Assembly (NCBI RefSeq): GCF_017352155.2
Contig: NZ_CP071462.1
Coordinates: forward strand, 3,596,001 to 3,660,000
DNA from: Haloterrigena alkaliphila
GTDB taxonomy: Archaea; Halobacteriota; Halobacteria; Halobacteriales; Natrialbaceae
Length of the DNA stretch: 64,000 nt
Reading direction: 5' to 3'
Part shown: positions 1-64,000 of the stretch, piece by piece
How positions within the stretch are numbered: position 1 is the first letter of the stretch
Layout of the letters: each line of letters opens with the position of its first letter
Position numbers and translations under genes: made by a program
The notes under the pieces: generated by a model
What the model was told of the DNA's origin: nothing
What the model saw: only the letters and a program-made list of their open reading frames with translations
Database searches by the model: none

Positions 1-250
1 CGGAAAAGTGTGCTCTCACCGCGAGCGAACGGAGTGAGCGAGCGGGCCGACGACCGACCCGGAGAGCGCGGCGCGAAGCGCCGCGAATAGGCGCGCGGCG
101 AAGCCGCGAGGGGTGGGAGGAGTGCTTTTCATCGAAGCGAAGCGGGATCGAAGATCCCGCGAGGTCCGAGAGAGCGTCGCTTTCTCGAGATTTTCCCGAG
201 GGCGCTCCGGAGGCGCGCCCGCAGCGCAAAAGTTCGGTTGGCATACGTAG
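1..250. repeat. Haloarchaeal dispersed GC-rich intergenic element
   Basis: This gene-free stretch is built of short inverted repeats: ggcgcgaagcgcc near 71-83, cgcggcgaagccgcg near 95-109 and gcgggatcgaagatcccgc near 142-160. It also holds the palindromic motif gagcgaacggagtgagcgag (about 24-43) and an aggagtgcttttcatcgaag block (about 118-137). I recall this combination, with a caaccgaacttttgcg motif on the other strand near the right end, as a very common haloarchaeal intergenic sequence. It has no plausible protein. Its role is unknown; calling it a dispersed repeat is inference. Confidence 0.45.
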
Positions 251-286
251 TTGCTGTTCAGTACAGGGGCTGTATCTCTCCACTGA

Positions 287-706
287 TCATGAATGATTCC
301 GTTCTGGCGATCCTAGCGATTTCGAAACGACCCGTTCTGGACTGATATGGAGGAGGACACGAGGTAACTCTCGGTCGTAGGGATATTCGTCAACACCCCA
401 ATATCGTTGCGCCTGTTGGTCGGTGAATTCTAGTGCCCCCTCTTCGGGCATTTTCTCCACTTCACCACGAACTTCTACATATCGATAGTAGTCGTCGGGA
501 TCGATGATCGTGACCGTCACACGCGGATCATGTTGCACATTCTCGTGTTTGCGCGTTCCCTTATTTGTAGCGACGAGAAGGTGTGTGCCATCGTAATCGG
601 CCCACACTGGCGTGACTTGTGGATGCCCGCTCGGAAGAAACGACGCAATAGTCGCTTTCGCTGGCTTCTCGAACAGATCCAGTGTCTCATCCGGGAGCGT
701 CTCCAT
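287..706 (-). CDS. PPOX-class flavin/F420-dependent oxidoreductase
   Basis: A 139-residue protein of the pyridoxamine-5'-phosphate-oxidase-like split beta-barrel fold. The family binds FMN or F420; in archaea most members are labelled F420-dependent and reduce small substrates. The N-terminal half shows the family pattern: ATIASFLPSGHPQVTPVW, then a strand ending HLLVATNKGTRKHENVQHDP, and VTVTIIDPDDYYRYVEVRGE. The length (about 140 aa) is normal. I chose ATG at 706 because a TATA-like cttattt on the minus strand (729-735) lies about 25 bases upstream, which suits a leaderless transcript. An in-frame ATG at 730 would add eight residues. The gene stands alone. The family is clear; cofactor and substrate are not. 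Confidence 0.8.
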   Translation of the reverse strand: METLPDETLDLFEKPAKATIASFLPSGHPQVTPVWADYDGTHLLVATNKGTRKHENVQHDPRVTVTIIDPDDYYRYVEVRGEVEKMPEEGALEFTDQQAQRYWGVDEYPYDRELPRVLLHISPERVVSKSLGSPERNHS

Positions 707-845
707 ACCCGGAAGAGACGAAGAATGCAAATAAGTCCACCGCTAAAACGATCAATTCGTATCTGTAGTTACCGAATCCGGCGATTCGATTTCGAATGTG
801 CTTCTGAATAAGGAAATCGTACTACTATCTACTGATATCGAACAC

Positions 846-866
846 TGCGCTGGCTGGGATTTGAAC
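846..866 (-). repeat. Exact 21-bp copy of the tRNA-Gly 3' end (att-like)
   Basis: Bases 846-866 are identical and in the same orientation to 1002-1022, the 3' end of the tRNA-Gly gene (discriminator base through the T-loop region). Short duplications of a tRNA 3' end are the usual footprint of tyrosine-recombinase integration at tRNA genes. Only about 135 bases separate the two copies and there is no integrase, so this looks like the scar of a lost or collapsed element. Confidence 0.6.
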
Positions 867-1002
867 AACGCGAAGACGGTCCTGCTCGCTCACTTCGTTC
901 GCTCACAGGCTGCGACTTCTCTCGTTCAAATCCAGTACGATTTCTCCGAACACGATTACTCGCGTTGCTACGCAACGCTCGTGATGTTGTGTTCGGAGAA
1001 AT
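857..1002. repeat. Nested inverted repeats beside tRNA-Gly, with an inverted degenerate tRNA-end copy
   Basis: Two inverted repeats follow one another: ggatttgaac (857-866) with gttcaaatcc (924-933), and atttctccgaacac (940-953) with gtgttcggagaaat (989-1002). Within the second loop a perfect 7-bp hairpin gcgttgc-tac-gcaacgc occupies 962-978. The stretch 924-953 reads as an inverted, partly deleted copy of the tRNA-Gly 3' end plus its 3' flank. The loop of the first repeat holds gctcgctcacttcgttcgct (884-903), related to the palindrome at the left edge of the window. Confidence 0.6.
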
Positions 1003-1072
1003 GCGCTGGCTGGGATTTGAACCCAGGTTGTGACCATGGCAAGGTCACGTGATACCACTACACTACCAGCGC
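1002..1072 (-). tRNA. tRNA-Gly (GCC)
   Basis: The minus strand folds as a 71-nt tRNA. Acceptor arm GCGCTGG pairs with CCAGCGC and is followed by discriminator A (complement of base 1002). The D-loop is of the AGTGGTA type, the anticodon loop reads CTTGCCATG with anticodon GCC, and the T-arm carries GGTTCAAATCC. CCA is not encoded, as is usual in haloarchaea. No intron is seen. Its 3' end is duplicated upstream at 846-866. Confidence 0.95.
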
Positions 1073-1185
1073 CCGGTTGCACTTACATCTACTTCGGGAA
1101 GGGTGTATAAGGGTTGCGAATCGACCCGGCATCGGCATGCCGACACACGCAACTCGACGCCGAAATGCGTACGACGAAACGGCCG

Positions 1186-4100
1186 TCACCGATCGCCATC
1201 GTCCGTCATCGAGAGCGTGAACGAGAAGGTCGACCCCGATCCTGGCTCCGACTCGACCGAGAGGGTGCCGCCGTGGCGCTCGACGATTCGATCGCACAGG
1301 GCGAGTCCGATCCCGGTGCCGCCGTGCTCACCCTGCGAGTGGAGACTCTGGAAGACCTCGAAGATCGCGTCGGTGTCGTCCGGATCGATACCGATTCCCT
1401 GGTCGGCCACGTCGATCTTCCAGCAGTCGTCCGCCGGCTGCCGTTCGGCGGAAAGGTGGACTCGAGGCGGCTCGTCGCCGCTGTACTCGATGGCGTTGTC
1501 CAGCAGGTTCTGGAACAGTTGGCGCAACTGATCGCTGTCGCCCTCGACGCGGGGCAGGGGCTCGGCGGTGATCGTCGCGTCGTGGTCGTCAATCATCACC
1601 TGCAGATCGGTGCGCACGTCCTCGAGCACCGCGTCCAGGTCGACCGGTTCGAACGCGTTTCCGCCCGTCTCGACGCGCGAGTACGCGAGCAGGCCGTCGA
1701 TCATGTCGCGCATGCGCTCGGCGCCGTCGACCGCGAACTCGATGAACTCCTCACCGTCCTCGTCGAAGGCGTCGCCGTACCGGCGCTCGATCAACTGGAG
1801 GTAACTCGAGACCATCCGGAGGGGCTCCTGCAGGTCGTGGGAGGCCGCGTAGGCGAACTGTTCGAGGCGCTCGTTGGACTCCTCGAGTCGCGCGACCAGT
1901 TCCTCGAGTCGCTGCTCGCGTTCGATCTGGTCGGTGATCTCCTGCGTGAAGCTCAGCCCGGCGAAGATCTCGCCGTCGGCGTTCCGCAGCGGCGCCGTCC
2001 AGACCCGCCAGTGCTCGCCGTCGAACGTGATCGTCGTCTTGTCGGTCTCGCCGTCCTCGAGGGCGGCCCGGTACATCGGCTCGAGTTCGCCGACGATATC
2101 GTCGGGGAAGACGTCCGGCATGCGTTCGCCTTCCGTCCGGTCCGCCTCGGGTAAGGTATCGCCCACGATCGCGCCCTCGACCAGCGTGTACCGCATATCG
2201 GCGTCGTAGACGCCGACCGCACCGTTCGGGAAGTTCTCCGCCAGCGTCCGGTAGCGGCGTTCTGACTCCTCGAGCTGTCGTTCGCGGCGTTTCCGCTCGG
2301 TGATATCCGAGATGGCGCCGCTCATCCGCACCGGCTCGCCGTCTTCGTACTCGACCTCGGCGCGTGAGACGACCCACATGACCTCGTCGTCCGCGTTCCG
2401 GACGCGGAACTCGGTCTCGAGTTCGCCCGTCTCCTCGAGGGCGCGCTCGAGTTCGGCCCGCGTCCGCTCCCTGTCCGCCTCGTGAATGGGCTCGAAAAAG
2501 GCGTCCATGGGCGCCCCGTCTGTGGCCGTCTCCGGATCCATGCCGTACGCGTCCGCGAGGAACTCGTCCGCCGTGACGACGTCTTCCTGAACGTCCCACG
2601 TCCAGAGTCCGACGGACGCGGCCTCGGTCGCCATGTCCAGTTGATTTCGGACCTCCCGCAGGTTCCGTTCGCGTTCGCGCTGCTCGGTGACGTCCCGAAC
2701 GAGACAGATGAGTTCGTCGTCGCCGGTGTGGGTCAGCGAGTGCTGGGACAGGAACGTGGTGCCGTCGCTGCGCACGCAGGTCGTCGTGCCGGTCCACTGG
2801 CCCTCCTCCGAGAGCGCCGGGAGGATTTCCTCGACGAACCGGTCGGGATCGGCCTCGATCCCGAGCTCGTTCCAGTGCTTGCCGAGCATTTCCCCGGGCT
2901 CGTACCGGAACGTCTCCGCGTAGGCGTCGTTGACGTAGATGAACTCGCCGTCCTCGTCGAGCAGGCCGATCCCCTCGCGGGCGGCCTCGAGCGCCCGTAT
3001 CACGCGCCGGTGTTCCCGCTCGCGGCGTTTCCGTTCGGAGATGTCCCGCACTACGCCGACCTCCTCCTGTTCGCCGTCGTCGGTCTGCAACGTCGCGAAG
3101 GTGCCCTCGGCCGGAACGCTGCTCCCGTCCGCCCGCTGAATCTCCGCTTCCATAGCCGGCGAGTTCGAGTCGTCGTCGGTCGCCGACGGCAGTCGCTGCT
3201 TCGACTCCTCGACCGTGGCTTCGTCGACGACGAGGGAGGCGTGCTCGCCGATCAGCTCCTCGCGGTCGTACCCGGTCAACTGCGCGTACGCCTCGTTGAC
3301 CATCGTGAACCGCCCGTCCTCGTTTTTCACGTAGATCCCGTCGTTGATCGTCTCGACGATCGTCTCGTACTTGGTCAGTTCCCGCTCGCGCTCCTCCCGG
3401 TCGGTGACGTCGCGACCGATCCCGGCCAAAACGGGTTTTCCGTCGGGATTCTCGAGCCTCCCCGCGACGAATTCGTAGGGGATCCGCTCGCCGCTCTTGG
3501 TGCGGATCTCCACCTCGAGTCGCGCGCTCCCCGTTTCGAAAACCTCGGCGATCCCCGCTGCGGTCCGCTCGTGGTACTCCTCGGCGACGAACTCGAGCGG
3601 CGATATCGACTCGATCTCGGCGTCGGCGTAGCCGGTGACCGCGGTCAGGGTGTCGTTCCACTGCTGGAAGGTGCCGTCCTCGTCGACGACGTAGAACATG
3701 TCGTCGACCGCGTCGAGAATGCCGTCGGTGTACGCCCTGTACCGCTCGAGTTGGGTCTCGCGCTCGCGCAGTTGTCGCTCCGTTTCGATCCGATCGATCG
3801 CCCCCGCGAGGACGTTCGCGACGCTTCGGACGAAGGTGGCGTCGTGTTCGGCGAACGAGCGGCGATCGCTCGCGTAGATACCGAGGACGCCCCACGGCTC
3901 CTCGAGGGAGCCGATTACGACGCTGATCCCGCTCACGACGTCGTGATCGGTGAGTAGCTCGGAGCCGGAGACGGACTCGTCGCTACGAAGATCCTCGATA
4001 ACGACCGGTTCCGCGGAGTGCAGTGCGTGGCCCGTCGCCGACTCTCGATCGGCGGACACCGTCGCGGTGCCGACGAGCCCGTCTCGCCAGCCGGCGCCCG

Positions 4101-4323
4101 CTCGTAACGCGGCCTCCCGTCCGTCCGACGTTAGCTCGAACACGCCCGCGTATTCGGTACCGAGCGTCTCCGCGACGGCCGTCGCCGTCTCTCGAAGCAA
4201 CCCGTCGAGAGGCTCGGGTTCCAGGGCCCGCTGGCCGAGGTCGGCGATCACCTCCTGCTGGTGAATTCGGCTCTCGAGTTCGGCCTCCGTCGGCGAGGGC
4301 GATTCCATTACTACCGAGACCAT
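1186..4323 (-). CDS. GAF / five-PAS sensor histidine kinase
   Basis: A 1045-residue soluble sensor kinase with no membrane segment. After a short coiled start there is a GAF domain (about 25-180), then five PAS/PAC units (about 195-810) separated by helical linkers of the ITERKRRERQLEESERRY kind. A HisKA domain follows, with its phospho-acceptor His near residue 829 (AASHDLQEPLRM), then an HATPase domain with N box (FQNLLDNAIEYSGD), G1 (DVADQGIGIDPDD) and G2 (GGTGIGLAL). It should autophosphorylate in response to a cytoplasmic or small-molecule signal. No response regulator lies beside it, so it is an orphan here. The start is ATG 4323; ATG 4308 is possible. The kinase core nearly matches the one encoded at 58936-61395. 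Confidence 0.93.
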   Translation of the reverse strand: MVSVVMESPSPTEAELESRIHQQEVIADLGQRALEPEPLDGLLRETATAVAETLGTEYAGVFELTSDGREAALRAGAGWRDGLVGTATVSADRESATGHALHSAEPVVIEDLRSDESVSGSELLTDHDVVSGISVVIGSLEEPWGVLGIYASDRRSFAEHDATFVRSVANVLAGAIDRIETERQLRERETQLERYRAYTDGILDAVDDMFYVVDEDGTFQQWNDTLTAVTGYADAEIESISPLEFVAEEYHERTAAGIAEVFETGSARLEVEIRTKSGERIPYEFVAGRLENPDGKPVLAGIGRDVTDREERERELTKYETIVETINDGIYVKNEDGRFTMVNEAYAQLTGYDREELIGEHASLVVDEATVEESKQRLPSATDDDSNSPAMEAEIQRADGSSVPAEGTFATLQTDDGEQEEVGVVRDISERKRREREHRRVIRALEAAREGIGLLDEDGEFIYVNDAYAETFRYEPGEMLGKHWNELGIEADPDRFVEEILPALSEEGQWTGTTTCVRSDGTTFLSQHSLTHTGDDELICLVRDVTEQRERERNLREVRNQLDMATEAASVGLWTWDVQEDVVTADEFLADAYGMDPETATDGAPMDAFFEPIHEADRERTRAELERALEETGELETEFRVRNADDEVMWVVSRAEVEYEDGEPVRMSGAISDITERKRRERQLEESERRYRTLAENFPNGAVGVYDADMRYTLVEGAIVGDTLPEADRTEGERMPDVFPDDIVGELEPMYRAALEDGETDKTTITFDGEHWRVWTAPLRNADGEIFAGLSFTQEITDQIEREQRLEELVARLEESNERLEQFAYAASHDLQEPLRMVSSYLQLIERRYGDAFDEDGEEFIEFAVDGAERMRDMIDGLLAYSRVETGGNAFEPVDLDAVLEDVRTDLQVMIDDHDATITAEPLPRVEGDSDQLRQLFQNLLDNAIEYSGDEPPRVHLSAERQPADDCWKIDVADQGIGIDPDDTDAIFEVFQSLHSQGEHGGTGIGLALCDRIVERHGGTLSVESEPGSGSTFSFTLSMTDDGDR

Positions 4324-4488
4324 GTGTGTTAGAACGGTAAAATTCCTCGGTACGACAACGTCGAATTCGTGTCACATTGCGCATCACTACTCGCGCCGAT
4401 CTCGACACGTCACCGCGAGTGAGTGTGTGCCTTCACGGCACGAATCCGGGGGTGTGAGGCGTTCACAGCCGGAATCGAATCCGCTACC

Positions 4489-4496
4489 CTTTTAAG
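4489..4496 (+). promoter_or_regulatory. TATA-like box of the ribosomal superoperon
   Basis: The sequence ccttttaag lies about 60 bases before the first gene of the superoperon and fits the haloarchaeal TATA consensus. A transcript would start near 4520. No other equally good promoter is seen between here and secY, so it may drive the whole cluster; internal promoters cannot be excluded. Confidence 0.5.
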
Positions 4497-4552
4497 ACCC
4501 TATCCGCAACACATCGCTACAGTCTAGTGACGCGGCGCCGAAGCGTTTCGGC

Positions 4553-5425
4553 ATGACCGTCAGCGTACTCGTCCCGTCGTCACTCTCCCGGGAAGCCGAG
4601 GACAAACGCGAGGCGACTCGCAAACTCGGATACGTCGCCCGCGCGGCGACGATCTTCCGGGCCGATCGCCTGATCGTCTATCCCGACCGGGACGGCGAAA
4701 CGGGGCGATTCGACGGCGGGTTCGTAAGCACCGTCTTGCGGTACGCCGCAACGCCGCCATACCTCCGCAACGAGGCATGGGGGATGCGGGACGAACTGGA
4801 GTACGCGGGCGTCTTGCCGCCGCTCCGCGCCATGTCACAGACCGGCTCCGAATCGAACGGTTCGGGGTCGTCAAGACAAGGGATCGTGACCGAGGTCGGA
4901 CCTGAAGGGCGCGTCCGGGTCAATTGCGGACTGCAACACCCAATCTCCCTCAACGTGCCTCCAGCAATGGAGGTCGAGGAGGGGGAGCGCGTGACCGTCA
5001 GGATCTCTTCGCGACGACCGGTCCGGGCGAAGCTCGAAGACGGCCCCCTTCCGGGGCTGTCAGTCGAGCGGACGGACCTCTCCGCAGCACTCGGCCGTGA
5101 GGACGCCGGCGTCTGCATCGCCGCCTCCCGATTCGGTGAGCATCTCACCGTCGGGCGGCTCGAGACGCTGGCCGGACGCGTCCGCGACGGAATGACCGTC
5201 GCGTTCGGCGCGCCCGAGCGAGGGCTGCCGGATATCCTCGGAATCGAGGCATCCGCCGTCACGGCTGCACAGGACGCAGACGACGACGGGGATGACGGAG
5301 TCGAACCCACAGCCGATCCGGGGTTCGACCTCTGGCTAAACACGGTTCCGGATCAGGGAAGCGAGGTCGTGCGAACGGAGGAGGCTCTGTTCGCTACCCT
5401 CGCCCCCCTCTCACTGAGAGAGTGA
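4553..5425 (+). CDS. SPOUT-type putative RNA methyltransferase (DUF171 family)
   Basis: A 290-residue protein of the archaeal family annotated as putative RNA uridine N3 methyltransferase, formerly DUF171 (COG2106). The N-terminal half (TVSVLVPSSLSREAEDKREA, then KLGYVARAATIFRADRLIVY) and the C-terminal half (GVCIAASRFGEHL, then VAFGAPERGLPDILG) make up a trefoil-knot SAM-binding fold. Residues about 105-165 form an inserted OB-like domain (QGIVTEVGPEGRVRVNCG). It heads the ribosomal superoperon and ends 4 bases before rpl3, a linkage that suggests a role in ribosome biogenesis. The family is secure; the target base is not known from the sequence. Confidence 0.85.
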   Translation: MTVSVLVPSSLSREAEDKREATRKLGYVARAATIFRADRLIVYPDRDGETGRFDGGFVSTVLRYAATPPYLRNEAWGMRDELEYAGVLPPLRAMSQTGSESNGSGSSRQGIVTEVGPEGRVRVNCGLQHPISLNVPPAMEVEEGERVTVRISSRRPVRAKLEDGPLPGLSVERTDLSAALGREDAGVCIAASRFGEHLTVGRLETLAGRVRDGMTVAFGAPERGLPDILGIEASAVTAAQDADDDGDDGVEPTADPGFDLWLNTVPDQGSEVVRTEEALFATLAPLSLRE

Positions 5426-5429
5426 TAGA

Positions 5430-6449
5430 ATGCCACAAGCAAATTCACCACGCAAAGGCTCACTCGGGTTCGGCCCACGAAAGCGTGCGACCAGCGAGGT
5501 CCCGCGCTTCAACTCGTGGCCGGACGACGAAGGACAGCCGACGCTCCAGGGTTTCGCGGGCTACAAGGCCGGCATGACCCACGTCGTCATGGTCGACGAT
5601 CAAGCGAACTCGCCGACCGAGGGGATGGAACAGACCGTCCCCGTGACGATCGTGGAGACGCCGCCGATGCGCGCCGTCGCCCTGCGTGCGTACGAAGACA
5701 CGCCGTATGGAAAGCAACCGATCACCGAGGTCTGGACCGACGAGTTCGTTCCCGAACTCGACCGCGTCCTCGACCTCCCCGGTGACGACTACGACACCGA
5801 CGCCGCCGAAGACGAGCTTCGGGGCCTCCTCGAGGAGGGACGCGTCGACGACGTCCGCGTCATCACGCACACGGTTCCGACCGAGGTCCCCTCGGTCCCC
5901 AAGAAGAAACCGGACGTGATGGAGACGCGCGTCGGGGGCGGTTCCGTCGACGAGCGCGTCGACTTCGCCCTCGAGATCGTCGCCGACGGCGGCGAACACG
6001 TCATGAACGACGTGTTCCGCGCCGGCGAGTACGTCGACGCCAGCGGCGTCACGAAAGGGAAAGGGACCCAGGGTCCCGTCAAGCGATGGGGCGTCCAGAA
6101 ACGAAAGGGCAAGCACGCCCGGCAGGGATGGCGCCGCCGCATCGGGAACCTCGGTCCCTGGAATCCGTCCCGCGTTCGGTCGACGGTCCCCCAGCAAGGG
6201 CAGACCGGCTACCACCAGCGGACGGAACTGAACAAGCGCCTCGTCGACATCGGCGACGGCGCCGACGCGACGGTCGACGGCGGCTTCGTCAACTACGGCG
6301 AAGTCGACGGACCGCACACGCTGATCAAGGGCTCGCTCCCCGGGCCGCAAAAGCGCCTCGTGCGCTTCCGCCCGGCGATCCGACCCGGAGGCCAGCCGCG
6401 CCTCGACCCCGAGGTCCGGTACGTCTCCACCGCATCTAACCAGGGATAA
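5430..6449 (+). CDS. rpl3: 50S ribosomal protein L3 (uL3)
   Basis: A 339-residue archaeal uL3, which binds 23S rRNA near the peptidyl-transferase centre and is an early assembly protein. The N-terminus (PRKGSLGFGPRKRA), the GYKAGMTHVVMVDD segment and the basic loop KGKGTQGPVKRWGVQKRKGK with HARQGWRRRIGNLGPWNPSR are archaeal/eukaryal hallmarks. ATG 5430 follows the stop of the methyltransferase by 4 bases, and rpl4 follows 3 bases after the stop. It opens the rpl3-rpl4-rpl23-rpl2 block that corresponds to the bacterial S10 operon. Confidence 0.98.
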   Translation: MPQANSPRKGSLGFGPRKRATSEVPRFNSWPDDEGQPTLQGFAGYKAGMTHVVMVDDQANSPTEGMEQTVPVTIVETPPMRAVALRAYEDTPYGKQPITEVWTDEFVPELDRVLDLPGDDYDTDAAEDELRGLLEEGRVDDVRVITHTVPTEVPSVPKKKPDVMETRVGGGSVDERVDFALEIVADGGEHVMNDVFRAGEYVDASGVTKGKGTQGPVKRWGVQKRKGKHARQGWRRRIGNLGPWNPSRVRSTVPQQGQTGYHQRTELNKRLVDIGDGADATVDGGFVNYGEVDGPHTLIKGSLPGPQKRLVRFRPAIRPGGQPRLDPEVRYVSTASNQG

Positions 6450-6452
6450 CAC

Positions 6453-7205
6453 ATGGAAGCAACAGTACGCGACCTGGACGGCTCGGACGCGGATACGGTC
6501 GAGCTCCCGGCGGTCTTCGAGACCACCTACCGCCCGGACCTGATCGCCCGCGCGGTCCGCGTCGCCCAGGCAAACCGGAAACAGGACTACGGCGCCGACG
6601 AGTTCGCCGGCATGCGAACGCCGGCCGAATCGTTCGGTAGCGGCCGCGGGATGGCCCACGTCCCCCGACAGGAGGGACGCGGTCGCCGCGTTCCCCAGAC
6701 CGTCAAGGGACGCAAGGCTCACCCGCCGAAGGCCGAGAAGGACCAGTCCGAATCGATCAACACGAAAGCAAAGAAACTGGCCGTTCGCAGCGCCATCGCT
6801 GCGACGACCGACGCCGAACTCGTCGCCGAGCGCGGCCACGAGTTCGACGAGGACGTCGAGACCCCCGTCGTCGTGAGCGACGACTTCGAGGACCTCCAGA
6901 AGACGAAGGAGGTCGTCGAGTTCCTCGAGGCCGCAGGCCTCGCGGACGACATCCAGCGCGCCGACGAGGGCAAGAGCATCCGCTCGGGTCGCGGCAAGAC
7001 CCGCGGACGCAAGTACAAACAGCCCAAGTCGATCCTCTTCGTCACCTCGAGCGAGTCCGGCCCGTCACGCGGCGCCCGGAACCTCGCCGGAGCCGACGTC
7101 ACGACGGCCGCGGAGGTCAACGCGGAGAATCTCGCGCCCGGCGCCCAGCCGGGTCGACTGACCGTCTGGACCGAGAGCGCACTCGAGGAGGTGGCCGACC
7201 GATGA
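6453..7205 (+). CDS. rpl4: 50S ribosomal protein L4 (uL4, L4e)
   Basis: A 250-residue archaeal uL4. Its long loop, seen here as the Arg/Gly-rich stretch FGSGRGMAHVPRQEGRGRR, reaches into the exit-tunnel wall. The C-terminal half has RGKTRGRKYKQPKSILFVTS, typical of L4e. The start ATG 6453 gives the expected METATVRDLDG-like N-terminus (MEATVRDLDG). The stop overlaps the rpl23 start by 4 bases (ATGA), suggesting translational coupling. Confidence 0.98.
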   Translation: MEATVRDLDGSDADTVELPAVFETTYRPDLIARAVRVAQANRKQDYGADEFAGMRTPAESFGSGRGMAHVPRQEGRGRRVPQTVKGRKAHPPKAEKDQSESINTKAKKLAVRSAIAATTDAELVAERGHEFDEDVETPVVVSDDFEDLQKTKEVVEFLEAAGLADDIQRADEGKSIRSGRGKTRGRKYKQPKSILFVTSSESGPSRGARNLAGADVTTAAEVNAENLAPGAQPGRLTVWTESALEEVADR

Positions 7206-7456
7206 GCACGCACATCGAACACCCGCTCGTGACGGAGAAGGCGATGAACGACATGGACTTCGAGAACAAGCTCCAGTTCGTCGTCAACCCCGACGCCACC
7301 AAACCCGAGATCCGCGAGGAAGTCGAGGAGCGATTCGACATCGCGGTTCAGGACATCAACACGCAGGTAACGATGAAAGGCAAGAAGAAAGCGATCATCA
7401 AACTGTCCGAGGACGACGACGCACAGGAAGTCGCCTCGCGAATCGGGGTGTTCTGA
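7202..7456 (+). CDS. rpl23: 50S ribosomal protein L23 (uL23)
   Basis: An 84-residue uL23, which sits at the tunnel exit and is a docking site for SRP and the translocon. Recognised by HPLVTEKAMNDMDFENKLQF at the N-terminus and the C-terminal MKGKKKAIIKLSEDD strand. The length is typical for haloarchaea. It overlaps the end of rpl4 by 4 bases and rpl2 starts 2 bases after its stop. Confidence 0.97.
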   Translation: MSTHIEHPLVTEKAMNDMDFENKLQFVVNPDATKPEIREEVEERFDIAVQDINTQVTMKGKKKAIIKLSEDDDAQEVASRIGVF

Positions 7457-7458
7457 GA

Positions 7459-8181
7459 ATGGGACGCCGCATTCAAGGACAGCGACGCGGACGCGGGACC
7501 TCGACGTTCCGCGCCCCCTCGCACCGCTACAAGGCGAAGCTCGATCACAAGAAGACCGAGGACGACGACGTCGTCCGCGGGACGGTCGTGGACATCGAAC
7601 ACGACCCCGCGCGATCGGCGCCCGTCGCCGCCATCGAGTTCGAGGACGGCGAACAGCGCCTCGTCCTCGTCCCGGAAGGAATCAGCGTCGGCGAGGAGAT
7701 TCAGGTCGGCGTCTCCGCCGAGATCAAGCCCGGCAACACGCTGCCGCTGGCCGAGATCCCGGAAGGCGTGCCGGTCTGTAACGTCGAGGCGAACCAGGGC
7801 GACGGCGGTCGATTCGCCCGCGCCTCGGGGACCAACGCGGACCTGATCACCCACGACCGCAACGCGGCGGTCATCCAACTGCCCAGCGGCGAGGTCAAGC
7901 GCCTCGATCCGCAGTGTCGCGCCACCATCGGCGTCGTCGCCGGCGGCGGCCGCACGGAGAAGCCGATGGTCAAGGCAGGGAACAAGTACCACAAGATGAA
8001 AGCCCGCGGGACCAAGTGGCCCCGCGTCCGCGGTGTGGCGATGAACGCCGTCGACCACCCCTTCGGTGGCGGCGGCCGCCAGCACCCCGGCAAACCCAAG
8101 TCCGTCTCGCGGGACGCCCCGCCGGGACGGAAGGTCGGTGACATTTCCTCGCGCCGTACCGGTCGAGGTGGAAACAAATGA
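7459..8181 (+). CDS. rpl2: 50S ribosomal protein L2 (uL2)
   Basis: A 240-residue uL2, needed for subunit association and peptidyl-transferase activity. It begins [20 protein letters not shown] and carries the diagnostic C-terminal [19 protein letters not shown], which holds the universally conserved histidine region near the active centre. The last bases overlap rps19 by 4 bases. Confidence 0.98.
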
Positions 8182-8600
8182 GTCAGGAGTACAGAACCGG
8201 CCGCGAAGGTGAGTTCACCTACCGCGGTCACACGCTCGACGAGTTGCAGGAGCTGGAGCTCGACGAGGTTGCCGAACTGCTGCCCGCTCGCATGCGGCGA
8301 AGTATCGAACGCGGTCTCTCCGTCGAGAAGCAGAAGCTGCTCGAGAAGGCCCGCGAGAAAGAAGAGGAAGAGACCGCGAACGCGCCGATCCGCACGCACC
8401 TCCGGGACATGCCGATCCTGCCGGAGTTCGTCGGCCTGACCTTCGAGGTCTACACCGGCCAGTCGTTCGAGCGCGTTCGCGTCGAACCCGAGATGATCGG
8501 ACACTATCTCGGCGAGTTCCAGCTGACCCGCACGTCCGTCGAACACGGACAGGCCGGGATCGGTGCGACTCGCTCCTCGAAGTTCGTCCCACTGAAGTGA
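8178..8600 (+). CDS. rps19: 30S ribosomal protein S19 (uS19)
   Basis: A 140-residue archaeal uS19 of the head of the small subunit. The long N-terminal part ([20 protein letters not shown]) is the archaeal/eukaryal extension, and the core has [19 protein letters not shown] and the end [12 protein letters not shown]. Start ATG 8178 overlaps the rpl2 stop by 4 bases. A gtgatc stretch just past the stop can serve as Shine-Dalgarno for rpl22. Confidence 0.98.
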
Positions 8601-8607
8601 TCACCGT

Positions 8608-9081
8608 ATGGGAATCAACTACTCAGTCGACGCGGACCCGGACGCCACCGCGAAAGCGATGCTTCGGGAGCGTCATATGAGCCACAAGCACAGCAAGGAG
8701 GTCGCCCGCGCGATCAAGGGCCGCACCGTCGAAGACGCTCAGGAGTACCTCCAGAGCGTGGTCGACGAAGAGCAGTCCGTTCCGTTCAAGTCGCACAACG
8801 CAGGCGCCGGCCACCGATCCGACATCGACGGCTGGGACGCCGGCAAGTACCCCGAGAAGGTCTCGGGCGAGTTCCTCGACCTCCTCGAGAACGTCGAAGC
8901 CAACGCGGATCACCAGGGCTTCGACGGCGCGTCGATGGAGATCGTCCACGTCGCCGCCCACAAGGTCGGCGAATCGGTCGGACGCAAGCCCCGCGCGATG
9001 GGGCGTGCGTCGTCGTGGAACACGCCGCAAGTCGACGTCGAGATCGTAATCGAAGAACCCGAGGACGAGGATGATAGCTAA
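8608..9081 (+). CDS. rpl22: 50S ribosomal protein L22 (uL22)
   Basis: A 157-residue uL22, whose hairpin lines the exit tunnel. It shows the archaeal start [12 protein letters not shown] and the segment [20 protein letters not shown], then [23 protein letters not shown] 8608 is preceded at good spacing by gtgatc, matching the end of 16S rRNA. The C-terminal end is acidic (EEPEDEDDS). The stop shares one base with the rps3 start. Confidence 0.97.
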
Positions 9082-10112
9082 TGGCTGACGAACACCAATT
9101 CATCGAAAACGGCCTGCAGCGGTCCCAGATAGACGAGTTCTTCCAGGAAGAACTCGGCCGCGCGGGCTACGGTGGTATGGACGTCGCCAAGACGCCGATG
9201 GGAACCCAGATCGTCCTCAAGGCCGAGAAGCCCGGGATGGTCATCGGCAAGGGCGGCGAGAACATCCGGAAGGTCACGACGGCCCTCGAGGAGAAGTTCA
9301 ACCTCGAGGACCCCCAGATCGACGTCCAGGAGGTCGACGAACCCGACCTCAACGCGCGGATCGTCGCGGACCGACTGGCCAACGCACTCGAGCGGGGCTG
9401 GTACTTCCGGAAGGCCGGGCACACGACGATCGACCGGATCATGGAAGCCGGCGCGCTCGGCGCCGAGATCGTCCTCTCCGGGAAGGTCACGGGCGCCCGC
9501 TCGCGCGTCGAGAAGTTCAACCGGGGCTACATCAAGCACAACGGCGAACCCGCCGAAGAGGTCGTCGACCACGGCCAGGGCGTCGCCGTCATGAAACTCG
9601 GGACCATCGGGGTCGACGTCAAGATCATCCCGCCGGGCGCCGAGTTGCCCGACGACTTCGGCGTCCACGAGGACATGGACCCCGAGGAACTCGTCCCCGA
9701 CGCCGTCGAGGCCAACGAGGCCGAGGGCGTCGAGGAACTCCTCGAGGGCGAACCCGAGGAGGCCGAGGCGACCGCGGAAGGCGCGGAGGCGCCCGCCGAG
9801 GACGCCGTCGAGCCCGACCACGACCTCGAGGAGGACGTCGAAGAAGTCATCGAGGAAGAGGTCGCGGCCGACGAGGACGAGGAAGACGTCGAGATCCCCG
9901 ACGAGTCGCCGATCGAGGAGGACCTCGACGAACTCGAAGAGGACGTCGAAGCCGAGGCCGAGGAACTCGTCGCGGAAATGGACGAGGAGGAAGCCGAGGC
10001 GGAGGAAGAAGCGGCGGATGTCGACGCGGACGAAGAAGCGGCTGAAGCCGATGCGGGCGACGAAGCGGCGGACGCTGACACGGACGACGAAGACGAGGGA
10101 GGTGACGCCTGA
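9081..10112 (+). CDS. rps3: 30S ribosomal protein S3 (uS3) with a long acidic tail
   Basis: A 343-residue uS3, which lines the mRNA entry channel. The KH domain is plain ([20 protein letters not shown], residues about 52-71), as is the C-terminal core ([20 protein letters not shown], then [10 protein letters not shown]). The core ends near residue 205. The remaining ~138 residues are an extremely Glu/Asp/Ala-rich tail, longer than in non-halophiles; haloarchaeal S3 proteins commonly carry such tails, of unknown role. The stop overlaps rpl29 by one base. Confidence 0.97.
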
Positions 10113-10324
10113 TGGCGATCCTCCACGTCGAAGAGATCCGCGACATGACGCCCGCCGAACGCGAAGAGGAACTCGAGGAACTCGAGACGGAACTGCTGAA
10201 CCAGAAGTCCGTCCTGGCCGCCGGTGGCGCCCCGGAGAACCCGGGCCGTATCGGCGAGCTGAGTCGCACTATCGCCCGGATCAAGACGATCCAGCGAGAG
10301 GAAGGCGACCTCGACGACGAGTAA
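10112..10324 (+). CDS. rpl29: 50S ribosomal protein L29 (uL29)
   Basis: A 70-residue uL29, a two-helix protein at the tunnel exit next to uL23. Motifs are [20 protein letters not shown] and [20 protein letters not shown] strong Shine-Dalgarno ggaggtga lies 6-7 bases before ATG 10112, inside the end of rps3. rnp1 follows 10 bases after the stop. Confidence 0.96.
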
Positions 10325-10334
10325 TCGATACACG

Positions 10335-10784
10335 ATGGCACTGACACCCGAGACCCTGCCGCGACACGAACTCAACGGACTTCCCGTCCGCGTCGTCGAG
10401 AGTGACGACGCTTCGCGGGTCGGCCTCGAGGGGCGAGTGGTCATCGAGACCACCAAGACCCTCTCCATAGAGATCCGTGAGAACTGCAATTCTCGGGTAG
10501 TGATGGTGCCGAAATCGGGCTCGACGTTCGAGTTCGCGATCACAGATGAAGCCGCCGACTTCCGTCGAGGGGACCTCGACGGCTTCCCGGATGCGATCCG
10601 GGAATCCGACAAGGAGTCGGGGACTGCGTCCAAACTGGCCGATACTCAACCCGGGGTGTCCGAGCAATCGAACATTCCGGACGGTGCCGGCGAGGACGTG
10701 GCCTACGTTACGGTCGATGGATCGCGGCTGCTCTCACGACCCGCCCGACGCACGGAAACTAGTGGTGATTCACCATGGCAATAG
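10335..10784 (+). CDS. rnp1: Ribonuclease P protein component 1 (Rpp29/Pop4-type)
   Basis: A 149-residue homologue of eukaryal Rpp29/Pop4, which with Rpp21 binds the specificity domain of RNase P RNA for tRNA 5' maturation. The Sm-like barrel is recognisable: [20 protein letters not shown], then [14 protein letters not shown] and [13 protein letters not shown]. After that a polar stretch of ~45 residues (about 80-124) separates the core from the last strand [20 protein letters not shown]. Its place between rpl29 and rps17 is standard in archaea. The last 10 bases overlap rps17. Confidence 0.93.
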
Positions 10785-11218
10785 GACTAGACGTTGAAAC
10801 CCCTCCGGAACCCGATAACCCGGAGGAATACGACTACGAGACGTGTCCGTTCTACGGCGACCTTCCCGTTCGAGGTCAGATCCTCGAAGGGCTGGTCGTC
10901 TCGACGGACATGGACAAGACCGTAGTCGTCGAGCGAGAGTACGACGTGGCTGTACCGAAGTACGACCGGTACATGAAGCGTCGCTCGCGCATCCCGGCAC
11001 ACGTGCCGGGCGTGCTCGAGCCGCTCTCGGTCGGTGACACGGTCAAGATCGCAGAGACCCGACCACTGTCGAAGACGAAATCGCACGTGGTCGTCGAAGT
11101 AACCGACGAAGCGACCGCGGAGGACGTCGCGGAGCTGACCGGCCAGGCCGAGCCCGAGCCGGAGCTCTCCGACGAGGACTTCGCGGCCGCCGCAGCCGAA
11201 GACGAGGGTGATGAGTGA
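10775..11218 (+). CDS. rps17: 30S ribosomal protein S17 (uS17)
   Basis: A 147-residue archaeal uS17, an OB-fold early-assembly protein of the 30S body. Core motifs: [40 protein letters not shown] and [20 protein letters not shown]. The ~35-residue acidic C-terminal tail (from about residue 110) is a halophile addition. ATG 10775 lies inside the 3' end of rnp1, with ggtgatt ahead of it as a Shine-Dalgarno. The stop overlaps the rpl14 start. Confidence 0.97.
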
Positions 11219-11616
11219 TGGAGGCGATGAAAGCCGACGTCACCCAGGGACTCAAGAAGGGGTCGCTGGTCACGTGCGCCGACAACACCGGCGCGCGCGA
11301 ACTCAAGATCATCAGCGTCGCGGGCTACCACGGCACCAAGAACCGCCAGCCGAAGGCGGGGATCGGTGACAAGGTGACCGTCTCGGTCACCAAGGGTACC
11401 CCGGAGATGCGACGCCAGGTCCTCGAGGCCGTCGTCGTCCGCCAGCGGAAGTCGATCCGCCGGCCCGACGGCACGCGCCTGAAGTTCGAGGACAACGCGG
11501 CGGTCATCATCGACGAGAACGAGGAGCCCCGCGGCACGGAGATCAAGGGGCCGATCGCCCGCGAGGTCGCAGAACGCTTCGGAGCAATCGCCTCCACGGC
11601 GACGATGATCGTATAG
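11218..11616 (+). CDS. rpl14: 50S ribosomal protein L14 (uL14)
   Basis: A 132-residue uL14 at the subunit interface. The sequence [20 protein letters not shown] then [20 protein letters not shown] is diagnostic, and the protein ends [12 protein letters not shown] chose ATG 11218, which overlaps the rps17 stop as TGATG and has ggtgatg upstream. A GTG three bases earlier would add one Met and is less likely. Confidence 0.97.
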
Positions 11617-11620
11617 AACT

Positions 11621-11977
11621 ATGAGCGAACAACCAACCAAACAGCGAAATCAGACGGAGCGCGCACCGCTGCACGAGCGAGGAAAGCAGCTCCACGCGAC
11701 GCTGTCCGACGACCTCCGCGAGGAGTACGACACCCGTCGAACCCGCGTCAACGCGGGCGACACGGTCGAGGTCATGCGCGGCGACCACGCCGGCGAGACC
11801 GGCGAGGTTCTGCGCGCGATCCTCGAGGACGGCACGATCCACGTCGAGGACGTGACGATCGAGACGGCCGACGGCGAAGAGGTGCCACGGCCCCTCGACC
11901 CGTCGAACGTCCGCATCACGGAGCTCGATCTGGAGGACGAGCGTCGCGAGGCGCGCCTCGAAGGTGATAGCGAATGA
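11621..11977 (+). CDS. rpl24: 50S ribosomal protein L24 (uL24)
   Basis: A 118-residue archaeal uL24, an assembly initiator near the tunnel exit. The KOW motif reads [20 protein letters not shown], preceded by [20 protein letters not shown]. The last bases overlap rps4e by 4 bases. Confidence 0.97.
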
Positions 11978-12726
11978 CGAAACACCAGAAACGACTCTCG
12001 GTACCGAAGTCCTGGCCGGTCGAGCGCAAGACGGAGACGTTCACGGTCAAGGCCGGCGCCGGTCCCCACGGCGAGGAGGGCGTTCCCCTCGTCGTCTTGC
12101 TGCGGGACGTGCTCGGCTACGTGGACTCGAAGAAGGAAGCGCGATACGCCCTGAGCGAGGACGCGATCCTCGTCAACGGCGTGCCGATCAACGACGAGAA
12201 GCGACCGATCGGCATCTTCGACATCCTCGCGTTCCCCGGTCGGGAGGAGTACTACCGCGTCTTCCCCGACGAGGGCGGTCGGCTCGCGCTGACCGAGATC
12301 GACGCCGAGGCCGCGGGCAGTCGCCTCGGCAAGATCGAGGGCAAACAGCAGGTCCCCGGCGGGGCCACGCAGTTGACCCTCCACGACGGGACGAACGTCA
12401 CCGTCGACGACGAGAACGCGTACGACGCGAGCGACTCGATCGTCATCGACAACGACGACAAGTCGATCGTCGCCCACTTCCCGTTCGAAGAGGGCGCGCT
12501 CGTGACGGCCGTCCGTGGCAACCACGGCGGCAAGATCGGCGAGATCGACGCGATCGACGTCACGCCGGGCAGCGGCCCGAACACCATCGGCGTCGACACG
12601 GACGACGGCGGCTTCGAGACCGTCCAGGAGTACATCGTCGTTATCGACGAGAACTTCACTGGCGACGACTCGTCGTCGGAAGACGCGAACGGTGAAACCG
12701 TGAGCGAAGGTGATGACGATGAGTAG
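11974..12726 (+). CDS. rps4e: 30S ribosomal protein S4e (eS4)
   Basis: A 250-residue eS4, present only in archaea and eukaryotes. It begins [20 protein letters not shown] and continues with an S4-like RNA-binding segment ([20 protein letters not shown]), the central TKIR/eS4 domain, and a KOW region ([16 protein letters not shown]). An acidic tail of ~20 residues follows. Shine-Dalgarno aaggtgat precedes ATG 11974. The 3' end overlaps rpl5 by 8 bases. Confidence 0.97.
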
Positions 12727-13261
12727 TGAGTCCGAGTCCGGCGGCGACTTCCACGAGATGCGCGAACCGCGCGTCGAGAAGGTCGTCGTCCACATGGGCG
12801 TCGGACAGGGTGGTCGCGAACTCGGCAAGGCCGAGGACATCATCGAGGAGGTCACGGAGCAGGAGAGCGTCCGCACGCAGGCGAAGAAGACCGAACCCGA
12901 CTTCGGCATTCGCCAGGGCGACCCCATCGGCGCGAAGGTCACCCTTCGCGGCGAGGACGCCTACGACTTCCTAGACAAGTCGCTCCCGCTCGCGAACATC
13001 TCGGCCAGTCAGTTCGACGACACGGGCAACTTCAGCTTCGGCGTCGAGGAGCACACCGAGTTCCCGAGCCAGGAGTACGATCCGAACGTCGGGATCTACG
13101 GGCTGGACGTCACCGTCAACCTGGTGCGTCCGGGCTACCGCGTCTCCAAACGCGACAAAGCCAACCGCTCGATCCCGTCGCGACACCGACTGACCCCCGA
13201 GGACGCGATCGCGTTCCTCGAGGCGAACTTCGACGTGAGCGTGGAGGCAAACGATGAGTGA
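12719..13261 (+). CDS. rpl5: 50S ribosomal protein L5 (uL5)
   Basis: A 180-residue archaeal uL5, which binds 5S rRNA and contacts P-site tRNA. Motifs: [25 protein letters not shown]-like [14 protein letters not shown], and [21 protein letters not shown] chose ATG 12719 because ggtgat at 12709-12714 sits just ahead and the upstream GTG/ATG codons overlap that signal. It overlaps the rps4e stop and the rps14 start, so this stretch is strongly coupled. Confidence 0.97.
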
Positions 13262-13448
13262 AAGCGAAACCGAAACCGACGTAGAATCCGAGCGCACGGG
13301 CGAGCACGCGGCGAAGCGCACGGGGCAGGAAGCGGCCTGCCAGCGCTGTGGCCGCAAACAGGGGCTGGTCGGCAAGTACGACATCAACCTCTGTCGGCAG
13401 TGCTTCCGCGAGATCGCCCGCGACATGGGATTCAAGAAGTACCGATAA
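13254..13448 (+). CDS. rps14: 30S ribosomal protein S14 (uS14), zinc form
   Basis: A 64-residue zinc-ribbon uS14. The four cysteines are in [20 protein letters not shown] and the adjoining QC, followed by [14 protein letters not shown]. An acidic leader ([20 protein letters not shown]) precedes the core. ATG 13254 overlaps rpl5 by 8 bases. Confidence 0.95.
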
Positions 13449-13449
13449 C

Positions 13450-13842
13450 ATGACCGGAAACGATCCACTCAGCAACGCGCTCTCGGGACTCGACAACGCC
13501 GAGAGCGTCGGACATCTCAGTCACGAGGTAACGCCCGCCTCGAACGAGATCGGCAGCGTACTCGAGGTCTTCTACGACCGCGGGTACATCGACGGCTTCG
13601 AGTACGTCGACGACGGCAAAGCCGGTCAGTTCGAGGTCGAACTGAAAGGAGCGATCAACCAGTGTGGCCCCGTCAAGCCCCGCTACAGCGTCGGCGCCGA
13701 CGACTTCGAGAAGTGGGAGAAGCGCTATCTCCCCGCTCGAGACTTCGGTGCGCTCGTCGTCACGACGAGCAGTGGCATCATGAGCCACTACGAGGCGCGT
13801 CAGCAGGGAATCGGTGGCCAGGTGATCGCATACGTCTACTAA
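13450..13842 (+). CDS. rps8: 30S ribosomal protein S8 (uS8)
   Basis: A 130-residue archaeal uS8, which binds the central domain of 16S rRNA. It starts [20 protein letters not shown] and shows [20 protein letters not shown] and the C-terminal [23 protein letters not shown] 13450 begins one base after the rps14 stop. Although an open frame extends further upstream, that part lies within rps14 and is not homologous to uS8. Confidence 0.97.
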
Positions 13843-13844
13843 CC

Positions 13845-14378
13845 ATGCGAGTCGAACTGGACATCCCTGACGACGTATCCGTCGAGAAAGACCACCTCGA
13901 CGTGACCGTCGACGGACCGGAAGGCAGCGTTACCCGCCGCCTCTGGTACCCCGACGTGACCGTCGAAGTCGAAGGCGACAGCGTGGTAATCGAGAGTGAC
14001 AACGAGGACGCGAAAACCAACGCGACCGTCGGCACTTTCGAGAGCCACATCACGAACGCGTTCCACGGCGTGACCGAGGGATGGGAGTACAAGATGGAAG
14101 TCTTCTACTCTCACTTCCCGATGCAGGTCCGCGCGGAAGGCGACGAAATCGTCATCGAGAACTTCCTCGGCGAAAAGGCAGCGCGACGTACGACTATCCA
14201 CGGTGACACCGACGTCTCCGTCGACGACGAACGACTCGTCCTCTCCGGCCCGAACAAGGAGGACGTCGGTCAGACGGCGGCGGACGTCGAGCAGCTGACG
14301 CGGGTCAGCGGCAAGGACACCCGCGTCTTCCAGGACGGGGTCTACATCACCGAAAAACCCGCCAAAGGAGGTGCCTGA
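13845..14378 (+). CDS. rpl6: 50S ribosomal protein L6 (uL6)
   Basis: A 177-residue uL6 near the factor-binding site. It starts MRVELDIPDDVSVEKDHLDV and has the typical IVIENFLGEKAARRTTIHGD and QTAADVEQLTRVSGKDTRVF. ATG 13845 is 2 bases after the rps8 stop; the open frame extends upstream inside rps8, which is not part of the gene. Its 3' end carries ggaggtg (14367-14373), a strong Shine-Dalgarno for rpl32e. Confidence 0.97.
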   Translation: MRVELDIPDDVSVEKDHLDVTVDGPEGSVTRRLWYPDVTVEVEGDSVVIESDNEDAKTNATVGTFESHITNAFHGVTEGWEYKMEVFYSHFPMQVRAEGDEIVIENFLGEKAARRTTIHGDTDVSVDDERLVLSGPNKEDVGQTAADVEQLTRVSGKDTRVFQDGVYITEKPAKGGA

Positions 14379-14381
14379 TAG

Positions 14382-15107
14382 ATGGCTGACGAAGACACCG
14401 CAGACGAGACCCAGGAACTCGAGGACATCAGCGGCGTCGGCGCGAGCAAGGCCGACGCCCTGCGCGATGCCGGGTTCGAGTCCATCGAGGACGTCAAAGA
14501 GGCCGACCAGGACGACCTGGCCGAGGCCGAGGGCATCGGCAACGCGCTCGCCGCGCGGATCAAGGCCGACGTCGGTGACCTCGAGGTCACCGAGGAGACC
14601 GAAGCCGAGATCGAAGACGAGGGCGCCGAAGAAGAAGAGGAGCCCGACGAAGACGTCGAGACGGAGCTGCAGCCGCGCGGGCTGACCGAGAAGACGCCCG
14701 ACCTCTCCGACGACGAGCAGCGACTCCTCCAGCGCCGGCGCGAGGTCGGCAAACCGCAGTTCAACCGACAGGACTACCACAAGAAGAAGCGGACGCCCGA
14801 ATCCTGGCGCCGACCCCGCGGTCAGCTGTCCAAGCAGCGCCGCGGCGTCAAGGGCAAGGGCCCGAAAGTCCAGGCCGGCTACCGCACGCCCAAAGCGGTC
14901 CGCGGGAAACACCCCAGCGGCTTCGAGGAGGTCTACGTCGAGAACCTCGACGACCTCGAGGGCGTCGACGGCGACAGCGAAGCCGTCCGGATCGCCTCCG
15001 CGGTCGGCGCTCGCAAGCGCGAGCGCATCGAGGAGCAGGCCGAGGAACAGGGCGTTCGCGTCCTGAACCCGACCTACGAGGAAGTCGAGGTGGAATCCAA
15101 TGACTGA
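14382..15107 (+). CDS. rpl32e: 50S ribosomal protein L32e (eL32) with a helix-hairpin-helix N-terminal extension
   Basis: A 241-residue eL32. The core is in the second half: [20 protein letters not shown], then [20 protein letters not shown] and [20 protein letters not shown]. The first ~95 residues are an extra module: a helix-hairpin-helix unit ([20 protein letters not shown] and [19 protein letters not shown]) and an acidic linker. Such extensions are known in haloarchaeal L32e; the part may bind rRNA, but that is inference. Confidence 0.95.
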
Positions 15108-15549
15108 TCTCTCCGCACAGAAGCGACTGGCTGCCGACGTCCTCGACGTCGGCCAGAACCGCGTCTGGCTGGACCCCGAAGCGCAAGGCGACATCGCCGA
15201 AGCGATCACCCGCGACGAGATCCGCGAACTCGTCGACGAGGGTCGCATTCAGGCCGACGAGCCGAAGGGCAACTCCCGCGGTCGCGCCCGCGAGCGCAAC
15301 GCGAAGCGCTCCTACGGCCACCAGAACGGCCCGGGCAAGCGCCGCGGCAAGAAGGGCGCACGCCAGAACGAGAAGGAAGAGTGGCAGGACAAGATTCGCG
15401 CACAGCGCCGGAAGCTGCGCGAACTCCGCGACAAGGGCGAACTGACGCCCACGCAGTACCGCGAGCTCTACAAGAAGGCTGGCGGCGGGGAGTTCCGTAG
15501 CGTCCGGTACCTGATGAACTACATCGACGAAAACTACGGTGACCGATAA
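15100..15549 (+). CDS. rpl19e: 50S ribosomal protein L19e (eL19)
   Basis: A 149-residue eL19, an archaeal/eukaryal protein that forms an inter-subunit bridge. Diagnostic parts are [40 protein letters not shown] and [18 protein letters not shown]. It overlaps the rpl32e end by 8 bases, and its stop shares a base with rpl18. Confidence 0.97.
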
Positions 15550-16097
15550 TGGCGACAGGACCACGATACAAAGTGCCGATGCGGCGTCGCCGTGAGGTCC
15601 GGACTGACTACCATCAGAGGTTGCGCCTGCTGAAATCGGGTAAGCCCCGCCTCGTCGCTCGTAAGAGCAACAAGCACACTACGGCGCAGCTGATCACTCC
15701 CGGACCTCAGGGAGACGAGACGCTCGCGAGCGCACACTCGAGCGACCTCGAGGAGTACGGCTGGGACGCCCCCACGAGTAACATTTCCGCGGCCTACCTG
15801 ACCGGCCTGCTGGCCGGCCAGCGAGCCGTCGAGGCCGGACTCGAGGAAGCGGTCCTCGACATCGGCCTCAACACGGCCACGCCCGGGAACAAGGTGTTCG
15901 CGGTACAGGAGGGGGCGATCGACGCCGGCCTCGAGATTCCGCACAACGATAGCGTGCTCGCGGACTGGTCGCGTACCCGCGGCGAACACATCGCCGAGTA
16001 CGCCGAGCAGTTAGACGAGCCACTGTACAGCGGCGAGTTCGACGCGACCGAACTCCCAGAACACTTCGACGAGGTACGAGAGGCGATTCTCGAATGA
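15549..16097 (+). CDS. rpl18: 50S ribosomal protein L18 (uL18)
   Basis: A 182-residue archaeal uL18, which binds 5S rRNA. It starts [20 protein letters not shown] and has [20 protein letters not shown] and [20 protein letters not shown]. The length is right for archaeal L18. The stop overlaps the rps5 start by 4 bases. Confidence 0.97.
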
Positions 16098-16750
16098 GCA
16101 ACTACAACGACAGCGGATGGGAACCCGTCACCCGTCTCGGCCGGAAGGTCCAGGAGGGCGACATCGACACGATGGAGGCCGCCCTCAACTCGGGACTCCC
16201 GCTCAAGGAGCCCGAAATCGTCGATCAGCTCCTCCCGGGGCTCGACGACGAGGTGCTGGACATCAACATGGTCCAGCGGATGACCGACTCCGGACGCCGC
16301 GTGAAGTTCCGATGCGTCGTCGTCGTGGGCAACCGCGACGGCTTCGTCGGCTACGCGGAGGGTCGGGACGATCAGGTCGGCTCTGCCATCCAGAAGGCGA
16401 TCGGTATCGCGAAGCTGAACATGATCAAGGTCCCCCGCGGCTCCGGGTCGTGGGAGGACCGATCCGACCGGCCCCACTCGCTGACTCGCCGGACGACCGG
16501 CAAGGCCGGCTCCGTCGAAGTCGACGTCATCCCGGCGCCTGAGGGGCTGGGCCTGGCGGCCAGCGACACCGTCCGTCACGTGCTCGAACTGGCCGGCATC
16601 GAAAACGCCTGGACCAAGAGCCACGGCAACACCCGAACGACGGTCAACCTCGCGAAAGCGACGTTCAACGCGCTCGAGAACGCCTCGCAGTCGCGTCACC
16701 CGCGTTCGCGAGGCACCACCGACCGTGAGGAAGCCGAGGTGAGCGAGTGA
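16094..16750 (+). CDS. rps5: 30S ribosomal protein S5 (uS5)
   Basis: A 218-residue archaeal uS5 of the mRNA entry site and decoding-fidelity region. It shows the double-stranded RNA-binding domain [20 protein letters not shown], then [20 protein letters not shown] and [23 protein letters not shown] 16094 overlaps rpl18 by 4 bases; the stop overlaps rpl30 by one base. Confidence 0.97.
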
Positions 16751-17217
16751 TGAAGGCAATCGTACAGGTTCGCGGTGAGGTGAACCGACAGGAAGACGTA
16801 CAGGATACGCTGGAGATGCTGAACATCCACAGCGTCAACCACTGCGCGCTCGTCCCCGAGACCGACACCTACCGGGGGATGATCACGAAGGTCAACGACT
16901 TCGTCGCCTACGGCGAACCGGACCAGGACGTCCTCGAGACGCTGCTGGAAAAGCGCGCCGAACCCCTCGAGGGGAAGCAGTCGGACGTCGACGAGGAGTG
17001 GCTCGCCGACAACACCGAGTACGACGACTTCGCCGCGTTAGCCGAGGCGCTCCTCGATGAGGAGACGACACTTCGTGACGAAGGACTGTCACCGACGCTG
17101 CGACTTCACCCGCCGCGAGGCGGTCACGAAGGTATCAAGAAACCGACGGCCGAGGGCGGTCAACTCGGAAAGCATACAACGGGGCAGATTAACGACCTGC
17201 TAGAATCGATGCGATAA
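16750..17217 (+). CDS. rpl30: 50S ribosomal protein L30 (uL30)
   Basis: A 155-residue archaeal uL30 (L30/L7-like). It shows KAIVQVRGEVNRQEDVQDTL, then LNIHSVNHCALVPETDTYRG and the C-terminal LRLHPPRGGHEGIKKPTAEG. I chose ATG 16750, overlapping the rps5 stop; a GTG three bases earlier would add one residue. Confidence 0.96.
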   Translation: MKAIVQVRGEVNRQEDVQDTLEMLNIHSVNHCALVPETDTYRGMITKVNDFVAYGEPDQDVLETLLEKRAEPLEGKQSDVDEEWLADNTEYDDFAALAEALLDEETTLRDEGLSPTLRLHPPRGGHEGIKKPTAEGGQLGKHTTGQINDLLESMR

Positions 17218-17219
17218 CC

Positions 17220-17720
17220 ATGACGAGCAAAAAACGACGCCAGCGCGGATCACGGACTCACAGCGGCGGTTCCCACAAGAATCGACGCGGTGCGGGCCAC
17301 CGCGGCGGCCGCGGCCGTGCTGGACGCGACAAACACGAATTCCACAACTACGAACCGAAGGGTAAACACGGCTTCAAGCGACCGCAGGACATCCGCGAAG
17401 CGGTCGCGGAGATCGACGTCCAGAAACTCGACGAGGACGCGATCCTCTACGTCGCCGACGGACTGGCCGAGGAGACCGACGACGGCTACGCGATCGACGC
17501 TCGCGACGTCGTCGAGGACGGCCACGAGGTCGACCGCGTGAAGGTCCTCGGCTCCGGTCAGGTCCGCAACGCCCTCGAGGTCACGGCGGACGACTTCTCG
17601 GACGCCGCCGAGGAGAAACTCGAGGCTGCCGACGGCGAGGCGCTGCTGACGGAACGAGCACAGGAGGCAGCGGCCGACGACGCCGACGGCGAAGCCGACG
17701 CTGAACAGGACGGGGAATAA
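17220..17720 (+). CDS. rpl15: 50S ribosomal protein L15 (uL15)
   Basis: A 166-residue archaeal uL15, central to late large-subunit assembly. It has the basic start TSKKRRQRGSRTHSGGSHKN, then GHRGGRGRAGRDKHEFHNYE and HGFKRPQDIREAVAEIDVQK. The C-terminal third is acidic. It ends 3 bases before secY. Confidence 0.97.
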   Translation: MTSKKRRQRGSRTHSGGSHKNRRGAGHRGGRGRAGRDKHEFHNYEPKGKHGFKRPQDIREAVAEIDVQKLDEDAILYVADGLAEETDDGYAIDARDVVEDGHEVDRVKVLGSGQVRNALEVTADDFSDAAEEKLEAADGEALLTERAQEAAADDADGEADAEQDGE

Positions 17721-17723
17721 CAT

Positions 17724-19193
17724 ATGGGATGGAAGGAAGCCGCCGAACCGGTCTTGACGCGGATGCCCGCAGTGCGCCGTCCGGAGGGACACGTTCCCTT
17801 CAAGCGCAAGCTGATGTGGACGGCCGGCATCCTCGTGTTGTACTTCTTCCTGACGAACATCGCCCTGCTCGGACTACAGACGGGAGGGGCCAACGACCTC
17901 TTCGGCCAGTTCCGCTCGGTGCTGGCCGGTGAGATGGGCTCGATCCTGCAGGTCGGTATCGGACCGATCGTCACCGCGAGCATCGTCTTGCAGTTGCTCG
18001 GCGGTGCGAACCTGCTCGGTCTCGACACCGACGATCCGCGAGACCAGGTGCTCTACCAGGGGCTGCAGAAGCTGCTCGTCGTCATCATGACGGCGCTGAC
18101 GGCGCTCCCGATGGTGTTCGCCGGCGACTTCCTTCCGGCCCAGCAGTCGCTGGCCCTCGGTGGTCTCGAACTCGGCTACTCGCAGATCCAGCTGCTGATA
18201 TTCGCCCAGGTCTTCGCTGGCGGGGTCCTCCTCCTGTACATGGACGAGGTCGTCAGCAAGTGGGGCGTCGGCAGCGGGATCGGGCTGTTCATCATCGCCA
18301 GCGTGAGCCAGAAGCTCGTCACCGGGTTCATCCAGCCCGCGGAAGGCGGGTTCTTCTACAACTGGTATCTAATCTTCACCGGTCAGATCGAGGTCGGCTC
18401 GCTGGTCTCCAGCGACGGCCTGATGACCCTGTTGATCAGCGACGGCGGGGGTCAGATCGTCGCCCTGCTGACGACGATCCTGATCTTCGGGATCGTCGTC
18501 TACGCGGAGTCGGTGCGGGTCGAGATCCCGCTCAGCCACGCCCGCGTCAAGGGTGCTCGCGGTCGCTTCCCCGTGAAGCTCATCTACGCGAGCGTCCTGC
18601 CGATGATCCTCGTTCGCGCGCTGCAGGCGAACGTGCAGTTCATGGGCCAGATCCTGAACTCGCAGTGGGCCGGGATGCCCGCCTGGCTCGGCAGCTACTC
18701 GCAGGGCCAGCCTGACGGCGGGTTCTTCTACTACGTCTCGCCGATCTACTCGCCTCAGGACTGGATGTGGTGGACGGCAGCCGTCGGGCAGGAGGCCTGG
18801 CAGGTGCTGATCCGCATGTCCATCGACCTGACGTTCATGATCGTCGGCGGCGCGATCTTCGCCATCTTCTGGGTCGAGACCACGAACATGGGTCCCGAGG
18901 CGACCGCCAAGCAGATCCAGAACTCCGGGATGCAGATCCCCGGCTTCCGACAGAACGTCGGCGTCATCGAGAAGGTCATGGAGCGGTACATCCCGCAGGT
19001 GACCGTCATCGGCGGCGCGCTGGTCGGCCTGCTGGCCGTCTGGGCGAACATGCTCGGGACCATCGGCGGCGTCACCGGGACCGGCCTGCTGCTGGCCGTC
19101 TCCATCACCTACAAGCTCTACGAAGAGATCGCAGAGGAGCAGATGATGGAGATGCACCCGATGATGCGCGAGATGTTCGGCGGCGGCGACTAA
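17724..19193 (+). CDS. secY: Preprotein translocase subunit SecY
   Basis: A 489-residue SecY/Sec61-alpha, the channel of the general secretion pathway, with about ten hydrophobic segments. The N-terminus has RRPEGHVPFKRKLMWTAGIL; the second segment and plug region include GSILQVGIGPIVTASIVLQL; a cytoplasmic loop reads ESVRVEIPLSHARVKGARGR; the protein ends MMEMHPMMREMFGGGD. It closes the superoperon. A T-rich stretch (tttcttct, 19203-19210) just after the stop may help termination. In many archaea adk follows nearby; here it is 9 kb away. Confidence 0.98.
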   Translation: MGWKEAAEPVLTRMPAVRRPEGHVPFKRKLMWTAGILVLYFFLTNIALLGLQTGGANDLFGQFRSVLAGEMGSILQVGIGPIVTASIVLQLLGGANLLGLDTDDPRDQVLYQGLQKLLVVIMTALTALPMVFAGDFLPAQQSLALGGLELGYSQIQLLIFAQVFAGGVLLLYMDEVVSKWGVGSGIGLFIIASVSQKLVTGFIQPAEGGFFYNWYLIFTGQIEVGSLVSSDGLMTLLISDGGGQIVALLTTILIFGIVVYAESVRVEIPLSHARVKGARGRFPVKLIYASVLPMILVRALQANVQFMGQILNSQWAGMPAWLGSYSQGQPDGGFFYYVSPIYSPQDWMWWTAAVGQEAWQVLIRMSIDLTFMIVGGAIFAIFWVETTNMGPEATAKQIQNSGMQIPGFRQNVGVIEKVMERYIPQVTVIGGALVGLLAVWANMLGTIGGVTGTGLLLAVSITYKLYEEIAEEQMMEMHPMMREMFGGGD

Positions 19194-19405
19194 CGAACTC
19201 CATTTCTTCTCACCGTTCGCGACACCCGCTAGCGACGGCGCTCGTTGCGTTCCCCGAACGTCGAGGTGCCACCGTCCGTCTCGAACGATACCCGCGATCA
19301 GGGCCTCGAGCGACCACCCCACGGAGGGAAACCGCTGCTGTGCCGCCACACTTGCTATCGCAGGGCCGTATTTTTACGCCGAACTTCGTGGTACTCGTCG
19401 ACGGG

Positions 19406-20575
19406 ATGACACCAATCCAAGATGTAGCGATCATCGGCGCATCGATGACGCAGTTCGGGCAACGCGACGGGGCGTGGATCCTCGATCTCCTCGCGGAAGC
19501 CGGCCTCGAGTGCCTCTCAGACGCGGGTGCCGACGGCGGCGACCTCGACCACCTGTACGTATCGAACATGGCCAGCGGCGAGTTCGAGGGCATGACAGGC
19601 GTGATGAACGCCCTCGTTCACGATCTCGGTGCGATGCCGGCGTACACCCAGCGCGTCGACCAGACGAGTTCCAGCGGCGGTGCCGGAATGTACGCCGCCT
19701 GGCAGTCGATCGCCAGTGGCGCGAGCGAGATGACGCTGCTCGTCGGCGGCGAGAAGATGACCCACCGGACCACCGCAGAGACGACCGACATCATCGCGTC
19801 GGTCACCCACCCTGCCGAGTACAAACACGGCGTCACGCTGCCCTCCTTCGCCGGGGTGACGGCGCGCAACTACCTCGAGCGCTTCGACGCGCCTCGAGAG
19901 AGTCTCGCGTGGGTCGCCGCCAAAAACCACAGGAACGGCGTCGATAACCCCCACGCGCAGTTCCAGAAAGCGGTCGACGTCGAGACGATCCTCGAGTCGC
20001 CGATCATCGCCGATCCGCTGCGGCTGTACGACTTCTGTCCGGTCACCGACGGCTCGGCCGCCCTCCTGTTCTGTTCCGAGGCGGTCGCCCGGGAGTACGC
20101 GGACGACTACGTCGTGGTTTCGGGCATCGACGGCGCGACGGACACCCACGTCGTCCACGAACGGGAGGATCCGACCGTGATGGGTGGCGTCGTCGAGAGC
20201 GGTAAAGGCGCCTTCGGGATGAGCGGCTACGAGCCAGACGACGTGGACGTCGCCGAACTCCACGACATGTTCACCATCCTCGAGTTCCTGCAGATGGAGG
20301 GGCTGGGCTTCGCCGAACAGGGCGAAGCGTGGAAACTCGTCGAGGAGGGGTACACCGAGCGCGACACCGGAGAGCTGCCGATCAACACGTCGGGTGGTCT
20401 CAAGTCGAAGGGACACCCGCTGGGCGCCAGCGGGGTCGCACAGGGCGTCGAGATCTACGAACAGTTGATCGGAGAAGCGGGGCCGCGACAGGTCGACGCG
20501 GACGTCGGCCTCTGCTGTAACGTCGGCGGGTTCGGCAACTGCGTTATTACCACTATCATGGAGGCCGCACGATGA
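19406..20575 (+). CDS. Haloarchaeal-type thiolase (catalytic subunit)
   Basis: A 389-residue thiolase-fold protein for acyl-CoA condensation or cleavage. Landmarks are the start IQDVAIIGASMTQFGQRDGA, VDQTSSSGGAG (residues 84-94), ELHDMFT, and the active-site GHP motif in SKGHPLGASGVAQG. The position normally held by the nucleophilic Cys is Ser88. I recall that two-subunit haloarchaeal beta-ketothiolases (BktB/PhaA of Haloferax mediterranei) use a Ser-His-His triad, so the protein is probably active. It overlaps the next gene by 4 bases, which encodes the OB-fold partner. The start ATG 19406 follows a TATA-like stretch near 19370. Substrate chain length is unknown. Confidence 0.88.
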   Translation: MTPIQDVAIIGASMTQFGQRDGAWILDLLAEAGLECLSDAGADGGDLDHLYVSNMASGEFEGMTGVMNALVHDLGAMPAYTQRVDQTSSSGGAGMYAAWQSIASGASEMTLLVGGEKMTHRTTAETTDIIASVTHPAEYKHGVTLPSFAGVTARNYLERFDAPRESLAWVAAKNHRNGVDNPHAQFQKAVDVETILESPIIADPLRLYDFCPVTDGSAALLFCSEAVAREYADDYVVVSGIDGATDTHVVHEREDPTVMGGVVESGKGAFGMSGYEPDDVDVAELHDMFTILEFLQMEGLGFAEQGEAWKLVEEGYTERDTGELPINTSGGLKSKGHPLGASGVAQGVEIYEQLIGEAGPRQVDADVGLCCNVGGFGNCVITTIMEAAR

Positions 20576-20949
20576 CCATGGACGCCTACCGGTACGCGGA
20601 CGGTTCGATCAGCTATCCCGGCCACCCGCGCGGTCCGGACGGCGCGGAGCCGGTGGAAACGATCGATCTCAGCGAGTACACCGCCGAAGTAGTGACGTGG
20701 ACGACGAGCACGGCGACGCCCCCCGGCGTCCGCGAACCGAACACCCTCGCCATCGTCGAGTTCGAGATCGGCGAGGAGGCCGACGGTGAGAGCGAGTCGG
20801 TCCGCGCGATCGGCCAGGCGACGACCGACGACATCGAGACCGGCGACGAGGTCGAACTCGTCTCCGTCGAGGAACTCCGCGAGCCCGGCGCCGGCATCCG
20901 CGAACCGGAGAGCCAAGACTGGGACGGCTACCGGTTCGAACCGGTCTGA
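20572..20949 (+). CDS. OB-fold partner of the thiolase (DUF35-like)
   Basis: A 125-residue protein of the OB-fold family that accompanies archaeal thiolases and HMG-CoA synthases, where it acts as a second subunit or acyl-CoA shuttle scaffold. The OB-like strands are VETIDLSEYTAEVVTWTTST, then NTLAIVEFEI and RAIGQATTDDIETGDEVELV. The usual N-terminal zinc-ribbon cysteines are absent: there is no Cys in the protein. The start ATG 20572 overlaps the thiolase stop (ATGA); an ATG 6 bases later is possible. It is almost certainly co-translated with the thiolase. Confidence 0.82.
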   Translation: MTMDAYRYADGSISYPGHPRGPDGAEPVETIDLSEYTAEVVTWTTSTATPPGVREPNTLAIVEFEIGEEADGESESVRAIGQATTDDIETGDEVELVSVEELREPGAGIREPESQDWDGYRFEPV

Positions 20950-21082
20950 GGAGCGCCGCTCCTCGAGAATTTTAGAGAGACGCGCGACTCGAGCGGCGTG
21001 CGATCGGACGAAACTCGAGTCGAGAAGAACCGGAGACCGATGGCGGACGGCGCTGGAGGGAGGTCGTTGGCGGCGAACGCGA

Positions 21083-21346
21083 TTACTGGATGGAGTAGCC
21101 GGCTGCGATGGTCAGCAGGAAGACCATGAACACGGCCGTCGCCATCACGTAGGAGATCGATCGTGGCTCCTCGCGCAGGTGCTGGAAGTAGCCGGCGATC
21201 AACCCGACCTTGACGATCGCCAGGATGATCGTTCCGATCAGCGCCATCTGGTAGGTGAACGCGTCGAAGTGGAAGAAGACGAACTTCCCCGTCGCCAGCG
21301 CCACCAGTGCGATGTATATGAGGGTGTACGTCCGGATGTCAGCCAT
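21083..21346 (-). CDS. Cytochrome c oxidase subunit IV-type small membrane protein
   Basis: An 87-residue protein with three hydrophobic segments (about 7-27, 32-52 and 62-84), start MADIRTYTLIYIALVALATG. It matches the small subunit IV (CoxD/CyoD-like) of heme-copper oxidases, which stabilises the CuB centre during assembly. The FQHLREEPRSISY loop between the last helices is typical. ATG 21346 lies about 27 bases below a TATA-like stretch (21371-21380), so it is probably leaderless; an upstream open frame is ignored. It belongs to the oxidase locus with the genes at 23620-27191. Confidence 0.8.
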   Translation of the reverse strand: MADIRTYTLIYIALVALATGKFVFFHFDAFTYQMALIGTIILAIVKVGLIAGYFQHLREEPRSISYVMATAVFMVFLLTIAAGYSIQ

Positions 21347-21370
21347 TGGTGTACAATGCGGATGACGGCC

Positions 21371-21380
21371 ACTTATACCT
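21371..21380 (-). promoter_or_regulatory. TATA-like box for the oxidase subunit IV gene
   Basis: The minus strand reads aggtataagt, about 27 bases before ATG 21346, consistent with leaderless transcription. The same AT-rich core could also serve the divergent membrane-protein gene. Confidence 0.45.
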
Positions 21381-21465
21381 TCCTCAAACGATCGAGGGCG
21401 TCGGCTCGCGGCCGGTTCTCGAGGGAAGCGACACGTAGATGGGATCCCAGTCCAACGGATCAATA

Positions 21466-22869
21466 ATGAGTAGACGTTCGGCCGTCGCCCGCCGAATCGG
21501 GCTCGTCTGTGCGCTCACTGCGGTGGCCGTCGCCGTCGGTGCCGGCGTCGTCGCGGCGAGTAACGTCGCGGCCGGCCTCTACACCGGGAGCGGGGGAACG
21601 TCGGTCCCGACGTGGCTCTACCTCGCGACCGGCGGCGGCGTCATCGGCGCCTCGGCGCTGCTGACGATGCTCGTGACCGACCGCGGCATCATCGATAGCT
21701 TCCACGACGATGCGGTCGCCGTCTCATTGGATCAGCTCCGGGCGGCCGGCTCGCTGGTGCTCGGGACGCTCGGGGTCGCCACGCTAGCGTTCGTCGTCGT
21801 CGTCGGATTCGTCGGCCCGCAGATCGGCAACTTCAGCGCGGCCGTCCTGGTGACGTTCGTTGGCGGCCGCGCGCTGTTGACGATCCTCTCGTACGCCGTG
21901 GGCAGTCCGTGGCCCGCGCTCAATCCGTGGCGCCGAATCGCGAGCGTCCTCCCGAACGGCTACGCGACCTACCCCGAACGGTTGGGAACCTGGCCCGCCG
22001 TCGCCGCGTTACTGACGCTCATCTGGCTCGAGCTGGTCGCGCCCCTGAGTAGCTCGCCCCGGGCTCTCGCGGCCGTCGTGGTGGCCTACTCAGCGTTCAC
22101 GATCGCCGGCGGGGTCGCGTTCACCCCCGAGACGTGGTTCCGGCGCGGTGACCCCCTCTCGGTCTGGTTTCGGTTCTACGGCGCGGTCGCGCCGATCCAG
22201 CGGACCGAGGACGGCCTCGAGCTGCGGTATCCCGGGGCGAGACTCGGCGACGACGACGTCGTCACCGACGTCTCCGCGGTGGCGTTCGTGCTCGTCCTCG
22301 TCTGGGAACTGACCTACAGCGGCTTCGTCGCCACGACACCGGGGGTTCGGACCGTCGAGGCGCTGGTCGCGATCGGCCTGCCGCCGCAACTGGTCTACCT
22401 CGGACTGTTGCTCGCTGGCTTCGCGCTCTTCTGGAAGGTCTACTGGATCGCCGCCGAACGCACCCGCGAGCGCGCCGAGACGTACCTTTCCCGGCGATAC
22501 CTCGCGATCCGGTTCGCGCCGCCGCTGCTCGCGATCGCGGCGGGCTACCACTTCGCCCACTACGCCGGCTTCTCGATCTCGCTGTGGCCGTCGCTGATCG
22601 ATACGCTGGCCGCACCCCTGAATCCGCCCGAAAACCCGATCCAGTACGCGCTGACGTCGTGGTTCGGCTACGTCGAGATCGCGGGAATCCTTCTCGGCCA
22701 CGTCCTCGCCGTCTGGATCTCCCACGCCGTCTCGTTCGAACTGTTCCCCGGCAAACTCCAGGCGATCCGGAGCCAGTATCCCTTCGTCGTCGTGATGATC
22801 TTCTTCACCGTCGTGAGCCTCTATCTGGTCTCCCTCCCCGCGGTGGAGGCCGTCTACGTCCCCGGCTGA
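21466..22869 (+). CDS. Conserved multi-spanning membrane protein
   Basis: A 467-residue protein with about 11 hydrophobic segments. Landmarks include the conserved-looking GSPWPALNPWRRIASVLPNG, FTPETWFRRGDPLSVWFRFY, and histidine-containing helices (AAGYHFAHYAGFS; LLGHVLAVWISHAVSFELFP). It resembles a family loosely annotated as fenitrothion-hydrolase-like membrane proteins, but that name says nothing reliable about function. It lies inside the cytochrome oxidase locus, so a role in respiratory-chain assembly is possible. I chose ATG 21466 (SRRSAVARRIG then the first helix); ATG 21439 would add nine polar residues. Confidence 0.65.
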   Translation: MSRRSAVARRIGLVCALTAVAVAVGAGVVAASNVAAGLYTGSGGTSVPTWLYLATGGGVIGASALLTMLVTDRGIIDSFHDDAVAVSLDQLRAAGSLVLGTLGVATLAFVVVVGFVGPQIGNFSAAVLVTFVGGRALLTILSYAVGSPWPALNPWRRIASVLPNGYATYPERLGTWPAVAALLTLIWLELVAPLSSSPRALAAVVVAYSAFTIAGGVAFTPETWFRRGDPLSVWFRFYGAVAPIQRTEDGLELRYPGARLGDDDVVTDVSAVAFVLVLVWELTYSGFVATTPGVRTVEALVAIGLPPQLVYLGLLLAGFALFWKVYWIAAERTRERAETYLSRRYLAIRFAPPLLAIAAGYHFAHYAGFSISLWPSLIDTLAAPLNPPENPIQYALTSWFGYVEIAGILLGHVLAVWISHAVSFELFPGKLQAIRSQYPFVVVMIFFTVVSLYLVSLPAVEAVYVPG

Positions 22870-22920
22870 TCGGGCGAACACCGGTACACACTTCCTCGAG
22901 CCCGCCCACTAGTCGGACGA

Positions 22921-23238
22921 ATGACCGCCGGACGACTCGCCGACGTCGAACTGTCCGCAGAGGACGTCACGAGCCACGAGTACGACGTACCGGACGGGGA
23001 GACGTCCGCCGAAACCTGCCCCCACTGCGGCCGCCCGTTTCGGAGCGAACGCTACGCCACGTTTCATCTGGGCGTCGAACACCCCGACGAACTCACCGCG
23101 GACCAGCAGGCCGCCTTCGAGGACGAACGCGACGACGAGGAGTACGACCTCTTTACGTTCCACGTCAAGGCGGCCGTCACCGTCTTCCTGACCTACTTCA
23201 TGTTCGTGTTCCTCTACGCGCTCGTCTGGGCCGGGTGA
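22921..23238 (+). CDS. Small zinc-finger membrane protein of the oxidase locus
   Basis: A 105-residue protein. The middle has a C2H2-like unit, CPHCGRPFRSERYATFHLGV followed by EH (Cys-x2-Cys then two His), then an acidic linker (DELTADQQAAFEDERDDEEY) and one C-terminal membrane helix (about 83-103). Similar small proteins occur next to haloarchaeal cox genes under DUF numbers. Zinc binding is inferred from the pattern. A part in oxidase assembly or regulation is a guess from position. Confidence 0.7.
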   Translation: MTAGRLADVELSAEDVTSHEYDVPDGETSAETCPHCGRPFRSERYATFHLGVEHPDELTADQQAAFEDERDDEEYDLFTFHVKAAVTVFLTYFMFVFLYALVWAG

Positions 23239-23619
23239 GCGACGAGAGCCACTCGTCCGTCTCCCCCGCTCCGTGAGTAACGACTCGATGGATGCGTGTG
23301 ACGATTCGACGGACGTCCGATAACGAGACGCAGTCGCTGCTCACGATGATTCGTCCGCGTTGCGAGACCGCCAGCCGTCGCGCACCGTCTCGGTGCTAAT
23401 CGTTGCGAACTCTCTCGGCGCAGTGTCGGCCCAGTGGTCAATCGCTCGAGCGAGCGCAACTGACTCCCCGTGTCTCAACCATCGTTCCACACGGACCGTT
23501 CTAGCGGCATTTGGTGCGCCACACTGGCGGTCACCGTCGTCGGGGACTCACGAGCCGACGGCTGGCGACTTCGAACTGAACCGAACGCGAAAACGGACCG
23601 AACCCCGTGTGGGGAGTCC
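23239..23619. other. Convergent intergenic region, no gene seen
   Basis: About 380 bases between the zinc-finger membrane gene and the convergent oxidase gene. Small open frames exist on both strands but have Arg/Ser-rich products without conserved features or start signals. I see no RNA gene or clear repeat. Confidence 0.5.
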
Positions 23620-26088
23620 CTACATCAGGTAGAACAGCGGGAAGAGGAAGACCCACACGATGTCGACGAAGTGCCAGTAGAGGCCGAAGAACTCCACCGG
23701 CCGGTTGTCCTCGAGGTAGGCGTCGACGCTGACGATCCGGTAGATCATGAACAGCGCGACGAGCACGCCGAGGATGACGTGGAGCGCGTGGAGCCCGGTC
23801 GTCACGAAGTAGATCGAGTAATCGATCCCGCTGAACCAGTAGTCGCCGTGCGAGAACTTGTAGTTGTACTCGTAGGCCTTGACGCCCATGAACACGAGCG
23901 CCAAGAGGACGGTCGCGCACATCGTTCCGAGTAGTCCCTTCTTGTTCTTGCGCTCGGCGAAGACCAGCGCCAGGATCACCGTGAAACTCGAGGTCAGCAG
24001 GACGTACGTGTTGAACAGCCCTGCCATCGTGATCGTCTCGAGATGCCAGTCGCCCCAGCCGGTGTGGAGGCGCATGAAGATGTACGCCCCGATCGCACCG
24101 CCGAAGACGATGACGTCCGACGCCAGGAAGAACCAGACGCCGAGTTTCGTGTTACCGACCCCGCCGAACGGCCAGCGTTCGGCGATCGCCGCCTCGGGCA
24201 CGTTGAACTCTTCGACGCCGAACTTGAACAACGTCACCGCCATGATGGCGAGTCCGACGACCGTGAGTGCCGGATACAGCACGGTCTGTTCGTGACCGGT
24301 GCTGGCGCCGGTGAGACCGCGCGATGTCGCGAACTCGATCATGTACGGGGTCATCCCCGTCAGGCCGAGGAAGAACACGAACGTGCCGAAGCCGATCCCC
24401 AGCGGCCAGATGCTGGCGTGGTCGACGTGTTCCTCGTGGTCGGTCTCGGTCGCCTGGGCCTCACCGTGGCCGGCAGCGACGCCGCCGTCGGTGGCCGCCG
24501 CCCCGTCGTCGACGAACTCGAGACGGCCGCTGGCGTAGCTCGGTCGACCGGACCAGTTCTCCAGGGGTGGCGGCGAGGGGATCGCCCACTCGGCCGTCCT
24601 GGAGAACTCCCACGGGTTGTCGGGGGCGTCCGGCCCCGCGAGCCAGCTCTTCCCTAGGTTGTAGAACATGATCAGGAAGGAGGCGCCGAGGACGAAGGCC
24701 CCGACGGTCGACAGCTGGTGGTAGAGCTGGGTGCTCTCGGGGTAGGTGAAGACGCGGCGGGGCGTCTCCCAGGCGAGGAACATCGGGAAGTACAGCAGGT
24801 TGAACCCGATGAAGTAGACCGCGAAGTGGAGTTTCCCGAGCGCCTCGGAGTACATCTTCCCGGAGATCTTCGGCCACCAGTAGTAGAGGCCGGCGACCAG
24901 TGCGGTGACCCCCGAGACCATCACGTAGTGGAAGTGCGCGACGACCCAGTAGGTGCCCCGGAACTCGTAGTCCAGCACGACGGCGCCGAGGAAGACCCCG
25001 GTGATGCCGCCGAGGATGAACAACACGAGCGCGCCGAGGCTGAACAGGAACGGCGTCGTAAAGCGGATGCGCCCCTTGACCATCGTGTAGATCAGGGCGA
25101 AGACCATCAGGTCGAACGGGAGCGAGATCCCGATGGTCGTCGCCATGAACAGCGTCTTGATCTCGAGGTTGATCGCCGTCAGGAACATGTGGTGCATCCA
25201 GACCAGGAACGACTGGACCGCGACGAGGACCATCGCGATGATGACCCACTTGCGGCCGACCAGTCGGCGACCTGCGAACGTCTGGAACGTCTCGAACATG
25301 ATCCCGAGCGCGGGGAAGAAGACGATGTACACCTCCGGATGCCCGAAGAACCAGAACAGGTGCGCCCACAGCAGACTCGAGCCCTCGTCGGTCGCGAAGT
25401 ACTGCGTGAGGAAGATGCGGTCGAACGATAGCAACAGCAGTGCGGCCATCAGGGCCGCGAACGCGAACAGCATCATCCAGACGGTCAGCAGCCACGACCA
25501 GGTGAACATCGGCATGTTCCAGAGGCCGAGCCCTTCCGCTCGCGAGCGATGGATCGTCGTGAGGAAGTTCACCGTCCCGAGCGTGATCGAGAAGACGAAC
25601 AGCAGCAACGCGAGGACCGTCGCATTACTCCCGGCCGTCGCCTCCAGCGCGGGGGTGTACATCGGCACGTTCAGTGGTGCGTACATCGTCCACCCGCCAG
25701 CGTACGTTCCTTGCTGGAAGAACGAGATGGCGATCAGGATGCCCGAGAACAGGTAGAACCAGTAACTCAGGGCGTTCAGTCGCGGGAACGCCAGATCGTC
25801 CGCACCGATCTGCAGCGGGACGAAGTAGTTGGCGAACCCGGACGCGATGGGCGAGAGGAACCAGAAGACCATCAACAGCCCGTGGGCCGAGACGGCCTGG
25901 TTGAACTCGTTGCCCGAGAGCAGTCCCGTGCCGCCGGACTGCCACAGGTGCGCACGGAAGACTAACGCGAGGATGCCCCCGAGCAGCAGGAAGAACAGGG
26001 CCGTCGTCAGGTAGAGAATCCCGACGTCCTTGTGGTTAGTCGTGACGAGCCACCGCTTGACCGAGGTCATCGGCGGAAGATCGCTCAT
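23620..26088 (-). CDS. coxAC: Cytochrome c oxidase subunit I+III fusion
   Basis: An 822-residue terminal oxidase polypeptide. Residues 1 to ~505 are subunit I with about 12 helices and all metal ligands: His69 (SAHGLLMVFW), His250-Pro-Glu-Val-Tyr254 (CuB and the crosslinked Tyr), His299-His300 (CuB), and His385 and His387 in AHFHYVM (heme a3 and low-spin heme). A His/Glu/Gly-rich linker (about 520-558) leads to subunit III (about 560-822, five or more helices). Such fusions are known in Thermus and haloarchaea. It forms the O2-reducing, proton-pumping core and overlaps coxB by 4 bases. Confidence 0.95.
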   Translation of the reverse strand: MSDLPPMTSVKRWLVTTNHKDVGILYLTTALFFLLLGGILALVFRAHLWQSGGTGLLSGNEFNQAVSAHGLLMVFWFLSPIASGFANYFVPLQIGADDLAFPRLNALSYWFYLFSGILIAISFFQQGTYAGGWTMYAPLNVPMYTPALEATAGSNATVLALLLFVFSITLGTVNFLTTIHRSRAEGLGLWNMPMFTWSWLLTVWMMLFAFAALMAALLLLSFDRIFLTQYFATDEGSSLLWAHLFWFFGHPEVYIVFFPALGIMFETFQTFAGRRLVGRKWVIIAMVLVAVQSFLVWMHHMFLTAINLEIKTLFMATTIGISLPFDLMVFALIYTMVKGRIRFTTPFLFSLGALVLFILGGITGVFLGAVVLDYEFRGTYWVVAHFHYVMVSGVTALVAGLYYWWPKISGKMYSEALGKLHFAVYFIGFNLLYFPMFLAWETPRRVFTYPESTQLYHQLSTVGAFVLGASFLIMFYNLGKSWLAGPDAPDNPWEFSRTAEWAIPSPPPLENWSGRPSYASGRLEFVDDGAAATDGGVAAGHGEAQATETDHEEHVDHASIWPLGIGFGTFVFFLGLTGMTPYMIEFATSRGLTGASTGHEQTVLYPALTVVGLAIMAVTLFKFGVEEFNVPEAAIAERWPFGGVGNTKLGVWFFLASDVIVFGGAIGAYIFMRLHTGWGDWHLETITMAGLFNTYVLLTSSFTVILALVFAERKNKKGLLGTMCATVLLALVFMGVKAYEYNYKFSHGDYWFSGIDYSIYFVTTGLHALHVILGVLVALFMIYRIVSVDAYLEDNRPVEFFGLYWHFVDIVWVFLFPLFYLM

Positions 26089-27191
26089 TCCGCCATCACC
26101 TCCGCCGCGGCGGATTCGTTGCCGGAGCCATCGTCGGCCGATTCGTTACCACTCCCGTCGTCGGTAGATCCGTCGTCGGTCCCACCGTCGTCACTCGTAT
26201 TCCCTCCATCGTCGCTTGCGTTCGCCGCGTTCGGATCTTCGATCTCGAACGTCTCACTGGGTCCACTGGTGACCGAGATGGAATCTTCGATCGTCTCGAT
26301 CTGGTCGTTTTCGAACGTGATCGTCACGTTGTACTCGCCGCCCTGCTCGATGTCCTCGATGGTGATCGTTCCGTTGTCGAAGTCCTCCGCGGTGTAGGTG
26401 TACCGGAGGTCCTCGTCGTACTGGTCGTTGTTGACGTGGACGAGTTCGACTTCGTACCCCTCGGTGACCGGCTCTTCGTTCTGGTTCACGATCTCCATCT
26501 CGACGTGTAACTGCTCGTCGAGCCACTGTTCGAACGCTTCGGGTTCCATCACCTGAACGGTGCCCAACATGTTCGAGTGACCGTTACCGCAGAGCTCGAA
26601 ACACCGAATCTGGTGTTCGGTATTGGCTTCGTCGGCCATAAACCAGGTCTCGTCGTACTCGCCCGGAATCGCGTCCGCTTTCACGCGTAAATCGGGTACG
26701 CCGAACGTGTGCCAGACGTCCCCGGAGGTCGCCTCGATGTAGACCGGCTGATCGGCGGGAACGCGCATCGTGCCAATCGATTCAGCGCCGTTCTCGTACT
26801 CGAAGTACCAGGCGAAACTGTCGCCGGTAACCTCGACTTCGACTGGATCCTTCTCCTCCCCGAACTCGTCTTCAGGAGACTCGACGTACAGCAGCATGCC
26901 GTACGTCCAGATGACCAGCGAAATGACGATGATCGCGCTGATACCGAACGATAGGAACAGTTTCTTTCCACCCTTTCCACCTGTCGGTAACTCCCCGAGC
27001 GTTGGAACCGAATCGTCGGTCGTCGCTTCGCCGTCGTCCCGGTACTTGTACGCGTTGTACAAGATATACGCGACTACGACGACACCGACGAGCGTCCCGA
27101 GTCCGAGAAACACCAGGAAGATGCTCTCGAACACGTCGACGCGCGTGTCCACCTGCATGGGGATCGTAAGTGCGCTGTAGATTGTATTCAC
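26085..27191 (-). CDS. coxB: Cytochrome c oxidase subunit II (CuA) with a C-terminal extension
   Basis: A 368-residue subunit II. Two N-terminal membrane helices (about 21-45 and 78-102) are followed by the cupredoxin domain with a complete CuA site: His161 (DVWHTFGVPDLRVKAD), Cys197, Glu199, Cys201, His205 and Met208 (CFELCGNGHSNM). Beyond about residue 228 there is an extra ~90-residue beta-rich domain (EMEIVNQNEEPVTEGYEVEL, then GEYNVTITFE) and a tail of Asp/Gly/Ser/Thr/Asn repeats. The start given is GTG 27191; ATG 27158 is an alternative, and a TATA-like catataag (27209-27216) fits either. It is the first gene of the coxB-coxAC pair. Confidence 0.94.
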   Translation of the reverse strand: MNTIYSALTIPMQVDTRVDVFESIFLVFLGLGTLVGVVVVAYILYNAYKYRDDGEATTDDSVPTLGELPTGGKGGKKLFLSFGISAIIVISLVIWTYGMLLYVESPEDEFGEEKDPVEVEVTGDSFAWYFEYENGAESIGTMRVPADQPVYIEATSGDVWHTFGVPDLRVKADAIPGEYDETWFMADEANTEHQIRCFELCGNGHSNMLGTVQVMEPEAFEQWLDEQLHVEMEIVNQNEEPVTEGYEVELVHVNNDQYDEDLRYTYTAEDFDNGTITIEDIEQGGEYNVTITFENDQIETIEDSISVTSGPSETFEIEDPNAANASDDGGNTSDDGGTDDGSTDDGSGNESADDGSGNESAAAEVMAE

Positions 27192-27638
27192 CTCGGTTTT
27201 GAATGCCGCTTATATGTCGGAGGATGATGGCCGGGAGCACTTATCTATTTGGAAACGGGTCGATCGCGTCCGCGTGCCGGCACCCTGTCCGGCGAATCGA
27301 ACCGATCCCTCGATGTGCCACCCTGCCATCACCTCTCAGTCCCTCAACACTCGGTTGGCGTCGACGCTCTTTTTTCTGTCGTTGTCCGCCCGATTTTGTG
27401 TTTTCTATGCCACATATTGTCGGGAGTGAGCAGTTCCAAAGCGAACGTGTTCGGATCTGTCTGTGTGCGATCCCCGGCCGAACGTCGCGCAGTGGCTGCC
27501 GACCGGCTGATCTACCGAGCGACCGGCCGATCAGTCGTTCACGCGCACCCCGACTGCGCGGGCGCGGGACTGCGATCCCCCTCTCGGGAGTGTCCGGTTA
27601 TCTCTCCCGGGGAATCCGCTATCTCGTCCATCCCGAAG
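27192..27638. other. Intergenic region with the coxB promoter
   Basis: About 450 bases with no convincing gene. A TATA-like catataag on the minus strand (27209-27216) should serve coxB. A run of T with aacactcggttggcg around 27346-27380 and cttttttctg at 27368-27378 could end a transcript. Open frames on the plus strand here have unlikely composition until the amphi-Trp-like gene. Confidence 0.45.
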
Positions 27639-27935
27639 GTGAACGTACGCCAGAAGCGGTGCCCTTCGAGTTCGAACGCAACGGAACGTGACGTGATCGT
27701 CGACTACCTCCGTACCGGGGCGGACAGTCTCGAGAACGGCGACCCGATCACGCTCGAGGCGGGCGGGGAATCGGTAACGACGGCCCCGCCGGGCCGGCCG
27801 ACATTCGAGATCAAAGCCGAGCGGGAACCCTCGAGTTCGGCGCCAGACGGCCCGGGTGAACGCGAGTTGGAGTTCGAACTCGAGTGGGCGGACGGCGCCG
27901 ACGGGACCGACGACGGCGACCTCTCCATCGAGTAG
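27639..27935 (+). CDS. Amphi-Trp-domain-like protein, possibly frameshifted at its start
   Basis: A 98-residue frame whose body matches the small haloarchaeal amphi-Trp domain family: RDVIVDYLRTGADSLENGDP, then ITLEAGGESVTTAPPGRPTF, EIKAERE and ELEFELEWADG. Function of the family is unknown. The expected N-terminal strand (like VPFEFERNGT) is not in this frame: it is encoded just upstream in another frame (from a GTG at 27659) that stops at 27689-27691. Either the gene starts at GTG 27639 with an unrelated leader, or a single-base change near 27680-27690 broke it. I list the longest plausible frame. Confidence 0.5.
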   Translation: MNVRQKRCPSSSNATERDVIVDYLRTGADSLENGDPITLEAGGESVTTAPPGRPTFEIKAEREPSSSAPDGPGERELEFELEWADGADGTDDGDLSIE

Positions 27936-27939
27936 CGGA

Positions 27940-28386
27940 TCAGAGTCCGACGACCCAGACCCGTCCGTCCGCGGGGAGGTTGTAGACCCGCTGGAAGACC
28001 GCGTCGAGACACTGCGCGATCCGGTTGGGGTCGGCTTTCGCGCTGACGCGGACGTTGACCCCCTCGACCTCCTCGGGGCGGTGTATCTCGTCGATTTTGA
28101 ACGCCGGGAACTCGCCGAGAACGGACTTGAGCGTCTCGAGTTCCCCGTCAGTGCAGTCGAGGTTGATCGTCCCGTCGGCGAACTGAATCCAGGGGACGCC
28201 GAGGTCGGCGTCCGCCCCGTCCCCGTCGTCAGGATCATCGAGGTCCGATTCGTCGGAATCCGCCGCGAAGGCGCCCGGGTCGGTCTCGAGGGTGAGAAAG
28301 CCCCTCCCGCGTTCGCGGTGGGCGGTGATGGCGTCGACGTACAACTTTCGGCGCTCCGCGGGTTCCGTCGCGTCGAAACGTGTCAT
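27940..28386 (-). CDS. Conserved haloarchaeal hypothetical protein
   Basis: A 148-residue acidic soluble protein with no Cys-rich or membrane feature that would point to function except one Cys pair far apart. It starts [20 protein letters not shown] and has [20 protein letters not shown], then [20 protein letters not shown] and [20 protein letters not shown]. The middle has a variable acidic loop (about 50-62). It is divergent from adk, 60 bases apart, sharing the promoter region, and convergent with the amphi-Trp-like frame. I do not recognise its function. Confidence 0.7.
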
Positions 28387-28445
28387 ACGGGAACGGACGT
28401 GCCCATTTCTTTAAGCCTTTATGTGACGCCGGTGAACGGCCGGCT

Positions 28446-29081
28446 ATGGCACAGCCACGAATTCTGATCCTGGGTGCGCCCGGGGCAGGCAAGGGGACCC
28501 AGAGCGCGAAGATCACCGAGGAGTTCGACGTCGACCACATCACCACCGGCGATGCGCTCCGCGCGAACAAGGACATGGACATCTCCGACATGGACACGGA
28601 GTACGACACCCCACGGGAGTACATGGACCAGGGCGAACTCGTCCCCGACGAGGTCGTCAACGCCATCGTCGACGAGGCACTCAGCCAGGCCGACGGCTTC
28701 GTCCTCGACGGCTATCCGCGGAATCTCGAGCAGGCCGAAGAACTCAAGGGGATGACCGATCTGGACGTCGTGCTCTACCTCGACGTCGACGAGGAGGAAC
28801 TCGTCCACCGGCTGACCGGTCGCCGACTGGACCCCGAGACGGGCGACATCTACCACGTCGAGTACAACCCGCCGGAGGATCCCGAGGTCGAGGAGCGACT
28901 CGAGCAGCGCGACGACGACACCGAAGAGACGGTCCGGGAACGCCTGCGCGTCTTCCGCGAGAACACCGAACCGGTCATCGAATATTACGATGACCAGGGC
29001 GACCTCGAGCGGATCGACGGCGAACAGGCGCCGGACGAGGTCTGGGAGGACGTCAAGGCGACGATCGAAGACGCAGCGTAA
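28446..29081 (+). CDS. adk: Adenylate kinase
   Basis: A 211-residue adenylate kinase of the bacterial-type family (ATP + AMP = 2 ADP). It shows the P-loop [14 protein letters not shown], the AMP-binding TTGDALRA and DGYPRN segments, and [20 protein letters not shown] of the lid, which has no zinc cysteines. ATG 28446 is about 30 bases after a TATA-like ttaagccttt (28411-28420), so it is likely leaderless; the upstream open frame is not used. In many archaea adk belongs to the secY neighbourhood; here it is separated from secY by the thiolase and oxidase block. Confidence 0.97.
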
Positions 29082-29107
29082 CGCGGACGACGGCTCTTTT
29101 CGGTTTC

Positions 29108-30622
29108 TCAGTTCCGCTCGATCTCAACGATGTGTTCGGCGACGTTGAGGTAGGTGATCTGTGGCGGCAGCGCGTCGGGATCGGGGTAGATGGAGAGGTC
29201 CGAATTCTGAAGTGACTCGTCGTACTCAAAGTTGAGGCCACCGTTTCCGCCCTGAATTTGGACCGACGAAGCGACCAGCGAGCCGTAGAAACTCGGATTC
29301 GAGTGGAAGCAGATCTGTTTCTGACAGCTGCTTCGCTTGCTCCACTCGGTTCCGGAGCCGCCCGCGTAGATGACGCCCTCGTATCGTGCCTTCCCACCCG
29401 ATCCGAAGTCGAATTCCGACTCAGAGGAAGCGACCATTTGAATTACCTTTGCATCACCGTTGTCCTCGCAGTCGTTTCCGTTCGCAGTCACGCACGTATT
29501 ACCGCCGTTGCTCGCATCGTAATCACCGGTCAGATAAATGCTCAGGGAGTTTCCGGGTTCGTACTCGCTGACAGTGATCGTATCACCGTCGGCATTGATA
29601 TCGCCGTCGACAACCAGCGTCGCATTGCCATTACTGAGATTGAAATCGAGGTGACCTCCTTCGATCCCGTCGGCGAAATAGAGGCCATCACCGAGGGACT
29701 CGGAACCAGTCACCGTTCCCAGATCCGTGACGTTTTCCTCTCCGTCCTCAGGATCGGTCCTGTTGACGTACTTTTCGATCTCGCTATCTAGCTCCGGATA
29801 CGCTGCCTTCGACGCGAGAGCGTCATCGACATCCGACCCACCCTTGGTTTCGAATTCAGTCGCGTAGATCGCCCCGTTCTGGAATGCATCCGAAACCTCC
29901 CTGAATCCGAACTCTGCTGTCACGGTCCCGCGATCGTCGTCGATCACTTCGACGTTCTGGACGGTCGTCGCGCCGGCCTGTTGGTCGAAGTACGCCTCCC
30001 AGCCGCGGTAGTACTCGCTGGTGATCTCGATCGTCACGGTATCGTTCGCGACGAGGCTCGTATTCTGGAGCGGATCCGTCTCGTAGTGCGTGAATCTGAC
30101 GCTCCCGGAGTCGAGGCGCGATTCGCCACGCGTCTTGACGATGGGGAACGAGAGCGTCTCAGAGGCCGCGTCGTACTGGATCGGCGGCGCCGAGACGACC
30201 TGCGTCTTGTTGCCCGTCTCGCGGAACACGCCGCCGGCCTGGTACGCGATTCTGGTCCCATCCTCGCCAGTGTATTCGATCGCACCGATGGTGATGTTCT
30301 TGTCGACGTCACCCCCTTGAATCCGAAGCGTGCCGGTTTCACTCATCACGACCGCGCCGGAGTCCCCGACGTCGAGGTCCATCGATCGAGAGACGTCACT
30401 GCCCGAGGACGCCGTCGCCATCTCCTGGCTCAACTGAACGAATCCCTGCTCGACTCGCTCCGTTTCGGAATCCTGCTCGACGCTCGAGAGCATCTCACCG
30501 GCGACGAGAAAGATACCGAGACTGCCGGCTGCGACCATCCCGATCAACAATACCATCCCCATCAGCGTCGATTGTCCTCGTCTCGAGGGACCTACTCGAT
30601 CGTCCCCACGCGATGCGCTCAT
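29108..30622 (-). CDS. Pilin-like surface protein (DUF7289-like)
   Basis: A 504-residue secreted or membrane-anchored protein. The N-terminus is archaeal-pilin-like: basic SRRGQST, then a long hydrophobic helix (LMGMVLLIGMVAAGSLGIFL, about 20-42). The next ~200 residues share a pattern with the divergent neighbour (an EQGFVQLSQEMATAS helix, GGVFRETG, and ITSEYYRGWEAYFDQQAGAT). The C-terminal half is beta-rich, Asn/Asp/Gly-rich, with a Cys-containing loop (CVTANGNDCEDNG; CQKQICFHSN). The start is ATG 30622. It converges on adk, which ends 26 bases away. The class is well supported; the job (adhesion, pilus or cell-surface assembly) is inference. Confidence 0.75.
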   Translation of the reverse strand: MSASRGDDRVGPSRRGQSTLMGMVLLIGMVAAGSLGIFLVAGEMLSSVEQDSETERVEQGFVQLSQEMATASSGSDVSRSMDLDVGDSGAVVMSETGTLRIQGGDVDKNITIGAIEYTGEDGTRIAYQAGGVFRETGNKTQVVSAPPIQYDAASETLSFPIVKTRGESRLDSGSVRFTHYETDPLQNTSLVANDTVTIEITSEYYRGWEAYFDQQAGATTVQNVEVIDDDRGTVTAEFGFREVSDAFQNGAIYATEFETKGGSDVDDALASKAAYPELDSEIEKYVNRTDPEDGEENVTDLGTVTGSESLGDGLYFADGIEGGHLDFNLSNGNATLVVDGDINADGDTITVSEYEPGNSLSIYLTGDYDASNGGNTCVTANGNDCEDNGDAKVIQMVASSESEFDFGSGGKARYEGVIYAGGSGTEWSKRSSCQKQICFHSNPSFYGSLVASSVQIQGGNGGLNFEYDESLQNSDLSIYPDPDALPPQITYLNVAEHIVEIERN

Positions 30623-30915
30623 ACAACTCTTCTTAACTGTACCGACAATAACAAACTCGGTAGATCAGATACTTCAGAACAGTTTATATCAGTTCAGAGC
30701 AGCCAGAATTAATAATATCTAAGGTTCAAAAATGGAGAAATACATTCGATGAGTTAGATGACGTTCACATAGGTGAGATCACACCATATGGGTCTTGAAT
30801 CACCATCTCTTGGAAAATACTGCAGTAAAATATACTGATTTCTATGAAATACTTTTCAGACAAAAACTCACATAAACGGATAAATATATAATGGAACGTG
30901 AACTAGAGTGAAGAA
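30623..30915. promoter_or_regulatory. AT-rich divergent promoter region
   Basis: This 293-base spacer separates two divergent pilin-like genes and is much richer in A and T than the rest of the window. A TATA box taaatatata (30881-30890) lies about 27 bases before ATG 30916. The minus-strand gene probably uses the ttattg/aacaaa stretch near 30645-30655. AT-rich composition and the two surface genes suggest laterally acquired DNA. Confidence 0.5.
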
Positions 30916-33900
30916 ATGAATGGGGATCGTACTGGGCACGAGTGTAGGTCAGGTGGGGAACACGGTGCATCACCGGTAGTCGGTGTTGCACTCCTCTTCG
31001 GAATGGTTATCGCCGGTGCCGTTTTGATTTTCGTAGCTGCCGGACCGGTGCTCGATGGGATGGAGGGGGAGAGCAACCGAGAACGTGCGCTCATGCAGGT
31101 AAATCAGATCGATCACGCGTTCGCAACCGCGAGCATTTCCGACGAGCCGCAACCGCTCGATGTTCCGTCTACTGCCGATCTGACCGTCTCAGACGATGGA
31201 TCGATCGAAGTCGAGTGGTTCAACGCAGACGATTCCGAGGCCGACAGCTGTACCGTCTCCGGCGAACTTCGTTCTCTCGAGTACGAACTCGAGGACCGAA
31301 CGTTCGTTCACCAGGGCGGGGGAATCTGGGAACGGAGCAACGGCGAGGCGACGGTCGTTTCGGAACCGCAGATCGGGTACGACGGCGAGAGCTTACAGCT
31401 TCATATCATGCAACTCGACGAAGGGGACGTCGGCGGGTCAGAGTTCGCAGCGAAGGCGGACTACAGCAAGTCGACGCAGCTCACGGCGGATATCAAATCG
31501 GCTGCGACAGACTGCGCTGAGCCGGACATTGCGTTTCGCATCGAAAGCGAGTACCATCAGGCGTGGTACACGTACCTCGAGAGCGCACTCGGTGCAGCCG
31601 AGCACGACGAAGTGACCGTGGAGCAACGCAACGACACCGTGGAAGTAACGATCGAGGGCGTTAGGAACGTCTCGGAGGCGCCGGAGGTTATCGTTACTGC
31701 GGACTACGGATTGCAAGGTGATGCCGTTGTCGGCACCAACCGCGTTATCCATCCCGACGAGTTCAACCCGACACCTCACCTGGAGATAACGGCTGGGTTC
31801 GCGAAAACCGTCGACGAGGACATCGAGCAAGACCTTCACTTCATGGTCGTCGGTGAAGGCGTGAGTGAGACGATCAGAAATGTGCAGTTCAATGGCGACC
31901 AGGATGACGAAATACGGAGGCCGTTCAGGATCGCCCCGGGAGAGTACCGTCACACACTCGAGCCCGGCCAGACGTACGAGTACGATATTTCGACCGCGGA
32001 CGATTCGCTAAGCGACAGAGGATCGTTCTACGTCGGGAACGAGGGAATCGATTTCGTCAAGACCGCGCCGGAGAACGACGATATCACGACGACGACGGAT
32101 GACGGTAACGTGACGATCAGTCTCGACGTGCGGAATATCGGCGTCGAGAGCGGCTCCCAGGACGTGACGCTGACGCTCGATGACTTCCCGCACGTCACGA
32201 ACACCCAGAGTCCACACCTCGAGTACGGCGAAGACGGTACTGTCGAGTGGACGATCAACCAGAGCGCGCTGCCGGTGGGAGAGTACGACTTCACGATCGA
32301 CGTTGACGGAGAGGACGTCGGAACGGGAACGATTCGTGGCGAAGCGAGCAGTGGCGAGGGTGGATTCGTCGTCGTCGAAGACGAGGGCGTCGACGGGGAG
32401 TACGTCGATCGGGACCAGATCGTCCGATCCGACGGTGAATTCACCGTCCGCGCTGGTATCGCGAGTACGTACCCGACCGACGGCGTTACGGAAGACGTTA
32501 CGTTGACAATTCACGGTGTCGACGTCGAGATCCCCGAGCCGATAACGCTCGACGGCGGAGAACGGGGAACGATCGCCTTCGACGTCGATCCCGACGAGTA
32601 CGACCTCGAGCCAGGAACCGTCTACGATTACGACGTCACGACCGACGACGGCGGGCTGAGCGAAACCGGATCGTTCTACTTCGGCCATCCGGATACCCAC
32701 TTCGCGCTCTCGAACGGAAACGCGACGGTCGGCGACGAGGTTACGATCCGCGCCGACGTCCACAACACGGGGATCGACGACGGTTCCCAGTCGATCGACC
32801 TCGACCTCGAGTACCAAGGCGAGTTACCCGGTGACCTCGAGGAGGACCCGTACGCGGACCTCGACGTCGACGCGAGCGACGTCGACCGATCGTTCGGCGA
32901 GAACGGGACGATCGAGTTCGAACTCAACCAGAGCGCCCTCATCGACGGGGAGTACAAGATGACGATCCGGTCGGGCGACGACAGCGTGATGGTACCGTTT
33001 ACCGTTACCGCCGGTGTCGACCCGAACCGGGTTGGACTCGGCGAAATCGAAGACGCGGAAGTGACCGTCGAGGTCCTCGGCTCGCAGGTCTCAGGTGACG
33101 GATTAACCGGTGATCACCAACTCGCACCGATGACGCTCGAAATCATCGCCAACGGAGAATCGATACACGCCTTCGAAAATCCCGCTAGCGGAAACAACAT
33201 CAATGTCGGACCGACGTGGCAAAACAAAAACGACGACAGCTATCGGCACGAGTTCACGGTCGGCGAGGAAACCGATCTTACGCTACGGAACACGAGATAC
33301 GCGAGCAGTAGGTGGAACTGGTGGAGGCAAAGCCCCACCTGTGCCGATCAGATTACCGACCCGAGTACGTTACCCCACTATACGGGTCCATCCCAGCGGG
33401 ATCTGGCGTGGTGTACTAACGTCCCAGGAACCACTGCGTTCGGTCCGATCGATGCCTCGCAGGGGGAGAACCTGCAAAACGTCAGGGTCCGGAGCGCCGA
33501 AGACAACTCGATTCCGGCACTACCCGCGGGGACAGCCCAGCAACTGAGTGCCACCGAGGTCCTCGAGCGGCAGGGACTGATCGCGGAAAGCGGGGACGAA
33601 CTCGACCTCGGTCCCGGCGAGTTCGTGTTCCTGTTCGAGAACACGGAATCCACGAACGAGGACGGCATCGATGCACTCTGGAATGAAGCTATCGGCGCCT
33701 ACGAGGAGAACCCCTCTCAGACGCACGATCCGAACTTCAACGACCTGATCGTCTACGTGCGGGTCGAGCGAGCGGGCGTCGATCCCGGAACGCCCAGCAT
33801 CAGGATCGTTCCCGGGGGTGGCGAGTCGACCGAGGTCAGCTCCGGCGACGGAACCGCCGCCGGAGAGCCAGGCGACGTGAGCGTCGACGTCGATGGGAGT

Positions 33901-34026
33901 TCTAGCGGCTCCGGTATCGATTCCATCGGACCCGGAACCTCGAGCAACGAGAGTGGGAACGATGGCGTGGCCTCGATCGACGAATCCGATATCGATCTCA
34001 GCTCCGATTACATCGTCGTCGGCTAA
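30916..34026 (+). CDS. Large pilin-like surface protein with CARDB-like repeats
   Basis: A 1036-residue acidic protein. The N-terminus is pilin-like (GASPVVGVALLFGMVIAGAV then LIFVAAG, about 17-43) and is followed by a ~200-residue part resembling the divergent neighbour (RIESEYHQAWYTYLESALGA). Two CARDB-like beta domains follow, each ending in a repeated element: LEPGQTYEYDISTADDSLSD-RGSFYVG near 350-375 and LEPGTVYDYDVTTDDGGLSE-TGSFYFG near 560-590. Repeated NQSALPVGEYDFTI and NQSALIDGEYKMTI segments mark further copies. A Ser/Gly-rich tail closes it. The signal-anchor and repeats suggest an extended adhesin. Ligand unknown. Confidence 0.75.
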   Translation: MNGDRTGHECRSGGEHGASPVVGVALLFGMVIAGAVLIFVAAGPVLDGMEGESNRERALMQVNQIDHAFATASISDEPQPLDVPSTADLTVSDDGSIEVEWFNADDSEADSCTVSGELRSLEYELEDRTFVHQGGGIWERSNGEATVVSEPQIGYDGESLQLHIMQLDEGDVGGSEFAAKADYSKSTQLTADIKSAATDCAEPDIAFRIESEYHQAWYTYLESALGAAEHDEVTVEQRNDTVEVTIEGVRNVSEAPEVIVTADYGLQGDAVVGTNRVIHPDEFNPTPHLEITAGFAKTVDEDIEQDLHFMVVGEGVSETIRNVQFNGDQDDEIRRPFRIAPGEYRHTLEPGQTYEYDISTADDSLSDRGSFYVGNEGIDFVKTAPENDDITTTTDDGNVTISLDVRNIGVESGSQDVTLTLDDFPHVTNTQSPHLEYGEDGTVEWTINQSALPVGEYDFTIDVDGEDVGTGTIRGEASSGEGGFVVVEDEGVDGEYVDRDQIVRSDGEFTVRAGIASTYPTDGVTEDVTLTIHGVDVEIPEPITLDGGERGTIAFDVDPDEYDLEPGTVYDYDVTTDDGGLSETGSFYFGHPDTHFALSNGNATVGDEVTIRADVHNTGIDDGSQSIDLDLEYQGELPGDLEEDPYADLDVDASDVDRSFGENGTIEFELNQSALIDGEYKMTIRSGDDSVMVPFTVTAGVDPNRVGLGEIEDAEVTVEVLGSQVSGDGLTGDHQLAPMTLEIIANGESIHAFENPASGNNINVGPTWQNKNDDSYRHEFTVGEETDLTLRNTRYASSRWNWWRQSPTCADQITDPSTLPHYTGPSQRDLAWCTNVPGTTAFGPIDASQGENLQNVRVRSAEDNSIPALPAGTAQQLSATEVLERQGLIAESGDELDLGPGEFVFLFENTESTNEDGIDALWNEAIGAYEENPSQTHDPNFNDLIVYVRVERAGVDPGTPSIRIVPGGGESTEVSSGDGTAAGEPGDVSVDVDGSSSGSGIDSIGPGTSSNESGNDGVASIDESDIDLSSDYIVVG

Positions 34027-34172
34027 CGAGGACGGTTTTCAGGGGACGGGTCCAGAGCGGGTGGTGAAACGACGTACGGGTCGTCACGAACTGGTTTCAG
34101 GTTCTGGATTCCGATTCTGTTCGCCACCGAAGATAAACACTTGTATACCGAACGCGCCCTAGCCCAAACCAG

Positions 34173-35120
34173 ATGACGCGTACAGCGGAGAAAATCGACG
34201 ACCTCGTCCGCGAGGATTCCTCCATGTCCGAGGCCCTCGAGGCCATCCGCGAGGCGGCCGACCGGAACGGAGGCGAGGTCCACTGGGCCGACGTCAACGA
34301 CGATTTGACGAGCGGTCAATGGGGCCGACTGATCGAGAAGGGTGTACTGGTCGACGGCGGCGAGGGGTTCGAGATCGCCGACCGCGAAGCGTACGACGAA
34401 GCCCTCGACGGCGACGGCGGTGACTACGGCGGCGACGTCGAGATCGACGCGGAGCAATCCAAGTGGTCTCAGTGGGACAAACTCGCCGGCGTCGGCTCCC
34501 TCCTGTTGATGTTCGGCTACTGGATCGACTCCGTACAGGCGATGGTCGGGAGCACGATCAACACGGTGCTCGCGCCGCTGAACGACGCGTTGCCGTTCTA
34601 CGCCGTGATCCTCTCGATCGCCCTGCTGACGGGGCTGTACTCGACGCTGCTGCAGGCGAACCTGACGAACCCCGAGATCATGGGCAAGTACCAGGAGCGA
34701 ATGAAGGCCATGCAGGAGAAGCAAAAGGACGTCCGCCAGCGCAAGAAGGACGCCGAGGAGCGCGGCGCCAGCGAGGCCGAGATCGAACGTCTCGAGGACG
34801 AACTCGAGGAGGCCCGCGAGGAGCAGATGGAAGCCATGGCGGAGAACCTCGGCATGTTCAAGGAGCAACTCCGTCCGATGGTCTGGATCATGCTGTTGAC
34901 GATCCCGCTGTTCCTCTGGATGTACTGGAAGGTCCACGGCGTCGGCCTCGCGAGCACGGAATCGACCGTGATCATGCCGCTGGTCGGCGAAACGAGCTGG
35001 AACGCGGGCGTGATCGGACCGATGCGGGCCTGGATCGTCTGGTACTTCCTGTGCTCGATGGGCTTTACGCAGTTGTTGCGCAAGGCCCTGAACATCGATA
35101 TGACGCCGTCGGGCACCTGA
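34173..35120 (+). CDS. DUF106 / Ylp1 membrane insertase-like protein
   Basis: A 315-residue archaeal DUF106 protein, a member of the Oxa1/YidC/EMC3 superfamily that helps insert membrane proteins. After an N-terminal soluble part (about 1-90) come three hydrophobic segments (about 105-125 with 130-165, then 232-250 and 285-305) interrupted by a cytoplasmic coiled coil rich in Lys and Glu (KYQERMKAMQEKQKDVRQRK). Position with adk, cmk and cbf5 matches the usual archaeal secY neighbourhood, which supports a role beside the translocon. ATG 34173. Confidence 0.9.
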   Translation: MTRTAEKIDDLVREDSSMSEALEAIREAADRNGGEVHWADVNDDLTSGQWGRLIEKGVLVDGGEGFEIADREAYDEALDGDGGDYGGDVEIDAEQSKWSQWDKLAGVGSLLLMFGYWIDSVQAMVGSTINTVLAPLNDALPFYAVILSIALLTGLYSTLLQANLTNPEIMGKYQERMKAMQEKQKDVRQRKKDAEERGASEAEIERLEDELEEAREEQMEAMAENLGMFKEQLRPMVWIMLLTIPLFLWMYWKVHGVGLASTESTVIMPLVGETSWNAGVIGPMRAWIVWYFLCSMGFTQLLRKALNIDMTPSGT

Positions 35121-35183
35121 GCCGCGAGCGACGCGCGTCGATCGATTCAAAACCCATTTTACCTGTCGCCGCGCAGATCGGAT

Positions 35184-35759
35184 ATGTTACTCACCGTCTC
35201 CGGCCCGCCGGGAAGCGGGAAGAGTACGACAGCGGAGTTACTCGCCGAGCGGTTCGGCCTCGAGCACGTCAGCGGCGGCGACATCTTTCGCGAACTCGCC
35301 GACGAGCGCGGCTACACGCCCCTCGAGTTCAACAAACTCGCGGAGGAGAACGACCAGATCGACCGCGACCTCGATCGCCGACTCCGCGAGATCGCCCGCG
35401 AGGGGGACGACCTCGTGCTCGAGTCCCGACTCGCGGGCTGGCTGGCCGGCGACGAGGCGGACTTCCGGTTCTGGCTGGACGCCCCGCCGCGAGTGCGCGG
35501 AGAGCGTATCGCCGAGCGCGAGGGGAAGGACCCCGAGCGAGCGACCGAGGAGACGAAAGCCCGGGAGGCCAGCGAGGCCAAACGCTATCAGGAGTACTAC
35601 GGGATCGACATCCAGAACCTGACGATCTACGATCTGTCGGTGAACACGGCCCGCTGGGAGCCCGACGCCGTCCTGGACATGCTCGTCACCGCCGTCGAGA
35701 CCTACGACGCCGCGGGCGACGAGGGACAGGCGTTCGTCGACCTCGAGTACGAGTTCTGA
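35184..35759 (+). CDS. cmk: Cytidylate kinase
   Basis: A 191-residue archaeal CMP kinase (CMP/dCMP + ATP). It shows the P-loop [20 protein letters not shown], then [26 protein letters not shown] and the lid [20 protein letters not shown]. Length fits the short archaeal form. It starts 64 bases after the DUF106 gene and ends 4 bases before cbf5, so the two are probably co-transcribed. Confidence 0.95.
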
Positions 35760-35763
35760 GCCG

Positions 35764-36678
35764 ATGAGTCAGCGTCCTCGCCTCCGCGGCCCGCCCGACG
35801 AGCGCACCCCCGCGGAACTGCTCACCTTCGGCGTCGTCACCCTCGACAAGCCCCCCGGCCCCTCCTCGCACCAGGTCAGCGGCTGGTTGCGCGACGCCGT
35901 CGACGAGACGCTCGCCGCCCGCGACGCGGGGGCGACGATCGATCGGGCGGCCCACGCCGGGACGCTCGACCCCAAGGTGACCGGCTGTCTCCCCGTCATG
36001 CTCGGCGACGCGACGCGACTCGCGCAGGTCTTCCTCGAGGGTCCCAAGGAGTACGTCGCCGTCCTCGAGTGTCACGGCCCGGTGCCCGGAGACGTCGAGT
36101 CGGTCGTCGCCGAGTTCGAGGGCCCGATCTACCAGAAACCGCCCCGCAAGAGCGCGGTGGCGCGTCGCCTCCGCGTACGCGAGATCTACGACCTCGAGGT
36201 CCTCGAGGCGGCCGAGCGGCAGGTCCTCCTGCGCATTCGCTGCGAGAGCGGCACCTACGTCCGCAAGCTCTGTCACGATCTGGGGCTGGCACTGGGCACG
36301 GGCGGTCACATGGGCCACCTACGCCGGACCGCGACGGCGCCGTTCGACGACCGCGAGCTGTCCTCGGCTTACGAGTTCCTCGACGCGCTGGCGTTCTGGC
36401 GCGAGGACGACGATCCCGACCCGCTCCGCGAGGTCGTCGCCCCCGCCGAACGGATCCTCGAGGGGATCCCGAGCGTCCTGATCGCCGAGAGCGCCGCCCG
36501 CGAGGTCGCGAACGGCGCCCCGGTGTACGCGCCGGGCGTCCTCGAGGTCGACGACGAGGCGAGCGCCGGCGACCTCGTGGCCTGTTTCACGCCCAACGGG
36601 GCGGCGGTGTGTCTCGGCGAGTTCGTCGACGATCCGAAACGTGACGTGGTGGTCGACCTCGAGCGCGTGCTGGTCTGA
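35764..36678 (+). CDS. cbf5: RNA-guided pseudouridine synthase Cbf5 (TruB family)
   Basis: A 304-residue Cbf5, catalytic subunit of the H/ACA ribonucleoprotein and also able to make tRNA psi55. It shows the TruB catalytic motif with the conserved Asp (HAGTLDPKVTGCLPVMLGDA), YQKPPRKSAVARRLRVREIY, and RCESGTYVRKLCHDLG. A C-terminal PUA domain (about 225-304, GIPSVLIAESAAREVANGAP, YAPGVLEVD) marks the archaeal type. ATG 35764 follows cmk by 4 bases. Confidence 0.93.
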   Translation: MSQRPRLRGPPDERTPAELLTFGVVTLDKPPGPSSHQVSGWLRDAVDETLAARDAGATIDRAAHAGTLDPKVTGCLPVMLGDATRLAQVFLEGPKEYVAVLECHGPVPGDVESVVAEFEGPIYQKPPRKSAVARRLRVREIYDLEVLEAAERQVLLRIRCESGTYVRKLCHDLGLALGTGGHMGHLRRTATAPFDDRELSSAYEFLDALAFWREDDDPDPLREVVAPAERILEGIPSVLIAESAAREVANGAPVYAPGVLEVDDEASAGDLVACFTPNGAAVCLGEFVDDPKRDVVVDLERVLV

Positions 36679-36708
36679 GTCGGTCTGGTGGTTTCGAGGC
36701 CTGGGGCG

Positions 36709-36771
36709 ATCGTCAGCGGTTGACTTACAATCGACAGCGGCTGACTCACGATCGACGCCAGTCGTCTCGCG
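36709..36771. repeat. Three imperfect 21-bp tandem repeats
   Basis: Units run 36709-36729, 36730-36750 and 36751-36771, each starting atcg(t/a)c, with units 1 and 2 sharing cagcgg-tgact and unit 3 diverging; a partial fourth follows. It lies in the spacer between cbf5 and the convergent amidohydrolase. No function is evident. Confidence 0.5.
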
Positions 36772-36877
36772 ATCGACTCGAGACCGTGGATACGTGATCG
36801 TCGAACACCTCGACATCGGCATCAGCATCGGCATCGGCTTTGACCTCGGTTTGCTCGACGAACTCGGACTGCGCTCC

Positions 36878-38188
36878 CTACGTTTTCGGCGTCGCGTTCA
36901 GTTCGGTGGCGTACTCACGCGCTCGCTCGCGGACGGCTGCAGCGTCGATACCGACGTGTTCGCCGCCGTCGTACAGGACCTCACCGTCGACCATCGTGAG
37001 CTCGACGTCGTCACCGTGTGCAGCGTAGACGAGATGAGAGAACACGTCGTTGACCGGCGTCGCGCGTGTTACGTCGGTCGTCAGTCCGACGATGTCGGCG
37101 TTCCATCCCTCGCGGAGTTCACCGAGACGCTCGAATCCGGCAGCCTCCGCGCCGTTTCGCGTCGCCATCTCGAACACCGTTTCCGCGGCCGTCGTCGTCG
37201 GATCGAGGGTCTCCACCTTCTGGAGAAGGCTCGCCTGTCGCATCTCGGTGAACGCATCGAGCGTGTTGTTGCACGGCGGCCCGTCGTTCCCGAGTGCGAC
37301 GTTGATACCGCGTTCGAGGTAGTCGACGACTGGTGCGATACCCGAGGCGAGCTTCATGTTCGACGACGGACAGTGACACACGTGCGTCCCGGACTCCGCG
37401 AGGAGTTCGCGCTCGGCTTCGTCGGTCCAGACGCAGTGTGCGAGGACGACGTCATCGCCCGTGAGGCCGACTTCGTCGAGCCAGTGGATATTTCGCATCC
37501 CCGTCTCCGTCTCGACGGCCGTGATCTCGTCGCGGTTCTCGCTCGCGTGCGTGTGGATACGCACGCCGTCGTACGCGTCCGCGAGGTCACGACACCCGCG
37601 GAGACACGCCTCGGTACAACTCACCGCAAACCGCGGGGTGACGGCGTACTGAATGCGGCCGTCGTTCACGTCGTGATACTCCCGAATGAGTGCCTCCGTT
37701 TCGTCGAGCGCGGTCTGCGTCTCCTGCTGCAGCCCCGACGGGGAGTCCTTGTCCATCAGCACCTTCCCGAGGCGGCCGCGGATCCCGACGTCGATGGCCG
37801 CGTCGAACGCCGCGTCGGCGTGGTGGACCGAGAGATGATCGATGACCGTGGTCGTTCCGGACTCGAGACACTCGAGGTAGCCGAGTTTTGCCGCGGTGTG
37901 CATCACGTCGGCATCCATCTCGGCTTCCATCGGGAGCACGTAATCGAACAGCCAGGTGAGCAACGCAGTGTCGTCGGCGACGCCGCGGCCGAGCGACTGC
38001 ACGGAGTGAACGTGCCCGCCGACCAGCCCCGGAAGGAGAAGATCGTACTCCCGACGCTCGTGGTCGGGGTACTGCTCGAGGAGGTCGGGACGGTCACCGA
38101 CGGCGACGATCGAATCGCCCGCGGTGACGACCGCCCCCTCCTCGATAGTCGTCCCGGCATCGACGACGACGGTGCCCGAAAGGAGCAT
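36878..38188 (-). CDS. Amidohydrolase, nucleoside deaminase family (MTA/SAH or 5'-deoxyadenosine deaminase type)
   Basis: A 436-residue metal-dependent TIM-barrel deaminase. Metal and catalytic motifs: GGHVHSVQSL (HxH), DHLSVHH, IHTHASENRDEI, LAHCVW and ALGNDGPPCNNTLDAFTEM. The SSNMKLASGIAPV segment is common in the ATZ/TRZ, SsnA and MTA/SAH deaminase group, which removes an amino group from adenosine- or guanine-like substrates. The usual HTH is HVH here. The start ATG 38188 gives MLLSGTVVVDAG. It stands alone, convergent with cbf5. Exact substrate is uncertain. Confidence 0.82.
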   Translation of the reverse strand: MLLSGTVVVDAGTTIEEGAVVTAGDSIVAVGDRPDLLEQYPDHERREYDLLLPGLVGGHVHSVQSLGRGVADDTALLTWLFDYVLPMEAEMDADVMHTAAKLGYLECLESGTTTVIDHLSVHHADAAFDAAIDVGIRGRLGKVLMDKDSPSGLQQETQTALDETEALIREYHDVNDGRIQYAVTPRFAVSCTEACLRGCRDLADAYDGVRIHTHASENRDEITAVETETGMRNIHWLDEVGLTGDDVVLAHCVWTDEAERELLAESGTHVCHCPSSNMKLASGIAPVVDYLERGINVALGNDGPPCNNTLDAFTEMRQASLLQKVETLDPTTTAAETVFEMATRNGAEAAGFERLGELREGWNADIVGLTTDVTRATPVNDVFSHLVYAAHGDDVELTMVDGEVLYDGGEHVGIDAAAVRERAREYATELNATPKT

Positions 38189-38444
38189 ACGAACGGGTGA
38201 TTGCGGTCCCGGAAATAGCTTCCTTTCCCCATTTCACCGTCATTCACGGCCTCGCTCGAGGAGAATTGGCTACACAAGATTAGAATCGCCAGTCGGTGGA
38301 CGGAATTCGCTGGTTCGTTTGCGCGTGAATTGACGTGTGACTCGAGCACTACTGGCGCTGAGTGGAGTTTTTTCGGTAAGAGTTTAGAACTGCTCTGGTG
38401 GAAAACGACACCCTTAAACAGCAGACGGTCGTCGATTCACGTGC

Positions 38445-38515
38445 GGGACCGTGGGGTAGTGGTATCCTCTGCGGATGGGGTCCGTAGGACCCGAGTTCAA
38501 TTCTCGGCGGTCCCA
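38445..38515 (+). tRNA. tRNA-Pro (GGG)
   Basis: A 71-nt cloverleaf including discriminator A. Acceptor GGGACCG pairs with CGGTCCC; anticodon stem TGCGG/CCGTA encloses ATGGGGT with anticodon GGG; T-arm CCGAG-TTCAATT-CTCGG. CCA is not encoded and no intron is present. A TATA-like cttaaaca stretch lies about 30 bases upstream. I found no displaced copy of its 3' end in the window. Confidence 0.95.
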
Positions 38516-38636
38516 CTCGAAATTTTCCAAGAGTTCAACTCTTAGCCGCTCGCACCCTCGAGACTGTCGAAAATCCAGTTCTCGGGTTCGAGATATTACC
38601 AGTTAGCGGACAGACCGTCCGGGGGTGGTCGGCGTG

Positions 38637-38990
38637 ATGGTCGCTCCGTGGCCGTCTGTCAGCAGTGAGTCGACCTGCCGTCACTGCAGAGAACACGTTT
38701 CGGACCAGTTCTGCCGGGTGTACGGCGATAACCGTGATCGAGCGCATCGCTGTTCCGAATGCGACTCCTACCGACGTCTGACCCGTGGGTCCGCTGCGGG
38801 GCTCGACGTCCCGATTCCCACCCAGAGACGTCGCCCGGCCGGCACGGTGGTGAGGCCGATGTGTGAGGTGTTCGTTCCGGCGAGCAGGTTATACGACGTC
38901 GAAAGTCGTACGCCCATCGCCCATCCGGCCCATCAAGCAACCGACGTCGATGTTCGCCGCGCTCTCGAGAGTCGAGGTGAATCGGCGTGA
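38637..38990 (+). CDS. Small zinc-ribbon haloarchaeal protein (DUF7563-like)
   Basis: A 117-residue protein with a four-Cys zinc ribbon in its N-terminal third: CRHCREHVSDQFCRVYGDNR then HRCSECDSYRRL. The rest is polar and basic without known motifs. Such proteins are common in haloarchaea, often near mobile DNA or pilin genes. ATG 38637 is preferred to the GTG 12 bases earlier. The stop overlaps the next frame by 4 bases (GTGA), so the two may be coupled. Function unknown. Confidence 0.65.
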   Translation: MVAPWPSVSSESTCRHCREHVSDQFCRVYGDNRDRAHRCSECDSYRRLTRGSAAGLDVPIPTQRRRPAGTVVRPMCEVFVPASRLYDVESRTPIAHPAHQATDVDVRRALESRGESA

Positions 38991-39268
38991 GCGTCGACAA
39001 CGATCGCGAATACCTCAGTGATCGGACTCCGATATCGGACAAGTGTCGAAATTCGATTGGACAAATTGATAAATATTTTGCGTTATCTATTGACGGACTT
39101 AAGTTGAGTGACTACGGTTACCACCTAAAAGAGAACCTGATAGCCGGGCTATGTAGTTGTGGTACCCCTCTATACACCTTTGAAGGTGAACTTCTAATTA
39201 CAGACTATTCTATAAATATACTTCTGATGGATACCAGTACAACGATACGCCAAAAAATGACCTCTTAG
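38987..39268 (+). CDS. AT-rich hypothetical protein
   Basis: A 93-residue frame starting at GTG 38987, overlapping the zinc-ribbon gene by 4 bases. The DNA from about 39045 to 39270 is far richer in A and T than its neighbours, and codon use is correspondingly atypical (many AAA, ATA, TTT). The protein has a Cys pair (GLCSCGTP) and no recognised domain. It is convergent with the pilin gene. It may be a transferred gene or a decayed remnant; I cannot tell which. Confidence 0.4.
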   Translation: MSVDNDREYLSDRTPISDKCRNSIGQIDKYFALSIDGLKLSDYGYHLKENLIAGLCSCGTPLYTFEGELLITDYSINILLMDTSTTIRQKMTS

Positions 39269-39284
39269 TTATTTTTAGGAACTC

Positions 39285-39824
39285 TTACGGAGCCGTGAGT
39301 TCCTTCTCGGCGAATGTCGTATCAGATTGCGTGTGGACAAGGTGGATGGAGAACTTGTCACCAGACGATAGTTCGTCACCGATATCATTACCAGAGACAC
39401 CGGAGACAATCGTTAGTTGTGCACCTCCACCGAATACGTCATCACCACTTGGCGATGAACCATCCAGCAGGACTTCGTCGCTACTCGGGCTCCAATCAGT
39501 GTTGTCAAACGTCCGGATGTTCTGGCCGTCAGGTCCACGAACGATAACTTCTAAATTAGCCATCTCAACGGAGTCACCACTCGTGTGAGTAACATAGGCT
39601 AATTCATTGGCGTTCGAATCGTTCCACCCTGAGTTAGTACTGGCGTCCGTAGCGGTTTGTGGGCCAGTATTACCCATGTCGTCGCCCATGTCCAGCACGA
39701 ACGCCGCGATGACTGCTGCGAGAATGACCGTGATGGCCACCATTAGGATGACGCCGATGACGGGCGATACGGCCCGTTCCTCTTCGCTTCCGATCAGCTT
39801 GTTTCTGTATTTGTGTAGGTCCAT
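39285..39824 (-). CDS. Type IV pilin (DUF1628 N-terminal domain)
   Basis: A 179-residue archaeal type IV pilin. The class III signal is plain: [20 protein letters not shown], then the hydrophobic helix [20 protein letters not shown]. PibD would cleave just before the helix region, after the charged stretch, and the rest (beta-rich, Ser/Asp/Asn-rich) would be the exposed head. I chose ATG 39824 for the usual MDLHKY start; ATG 39845 would add seven residues. No pilus motor genes are nearby, so it must use a machine encoded elsewhere. Confidence 0.92.
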
Positions 39825-41082
39825 AGTTGCGTTGTCTGTTTTCACGCACCCGTGAACGGTGGGAAGGCTTATCTCGGGCGGCGCGGAACCGACCCAGTGG
39901 CGCTCGAGGGGGATTGGGAACCGATCCTCGGCGTCGCCTTCTGCCGTCGTCCGGTGCTGATAGCAACCAGCGAATCCAGCCTATATATAATTAATCCATA
40001 GTATGACTGTTGGTGTTTCCAGATAGCCACGAATCGGTTTCAGTCGTGATAATCAAGGGGTTGCAGAGGGGTTACAGCACACCCTTGAACCCGCACTGTC
40101 GGGCGATTTCGAGGGGTTCGGAACTTCTCGATAAAGGTTGTGGCCGCGACCTCGAGCGGCGTCGAATCCCGAATCGGTCCGGCGAACGACCCCCGAATTC
40201 TCGCGCGCGCTTCGAACCTCGAGCGATTCCGGTCGAGTCTCGAGTTCGAGTACGGGATCGATCGCTCGATTCGTGTCTCGAATCCGAGTGACTCGCTGTC
40301 ACGGATCGCCGGGCGCCGCTCGTCGATGTTGGTGGCCCCCTTCGGTGGGGCTACTCGAATGCTGTCTGATCGATACGCACGCGAATGCGACTAAGCGGAA
40401 AGAAGATGAAGACCAGTGTCCCGCCGACCAGATGGAACGGGAAGGGCAGTGTCCTGCTATCGTGGCAACAGGGAGACGCCACGCCCTCCCCAACCGATTC
40501 GCTCACTCCTTGGCTCACGGCTTCGCCGTTCGCCTTTCCGCGGCGCGTAGCGCCGCGCGTCCGTCGTTCGCTCATCCCTCGCGCAGATTCGTGTCGGACT
40601 CGTTGTTCACTCGCCGCGACACAGCGCGCGCCACCGCACGGTTGTACAGTACGACGCCGAACCACGCTCGAGTTCACCGTAACGGTCCGACTCGTGACGC
40701 GCAGCACTACTCGAGTCACGACTCGTCGCTCGAGGATTCCGTAAAACGGGTGGAAGTACCCATCGGCACGATCTGACCAGCTATTCGATTGGGCACTCCA
40801 CGCGGTTCGATCCCGGAACGCGGTCCACGGTATCGTCACCGGGATCATTTAGCGGGATGACATTTTGTCTAATAATTCTTTCGATTCCGCGTGAGAGTTT
40901 GGAAAACTCGCCGACGGCGAGGCCGTGGGCCGCCGTCGGTCCGGCGCGACGCGTTTGCTCGGTGTCGAGCTGGCCCCACCGTGGATCGCAGCGAGCGAGA
41001 ACGGTTGCTCGAGACGAGCCACTCGATCGGCAAGTAGATTCAAGCCCGCCCGCTCACAGGGTAGTCGATAGGTATCGGTTCC
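39825..41082. other. Gene-poor region with degenerate GC palindromes
   Basis: About 1.25 kb without a convincing gene. Near 39983-40000 there is an AT-rich tatatataattaatcc. At 40323-40348 a ggcccccttcggtggggctac hairpin follows, on the minus strand, a frame ending FFPLSRIRVRIDQTAFE that could be the remains of a gene. From 40480 to 40600 the DNA is full of short palindromes (cggcttcgccg, gcgcgtagcgc) like those at the left end of the window. Long frames here have Arg/Ser-rich products and look spurious. Confidence 0.5.
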
Positions 41083-41547
41083 ATGGACAACCCACTCGCC
41101 GCCCCCGCGGATCGCGCGATCAACCCGGTTCTGGGGGTCCTCCTCGTCGTCGGACTGACCGTCGTCTGTTCCGCGGCGCTGGGGACGGTCCTCATCGGCG
41201 GGGGGGACGACGCCGAGCGCGCGCCGGTCGTCGACGCGACGGTCGAGGTCGAGCGGGTCGTCCAGCACGGATCGGACGGTTTCGTCACCCTCGGCGTGAC
41301 CGCGCTGGACGACGCCGACTTCGTCACGGTGACGGCGACGACCACCGACGGGACGCCGGCCATCGCCAACGGTACTCCGAACGGGACCGCGGAACTGACC
41401 GAACGCCGCGACGCCGTGGGTGACTCCGTGACCATCCGCGAGGCCGTCGATCCGGATCAGCCGCGGGACGTCGAACTCCGCCTCGTCGCCGTCGCCCACC
41501 ACGGCGACCGCGAGGCCGTCGTCCTCGACCGGACGGTGATCGTCTGA
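41083..41547 (+). CDS. Pilin-like protein (DUF1628-type N-terminus)
   Basis: A 154-residue protein with a pilin-like start, ADRAINPVLGVLLVVGLTVV then CSAALGTVLIGGG, followed by a ~110-residue extracellular beta domain (VVDATVEVERVVQHGSDGFV and VRLRLVAVA-like strands at the end). It resembles haloarchaeal type IV pilin N-terminal domain proteins, though weaker than the pilin at 39285. Its stop shares a base with the next gene (TGATG), so the two form a unit. Confidence 0.75.
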   Translation: MDNPLAAPADRAINPVLGVLLVVGLTVVCSAALGTVLIGGGDDAERAPVVDATVEVERVVQHGSDGFVTLGVTALDDADFVTVTATTTDGTPAIANGTPNGTAELTERRDAVGDSVTIREAVDPDQPRDVELRLVAVAHHGDREAVVLDRTVIV

Positions 41548-41801
41548 TGTTCGGTCTCGACGACCACCTTCCGCCGCGGCTCACGAAGACGGCCCTCTAC
41601 CGCGTGGTCGGCCTAGGCCTGCGGTGCTACGTCGCCGCGGTCGTCGTCGTCGGTTGCTACAGCCTCCTCTGGACGCTCGAGGTCGCCGGCGTCGTCCCGG
41701 ACGCGTGGCTCTCGGTGATCTGGATCGCCATCGCCGTAATGGGGTGTCTGTTTCTCGTGCTACTCGTCCCGCTGTTCTACGTGTCGCGATCGACGCGATA
41801 A
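41547..41801 (+). CDS. Two-helix membrane protein coupled to the pilin-like gene
   Basis: An 84-residue protein with two hydrophobic segments (about 28-48 and 56-78), start FGLDDHLPPRLTKTALYRVV. It overlaps the pilin-like gene by one base and is surely co-translated. I recognise no family. Pairing suggests that it helps anchor or export the pilin-like partner, but this is only positional inference. Confidence 0.6.
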   Translation: MFGLDDHLPPRLTKTALYRVVGLGLRCYVAAVVVVGCYSLLWTLEVAGVVPDAWLSVIWIAIAVMGCLFLVLLVPLFYVSRSTR

Positions 41802-41827
41802 CGGTGTTCGGTGGGACTCGGCGGCGA

Positions 41828-42058
41828 CTACGCCGGCGGATGCCGCCGTTTGTCGTCGCTATCGGGTCCGCGATCGGCGATCTCGCTCCCCCCTGCGTCG
41901 GACTCGGAATCGCCGAGCACCGTGAACGATTCTCCCCCACAGGAACACGTGGTTCCCGTTCCGATCGGCCGAATCGATCCGTCCGACAGGATCCGCACCG
42001 CGAGGGCGCTCTGGCACTGTCGACAGATCGCGACCGACCGTTCTCCCTTCACGGGCAT
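41828..42058 (-). CDS. Small zinc-ribbon protein
   Basis: A 76-residue protein whose first half has two Cys pairs (CRQCQSALAVRILSDGSIRP and then TTCSCGGESF), a zinc-ribbon pattern, and whose second half is a hydrophilic acidic tail. Start ATG 42058 gives MPVKGERSVAI; ATG 42073 adds five residues. A TATA-like stretch on the minus strand (around 42078-42090) fits. Similar small proteins are widespread in haloarchaea with no assigned function. Confidence 0.65.
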   Translation of the reverse strand: MPVKGERSVAICRQCQSALAVRILSDGSIRPIGTGTTCSCGGESFTVLGDSESDAGGSEIADRGPDSDDKRRHPPA

Positions 42059-42239
42059 ACCACCCCGTATCATACTGTATTATTTCAAGATTTTGAATAT
42101 GAACGCACTAGTCACTCTGTTGAAACTGTTCGGACGATCGAGTACGGTGGTCTCCGGCCGGCCGTCGGAGCGCCCCGCGACGGCCCCACCCGCGGGCCGA
42201 TCGGCGGCTTTAGGACGCCGGCTCCCCCAGGGTCGCGAT

Positions 42240-43055
42240 ATGACGGTGGTCCTCGCCGGGGTCGGCGCCGATAGCACGAATTTCGGGGCGCTGGCCCCGC
42301 TGTACGACGACGGCCGGTTCGAGTACGTGCCGATCCCCGAGAAGACCCGCGAGACCGACGAGAGCGAGACCCTCGGCTCGTGGTCCCTGCGGGCGAGCGA
42401 CGGCACCGCCGCGGACCTCACGACGCGAATCAAGCCCCGACCGATCGGCGACGCCGACCGGACCGTCACCGGCGACGCCCTCGAGTCCTGGCCGGTCCAC
42501 CGCGATCCGAACTTCGAGGCGCTGACCTACGGCGAACACCGGACCAGCGGCTACGTCGCTCGGCTCCGATCCCTCGAGGCGGGCGACGTCGTCGGCTTCT
42601 ACGCCGGACTGCGCCGTCCCGATGGCGATCGCGCGCACCGCTACCTGATCGGCTACGTCACCGTCGACCGCGTCGACGTCGTCAGGCCCGAGCTGCCCTG
42701 GAACGAGCGCGAAGCGATCCTCGAGGCCCATCCCGACAACGCACACACAAAGCGTGCTCGCGGTGGTGAACTCTACCTCGAGAAACCGGTAGTCCTGATC
42801 GACGGCCGCGAACCGGGAGGGCTATTCGACCGCCACCCGATCCGACTGAGCGACTACTACGTCAAACCGGGCAACGAACGCGCGCAGTACTACCTGCGAG
42901 AAGCGATCGCGACCGACTGGGACGTCCGCGCGGGCGGCGAGAACATGATGTACAAGCCGGCCTACCGCTGCGGGCTCTCGGGCGAGGCGTTTCGCCGGCG
43001 CGTCGGCCCGCTGACGGAACGCACGACCGATCACGCGGCGATTACCGCCGGGTGA
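42240..43055 (+). CDS. Nmad3-type protein (putative nucleotide-modification-associated)
   Basis: A 271-residue protein matching the Nmad3 domain, first predicted from phage and bacterial loci linked to modified nucleotides. Recognisable parts are the start TVVLAGVGADSTNFGALAPL then YDDGRFEYVPIPE, LTYGEHRTSGYVARLRSLEA, GDVVGFYAGLRR and the last NMMYKPAYRCGLSGEAFRRR. It has no membrane segment and no recognised catalytic motif. I chose ATG 42240; the open frame continues upstream but lacks similarity there. There is no restriction or phage gene beside it. Biochemical activity is unknown. Confidence 0.7.
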   Translation: MTVVLAGVGADSTNFGALAPLYDDGRFEYVPIPEKTRETDESETLGSWSLRASDGTAADLTTRIKPRPIGDADRTVTGDALESWPVHRDPNFEALTYGEHRTSGYVARLRSLEAGDVVGFYAGLRRPDGDRAHRYLIGYVTVDRVDVVRPELPWNEREAILEAHPDNAHTKRARGGELYLEKPVVLIDGREPGGLFDRHPIRLSDYYVKPGNERAQYYLREAIATDWDVRAGGENMMYKPAYRCGLSGEAFRRRVGPLTERTTDHAAITAG

Positions 43056-43082
43056 GCCGGCCAGTCGCCGTCGCGGCCGCGC

Positions 43083-43469
43083 TCAGTTACTGATCGACCG
43101 CGGATTGACCGGGAGCTCGAGGTCTGCGACGTACGGCTCGAGGTCGTCGAAGTTTGGCCCCCGTTCGATCTCGTCGGTCGCGGGGTCGTAGTCGACCACG
43201 TCGTGACGATCCAGTCGCGGGAGGTGATCATGGACAAGCCGGACGGCGATCGATCGGCGTCCATCCTCGCGCGGTTCGGCACCGGTCTCACTTTTGCACG
43301 CGGCGATCCCCTCGGCGGCCGCATCAGTCGTCGTCTCCTCGACGGCGCTGAGGTGCCAGAGGAGGTATTCGCGGCTCTCGTCGGCGAGCAGTGAGTAGAC
43401 CGTTTCCCGCTCGAGTGCGTTAGGATGAGTCCCCATGGCTGATTTGTCATTCGGCGCTTCCGTTACCAT
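43083..43469 (-). CDS. Haloarchaeal winged-helix regulator (DUF7344-like)
   Basis: A 128-residue protein with the pattern of small haloarchaeal wHTH proteins: ALERETVYSLLADESREYLL (first helix pair), IAVRLVHDHLPRLDRHDVVD and YDPATDEIERGPNFDDLEPY (wing and end). These probably bind DNA. The start may be ATG 43469 or the in-frame ATG of MGTHPNALER (43436). It lies between Nmad3 (convergent) and the acyltransferase (divergent). Target genes unknown. Confidence 0.68.
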   Translation of the reverse strand: MVTEAPNDKSAMGTHPNALERETVYSLLADESREYLLWHLSAVEETTTDAAAEGIAACKSETGAEPREDGRRSIAVRLVHDHLPRLDRHDVVDYDPATDEIERGPNFDDLEPYVADLELPVNPRSISN

Positions 43470-43706
43470 AATTTGGCCTAACTGGTTGGGTAGGTCTCCC
43501 TTGGGTTCGAAGTCCGGACGATACTAGTCTCGAGAACGTTACGAACGATAGACTGTGCGACGGACCAATTTTCGCCGCGAACCGATCGACGACCACGACG
43601 GTATCGACGGCCCGCCAGCGAGTGGTGGCGGTCGACGACGGTTCGACGACGAGTCGAGTCCCTCCGACCGTGCGGTTTCTTGTAGTGAGAGCGTCTACCC
43701 CCGCCA

Positions 43707-44240
43707 GTGACCGACGAGACGGAGTCCCGCCACGACCGCATCCGACACCATCCGACCCCGGGGCCGGGTAACTCGCTCGCCGACTGGACCCGCGCGCGTA
43801 ACCCGCTCCGCGTCGCGATTTCCTACGTCGTCGTCTGGCTGATTCGGATCTCGCCGAGCCTGCGACTCAAGCGCTGGCTGTTGCGCCGACTCGGTGCCAC
43901 CGTCGGCCCCGGCGTCTCCTGGGGGCTCGAGGCCACGCCGGACGTCTTCTGGCCGGAGTTGATCACCGTCGAGCGCGAGGCGATCGTCGGCTACGACGCG
44001 ACGATCCTCTGTCACGAGTTCCTCTCCGACGAGTATCGCACGGGCGAGGTCCGTATCGGCGAGCGGGCGATGATCGGCGCCGGCGCGATCGTGCTCCCGG
44101 GCGTCGAAATCGGGGCGAACGCCCGCGTCGCCGCGAACTCGCTCGTGACCCGAGACGTCCCGCCGGATACGACGGTCGCCGGCGTCCCGGCCGAACCGAT
44201 GGGGACGGACGACGGCGAGACGGCTTCCGACGACTCCTGA
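43707..44240 (+). CDS. Hexapeptide-repeat acyltransferase
   Basis: A 177-residue left-handed beta-helix acyltransferase of the maltose/galactoside O-acetyltransferase type. The N-terminus has an amphipathic/hydrophobic part (LRVAISYVVVWLIRISPSLR), then RRLGATVGPGVSWGLEATPD, ATILCHEFLSDEYRTGEVRI and the repeats GERAMIGAGAIVLPGVEIGA. It ends GVPAEPM, the typical last coil. GTG 43707 is the start. It would transfer an acyl group to a sugar or similar acceptor; substrate unknown. Confidence 0.82.
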   Translation: MTDETESRHDRIRHHPTPGPGNSLADWTRARNPLRVAISYVVVWLIRISPSLRLKRWLLRRLGATVGPGVSWGLEATPDVFWPELITVEREAIVGYDATILCHEFLSDEYRTGEVRIGERAMIGAGAIVLPGVEIGANARVAANSLVTRDVPPDTTVAGVPAEPMGTDDGETASDDS

Positions 44241-44292
44241 GACGGCTTAGAAAGGCGATCGACGATCAATTCGAAGGGGGTTCCGGGCCGGA

Positions 44293-45462
44293 CTACAGCG
44301 ACGGCCAGGACTTGCGGGCGACGTTCCAGGAGGTGATCGTCGCGATCCAGCGGGCGGCGATCAGCTTCTTCAGGTTCTGCGCCGGGAAGCCGCCGAAGGT
44401 ATCGACGGGGAGGGACATGCCGAAGGCCGGCTTGACCTCGTGGGCGACGGCCTTCTCGCCGACGGAGACGACGGTCCCCTTGTCCTCGAACTCCCAGGTC
44501 TTCAGCGGCCGGTTCTCGATGGCGCGAGCGATGTTCTCGCCGACGACGTCCGCGGCCTGCCAGGCGGCCTGGGCGGTCGGCGGCGCGGGCTGGTCGCCCT
44601 GATCGACGATCGCCGAGTCGCCGATGGCGAAGACGCGCTCGTCGGAGGTCTGGAAGTTGGCTTCCGTGTTGACGCGATTGTGTTCCTTGTCGAGTTCGGC
44701 CTCGTCGAGCGCGTCCCGACCGGTGATCCCGCCGGTCCAGACGAGCACGTCGTGCTCGAGGGGTTCACCCTCGTCGAACTCGATGACGTCCTCCTTCGCT
44801 TCGGTGATCGGGTCGTCCGTGTGGATCTGGACGCCGGCGTCCTCGAGCAGGTCGCGCAGCGCCTGCTGGATTTCGGGGTCGTTGCCGGGGAAAATCTCCT
44901 CGAGCGCTTCGACGAGGTGGATCTCGAGGGGTGCGCGGTGTTCGTCGCGGAACTCCGCGATCTCGCCGGCGGTCTGGATGCCCGAGAGGCCGGCGCCGCC
45001 GATGACGACCTGTGCGGGTTCGCCGCGGGTCGCCTCCTGGCTGGCCTCTTTGATGGCGTCGTGGATCTCGAGGGCGTCGTCGAGGCTCTTCAGGGTCAGC
45101 GAGTGCTCCTCGAGTCCGGGGATGCCGTAGTAGGCGGTCTGGCTGCCCAGCGCGACGAGGACGTAGTCGTAGTCGACGTCCTCGTTGTCGGCGAGTTCGA
45201 CGACCTGCTCGTCGACGTCGAGGCCGACGACCTCGTCCTGAACGAATCGGGTCGACTGGTCCGCGATATCGTCGACGGGGAACGTGATGTCCGAGCGGAC
45301 CTCCGGGTCGCGAATCACGCGGTGGGACTCGTGTAGAACCAGATGGTAGTCGACGTCTGCGATCCATGTCAGCCGCGCGTTACCCCCGAGCTCCGACTGG
45401 AGCTTGTTGACCGCGCCAGCACCGGCGTAACCGGCACCGAGCACGACGACGTTCTCAGTCAT
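44293..45462 (-). CDS. Type II NADH dehydrogenase-like flavoprotein
   Basis: A 389-residue FAD/NAD(P)-binding oxidoreductase of the NDH-2 family, which oxidises NADH and reduces quinone without pumping protons. The FAD dinucleotide motif is at the start (VVVLGAGYAGAGAVNKLQ), the second motif is VVIGGAGLSGIQTAGEIAEF, and VFAIGDSAIVDQGD is the C-terminal FAD-binding signature. The C-terminal amphipathic end (KKLIAARWIATITSWNVARK) may touch the membrane. ATG 45462 is chosen; ATG 45513 would add 17 residues that do not belong to the fold. It faces arginase with 135 bases between them. Confidence 0.87.
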   Translation of the reverse strand: MTENVVVLGAGYAGAGAVNKLQSELGGNARLTWIADVDYHLVLHESHRVIRDPEVRSDITFPVDDIADQSTRFVQDEVVGLDVDEQVVELADNEDVDYDYVLVALGSQTAYYGIPGLEEHSLTLKSLDDALEIHDAIKEASQEATRGEPAQVVIGGAGLSGIQTAGEIAEFRDEHRAPLEIHLVEALEEIFPGNDPEIQQALRDLLEDAGVQIHTDDPITEAKEDVIEFDEGEPLEHDVLVWTGGITGRDALDEAELDKEHNRVNTEANFQTSDERVFAIGDSAIVDQGDQPAPPTAQAAWQAADVVGENIARAIENRPLKTWEFEDKGTVVSVGEKAVAHEVKPAFGMSLPVDTFGGFPAQNLKKLIAARWIATITSWNVARKSWPSL

Positions 45463-45597
45463 ATTCCCTAGTCCGAAACCCTCCGATACAAAGGTGTTGG
45501 AACGATCATGCACGTGTTAGGTATTCTCACACGACGTATCTCGGGAATAGTACTGTCGCCCTCGTGATGATTGTGGAGCGACGGGGGATCGTGGAAT

Positions 45598-46518
45598 TCA
45601 GAGGATTCGCTTGCCGAACGCGCTCGCCGTGAGTTCGGCCGCGATCGTCGCCGTCTCGTTCCCCTCGTCGAGGATCGGGTTCACCTCGACGACGTCCATC
45701 GATCGCACCACGTCGTCGGCCTCGTGGCGTTCGGAGACGGTCTCGAGCGCGGCGTGGGCCTCGCGGTAGGTGACGCCGCCGCGGACGGGCGTCCCGACGC
45801 CGGGTGCGGTTCTGGGGTCGACCCAGTCGAGGTCGAGGCTGACGTGAACACCGTCGGTACCGTCGGTCGCGACGTCGAGGGCGTCCGCGACCACGGCGGT
45901 CATCCCGCGTTCGTCGATGTCGGCCATCGTGTACGCCGTCATCTCGCTCTCGCGGAGGAGTTCCCGCTCGCGGTCGTCGATGCTCCGCAGTCCGACGTAG
46001 GCGATCGACTCCTCGCGGACGCGGGGCGCGTGGGCCCACGGCATCTCGCCGAACGCACCGCGACCGAGCGCCGCGGCCAGGGGCATCCCGTGGACGTTCC
46101 CGCTCGGGGACGTCTCGGGCGTGTTCAGGTCCGCGTGGGCGTCGAACCAGACGGCGCCGAGGTCGGCCGCCCGGGCCGCACCGTGCATCGACCCGATCGC
46201 GACCGAGTGGTCGCCGCCCAGCACGAGGGGGAACTCGCCGTCTTCGAGGGTCGCCGCGACTCGATCGCTCAGTCGCGTGCACACGTCTTCGACCTCGCGG
46301 AGGAACTTCGCCGTCCCCTCGCTGGGCTGGCTCGCGTCGGGGTCGCGTTCCTCGGCCCGTGGGATCGAGAGATCGCCCGCGTCGACGGGATCGACCCCCG
46401 AATCCGACAGGCGGTCTGCCAGTTCCGCGTACCGAATGGCCGACGGTCCCATATCGACGCCGCGCCGATCCGCGCCGAGGTCCATCGGCGCACCGATGAT
46501 TCTGACTGTCTTGCTCAT
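45598..46518 (-). CDS. rocF: Arginase family ureohydrolase
   Basis: A 306-residue arginase-type enzyme (arginine to ornithine plus urea). It shows the four manganese-binding motifs: LVLGGDHSVAIGSMHG, AVWFDAHADLNTPETSPSG, VHVSLDLDWVDPRTAPGVGT and VVEVNPILDEGNETA. MSKTVRIIGAPMDLGADRRG is typical of arginase rather than agmatinase, but the substrate is inferred. I chose ATG 46518 over ATG 46524, as the MSK start matches relatives. It is divergent from the DtxR-family gene, 85 bases apart. Confidence 0.85.
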   Translation of the reverse strand: MSKTVRIIGAPMDLGADRRGVDMGPSAIRYAELADRLSDSGVDPVDAGDLSIPRAEERDPDASQPSEGTAKFLREVEDVCTRLSDRVAATLEDGEFPLVLGGDHSVAIGSMHGAARAADLGAVWFDAHADLNTPETSPSGNVHGMPLAAALGRGAFGEMPWAHAPRVREESIAYVGLRSIDDRERELLRESEMTAYTMADIDERGMTAVVADALDVATDGTDGVHVSLDLDWVDPRTAPGVGTPVRGGVTYREAHAALETVSERHEADDVVRSMDVVEVNPILDEGNETATIAAELTASAFGKRIL

Positions 46519-46571
46519 GGTCACCCTTCGATGTGGCCCGATTTGACCGTGGCGATCGAGACGGCGACAGC

Positions 46572-46593
46572 TTTAGGGGTAGATGGGTCTAAA
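46572..46593. promoter_or_regulatory. Candidate metal-regulator palindrome
   Basis: The sequence tttaggggtagatgggtctaaa has 5-bp inverted ends (tttag and ctaaa) around a 12-base centre. It lies just before the second ATG (46604) of the DtxR-family gene, where an autoregulatory operator would be expected. The match to the known haloarchaeal DtxR-type sites (as I recall, TTAGG-type half-sites) is partial. Confidence 0.4.
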
Positions 46594-46603
46594 CTCGCGG
46601 ACG

Positions 46604-47284
46604 ATGATGCTGAGCGACGTGATGGAGGACTATCTCAAGGCGATCTACCAGCTCCAGCGCGAGAGCGACGATCGTATCAAGACCTCCGCCATCGCGTCGG
46701 AGCTGGACGTCACGTCGCCGACCGTGACCAGCATGCTCGACAAACTCGAGGACCGGGGGCTGGTCGACCGCGAGAAGTACAAGGGCGTCACCCTGACCGA
46801 CGAGGGCGAGACCGTCGCCCTGGAGGTGATCCGCCACCACCGCCTGCTCGAGGCCTACCTGACCGAACACCTCGACTACGACTGGGCGGAGGTCCACGAG
46901 GAAGCCGATCGGCTCGAACACCACATCAGCGAGGACTTCGAAGCCCGCGTCGCGGCCGCACTGGGCGAACCGACGGTCGACCCCCACGGCTCGCCGATCC
47001 CCGGCGCCGACCTCGAGCCGCCCGAGCGACCCGACGGCAACGACGTCACCGAGTTCGCGGAAGGCGACGTCGTGGTCGTCGAGGAGGTCGCCGACCGGGA
47101 CGCCGACGTGCTCTCGTATCTCGCCGAGCACGGCGTCCGACCCGGCGTCGAACTCGAAATCGTCGAGGTCGCCCCCTTCGGCATGGTCACGGCCCGCTCG
47201 AGCGATCACGACGGTACCGTTTCGCTTCCCGAGTCCGTGGCCCACCACGTCCGCGTGGCGGAACCGCCGGAAGTAGAACAGTAA
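46604..47284 (+). CDS. DtxR/SirR-family metal-dependent regulator
   Basis: A 226-residue regulator. The N-terminal wHTH (LSDVMEDYLKAIYQLQRESD, IASELDVTSPTVTSMLDKLE, DREKYKGVTLTDEGETVAL) is followed by the metal-binding and dimer domain (RHHRLLEAYLTEHLDYDWAE, EADRLEHHISEDFE, His/Glu/Asp-rich) and a C-terminal FeoA/SH3-like domain (about 150-225). It should repress iron or manganese uptake when metal is bound. I prefer ATG 46604 because the upstream palindrome (46572-46593) overlaps the alternative ATG 46583. It is divergent from the arginase gene. Confidence 0.88.
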   Translation: MMLSDVMEDYLKAIYQLQRESDDRIKTSAIASELDVTSPTVTSMLDKLEDRGLVDREKYKGVTLTDEGETVALEVIRHHRLLEAYLTEHLDYDWAEVHEEADRLEHHISEDFEARVAAALGEPTVDPHGSPIPGADLEPPERPDGNDVTEFAEGDVVVVEEVADRDADVLSYLAEHGVRPGVELEIVEVAPFGMVTARSSDHDGTVSLPESVAHHVRVAEPPEVEQ

Positions 47285-47609
47285 CTGCCTCGAGTAGCGA
47301 CGCAACGACTGACCGAGAGGGGTGGCTACGCGTCGCACCGATCGAGTGGCGCCTTCGTCGACAACGCAGCCGTTTCGCAGCCGCTGAGTCGTCGGTGATG
47401 CCGACGCGAGGCCGTCCTCGTCGCCGCCGTGCTCGAGGGTCGGATCGACTCGTGGTAGCAATCCACACGAGACCAGCGCGACCGAGCGCGGGTCGGGGAC
47501 GATCATCGAAACAAAACGACTTACTACAACCGGTCCAAACGTCGAAATCCTCGCAAAACGGCCCGGCTCACCCGTCGGGTTTAAGGAAATCAATTACGAA
47601 CAATTCAGT
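47285..47609. other. Intergenic region with a TATA box for the next gene
   Basis: About 325 bases without a credible gene. At 47577-47586 ggtttaagg forms a TATA-like box about 25-30 bases before ATG 47610, suggesting a leaderless transcript for the Rrf2-annotated regulator. No repeat or RNA gene is seen. Confidence 0.5.
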
Positions 47610-48143
47610 ATGTCATCCATCGAACTCACCCCCAGTCAGAAGAAGATCCTGCGCGCGTTGACGAATCTCCACAAGGAGTCCGAGGCCGCGATCAAAGGAG
47701 AGGACATCGCCGAACAGGTCGACCGTAATCCGGGAACGATCCGTAACCAGATGCAGAGTCTCAAAGCCCTGCAACTGGTAGAAGGTGTACCGGGACCCAA
47801 AGGCGGCTACAAACCGACCGCAGCGGCCTACGAGGCCCTCGAGATCCAGCAGATGGACGATCCCGCCTCCGTCCCCCTCGAGCACGAGGGCCAGGCCGTC
47901 GAGGACATCATCGTCGAGGAGATCGACCTCTCGAGCGTCCACCACCCCGAACTCTGCCGGGCCGAAATCCACATGCAGGGTTCGATGGGCGAGATCCACG
48001 AGGACGACTCGGTCATCGTCGGTCCGACGCCGCTGTCGAAACTCGTCATCGAGGGCCGCGTCGACGGCAAAGACGATACGAACAACATCCTCATCCTGCG
48101 CATCGACGACATGATCGCGCCCGCCGAAGAGCCGGCCCACTGA
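47610..48143 (+). CDS. Rrf2-annotated wHTH regulator of haloarchaea
   Basis: A 177-residue regulator of a family conserved in haloarchaea and often labelled Rrf2-like. The N-terminal wHTH reads LTPSQKKILRALTNLHKESE, then EDIAEQVDRNPGTIRNQMQS and LVEGVPGPKGGYKPTAAAYE. The C-terminal part holds a conserved block, EEIDLSSVHHPELCRAEIHM, which may be a ligand domain (RIDDMIAPAEEPAH at the end). It has none of the cysteines expected of an Fe-S Rrf2 protein except a single Cys. Targets unknown. Confidence 0.85.
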   Translation: MSSIELTPSQKKILRALTNLHKESEAAIKGEDIAEQVDRNPGTIRNQMQSLKALQLVEGVPGPKGGYKPTAAAYEALEIQQMDDPASVPLEHEGQAVEDIIVEEIDLSSVHHPELCRAEIHMQGSMGEIHEDDSVIVGPTPLSKLVIEGRVDGKDDTNNILILRIDDMIAPAEEPAH

Positions 48144-48325
48144 TCGACGCTACCGATTTCGGTCGTTTCTGCGCTGCGTAATTCCTCTCGCTGCACGTCC
48201 CGGCGCCAGCGACGCTCACAGATAACCGACGCCAACGGCGACGCGAGTAACTCGCCCGACGAGCCGTCGACTCGTCGTCGGAGTGACGCCGCCGGCGGCG
48301 TCCGATCAGAGGAAGTGGGCGCCGA

Positions 48326-50800
48326 TCAGTTCTCCCCGGCGTCGGCCGCCGCGGCCGCCGGGATGTCGTCGACGCTCGCGACCGCGTCGTCGTCGTCGAC
48401 GTCCATGACGATGACGCCCATCGTGTTGCGGCCCACCTCCGAGATCTCGTCGACGCGCGTGCGAACGATCTGCCCGCGCTCGCTCATCATGACGAGCTGG
48501 TCGTCGTCGTCGACGGCCTTGACGGCCGTCACGGGGCCGTTGCGCTCGCCCGTCTTGATGTCGATCAGCCCCTTGCCGTACCGCGACTGGGTGCGATACT
48601 CCGAGAGGCGGGTTCGCTTCCCGTAGCCGTTCCGAGTCACGGTCAACAGCGCCTGGCCGTCGTCCTCGTCGGTCGCGACGAGGCCGGCGACCGCGTCGTC
48701 CTCCTGCAGTTTGATCCCGTTGACGCCGCGGGCGTTGCGGCCCATCGCGCGAACCTCGTCCTCGTCGAACCGAATCGTCATGCCGCCTTCGGTGGCGATG
48801 ACGAGGTCCTGCGTGCCGTCGGTGACCTCGACGTCGACGAGTTCGTCGTCCTCCTCGAGGTCGGCGGCGATGATCCCCGTCGTACGGATGTTCTCGAAGT
48901 CCTCGCCGGCGGTCCGCTTGACGTAGCCGTTGCGGGTAGCCATCGTCACGAACTCGTCGTCGCCGAAGGCGTCGGTGTCGACGATGGCGGTGATGTCCTC
49001 TCCGGGATCGAGGTCGAGGATGTTGACCGCGGATTTCCCGCGCGCCGTCCGGCCCATCTCGGGGATCTCGTAGGTCTTGAGCTGGTAGACCTGCCCCTGA
49101 TTCGTAAAGCAGAGCAGGTAGTCGTGGGTGTTCGCCCGGAACACCGTCGTCACGCGGTCGTCCTCTTTGACGTCCGCGCCGATGATGCCCTTACCGCCCC
49201 GACCCTGGGGGTCGAAGTCGTCGATGGGCATCCGCTTGACGTAGTCGTCCTCGGTCATGACCACGAACACCTCCTCCTCGGGGATGAGGTCCTCGTGGGT
49301 GACCGTCCCCTGATCCTCGACGATCGAGGTCCGGCGGTCGTCGCCGTACTCCTCCTCGATCTCACGGAGTTCGTCCTTGATGACAGACAGGAGTTCCGCC
49401 TCGCTCTCGAGGATGGTCGTCAGGCGCTCGATTTCGGCCTGGACCTCCTCGTACTCCGTCTCGATCTCGGCGGTCTCCATCGAGGTGAGGCTGCCCAACT
49501 GCATCCGGACGATGTGGTCGGCCTGATCCTGCGAGAAGTCGTAGGCCTCGCGAAGCGCGTCCTTCGCGGCCGACCGGTCCTCGCTGTTGCGGATCAGTTC
49601 GACGACGTCGTCGGCGTTCTCGACGGCGGTCAGTCGCCCCTCGAGGATGTGGGCGCGGTCCTCGGCTTCCGCGAGGTCGTACTCGCTGCGCCGCCGAACC
49701 ACTTCGCGGCGGTGGGCGATGTACTCCTCCAAGGTCTCCTTCAGCGAGAGCACCTGGGGCTGGCCGTCGACCAGCGCGAGGTTGATGACGCCGAACGTGC
49801 GCTCGAGGTGATTCTCGAGCAGGCGATTCTTGACGACCTCGGTGTTGGCGCCGCGTTTGAGTTCGACGACGATGCGGACGCCGTCGCGGTCGGACTCGTC
49901 GCGCAGGTCGCTGATGCCCTCGATCTCGCCCTCGTTGACGTCCTCGGCGATGCGCTCGACCAGTCGAGCCTTGTTCGCCTGGAAGGGCAGTTCGGTGATG
50001 ACGATTCGTTTGCGCCCGCTCTTCCACTCCTCGACCTCGAACTCGGCGCGCACGCGGAGGCGCCCGCGGCCGGTCTTGTAGGCCGAGTAGATGGCGTCGC
50101 GGCCGACGATGTTCGCGCCGGTGGGGAAGTCGGGGCCCTTGACGTGCTCCATCAGGTCCTCGACCGTCGCGTCGGGGTCGTCGATCAGTTCGATCGTGGC
50201 GTCGACGATCTCGCTCAGGTTGTGCGGCGGGATGTTGGTCGACATCCCGACCGCGATCCCCGAGGAGCCGTTCACGAGGAGGTTCGGGAACGCCGCCGGG
50301 AGCACGTCGGGCTCGCGCAGGCGGTCGTCGTAGTTCGCGGAGAAATCGACGGTGTCCTTGTCGATGTCCTCGAGCAGTTCCTCGGAGATCGAGGACATCC
50401 GGGCCTCGGTGTACCGCTGTGCCGCGGCCGGATCGCCGTCCATCGAGCCGAAGTTCCCCTGACCGTCCACGAGGGGATAGCGCATCGAGAAGTCCTGGGC
50501 CATCCGGACCAGGGTGTCGTAGATCGCGCTGTCGCCGTGGGGGTGGTAGTCACCCATCGTCTCCCCGACGATCGAGGAGGACTTCCGGTGGGACGAACCG
50601 CTGGTGACGCCCATCTCGTGCATCGCGTACAGGATGCGCCGGTGGACGGGCTTCAGGCCGTCCTCCACCCGCGGGAGGGCGCGACCCGCGATGACGGACA
50701 TCGCGTAGTCGATGTAGCTCTGCTCCATCTCGTCCTCGATACGGACGTTCTCTACCGCTCGAGCCTCTACGTCGGTCGGATCGGGTACGTCTGAACTCAT
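48326..50800 (-). CDS. gyrA: DNA gyrase subunit A
   Basis: An 824-residue GyrA. It has the quinolone-region motif and catalytic Tyr ([20 protein letters not shown]), the start [20 protein letters not shown], a coiled-coil gate, and the beta-pinwheel C-terminal domain. The GyrA box QGRGGKG near residue 535 identifies gyrase rather than topoisomerase IV. It ends in an acidic patch. ATG 50800 lies 21 bases after the gyrB stop, so gyrB-gyrA is one unit. Gyrase gives negative supercoiling; archaeal copies are thought to come from bacteria. Confidence 0.98.
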
Positions 50801-50821
50801 GTAGTCACCTCACCACGTCTC

Positions 50822-52753
50822 TCAAATGTCGATCCATTCGGCCTCCGGCGCGTGGTCCTTGATGAACTGCTTGCGCGGTTCGACGGCGTCGCCCATCAGG
50901 ACGGAGAACATCTTGTCCGCCGCGGCCGCGTCCTCGATCGTGATCTGCTTGAGGATGCGGTTCTCGGGGTCCATCGTCGTGTCCCAGAGCTGTTGGGGGT
51001 TCATCTCGCCCAGTCCCTTGAACCGCTGGACCTGCGTCGGATTGCCGTCGCACTGCTCTTCGACGATCTCGTCGCGTTCGGCCTCCGTCATCGCGTCGTA
51101 GGTCTCCCCGCGGTAGCGAATCCGGTAGAGCGGCGGCTGGGTCGCGTAGACGTACCCACCCTCGAGCAGCGGACGCATGTGTCGGTAGAAGAACGTCAAC
51201 AGGAGGGTCCGGATGTGGGCGCCGTCGACGTCGGCGTCGGTCGCCATGATGATCTTCTTGTAGCGGACGTCCTCGATGTCGAACTCGTCGCCGATCCCCG
51301 CGCCGATGGCGGTGATCATGTTCCGGATCTCGTCGTTCTCGAGGATCCGGTCCAGCCGATGCTTTTCGACGTTCAGGATCTTCCCCTTGATGGGGAGGAT
51401 CGCCTGGAAATCCGGATTCCGAGCCTGCTTCGCGCTGCCGCCCGCGGAGTCACCCTCCGCGATGAACAGTTCGGCCTCGTCGGGATCCTTGGTCTGGCAG
51501 TCCGCGAGTTTGCCCGGCAGCGACGTGGACTCGAGGGCGGACTTCCGCCGGGTCAGCTCCTCGGCCTTCTGGGCGGCCTTGCGGGCCTTCGCGGCCTCGA
51601 CGGCCTTCATCACGATCGCCTGGGCAGTGTCGGGGTGTTCCTCGAAGTAGGTTCCGAGCCCCTCGTGCATCGCGCTCTCGACGATTCCCCGAACTTCCGA
51701 GTTCCCGAGTTTCGTCTTCGTCTGGCCCTCGAACTGCGGGTCCGGGTGTTTGACCGAGATGACCGCAGTAAGGCCCTCGCGGATGTCCTCGCCCTTGAGG
51801 TTGTTCTCGAGGTCGTCGAGCATGTCGTTGTCCTTCGCGTAGTCGTTGACCGTCCGCGTCAGCGCGGTCTTGAACCCGGTGAGGTGGGTCCCGCCCTCGC
51901 GGGTGTTGATGTTGTTCGCGAAGGCGTGGATCGAGCCCTGCAGTTCCTCGGTGGCCTGCATCGCGACCTCGATCTGGATGTTCTGCTCCTCGTCCTCGAA
52001 GTAGATGACGTCGTCGTGCATCGCCGAGCGCGTCTCGTTGAGGTAGTCGACGAACTCGCGGATGCCGCCCTCGTACTCGTACGTATCTTCGACGAATTCG
52101 CCCTCGTCGTCCGCCTCGCGCTCGTCGCGCAGCGTGATGCGAACGCCCGAGTTGAGGAAGGCCAGTTCCCGGAGCCGGTTCGAGAGCGTCGAGAAGGAGA
52201 ACTCGTCGCCCTCGAAGATGCCGGTATCTGGCCAGAACCGGACCTGCGTCCCGGTCTCCTCGTCGTCGTCCATATCGCGAACCCGTTCCATATCGCCGAC
52301 GGGTTCGCCCTCCTCGAACGCGTGGCGGAAGACGCCACCGTCGCGTTTGACCTCGGCCTCGAGTCGCTCGGAGAGGGCGTTGACGACCGAGACGCCGACG
52401 CCGTGGAGGCCGCCGGAGACCTGGTAGGACTTGTTGTCGAACTTGCCGCCGGCGTGGAGGACCGTCAGAATGACCTCGAGTGCGGGGCGGTCGTACTCGT
52501 CGTGCGTATCGACGGGGATGCCACGGCCGTCGTCCGCGACGCCCACCGACCCGTCCTCGTGGATCGTGACGGTGATATCGTCGCAGTAGCCGGCCAGTGC
52601 CTCGTCGATCGAGTTGTCCACCACCTCGTAGACCAGGTGATGAAGTCCTCGAGAATCCGTAGAGCCGATGTACATCGCCGGTCGCTTTCGCACAGCCTCC
52701 AGGCCCTCTAGGACCTGAATCTGTCCGGCGCCGTACTCGCTTTCCTGGGACAT
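50822..52753 (-). CDS. gyrB: DNA gyrase subunit B
   Basis: A 643-residue GyrB. The ATPase motifs are EVVDNSIDEALAGYCDDITV, DDGRGIPVDTHDEYDRP and SGGLHGVGVSVVNALS; the TOPRIM motifs are LFIAEGDSAGGSAKQARNPD and ATDADVDGAHIRTLLLTFFY. I chose ATG 52753 (MSQESEYGAGQ); the open frame extends 15 codons upstream through a TATA-like stretch and is not coding. It is the target of novobiocin, used as a haloarchaeal selection marker. Confidence 0.98.
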   Translation of the reverse strand: MSQESEYGAGQIQVLEGLEAVRKRPAMYIGSTDSRGLHHLVYEVVDNSIDEALAGYCDDITVTIHEDGSVGVADDGRGIPVDTHDEYDRPALEVILTVLHAGGKFDNKSYQVSGGLHGVGVSVVNALSERLEAEVKRDGGVFRHAFEEGEPVGDMERVRDMDDDEETGTQVRFWPDTGIFEGDEFSFSTLSNRLRELAFLNSGVRITLRDEREADDEGEFVEDTYEYEGGIREFVDYLNETRSAMHDDVIYFEDEEQNIQIEVAMQATEELQGSIHAFANNINTREGGTHLTGFKTALTRTVNDYAKDNDMLDDLENNLKGEDIREGLTAVISVKHPDPQFEGQTKTKLGNSEVRGIVESAMHEGLGTYFEEHPDTAQAIVMKAVEAAKARKAAQKAEELTRRKSALESTSLPGKLADCQTKDPDEAELFIAEGDSAGGSAKQARNPDFQAILPIKGKILNVEKHRLDRILENDEIRNMITAIGAGIGDEFDIEDVRYKKIIMATDADVDGAHIRTLLLTFFYRHMRPLLEGGYVYATQPPLYRIRYRGETYDAMTEAERDEIVEEQCDGNPTQVQRFKGLGEMNPQQLWDTTMDPENRILKQITIEDAAAADKMFSVLMGDAVEPRKQFIKDHAPEAEWIDI

Positions 52754-52786
52754 GTAAAACCTGCTTTCGGATAGCCGCCGGCCCCT

Positions 52787-52795
52787 AATAAAAGT
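52787..52795 (-). promoter_or_regulatory. TATA-like box of gyrB
   Basis: The minus strand reads cttttatta at 52787-52795, about 35 bases before ATG 52753. It is the only AT-rich box in the spacer and fits the start chosen for gyrB. Confidence 0.5.
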
Positions 52796-52899
52796 CACGT
52801 GTACGCGCTCGCGCGCGAGGCGCTTGCGCCGTCGCCGACCTCTGCATCCCCCGTCGCCGAACTCCGCATCTCGTCGTCATCACCGGAGCGACGACCCGC

Positions 52900-53700
52900 T
52901 CAGTAGTCTCCGAGCACGCCCAGCCGACGGGCGCGGCGCGTCGCGAACCGGAAGACGAGGTACCCCAGCCCCAGATAGCCGAGCGCCGTCCCGACGAGGA
53001 CCGCGAGCGCGACGGGATCGAACTCCCAGAGGCGAACGCCCTCGGTCATCGCCAGCTGGAGCATCGCGCTCCCCTGGACTAGCGGGAGCGCCGCCGTCCA
53101 CCACAGGTCGAACGCGGGCGCCGAGATCAGCCCGACGAACGCGAACCCGAGGAGGTTGACGACGCTGTCGATCCGCTTGTAGAGCACGCTCAGTCCGCCC
53201 ATCGCCAGGCCGAGCCCCAGCGCCGAGGTGATCGCGAGCGTCGCCACGGGGACGACGGTCGTGAGGTGAATGTCGAGTCGCGTCTCGGTCACCAGGAGCA
53301 TCACCGCGAGGACGACGGCGGAGGTGAGGAACGTCCGGAAGACGATCGCCACCGCCTTGGCGAGCACCACCGGGCCGAAGCCGAAGGGGGTGACGTAGTG
53401 GCGCTCGAGCGTCCCCCAGCTCGCTTCGGCCCGGACGTCGTTGACCAGCCCCGAGTAGGCGCCGGTCGACAGCGTCCACAGGAAGTAGCCGACGATCAGT
53501 CCCTCGAGGGAGTCCGCGATCGCCTGGCCCGCCAGCAGGGTGCCGCCGTAGAACAGCATGCCGAAGAACAGCAGGTTGATGAACAGCCTGAGGCCCGCGT
53601 TGACGGGATACCGGACCCAGATCAGGAGGTCGCGGTAGATCACGGCCCGCAGCAGGGTGACGTAACCGCCCGTCCGCCCGGACCGGAGATCGGCGCTCAC
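52900..53700 (-). CDS. ABC-2 type transporter permease
   Basis: A 266-residue membrane protein with about six hydrophobic segments in the ABC-2 permease pattern: start TLLRAVIYRDLLIWVRYPVN, GYFLWTLSTGAYSGLVNDVR, AEASWGTLERHYVTPFGFGP. It would form the channel of an ATP-driven exporter (drug, polysaccharide or lipid type). Its start overlaps the stop of the ATPase gene by 4 bases. Substrate unknown. Confidence 0.88.
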   Translation of the reverse strand: MSADLRSGRTGGYVTLLRAVIYRDLLIWVRYPVNAGLRLFINLLFFGMLFYGGTLLAGQAIADSLEGLIVGYFLWTLSTGAYSGLVNDVRAEASWGTLERHYVTPFGFGPVVLAKAVAIVFRTFLTSAVVLAVMLLVTETRLDIHLTTVVPVATLAITSALGLGLAMGGLSVLYKRIDSVVNLLGFAFVGLISAPAFDLWWTAALPLVQGSAMLQLAMTEGVRLWEFDPVALAVLVGTALGYLGLGYLVFRFATRRARRLGVLGDY

Positions 53701-54923
53701 CGCCGCTCACCGCCGTGAGTTCCGCCATCGCTGCCGCGAGTTTCATCCTTGCCGCCACGAGCTTCCTCCTCGCCGCCGAGAATTCCGTCCTCGCTGCCGC
53801 GTCCGCCCCCGCCGTCGCGTTCGCCTCCGCCGTCGTGTTCGCCTCCGCCCCCATCGCCGTGTCCACTCCCGCCGGTCAGTTCGACGAACGCGTCCTCCAG
53901 ATTCGGTTTGACCGTCTCGACCGCCTCGAGTTCGAGGCCGTGGGCTTCCATCGCGTCGGTGAGTCGGTAGAACGTCGCCGAGTCGGCCGCCACCGCGAAC
54001 CGCGTGCGGTCGTCGTCGAGTCGCTCGAGATCGGTCACGTCGAACCGCTCGCGGAGGTCGGCGAGGATCGGTTCGTCGGCTCCGCGGACGGCGATCCGGT
54101 ACCCCTGCGTCTCGAAGCCCGCCAGCAGGTTCTCGACGGTGTCGTCGGCGACGATCCGCCCCTCGTTCATGATGACGACGCGGTCGCAGACGGCTTCGAT
54201 GACGTCCATGTCGTGGCTCGAGACCACCAGCGTCAGTCCGCGCTCGTCGGCGAGTCTGACGAGTTCGCGCCGCAGCGTCAGCGAACTCTCGACGTCGAGG
54301 CCCAGCGTCGGTTCGTCGAGGAAGGCCACGGAGACGTCGCCGGCCAGCACGCTCGCGAGGGACACCTTCTGTTTCATCCCGCGGGAGAGCTCTCGAACGG
54401 GGGTATCGGCCCTGTCGGACAGGTCCAATCGCTCGAGCAGTTCGTCGTGGCGGTCGGCGAGCGCGTCGGGATCCCGTCCGCGGATCGCCGCGAAGTACCG
54501 CAGGTTCTCCCGGACGGTGAGCCGCCAGTAGTCGTTGCGCGCTCCCTCGAGCATGGCGTCGACGTGGTCGTAGGCCGCTCTGGGGTGGTCGTAGACGTCG
54601 ATACCGTGGATCCGGACCGCGCCCTCGTCGGGGAGGATCAGCCCGAGGATGGACTTGATCGTGGTCGTCTTGCCGGCGCCGTTGGGTCCGAGCAGCCCGA
54701 TCACTTCGCCGGATTCGACGGTGAACGAGACGTCCTCGACCGCGGTTACGGCCTCGTCTCCGCTCCCGAACGTCTTCGAGAGCCCCTCGACGGCCAGCGC
54801 GGGGCCGTTCCGCTCGCGCGCGGCGGTCTCGATCGTCGCTTCAGTCTCGAGTGTGGCGTCGCTACCCCCGTCGTCGCCGTCGATCCCGCGAGCGCGCTCG
54901 AGCTCCGTCGACTCACTCTCCAT
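53697..54923 (-). CDS. ABC transporter ATP-binding protein with a Gly-rich tail
   Basis: A 408-residue ATPase. Residues about 42-260 hold the ABC domain: Walker A GLLGPNGAGKTTTIKSILGL, signature ELSRGMKQKVSLA, Walker B VSVAFLDEPTLGLDV. A regulatory domain (to about 350) follows. The last ~55 residues are a Gly/Asp/Glu/His/Arg-rich low-complexity tail, unusual for this family. The ~40-residue acidic N-terminal extension is also variable. It forms an export pair with the permease and overlaps it by 4 bases. Confidence 0.9.
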   Translation of the reverse strand: MESESTELERARGIDGDDGGSDATLETEATIETAARERNGPALAVEGLSKTFGSGDEAVTAVEDVSFTVESGEVIGLLGPNGAGKTTTIKSILGLILPDEGAVRIHGIDVYDHPRAAYDHVDAMLEGARNDYWRLTVRENLRYFAAIRGRDPDALADRHDELLERLDLSDRADTPVRELSRGMKQKVSLASVLAGDVSVAFLDEPTLGLDVESSLTLRRELVRLADERGLTLVVSSHDMDVIEAVCDRVVIMNEGRIVADDTVENLLAGFETQGYRIAVRGADEPILADLRERFDVTDLERLDDDRTRFAVAADSATFYRLTDAMEAHGLELEAVETVKPNLEDAFVELTGGSGHGDGGGGEHDGGGERDGGGGRGSEDGILGGEEEARGGKDETRGSDGGTHGGERR

Positions 54924-55225
54924 TGTGTCGTTGACACGTTCCGAGGCTTCGGCGAAGGAAGACGCTTTTGGTCCGCTTGCGATCGGTTGGGGTATCGCGG
55001 ACTCGAGACGGTCGTTCCAGTCGCCGAGACCGCCGTGACCGGGATGTTTACATTCCGCTCGGACGGCGACACCCGCCAGTCCCGGCGGGCTCCGGACCGC
55101 CGATCGACGGCCGCCGGATCCGTCCCCAAATCATCCCGAGATGCCGATATTTCACGGGTAGCACACCCGTTCCCCGATCATAAGAGTCACAACCCCTGGG
55201 CTAATCCCCCCGATAACGCCCTTCT
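54924..55225. other. Divergent intergenic region, no gene seen
   Basis: About 300 bases between the divergent ABC ATPase and TauE/SafE genes. Open frames here have no family features. A taagagtcac stretch near 55180-55190 may be a promoter element for the permease gene; nothing else stands out. Confidence 0.4.
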
Positions 55226-56005
55226 ATGTTCGGACTTCCTTTCGACGTCTCCCTCGTGTTGCTGCTCGTCTCGATCGCCTTCTTCTCGGGCATCGGCATC
55301 ACGGCGATCGGTCCCGGCGGGATCTTCGTGACGATCGCGCTCTACTCGCTGACGCCGCTGGCCTCGAGCCAGATCGCCGGCACCGCCCACGCGACGTTCG
55401 TCGTCACCGGTCTCGTCGGGAGCGCCGCCTACCTCCACTCCGGCGAGATGAAGACCGGCCAGAGCCGCTCGATCGCGGTCGTCCTCAGTGTTTCAAGCGT
55501 CCTCGGCGCCCTCGTCGGCTCCTACGTCAACGGCTTCGTCCCGCGGTCGGTGTTCGGCATCCTGCTCGGCGGCGTCTCGATGACCGTCGGCGGCATCATC
55601 CTCTACCGCGAACGGCGCGGGTTCAGCCCGCTGTACGATCTCGACCCCCTCGAGCGGGAGGGGCAGGTCGCGCTGGCCGGACTCGGCTTCGTTCTAGGGG
55701 TCTGCAGCGGCCTGCTGGGGATCGGCGGCCCGGTGCTCGCGGTTCCCGCGCTGGTGCTGGTCGGCGTCCCGATGCTGCTGGCCGTCGCCGTCGCGCAGGT
55801 CCAGTCGATCTTCATCGCGGGCTTCGCGGCCGCGGGCTACGCCCTCCAGGGCCAGGTGGTCCTCCCGCTGGCCGTCGTCATCGGGACGCCGCTCCTGCTG
55901 GGCGTCGTCACGGGATGGAAGGTCGCCCACGCGATCGACCCCGAGAAGCTGAAGGTCGCGCTGGGGGTCGTCCTCTTCGCCGTCGGTCCGTACCTCGCCC
56001 TCTGA
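55226..56005 (+). CDS. TauE/SafE-family membrane permease
   Basis: A 259-residue membrane protein with about seven or eight hydrophobic segments. It has the family repeat (FFSGIGITAIGPGGIFVTIA, then FVLGVCSGLLGIGGPVLAVP), with the Gly-rich GxGGG-like motif in each half. The family exports sulfite or organosulfonate and other anions. Substrate here is unknown. It precedes the universal stress protein by about 90 bases in the same direction. Confidence 0.85.
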   Translation: MFGLPFDVSLVLLLVSIAFFSGIGITAIGPGGIFVTIALYSLTPLASSQIAGTAHATFVVTGLVGSAAYLHSGEMKTGQSRSIAVVLSVSSVLGALVGSYVNGFVPRSVFGILLGGVSMTVGGIILYRERRGFSPLYDLDPLEREGQVALAGLGFVLGVCSGLLGIGGPVLAVPALVLVGVPMLLAVAVAQVQSIFIAGFAAAGYALQGQVVLPLAVVIGTPLLLGVVTGWKVAHAIDPEKLKVALGVVLFAVGPYLAL

Positions 56006-56096
56006 GGGATGATTCGCGAACCGTCCGCCGGCGGTCCGGACCGACACCGTTCGCCGACTGGAGGACTAAAGGAACTGGGGGGCGATATCGATCCCA

Positions 56097-56528
56097 ATGC
56101 CATCCCGAGTGCTGGTCCCTTTCGACGACTCCGAGCGCGCCCGCGAGGCCCTCGAGTACGCCGTCGACCTGTTTCCGGACGGCGAGTTCGTCGCGTTGAC
56201 GGTCGTCGACACCTCGTCGGTGCCCGCGATTCCCAACACCGCGACGGACGACGACGAAGTCTCGGAGGCGGTCGAGAACGTCTTCGGCGACGTCGAGGAA
56301 CGCCTCGCAGTCCCCGAACGACTCGCCGCCGAGCGAGACGTGCGGATCGAGACCCGCACGCGACTCGGCGCCCCGGCCCAGGAAATCGTCGAATTCGTCG
56401 AGACCGAAGACGTCGACCACGTCGTGATGGGGAGCCGCGGCCGGTCGGGCGTCAAACGCCTCCTGCTGGGGAGCGTCGCCGAAGTCGTCGTGAGACACTC
56501 GCCGGTCCCGGTGACCGTGGTCCGCTGA
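56097..56528 (+). CDS. Universal stress protein (UspA family)
   Basis: A 143-residue single-domain UspA protein. The first strand and helix read SRVLVPFDDSERAREALEYA, and the ATP-binding motif near the end is HVVMGSRGRSGVKRLLLGSV followed by AEVVVRHSPVPVTVV. It probably binds ATP and acts in stress response. It starts at ATG 56097 after a TATA-like stretch near 56068. Length is normal. Confidence 0.92.
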   Translation: MPSRVLVPFDDSERAREALEYAVDLFPDGEFVALTVVDTSSVPAIPNTATDDDEVSEAVENVFGDVEERLAVPERLAAERDVRIETRTRLGAPAQEIVEFVETEDVDHVVMGSRGRSGVKRLLLGSVAEVVVRHSPVPVTVVR

Positions 56529-56720
56529 CCCGCACATCGCTGCAGTGCCAGTCGTCGACGGACGGTTCGAGCCGGCACCATCGTCGGCGGCTCGAGGCCT
56601 GGATCGATCGGTTCGACTCCTCGATCGCGGGGCCGAACGTCCCGTATTCCTTTCACGGCCGATGAAGGTAGGGAATGACGGCACAATTCACTTACTTCCG
56701 GTGCTGGAAACCCCAATCCG

Positions 56721-57974
56721 ATGCTTCCATTCGTCGCTCTCGCGGTCGTGATCGTCGGACTCGCGATCGCACTCGAGGTCGTGTCGTACAAGTCGCTCGA
56801 GCGTATCCCGGCGGTGGCCACCGAGGAGTTCCCCGAGATCGACCGGGAACTGCTGGGCAAGTTCAGCAGTTTCGACCCCGAACTAGGCTGGGTCCCCCAG
56901 CCGAATCAGGAGAAACAGAAGGACACCGGCGACCACCTCCCCGGTGAGGAGGTCCGGACGACGGTCACGTACTCGACCGACGAGTACGGCAGTCGCGTCT
57001 GTCCCGCGAAGAGTCGAGACGAAACGGGAGCGGACGACGTTACCGTCTCCACCTACGGCGACTCCTACTGTTTCTGTCGAGAGGTCGACGACGACGGGAC
57101 CTTCCAGCACTACATGGCCGAGGAACTGGACACCCACGTCGCCAACTACGGCGGCGGTAACTACGGCCTCGATCAGGCCCTGCTGCGAATGAAGCGCCAG
57201 TACCCCGAGGAGCCGACAGACTACGTCTTCGTGGTCGTCACCGCCTCCTCGATCGCCCGCATCCTCTCGGTGTGGAAACACTACCAGGAGTTCGGGAACA
57301 TCCTCGCGGTCAAACCGCGGTACACCCTCGAGGACGGGGACCTGAAACTGATCGACAGCCCCGTCGACGAGAAGGAGGAACTGCTCGACCTCGAGTCGAA
57401 GGCCGACTTCCTCCGGACGAACGACTTCCACTACGACCACTGGTTCAAGCCCCACTACGCGTCGGTCCCGTACACGGCCGACTTCCTCGACAGTTCGGAG
57501 TATCTCCGGTACGCCGCGATCACCGGCTGCAAGGAACTCGAGCGCCGGACCGGTCGATCGATCCCGGGCGTCGACTTCGACGCGGCCCAGACCGAGTCGG
57601 CCCTGCGGATGGAACAGCCCCGCGTGCGCTACCACGAGCGGCTGTTCGAGACCCACGAACCGCTGTTCGACGCGCTGATCGGGGAGTTCGTCGACTACGC
57701 GGACGAGCAGGACTTCAAACCGGTCTTCGTGATGGTCCAGCAGCTCCGCTACGCGAAGTACGAGTCCGAACACGGCCCGATCTACGGCGACCTCGTGGAT
57801 CGGCTGGGCGAGAAGTACGACGCCCTCGAGACCGTCGACATGGCCCGTCACCTCGACCCCGACGACGACATCGAGTCGCTGTACGTCGAGCGCGGCGAAG
57901 GCGGTCACTACAGCCCCGAGACGAATCGAGAGATCGCCGAAGTGCTGGCCGAAATCGTCGAAGAAGATCAGTAA
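56721..57974 (+). CDS. Membrane-anchored SGNH/GDSL-like protein
   Basis: A 417-residue protein. A single N-terminal membrane helix (LPFVALAVVIVGLAIALEVV) anchors a large domain. The features of SGNH hydrolases are there: STYGDSYCFCREVDD (block I, GDS near residue 115), NYGGGNYGLDQALLRMKR (block II-like) and GEGGHYSPETNREIAEVLAE near the end (block V His). The active-site Ser and His would be those in GDS and GGHYSP. Known relatives modify or hydrolyse cell-surface sugars or lipids. Substrate unknown. Confidence 0.7.
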   Translation: MLPFVALAVVIVGLAIALEVVSYKSLERIPAVATEEFPEIDRELLGKFSSFDPELGWVPQPNQEKQKDTGDHLPGEEVRTTVTYSTDEYGSRVCPAKSRDETGADDVTVSTYGDSYCFCREVDDDGTFQHYMAEELDTHVANYGGGNYGLDQALLRMKRQYPEEPTDYVFVVVTASSIARILSVWKHYQEFGNILAVKPRYTLEDGDLKLIDSPVDEKEELLDLESKADFLRTNDFHYDHWFKPHYASVPYTADFLDSSEYLRYAAITGCKELERRTGRSIPGVDFDAAQTESALRMEQPRVRYHERLFETHEPLFDALIGEFVDYADEQDFKPVFVMVQQLRYAKYESEHGPIYGDLVDRLGEKYDALETVDMARHLDPDDDIESLYVERGEGGHYSPETNREIAEVLAEIVEEDQ

Positions 57975-58087
57975 CGTCCGAGTACGCTGTCAGCGTAGCG
58001 CTCCACTCTCGTTCAGGTACTTTCCGGAACTGATCTCAGAAGCCCTCATATTCTTCCACTGTAGAAAATACGAGCAAATCGGTCGTG

Positions 58088-58492
58088 TCAGGGGGCGACC
58101 GTCGCACCGTCATCGGAGCCGTGTGCGAGCGGCGTTACGACGAGGTCGTCGTACGGGAACACCGGCTGCTTCGCCTGACCGACCGTCTCGAAGCGGATAA
58201 CGCCGAGTGCTTCGAGCGTCGTCAGTTCTTCGTGGACGTTTTTCTTGTCTCGGCCGACCAGACGAGCCGTTTCACGAATGCTATCCGGGTTTTCGTCCCT
58301 GATAACTCGCAAAAGGGTGTATGTTCGCTCGTTAAATACCTCGGTCAGGTGTGATTCGTCCGGAAACCGGACGGTCGCTGCCTGATCGATGGATTCTCCG
58401 CCCTCGAGTCGTCGAATGGCTCGTAATCCCTCTTCGTACGGTTCGGTTTCGTCATCGACCGTGATCAGAAGGACGTCGGTATTGTTAGTCAT
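58088..58492 (-). CDS. wHTH antitoxin-like DNA-binding protein (HVO_A0114-type)
   Basis: A 134-residue protein matching the HVO_A0114 family of putative DNA-binding proteins. It has a C-terminal-half winged helix (NERTYTLLRVIRDENPDSIR, then ETARLVGRDKKNVHEELTTL and LGVIRFETVG). Its start overlaps the upstream TumE-type gene by 8 bases, which is the normal order for this toxin-antitoxin family (toxin first). It is likely to bind the shared promoter, near the inverted repeat at 58848-58867, and to neutralise the toxin. Confidence 0.75.
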   Translation of the reverse strand: MTNNTDVLLITVDDETEPYEEGLRAIRRLEGGESIDQAATVRFPDESHLTEVFNERTYTLLRVIRDENPDSIRETARLVGRDKKNVHEELTTLEALGVIRFETVGQAKQPVFPYDDLVVTPLAHGSDDGATVAP

Positions 58493-58838
58493 GTGTATCG
58501 GTCTCCTTGGATGGATCGAATCGCGGTTTTGGTATCTCGTCCCAGAACCTCTCGTAGAGTTCTTCTATGTCCGTGAACTCGACAGGTTTCGGCTCTGGAT
58601 CGGGCGCGGCGTGGAGTTCGTGGCCTTTCGTGTCCTCGTGGGAATTATCGTACCGACGGATCGTCCCATCGTCGAGCGTTTCGGCACTAGGAGTAAGCGC
58701 TCCGTAGTGGAACGTATATCGCCATCCCGAGGGATACGCCTCGTCCTCGGTACGGCGGATCGACACGCGGACTACAGTCCCGTCCTCGTACACCGTCGCA
58801 TCGTCGAACCCATCGAGGTCGTTGGCTGTCGGTTCCAT
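58485..58838 (-). CDS. TumE-family (DUF6516) toxin-like protein
   Basis: A 117-residue protein resembling the TumE/DUF6516 toxin family. It has a positive/hydrophobic middle with SIRRTEDEAYPSGWRYTFHY, then GALTPSAETLDDGTIRRYDN and the typical HEDTKGHELHAAPDP and a final helix IEELYERFWDEIPKPRFDP. It lies in the place of the toxin of a two-gene unit with the HVO_A0114-type gene. Target and activity are not known from the sequence. ATG 58838 lies about 30-35 bases after a TATA-like stretch. Confidence 0.7.
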   Translation of the reverse strand: MEPTANDLDGFDDATVYEDGTVVRVSIRRTEDEAYPSGWRYTFHYGALTPSAETLDDGTIRRYDNSHEDTKGHELHAAPDPEPKPVEFTDIEELYERFWDEIPKPRFDPSKETDTHD

Positions 58839-58847
58839 CCACTACAC

Positions 58848-58875
58848 CGTTGGTTGGACAGCCAACGATAAATAC
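58848..58875 (-). promoter_or_regulatory. Toxin-antitoxin operator and promoter
   Basis: An inverted repeat with 6-bp arms (cgttgg 58848-58853 and ccaacg 58862-58867, 8 bases apart; the inner gttgg-acag-ccaac is also symmetric) overlaps the end of a TATA-like gtatttatc on the minus strand (58867-58875). The start codon is 10 bases further on. Its place between the TATA box and the expected transcription start fits a repressor site of an autoregulated toxin-antitoxin unit. Confidence 0.55.
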
Positions 58876-58935
58876 GTGATGGAGGTGTCGCTGTCAGGAC
58901 AATCGACTCGAGTCGGGCCGCCCGAAATACACCCG

Positions 58936-61395
58936 TTACGAGTCGGCCGCAGGGAGCGTAAAGGAGAACGTCGTCCCCTCGCCGGGTTCGGAGTTGACCC
59001 AGATCGTCCCCTCGTGGCGCTCGACGATGCGCTGACAGAGTGCCAGCCCGATCCCGGTCCCCGAGTACTCCTCGCGGCTGTGGAGCCGTTCGAACACCTG
59101 AAAGATGCGATCCTGGTCCTCGGGGTCGATGCCGATCCCCTCGTCTCGAACCGAGATTACCCACTTCGAGCGCGCGCGTTCGGCCGAGACGTGGATCCGC
59201 GGCGGTTCGTCGCCGCTGTACTCGATCCCGTTGGAGACGAGGTTCTGGAGCACCTGCTGCAGCTGGCTCTCGTCGCCGCGAACGCGGGGCAGCGAGTCGG
59301 ACAGAATCTCGGCGTCGTGCTCCTCGATTTTCACCTGCAGATCGTCGAGAACGGCCTCGAGGACGGTATTGAGGTCGACCGGTTCGAGCGGTTCGCCCTG
59401 CGTGTCGACCCGGGAGTAGGCCAGCAGGCCGTCGATCATGTCGCGCATCCGATCGGCGCCGTCGACGGCGAACTCGATGAACTCCTCCCCGTTGGAATCC
59501 AGTTGGTCGGTGTAGCGGTCCTCGAGCAGCCGGAGGTAGCTCGAGACCATCCGCAGCGGTTCCTGCAGGTCGTGACTGGCGGCGTAGGCGAACTGCTCGA
59601 GGCGCTCGTTCGATTTCTCGAGTTTCCGCTGGTACTCCTTGCGTTCGGTGATTTCGTGGAAGTAGATCGAGAGCCCCGACTCGGAGGGGTAGACGTTGTA
59701 CTCGAGCCAGGCGTCGAACTCGTCCGCGTACACCTCGAAGTTGACCGGCTCCTGGGTCTCCATGGCCTCCTGGAACCGCTCCCGGCAGCTCTCCTCGGTC
59801 TCGTCGGGGAGCGTCTCCCAGATCTTCCGGCCGAGCAACTCCTCCCTGGACTCCTGCATGATCTCGGCGGCGTACTCGTTGAGGTGAGTCAACCGCCACT
59901 CGTCGTCGATGGCGTAGAACGCGTCCGAGATGCGGCCGAGGATCTCGCTCAGTTCCGTCTCGAGTTCGGTCTTCCGGTCCTCGAGTTGTTGTTCGCGATC
60001 TTTCAGTTCGGTGATGTCCTCGGCGGCCGTCACGACGCGGTCGATCTCGCCTTCGGGCCCGACGATCGGCGTCGCGTTCATGCGGAACTGCAACTGCTCG
60101 CCGTCCGGGGAGTCGACGACGAGTTCCTCGTCGAACACCGGTTCGCCGGTTTCCAGCACGCGCGCCGCGGGGGTCTCGTCCGGATCGAGCGGGTCTCCGT
60201 TCGAATTGCGAACCTCCCAGTCGTCGCCGTCTGATTCGCCGATGAACTCCTGGTCGGAGAGCCCGAGCGCCTCCTGTGCCCGTCGGTTGGTCAGCACCGT
60301 TTCGCCCTCCGCGTTCTGGACGGCGATCGCGATCGGGGCGGTTCGCAACAGCTTCTCGGTCTGGTTGTACTCCCGGCGGAGTAGCCGTTCGCGCTCCTTC
60401 TGGGGGGTGATGTCGTCGATCGCGACGACGACGCGATCGTCGTCGTGGTGATCGTCCTCGAGCGGTGCGGCGTTGAGCGAGAGCCAGCGACGGCCGATTT
60501 CCGGGATGTCGACCTGATACTGCTGGTTGTACACCGGCTCGTCGGACCGGAACGCTCGGGCCCACGGCCACTCGTCGGTCGGAATCAGCTCCCCCTCGGT
60601 GTCGTAGAGGTCCCACGAGTCGACACTGTACGCCGCGAGTGCGTCGGCCTCGATATCGAACCGGTCGAGCATGCGCCGGTTCGCGCGGACGAGTTCGCCG
60701 TCCTCCGTGACGACGCCGATCGTGATCGGGACGGTCTCGAGGATCCGTTCGGTGAGGTCCCGTTCCCGCTGGAGTTGCAGTTCGTACTCGCGGCGCTCGG
60801 TCATGTCCCGGGTGACCTTCGTGAAGCCCTGCAGTCGACCCTCGTCGTCCCGAATGGCGGTGATGACCACGTTCGCCCAGAACTCCGTGCCGTCCGAGCG
60901 GAGGCGCCACCCTTCGTCCTCGACGCGTCCCTCGCTCGCGGCGGTCTCGAGGTTCGTCTGCGGTACGTCGTTGTCGATATCGTCGTCGGAGTAGAAAGTA
61001 GAGAAGTGTTGGCCGACGATCTCGTGCTCTTCGTAACCCTTGATCCGTTCGGCGCCCTCGTTCCAGCTCGCGACGACGCCGTCGGGATCGAGCATGAAGA
61101 TCGCGTAGTCCTGCACGGCGCTCACGAAGGCGGCGAACTCCTCCTGTCCCGTCCGCGGGGTCGTTCCCGCTTCCTCCTGGTCACGCCACCAGATCCGGGT
61201 CGACTCGTCGATCCGCTTCGTCCGGAGTTCGCCTCGGTCCGCGAGTTCCTCGAGGCGTCCTTCGACGGCGGGGGGAGACCGCTCCAATCGATCCGCGACT
61301 TCGGCGGTAGTGAGCGGGGCCGACGACCGCCCCGACTCCGAGAAGATACGCCGGACGTCCTCCCCGGTAACGCCCGTCGAGTCTGAAGATCCCAT
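58936..61395 (-). CDS. wHTH / multi-PAS sensor histidine kinase
   Basis: An 819-residue soluble kinase. Residues about 5-70 form a winged-helix-like segment (LTTAEVADRLERSPPAVEGR then ELADRGELRTKRID). Four PAS/PAC units follow (about 80-575), with motifs like FAAFVSAVQDYAIFMLDPDG and ITERKEYQRKLEKSNERLEQ. The HisKA His is near residue 608 (AASHDLQEPLRM). The HATPase has VLQNLVSNGIEYSGDEPPRI, DEGIGIDPEDQ and SGTGIGLAL. No response regulator lies beside it. The wHTH at the front suggests coupling to DNA or a partner protein; that is inference. Start is ATG 61395. Confidence 0.93.
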   Translation of the reverse strand: MGSSDSTGVTGEDVRRIFSESGRSSAPLTTAEVADRLERSPPAVEGRLEELADRGELRTKRIDESTRIWWRDQEEAGTTPRTGQEEFAAFVSAVQDYAIFMLDPDGVVASWNEGAERIKGYEEHEIVGQHFSTFYSDDDIDNDVPQTNLETAASEGRVEDEGWRLRSDGTEFWANVVITAIRDDEGRLQGFTKVTRDMTERREYELQLQRERDLTERILETVPITIGVVTEDGELVRANRRMLDRFDIEADALAAYSVDSWDLYDTEGELIPTDEWPWARAFRSDEPVYNQQYQVDIPEIGRRWLSLNAAPLEDDHHDDDRVVVAIDDITPQKERERLLRREYNQTEKLLRTAPIAIAVQNAEGETVLTNRRAQEALGLSDQEFIGESDGDDWEVRNSNGDPLDPDETPAARVLETGEPVFDEELVVDSPDGEQLQFRMNATPIVGPEGEIDRVVTAAEDITELKDREQQLEDRKTELETELSEILGRISDAFYAIDDEWRLTHLNEYAAEIMQESREELLGRKIWETLPDETEESCRERFQEAMETQEPVNFEVYADEFDAWLEYNVYPSESGLSIYFHEITERKEYQRKLEKSNERLEQFAYAASHDLQEPLRMVSSYLRLLEDRYTDQLDSNGEEFIEFAVDGADRMRDMIDGLLAYSRVDTQGEPLEPVDLNTVLEAVLDDLQVKIEEHDAEILSDSLPRVRGDESQLQQVLQNLVSNGIEYSGDEPPRIHVSAERARSKWVISVRDEGIGIDPEDQDRIFQVFERLHSREEYSGTGIGLALCQRIVERHEGTIWVNSEPGEGTTFSFTLPAADS

Positions 61396-61700
61396 ATGTC
61401 CTCATCCGGACACGAATTTATAAGCGTTTGGCGTTGGACCCGGAAAATGACGGATCGGCCGAATTTTGGGGACGGACGGGGTAGCACGTGGGCGTCGACG
61501 GTGTGGCACGATCGATGACGGCACGGGTCGTGATGGGAGTCATCGGCCGCACCGATTCGGACCCGGTCCGGACAACCGTCGGATCGACGGTCGATGGGCA
61601 GCGGATCGTCCGATCGATACCGACCGGTCCCCTCCCGCTGAAAAACCCGCCGCAGTGACCGGGGCATCGTTGACGGTGCTCCTGCTGATAGAAGGGGACG
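61396..61700. other. Divergent intergenic region with kinase promoter
   Basis: About 305 bases between the sensor kinase and the channel-like gene. The kinase TATA box cttataaa (minus strand, 61418-61425) is about 27 bases before ATG 61395, so it is likely leaderless. No clear TATA box was seen for the channel-like gene. Open frames here are not convincing. Confidence 0.45.
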
Positions 61701-62708
61701 ATGCAACTGGTGTACCTCGTCGTTGGCATCGTCATGCTCGTCGCCGTATTCGTCGATATCCTCTGGACGACCCTCTGGGTCGATGGCGGCTCCGGCCCGC
61801 TCTCCGGTCGCCTGACGACGTGGGTCTGGCGCGGCCTCCGAACCGCGACGGGGGACGACGACAGGGCGCTCAGTCTCGCCGGCCCCCTCATCCTCACCCT
61901 GACGCTCGTCATGTGGATCGGCTTCATCTGGGTCGGTTGGACGTTCGTTTTCGCCAGCGCCCCCCTCGCAGTCGTCAACACTCGCACCGGCGGCACCGCG
62001 GACTGGGCGGGCCGGATCTACTACGTCGCGTACACGATGTTCACCGACGGCAACGGCGATTACTCCCCCACCTACGGCGGCGATGTCTGGGAGATCGCCA
62101 GCGCGTTCACGACCGCATCCGGAATGGCCTTCGTCACGCTCGGCGTCTCCTACATCCTCTCCGTCCTCGGGGCCGTCGCCGACAAGCGCTCGTTCGCCAG
62201 CACCGTCACGGGACTCGGCAACCGGAGCGAGGCGTTCGTCCGCGCCGGCTGGAACGGCGAGAACTTCGACGGCCTCGAACTGACCCTCGAGACGCTCGGT
62301 TCCGATCTGAGCACGCTCGCCGAGCAACACAAGTCCTACCCGATCCTGCACTACTACCACAGCGAGCAGAGCGAGCAGGCGTCGGCCGTGGCCGTGTCCA
62401 TCCTCGACGAGTCGCTCACCCTCTTCCGGTACGCCGTCGACGACGAGCACAGCCCCGACCCCGCCGTCGTCGAAACCGCGCGCTCGAGCGCCCGGAGCTA
62501 CATCGACGCCCTCGACGAGGCGTTCATCGATCCCAGTCCGGCGGTCCCGCGCTCGCCGGATCTCGATCGCCTTCGCGAGGACGACATTCCGACCGTCTCG
62601 GACCAGGAGTTCGCCGAGGGCCTCGCGGAGCTGACCGACCGCCGGCGTCACCTGCTCGGCCTGGTCGAAGCCGACGCGTGGGAGTGGCCGCCGGTCGAAG
62701 ATCAGTGA
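61701..62708 (+). CDS. Potassium-channel-like protein with an unusual filter
   Basis: A 335-residue protein. The N-terminal ~165 residues have three or four hydrophobic segments of the ion-channel (Ion_trans_2) pattern: first helix LVYLVVGIVMLVAVFVDILW, a further pair, then the pore region YYVAYTMFTDGNGDYSP (residues 108-122) before the last helix. The filter-like TDGNGD stands where TVGYGD is usual. The rest (~170 residues) is a cytoplasmic helical domain. The channel family is likely; ion selectivity is not clear. Confidence 0.68.
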   Translation: MQLVYLVVGIVMLVAVFVDILWTTLWVDGGSGPLSGRLTTWVWRGLRTATGDDDRALSLAGPLILTLTLVMWIGFIWVGWTFVFASAPLAVVNTRTGGTADWAGRIYYVAYTMFTDGNGDYSPTYGGDVWEIASAFTTASGMAFVTLGVSYILSVLGAVADKRSFASTVTGLGNRSEAFVRAGWNGENFDGLELTLETLGSDLSTLAEQHKSYPILHYYHSEQSEQASAVAVSILDESLTLFRYAVDDEHSPDPAVVETARSSARSYIDALDEAFIDPSPAVPRSPDLDRLREDDIPTVSDQEFAEGLAELTDRRRHLLGLVEADAWEWPPVEDQ

Positions 62709-62902
62709 CGACGCCTCGAACGACGATTCAGCCGTCGATCCCGTCGTCCAGCCCGACGACGACCGGGCCGTCGCTGACGACGGTCACCAGTGGGTCCCGG
62801 GTCGTGAAACTACCAACCACTCCCCGAACTGACTGGCTGCCCGAGGCGTGGTACCGCGGAACGTGGTCCGATCGCGTTCACTTCCGCTCCGGTAGCACAC
62901 AG

Positions 62903-62910
62903 CTTTTAGC
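62903..62910 (+). promoter_or_regulatory. TATA-like box of top6B
   Basis: cttttagc lies about 27 bases before ATG 62934, fitting a leaderless start of the topoisomerase VI subunit B gene. Confidence 0.5.
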
Positions 62911-62933
62911 CCCGCCGTTTGTAAGAGGGGACA

Positions 62934-64000
62934 ATGACGTCGTTTCAGTCGACACTCGGTGACGAAGCGGGGATCGCCGAGGAGCTGGCCGAGAACCAGC
63001 AAGCGATCTCCATCGCCGAGTTCTTCGAGAAGAACAAGCACATGCTCGGCTTCGACAGCGGTGCTCGAGGCCTCGTCACGGCCGTCAAGGAGGCCGTGGA
63101 CAACGCCCTGGACGCCGCCGAAGAGTCGGGCATTCTCCCGGATATCTACGTCGAAATCGAGGAGGCCGGCGACTACTACCGGCTGATCGTCGAGGACAAC
63201 GGACCCGGGATCACGAAGGAATCGCTGCCGAAGGTCTTCGGAAAGCTGCTCTACGGCTCCCGGTTCCACGCCCGCGAGCAATCGCGCGGGCAGCAGGGGA
63301 TCGGGATCTCGGCCGCCGTCCTCTACTCGCAGCTCACGAGCGGGAAACCCGCAAAGATCACCAGCCGAACCCAGGGCTCGAGCGAGGCCGAGTACTTCGA
63401 ACTCATCGTCGACACCGACTCCAACGAACCCGAGATCAGCGTCGAGGAGACCACCTCCTGGGACCGCCCCCACGGGACGCGCATCGAACTCGAGATGGAG
63501 GCGAACATGCGCGCCCGCCAGCAACTCCACGACTACATCAAGCACACGGCGGTCGTCAACCCCCACGCGCGCCTCGAGTTGCGCGAGCCCCAGGAACACT
63601 TCAAGTTCGAGCGCGCGACCGATCAGCTTCCGGAGGAGACCGAGGAGATCCGACCCCATCCCCACGGGGTCGAACTCGGCACCGTCATGAAGATGCTGAC
63701 GGCGACCGACTCCCAGACGATCTCCGGGTTCCTGCAGGAGGAGTTCACCCGCGTCGGGAAGAAGACCGCCGACACGATCATCGACGAGTTCCGAGACCGT
63801 CACTTCGGCCGCGAGATGCGCTGGCGACCGCCGGCGAGCCACGAGGACGTCGACCTCGAGGCCGCGGTTTCGGACGCCACGTCGAACAAGGGCGCCGACG
63901 CCACGAGCGCTTTCGCCGCGGCCATCGCCGACGCGGTCGACGACCGCGACCGGATCGCCCACCACGAACTCCTCGCGGTCGTCGACTCCGCCGCCGACGA
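62934..64000 (+). CDS. top6B: DNA topoisomerase VI subunit B (partial, runs off the window)
   Basis: The first ~355 codons of Top6B; the frame is open to the window edge. GHKL motifs are clear: [55 protein letters not shown] and [20 protein letters not shown]. The H2TH region begins near [20 protein letters not shown]. It will end beyond the window, probably followed by top6A, with which it makes a type IIB topoisomerase. Start ATG 62934, near-leaderless. It is 10 kb from gyrB, whereas in several haloarchaea gyrB and top6B are neighbours. Confidence 0.95.

Follow-up and report, generated by a model that had tools for sequence, protein, structure and literature searches.

What are the two large divergent genes that lie between adk and DUF106 in the chromosome of Haloterrigena alkaliphila (Natrialbaceae), and do they work as a pair? 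Haloarchaeal genomes encode predicted pilins by the dozen, with roles that are unknown; how haloarchaeal pili choose a surface is, to our knowledge, not known either. The window, i.e., the whole stretch of 64,000 nucleotides analyzed here, contains gene A (29108..30622, minus strand, 504 aa) and gene B (30916..34026, plus strand, 1036 aa), which an earlier sequence-only reading had described as a pair of pilin-like giant surface proteins in a housekeeping setting. Both ORFs were recovered as described, and "giant" suits B better than A. The housekeeping setting was also confirmed. On one side lies adk (adenylate kinase; 28446..29081, plus strand; PF00406; start read as M-A-Q-P-R-I within the ORF at 28380-29081), which is the stable flank, and on the other side lie DUF106-cmk-truB, where DUF106/EMC3 (archaeal YidC-like insertase; 34173..35120, plus strand; PF01956, E 8.6e-39) is the other flank in most genomes. 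About 5 kb from A and B, near tRNA-Pro, the window also encodes a small PilA-like pilin of the Pilin_N family (39285-39845, 186 aa), and a similar gene is found near the site in Natronolimnohabitans innermongolicus and two congeners.

The ORF and its Pfam matches identified the product of gene A as a putative modular pilin with the architecture DUF7289 + DUF7305, and most of the family has a syntenic A-type gene downstream of adk. Residues 1-239 of A (29906..30622, minus strand) comprise a class III-type signal, a long N-terminal helix and the DUF7289 pilin module, which was matched at residues 15-239 (PF23960, profile positions 1-223, 83.6 bits, E 2e-23). Residues 264-473 (29204..29833, minus strand) form the DUF7305 module, which matched positions 4-184 of the 185-position profile above its curated cut-off (PF23981, 117.4 bits, E 8.9e-34). 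This module carries four cysteines and corresponds to the Cys-containing region noted previously. Its Cys433 and Cys438 (29309..29326, minus strand) form a motif of the C-x-x-Q-x-C type and may be joined by a disulphide; the motif C-x(2,6)-Q-x-C is found in 40 of 88 A-type proteins. The N-terminal domain of A also matches phrog_29908 (E 1.8e-26), an unnamed virus protein family.

The product of gene B, likewise identified as a putative modular pilin by its ORF and Pfam matches, has full-length homologues in Natrinema, Natronorubrum, Natribaculum and Natronolimnohabitans. Its residues 1-252 (30916..31671, plus strand) comprise a class III-type signal, a long helix and the DUF7289 pilin module (PF23960 at residues 17-252, profile positions 2-228, 67 bits, E 2.4e-18). 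They are followed at residues 257-697 (31684..33006, plus strand) by a duplicated CARDB/Ig-like unit with four predicted beta-sandwich domains. The duplicated CARDB-like domains reported by the sequence-only reading are thus borne out by a CARDB match (PF07705) at residues 391-467 and by the internal duplication itself, in which residues 257-480 align to residues 481-700 with 33% identity over 217 aa (E 2e-19). Residues 701-970 (33016..33825, plus strand), the last 270 structured residues of B, matched no Pfam family. This C-terminal domain is nevertheless the best conserved part of the protein: in an alignment of ten full-length homologues most of the invariant columns are concentrated there, and a conserved motif is found around FGPIDASQ.ENLQNVRVRSAEN.

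Despite these different C-terminal parts, A and B were correctly recognized as pilin-like proteins with one common module, as each scored far above the curated cut-off of PF23960 (27 bits) and the common segments of the two proteins are 31% identical over 269 columns (E 3e-20). DUF7289 is found in 376 of 392 genomes of the order. The source genome has three members, i.e., A, B and a protein of 254 aa encoded by the last gene of the operon PilB-PilC-DUF7287-DUF7288-DUF7261-DUF7266-DUF7289. Because this 254-aa protein closes a PilB-PilC operon, DUF7289 can be identified as a minor pilin family. Chemotaxis genes (CheR and CheC-like) come after this operon in the source genome (L019:9321-17001). 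Genes with additional modules also occur in such surroundings elsewhere. On plasmid pHME505 of Haloferax mediterranei, a DUF7289 + DUF7305 protein with the architecture of A adjoins a Pilin_N pilin and a KaiC-like gene, which are followed by PilB, PilC, DUF7287, DUF7288, DUF7266, DUF7289 and another pilin, so that this A-type gene sits within a complete type IV pilus cluster. On a plasmid of Salinigranum marinum, a minor-pilin operon ends with DUF7289 and is followed by a DUF7289 + VWA protein. The DUF7266 minor pilin on the latter plasmid (L322:4126-6171) has PKD domains, and the modular design therefore extends beyond DUF7289. Given that DUF7289 originates from a minor pilin and that an A-type gene is part of the pHME505 pilus cluster, A and B are best read as archaeal modular pilins.

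The signal sites of A and B were compared with the archaeal PibD rule, in which G, A or S is found at position -1 and a charged residue, critical for processing, at position -2 (PMC4371748). Among the family proteins with an assignable signal site, 112 of 127 have RG or RA at positions -2/-1. The site of A reads RRG/QSTLMG (also written RRG/QSTLMGMVLLIG), with Gly at -1 and Arg at -2; judged by its residues, it is a standard archaeal class III site that conforms to the rule for PibD substrates. The site of B reads GEHG/ASPVVG, with Gly at -1 and His at -2, where the relatives of B have Arg. This His speaks against the pilin model, as it occupies the position at which a charged residue was described as critical (PMC4371748). 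It counts in favor of an alternative in which A and B are signal-anchored surface proteins, whose pilin-like N-termini would be an anchor or a cleaved, membrane-held helix and whose modules would cover the cell without forming a filament. Such an arrangement has been proposed for bindosome-type PibD substrates, and large substrate-binding PibD substrates exist in Sulfolobales (PMC4371748). Also in line with this alternative, A and B alike have a single, N-terminal hydrophobic segment and no second anchor, and neither gene is near any PilB or PilC gene in the source genome. The alternative does not, however, account for the homology of DUF7289 over its full length to the minor pilin of the PilB-PilC operon or for the A-type and VWA-type genes inside type IV pilus clusters elsewhere, and we regard it as unlikely. 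For A and B as pilins, the source genome offers one peptidase A24 gene, the sole prepilin-peptidase candidate, and several PilB-like ATPases.

The AlphaFold models of A and B are of low to moderate confidence (mean pLDDT of 55.9 and 64.9, respectively), and the folds described here are accordingly predictions. A helix at residues 17-71 (moderate pLDDT) is followed by a beta-rich head in the model of A, and a helix at residues 20-75 is followed by a beta-rich head in that of B, whose C-terminal domain falls in the low-confidence part. Structure searches with these low- to moderate-confidence models returned no pilin match, and a sequence search for relatives among solved structures found none. 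The VIA list for A is likewise without pilins, which excludes nothing. Foldseek returned no hit under 1e-3 for the whole model of A and alpha-2-macroglobulin chains at a TM of about 0.13 for that of B; these whole-model hits say no more than "string of Ig-like domains". DUF7305 of A is probably a beta-solenoid-like domain, as suggested by weak structural matches of its low-confidence model to bactofilin (Z 5.4) and a tapirin domain (Z 6.1), although matches with Z < 8 may reflect just the common beta-solenoid arrangement.

The 293-bp region between the two genes (30623..30915) has a G+C content of 33.8%, compared to 64.2% for the window, and is more AT-rich than every other 293-bp stretch sampled in the window. 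The "shared AT-rich promoter" proposed before is thus accurate with regard to an AT-rich common region but not with regard to a single promoter, as each gene has its own TATA-like element (30680-30689 for A and 30881-30889 for B), recognized by resemblance to the consensus. This head-to-head order across an AT-rich gap is repeated in N. innermongolicus, which would favor the earlier proposal of a two-part filament or adhesion system in which A and B act together.

To follow the locus beyond the window, 100 loci upstream of DUF106 were fetched from Natrialbaceae genomes. Annotation of these loci, as well as of the window and the loci of five congeners and N. innermongolicus, relied on HMMs derived from the proteins of the window and from relatives of these proteins. 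The counts below refer to the 102 loci with adk and DUF106 on one stretch. Between adk and DUF106, one to three DUF7289/DUF7305 genes are found in 90 of the 102 loci, with a single gene in 61; the slot is empty in the other 12, where the gaps measure 52-352 bp. The cargo of the slot genes varies and includes DUF7305, DUF7305 + vWA, CARDB with the end domain of B, and DUF7305 + bactofilin. As many as 120 of the 122 slot genes point towards adk, and the two exceptions are B of the window and B of N. innermongolicus. No DUF7289 gene was found in 37 adk-DUF106 loci of two other families, which marks the slot as a Natrialbaceae feature. Three other-family loci (L214, L229, and L238) have an adk-DUF106 gap of 1.5-4.2 kb with no DUF7289 match.

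These counts bear directly on the two-part proposal. Tandem A and B-like genes are present at the adk site in G079, G080, G083, G096, G103, and G124, which would suit joint action. The head-to-head order, however, occurs in just 2 of the 102 loci, those of the window and N. innermongolicus. In each of the five congeners an A-type gene is retained at the adk site and B is missing from it, and genomes that lack DUF7305 genes altogether can have B-like genes (e.g., G037-G040 and G118). The co-occurrence of A and B is inconsistent, and each occurs without the other. As the trees of A and B also disagree (see below), the proposal of a two-part system fails and we assign it only a very small probability.

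Full-length relatives of B in Natrinema, Natronorubrum and Natribaculum occupy another site. Their neighbors there are a SipW-like signal peptidase I, a regulator with DUF7344, DUF5305, EMC6 and RLI, together with secreted proteins, one of them with CARDB and others related to TafA/C/E. As its scores fall below the Taf equivalog cut-offs, this cluster is probably a related, unnamed fimbrial system. The conserved cluster was seen at L288 (G000:C1:1074000-1091000), L025-L029, and L099-L107, with EMC6 at L099:13229-13651. In the congeners, the second site holds a DUF7289 + DUF7305 + vWA gene, an architecture confirmed by Pfam in relatives, and in the source genome it is without a DUF7289 gene. 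With adk and RLI as the reference genes, the two sites together account for 92 of the 99 large DUF7289 genes in the list.

In a tree of the DUF7289 module, the A, vWA and B genes form separate clades, each starred. The vWA pattern used for the loci and the tree is crude and mislabelled about eight A-type rows of the tree; the clades do not depend on it. B of the window and B of N. innermongolicus are sisters (98) within the clade of second-site B genes, and the simplest explanation of this nesting is that B moved once into the adk slot. A of the window clusters with the A sequences of four genomes that belong to two other genera, apart from those of the congeners and N. innermongolicus. While adk, DUF106, cmk and truB of the window are 81-88% identical to those of the congeners, A is only 37-38% identical, and A looks replaced at the adk slot. 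The discordant placements of A and B show that the two genes have separate histories. Two further possibilities were considered and rejected. Frequent shuffling of C-terminal modules between carriers was unsupported, as the DUF7289 tree follows cargo type, and the gene mostly moves as a whole. An origin from a virus or mobile element was not supported either, with no relative in viral contigs and no match to phage records by tblastn.

The recurrence of EMC genes at both sites raises another alternative, in which A and B would serve, or be served by, an archaeal EMC-like insertase, with the giant pilins as clients of EMC3/EMC6. A DUF106-EMC6 heterodimer has been predicted in archaea (PMC8675477), and of the 99 large DUF7289 genes listed, 51 are within about 10 kb of EMC6 and 30 are next to EMC3. 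Together these make 81 of the 99 near EMC3 or EMC6, a count that looked striking at first. This link is weakened by loci in which gene order is broken, and two sites do not suffice for statistics. In genomes with adk and DUF106 apart (G028-G033, i.e., five genomes of one genus and G033), the pilin array stays with adk and not with EMC3, which argues that the neighbors mark a position rather than a partner. Moreover, a large gene of G007 lies beside RLI in a stretch with no EMC6, and empty slots keep their EMC genes. We consider a functional link of this kind highly improbable.

Taken together, the explanation that we find fairly probable is that A and B are modular type IV pilins, cut by PibD and assembled by PilB/PilC as adhesins, and that they are two independent occupants of an exchange slot downstream of adk. 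Under this model, A and B would enter the membrane by Sec insertion of the N-terminal hydrophobic helix and would then be cut before the helix by the only prepilin-peptidase candidate in the genome (PibD cleavage). The DUF7289 module would hand them to one of the PilB/PilC machines, where they would replace the ordinary DUF7289 minor pilin; in haloarchaea, pilins encoded in trans are known to be accepted by such machines (PMC4858521). As their bulky C-terminal modules would not pack along the filament, A and B would most likely be placed at or near the pilus tip, a display modelled on PilB of Streptococcus sanguinis (PMC8179133). The C-terminal modules, i.e., DUF7305 with its Cys pair in A and the Ig-like stalk with the conserved end domain in B, would then be displayed outside the S-layer. 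By analogy, adhesion is the likeliest role, given the vWA-bearing relatives, the Ig-like stalks and the second slot inside a fimbrial cluster, and A and B are probably pilus-presented adhesins. Across Natrialbaceae, genes of this kind would have been gained, lost and replaced in the slot downstream of adk, which B would have reached, inverted, from the second slot in the Taf-like fimbrial cluster. Of this model, the domain composition, the derivation of DUF7289 from a minor pilin, the slot with its orientation rule and the disagreeing histories of A and B are shown by the present analysis, while processing, assembly, placement at the tip and adhesion are inferred. A broader proposal, which we put forward tentatively and with some doubt, is that Natrialbaceae have two adhesin slots with one DUF7289 carrier, whose occupants are replaced and moved between slots so that a single set of pili would carry different tips, as an archaeal counterpart of adhesin cassette exchange.

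The sequence-only reading could not match the pair to a named system. The kind of protein is in fact known in bacteria as modular pilins, and A and B are real and coherent proteins of this kind, while we found no description of the archaeal family in the literature. Like PilB and PilC of S. sanguinis (PMC8179133), A and B combine a pilin module with a C-terminal module that is not specific to pilus biology, i.e., DUF7305 or the CARDB array, with vWA and bactofilin cargo in their relatives; the cargo is widely varied in both groups and includes vWA modules in both. In contrast to the bacterial proteins, A and B have the archaeal DUF7289 module instead of the N-methylation motif of IPR012902, for which no match was found in A or B with Pfam or NCBIfam. 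They also carry different cargo, are encoded in a family-wide chromosomal slot and are known here from sequence. As the IPR012902 motif is absent from these matches, A and B are better said to work like bacterial modular pilins than to be members of that group.

Among haloarchaeal pilins, A and B have the same N-terminal family (PF23960) as a minor pilin of the PilB-PilC operon (DUF7287, DUF7288, DUF7261, DUF7266, and DUF7289). The DUF7289 protein of the operon, however, is about 250 aa long with no extra module, whereas the genes of A and B lie apart from the machine and the proteins have 250-780 further residues. The PilA adhesion pilins of Haloferax volcanii (PilB3-PilC3, PibD) resemble A and B in their class III signal and in having genes outside the machine locus, and PilA-type pilins of H. 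volcanii assemble in trans. They differ in being small major pilins of the Pilin_N family, in contrast to the far larger A and B with their DUF7289 matches. PilY1 and tapirin, which are tip or pilus-linked adhesins, share with A and B a large surface module on a type IV pilus and, in the case of tapirin, the weak structural match to DUF7305 mentioned above. Unlike A and B, they are not pilins, and sequence searches found no relation.

We found no experiment on any DUF7289 protein in the literature and no paper naming DUF7289 or describing the archaeal family. As far as this search shows, the archaeal carrier family, its range of cargo, the existence of two slots and the movement of genes between these are new. 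If DUF7289 is a general carrier, proteins now called "hypothetical" would form a well-defined set of candidate pilus-tip adhesins that carry a small number of cargo types, i.e., DUF7305, vWA, CARDB with the B end domain, and bactofilin-like modules, and the modular-pilin strategy described in bacteria would also be used in archaea. As natural loci already include empty slots as well as slots with one or several genes, this possibility lends itself to a simple genetic test.
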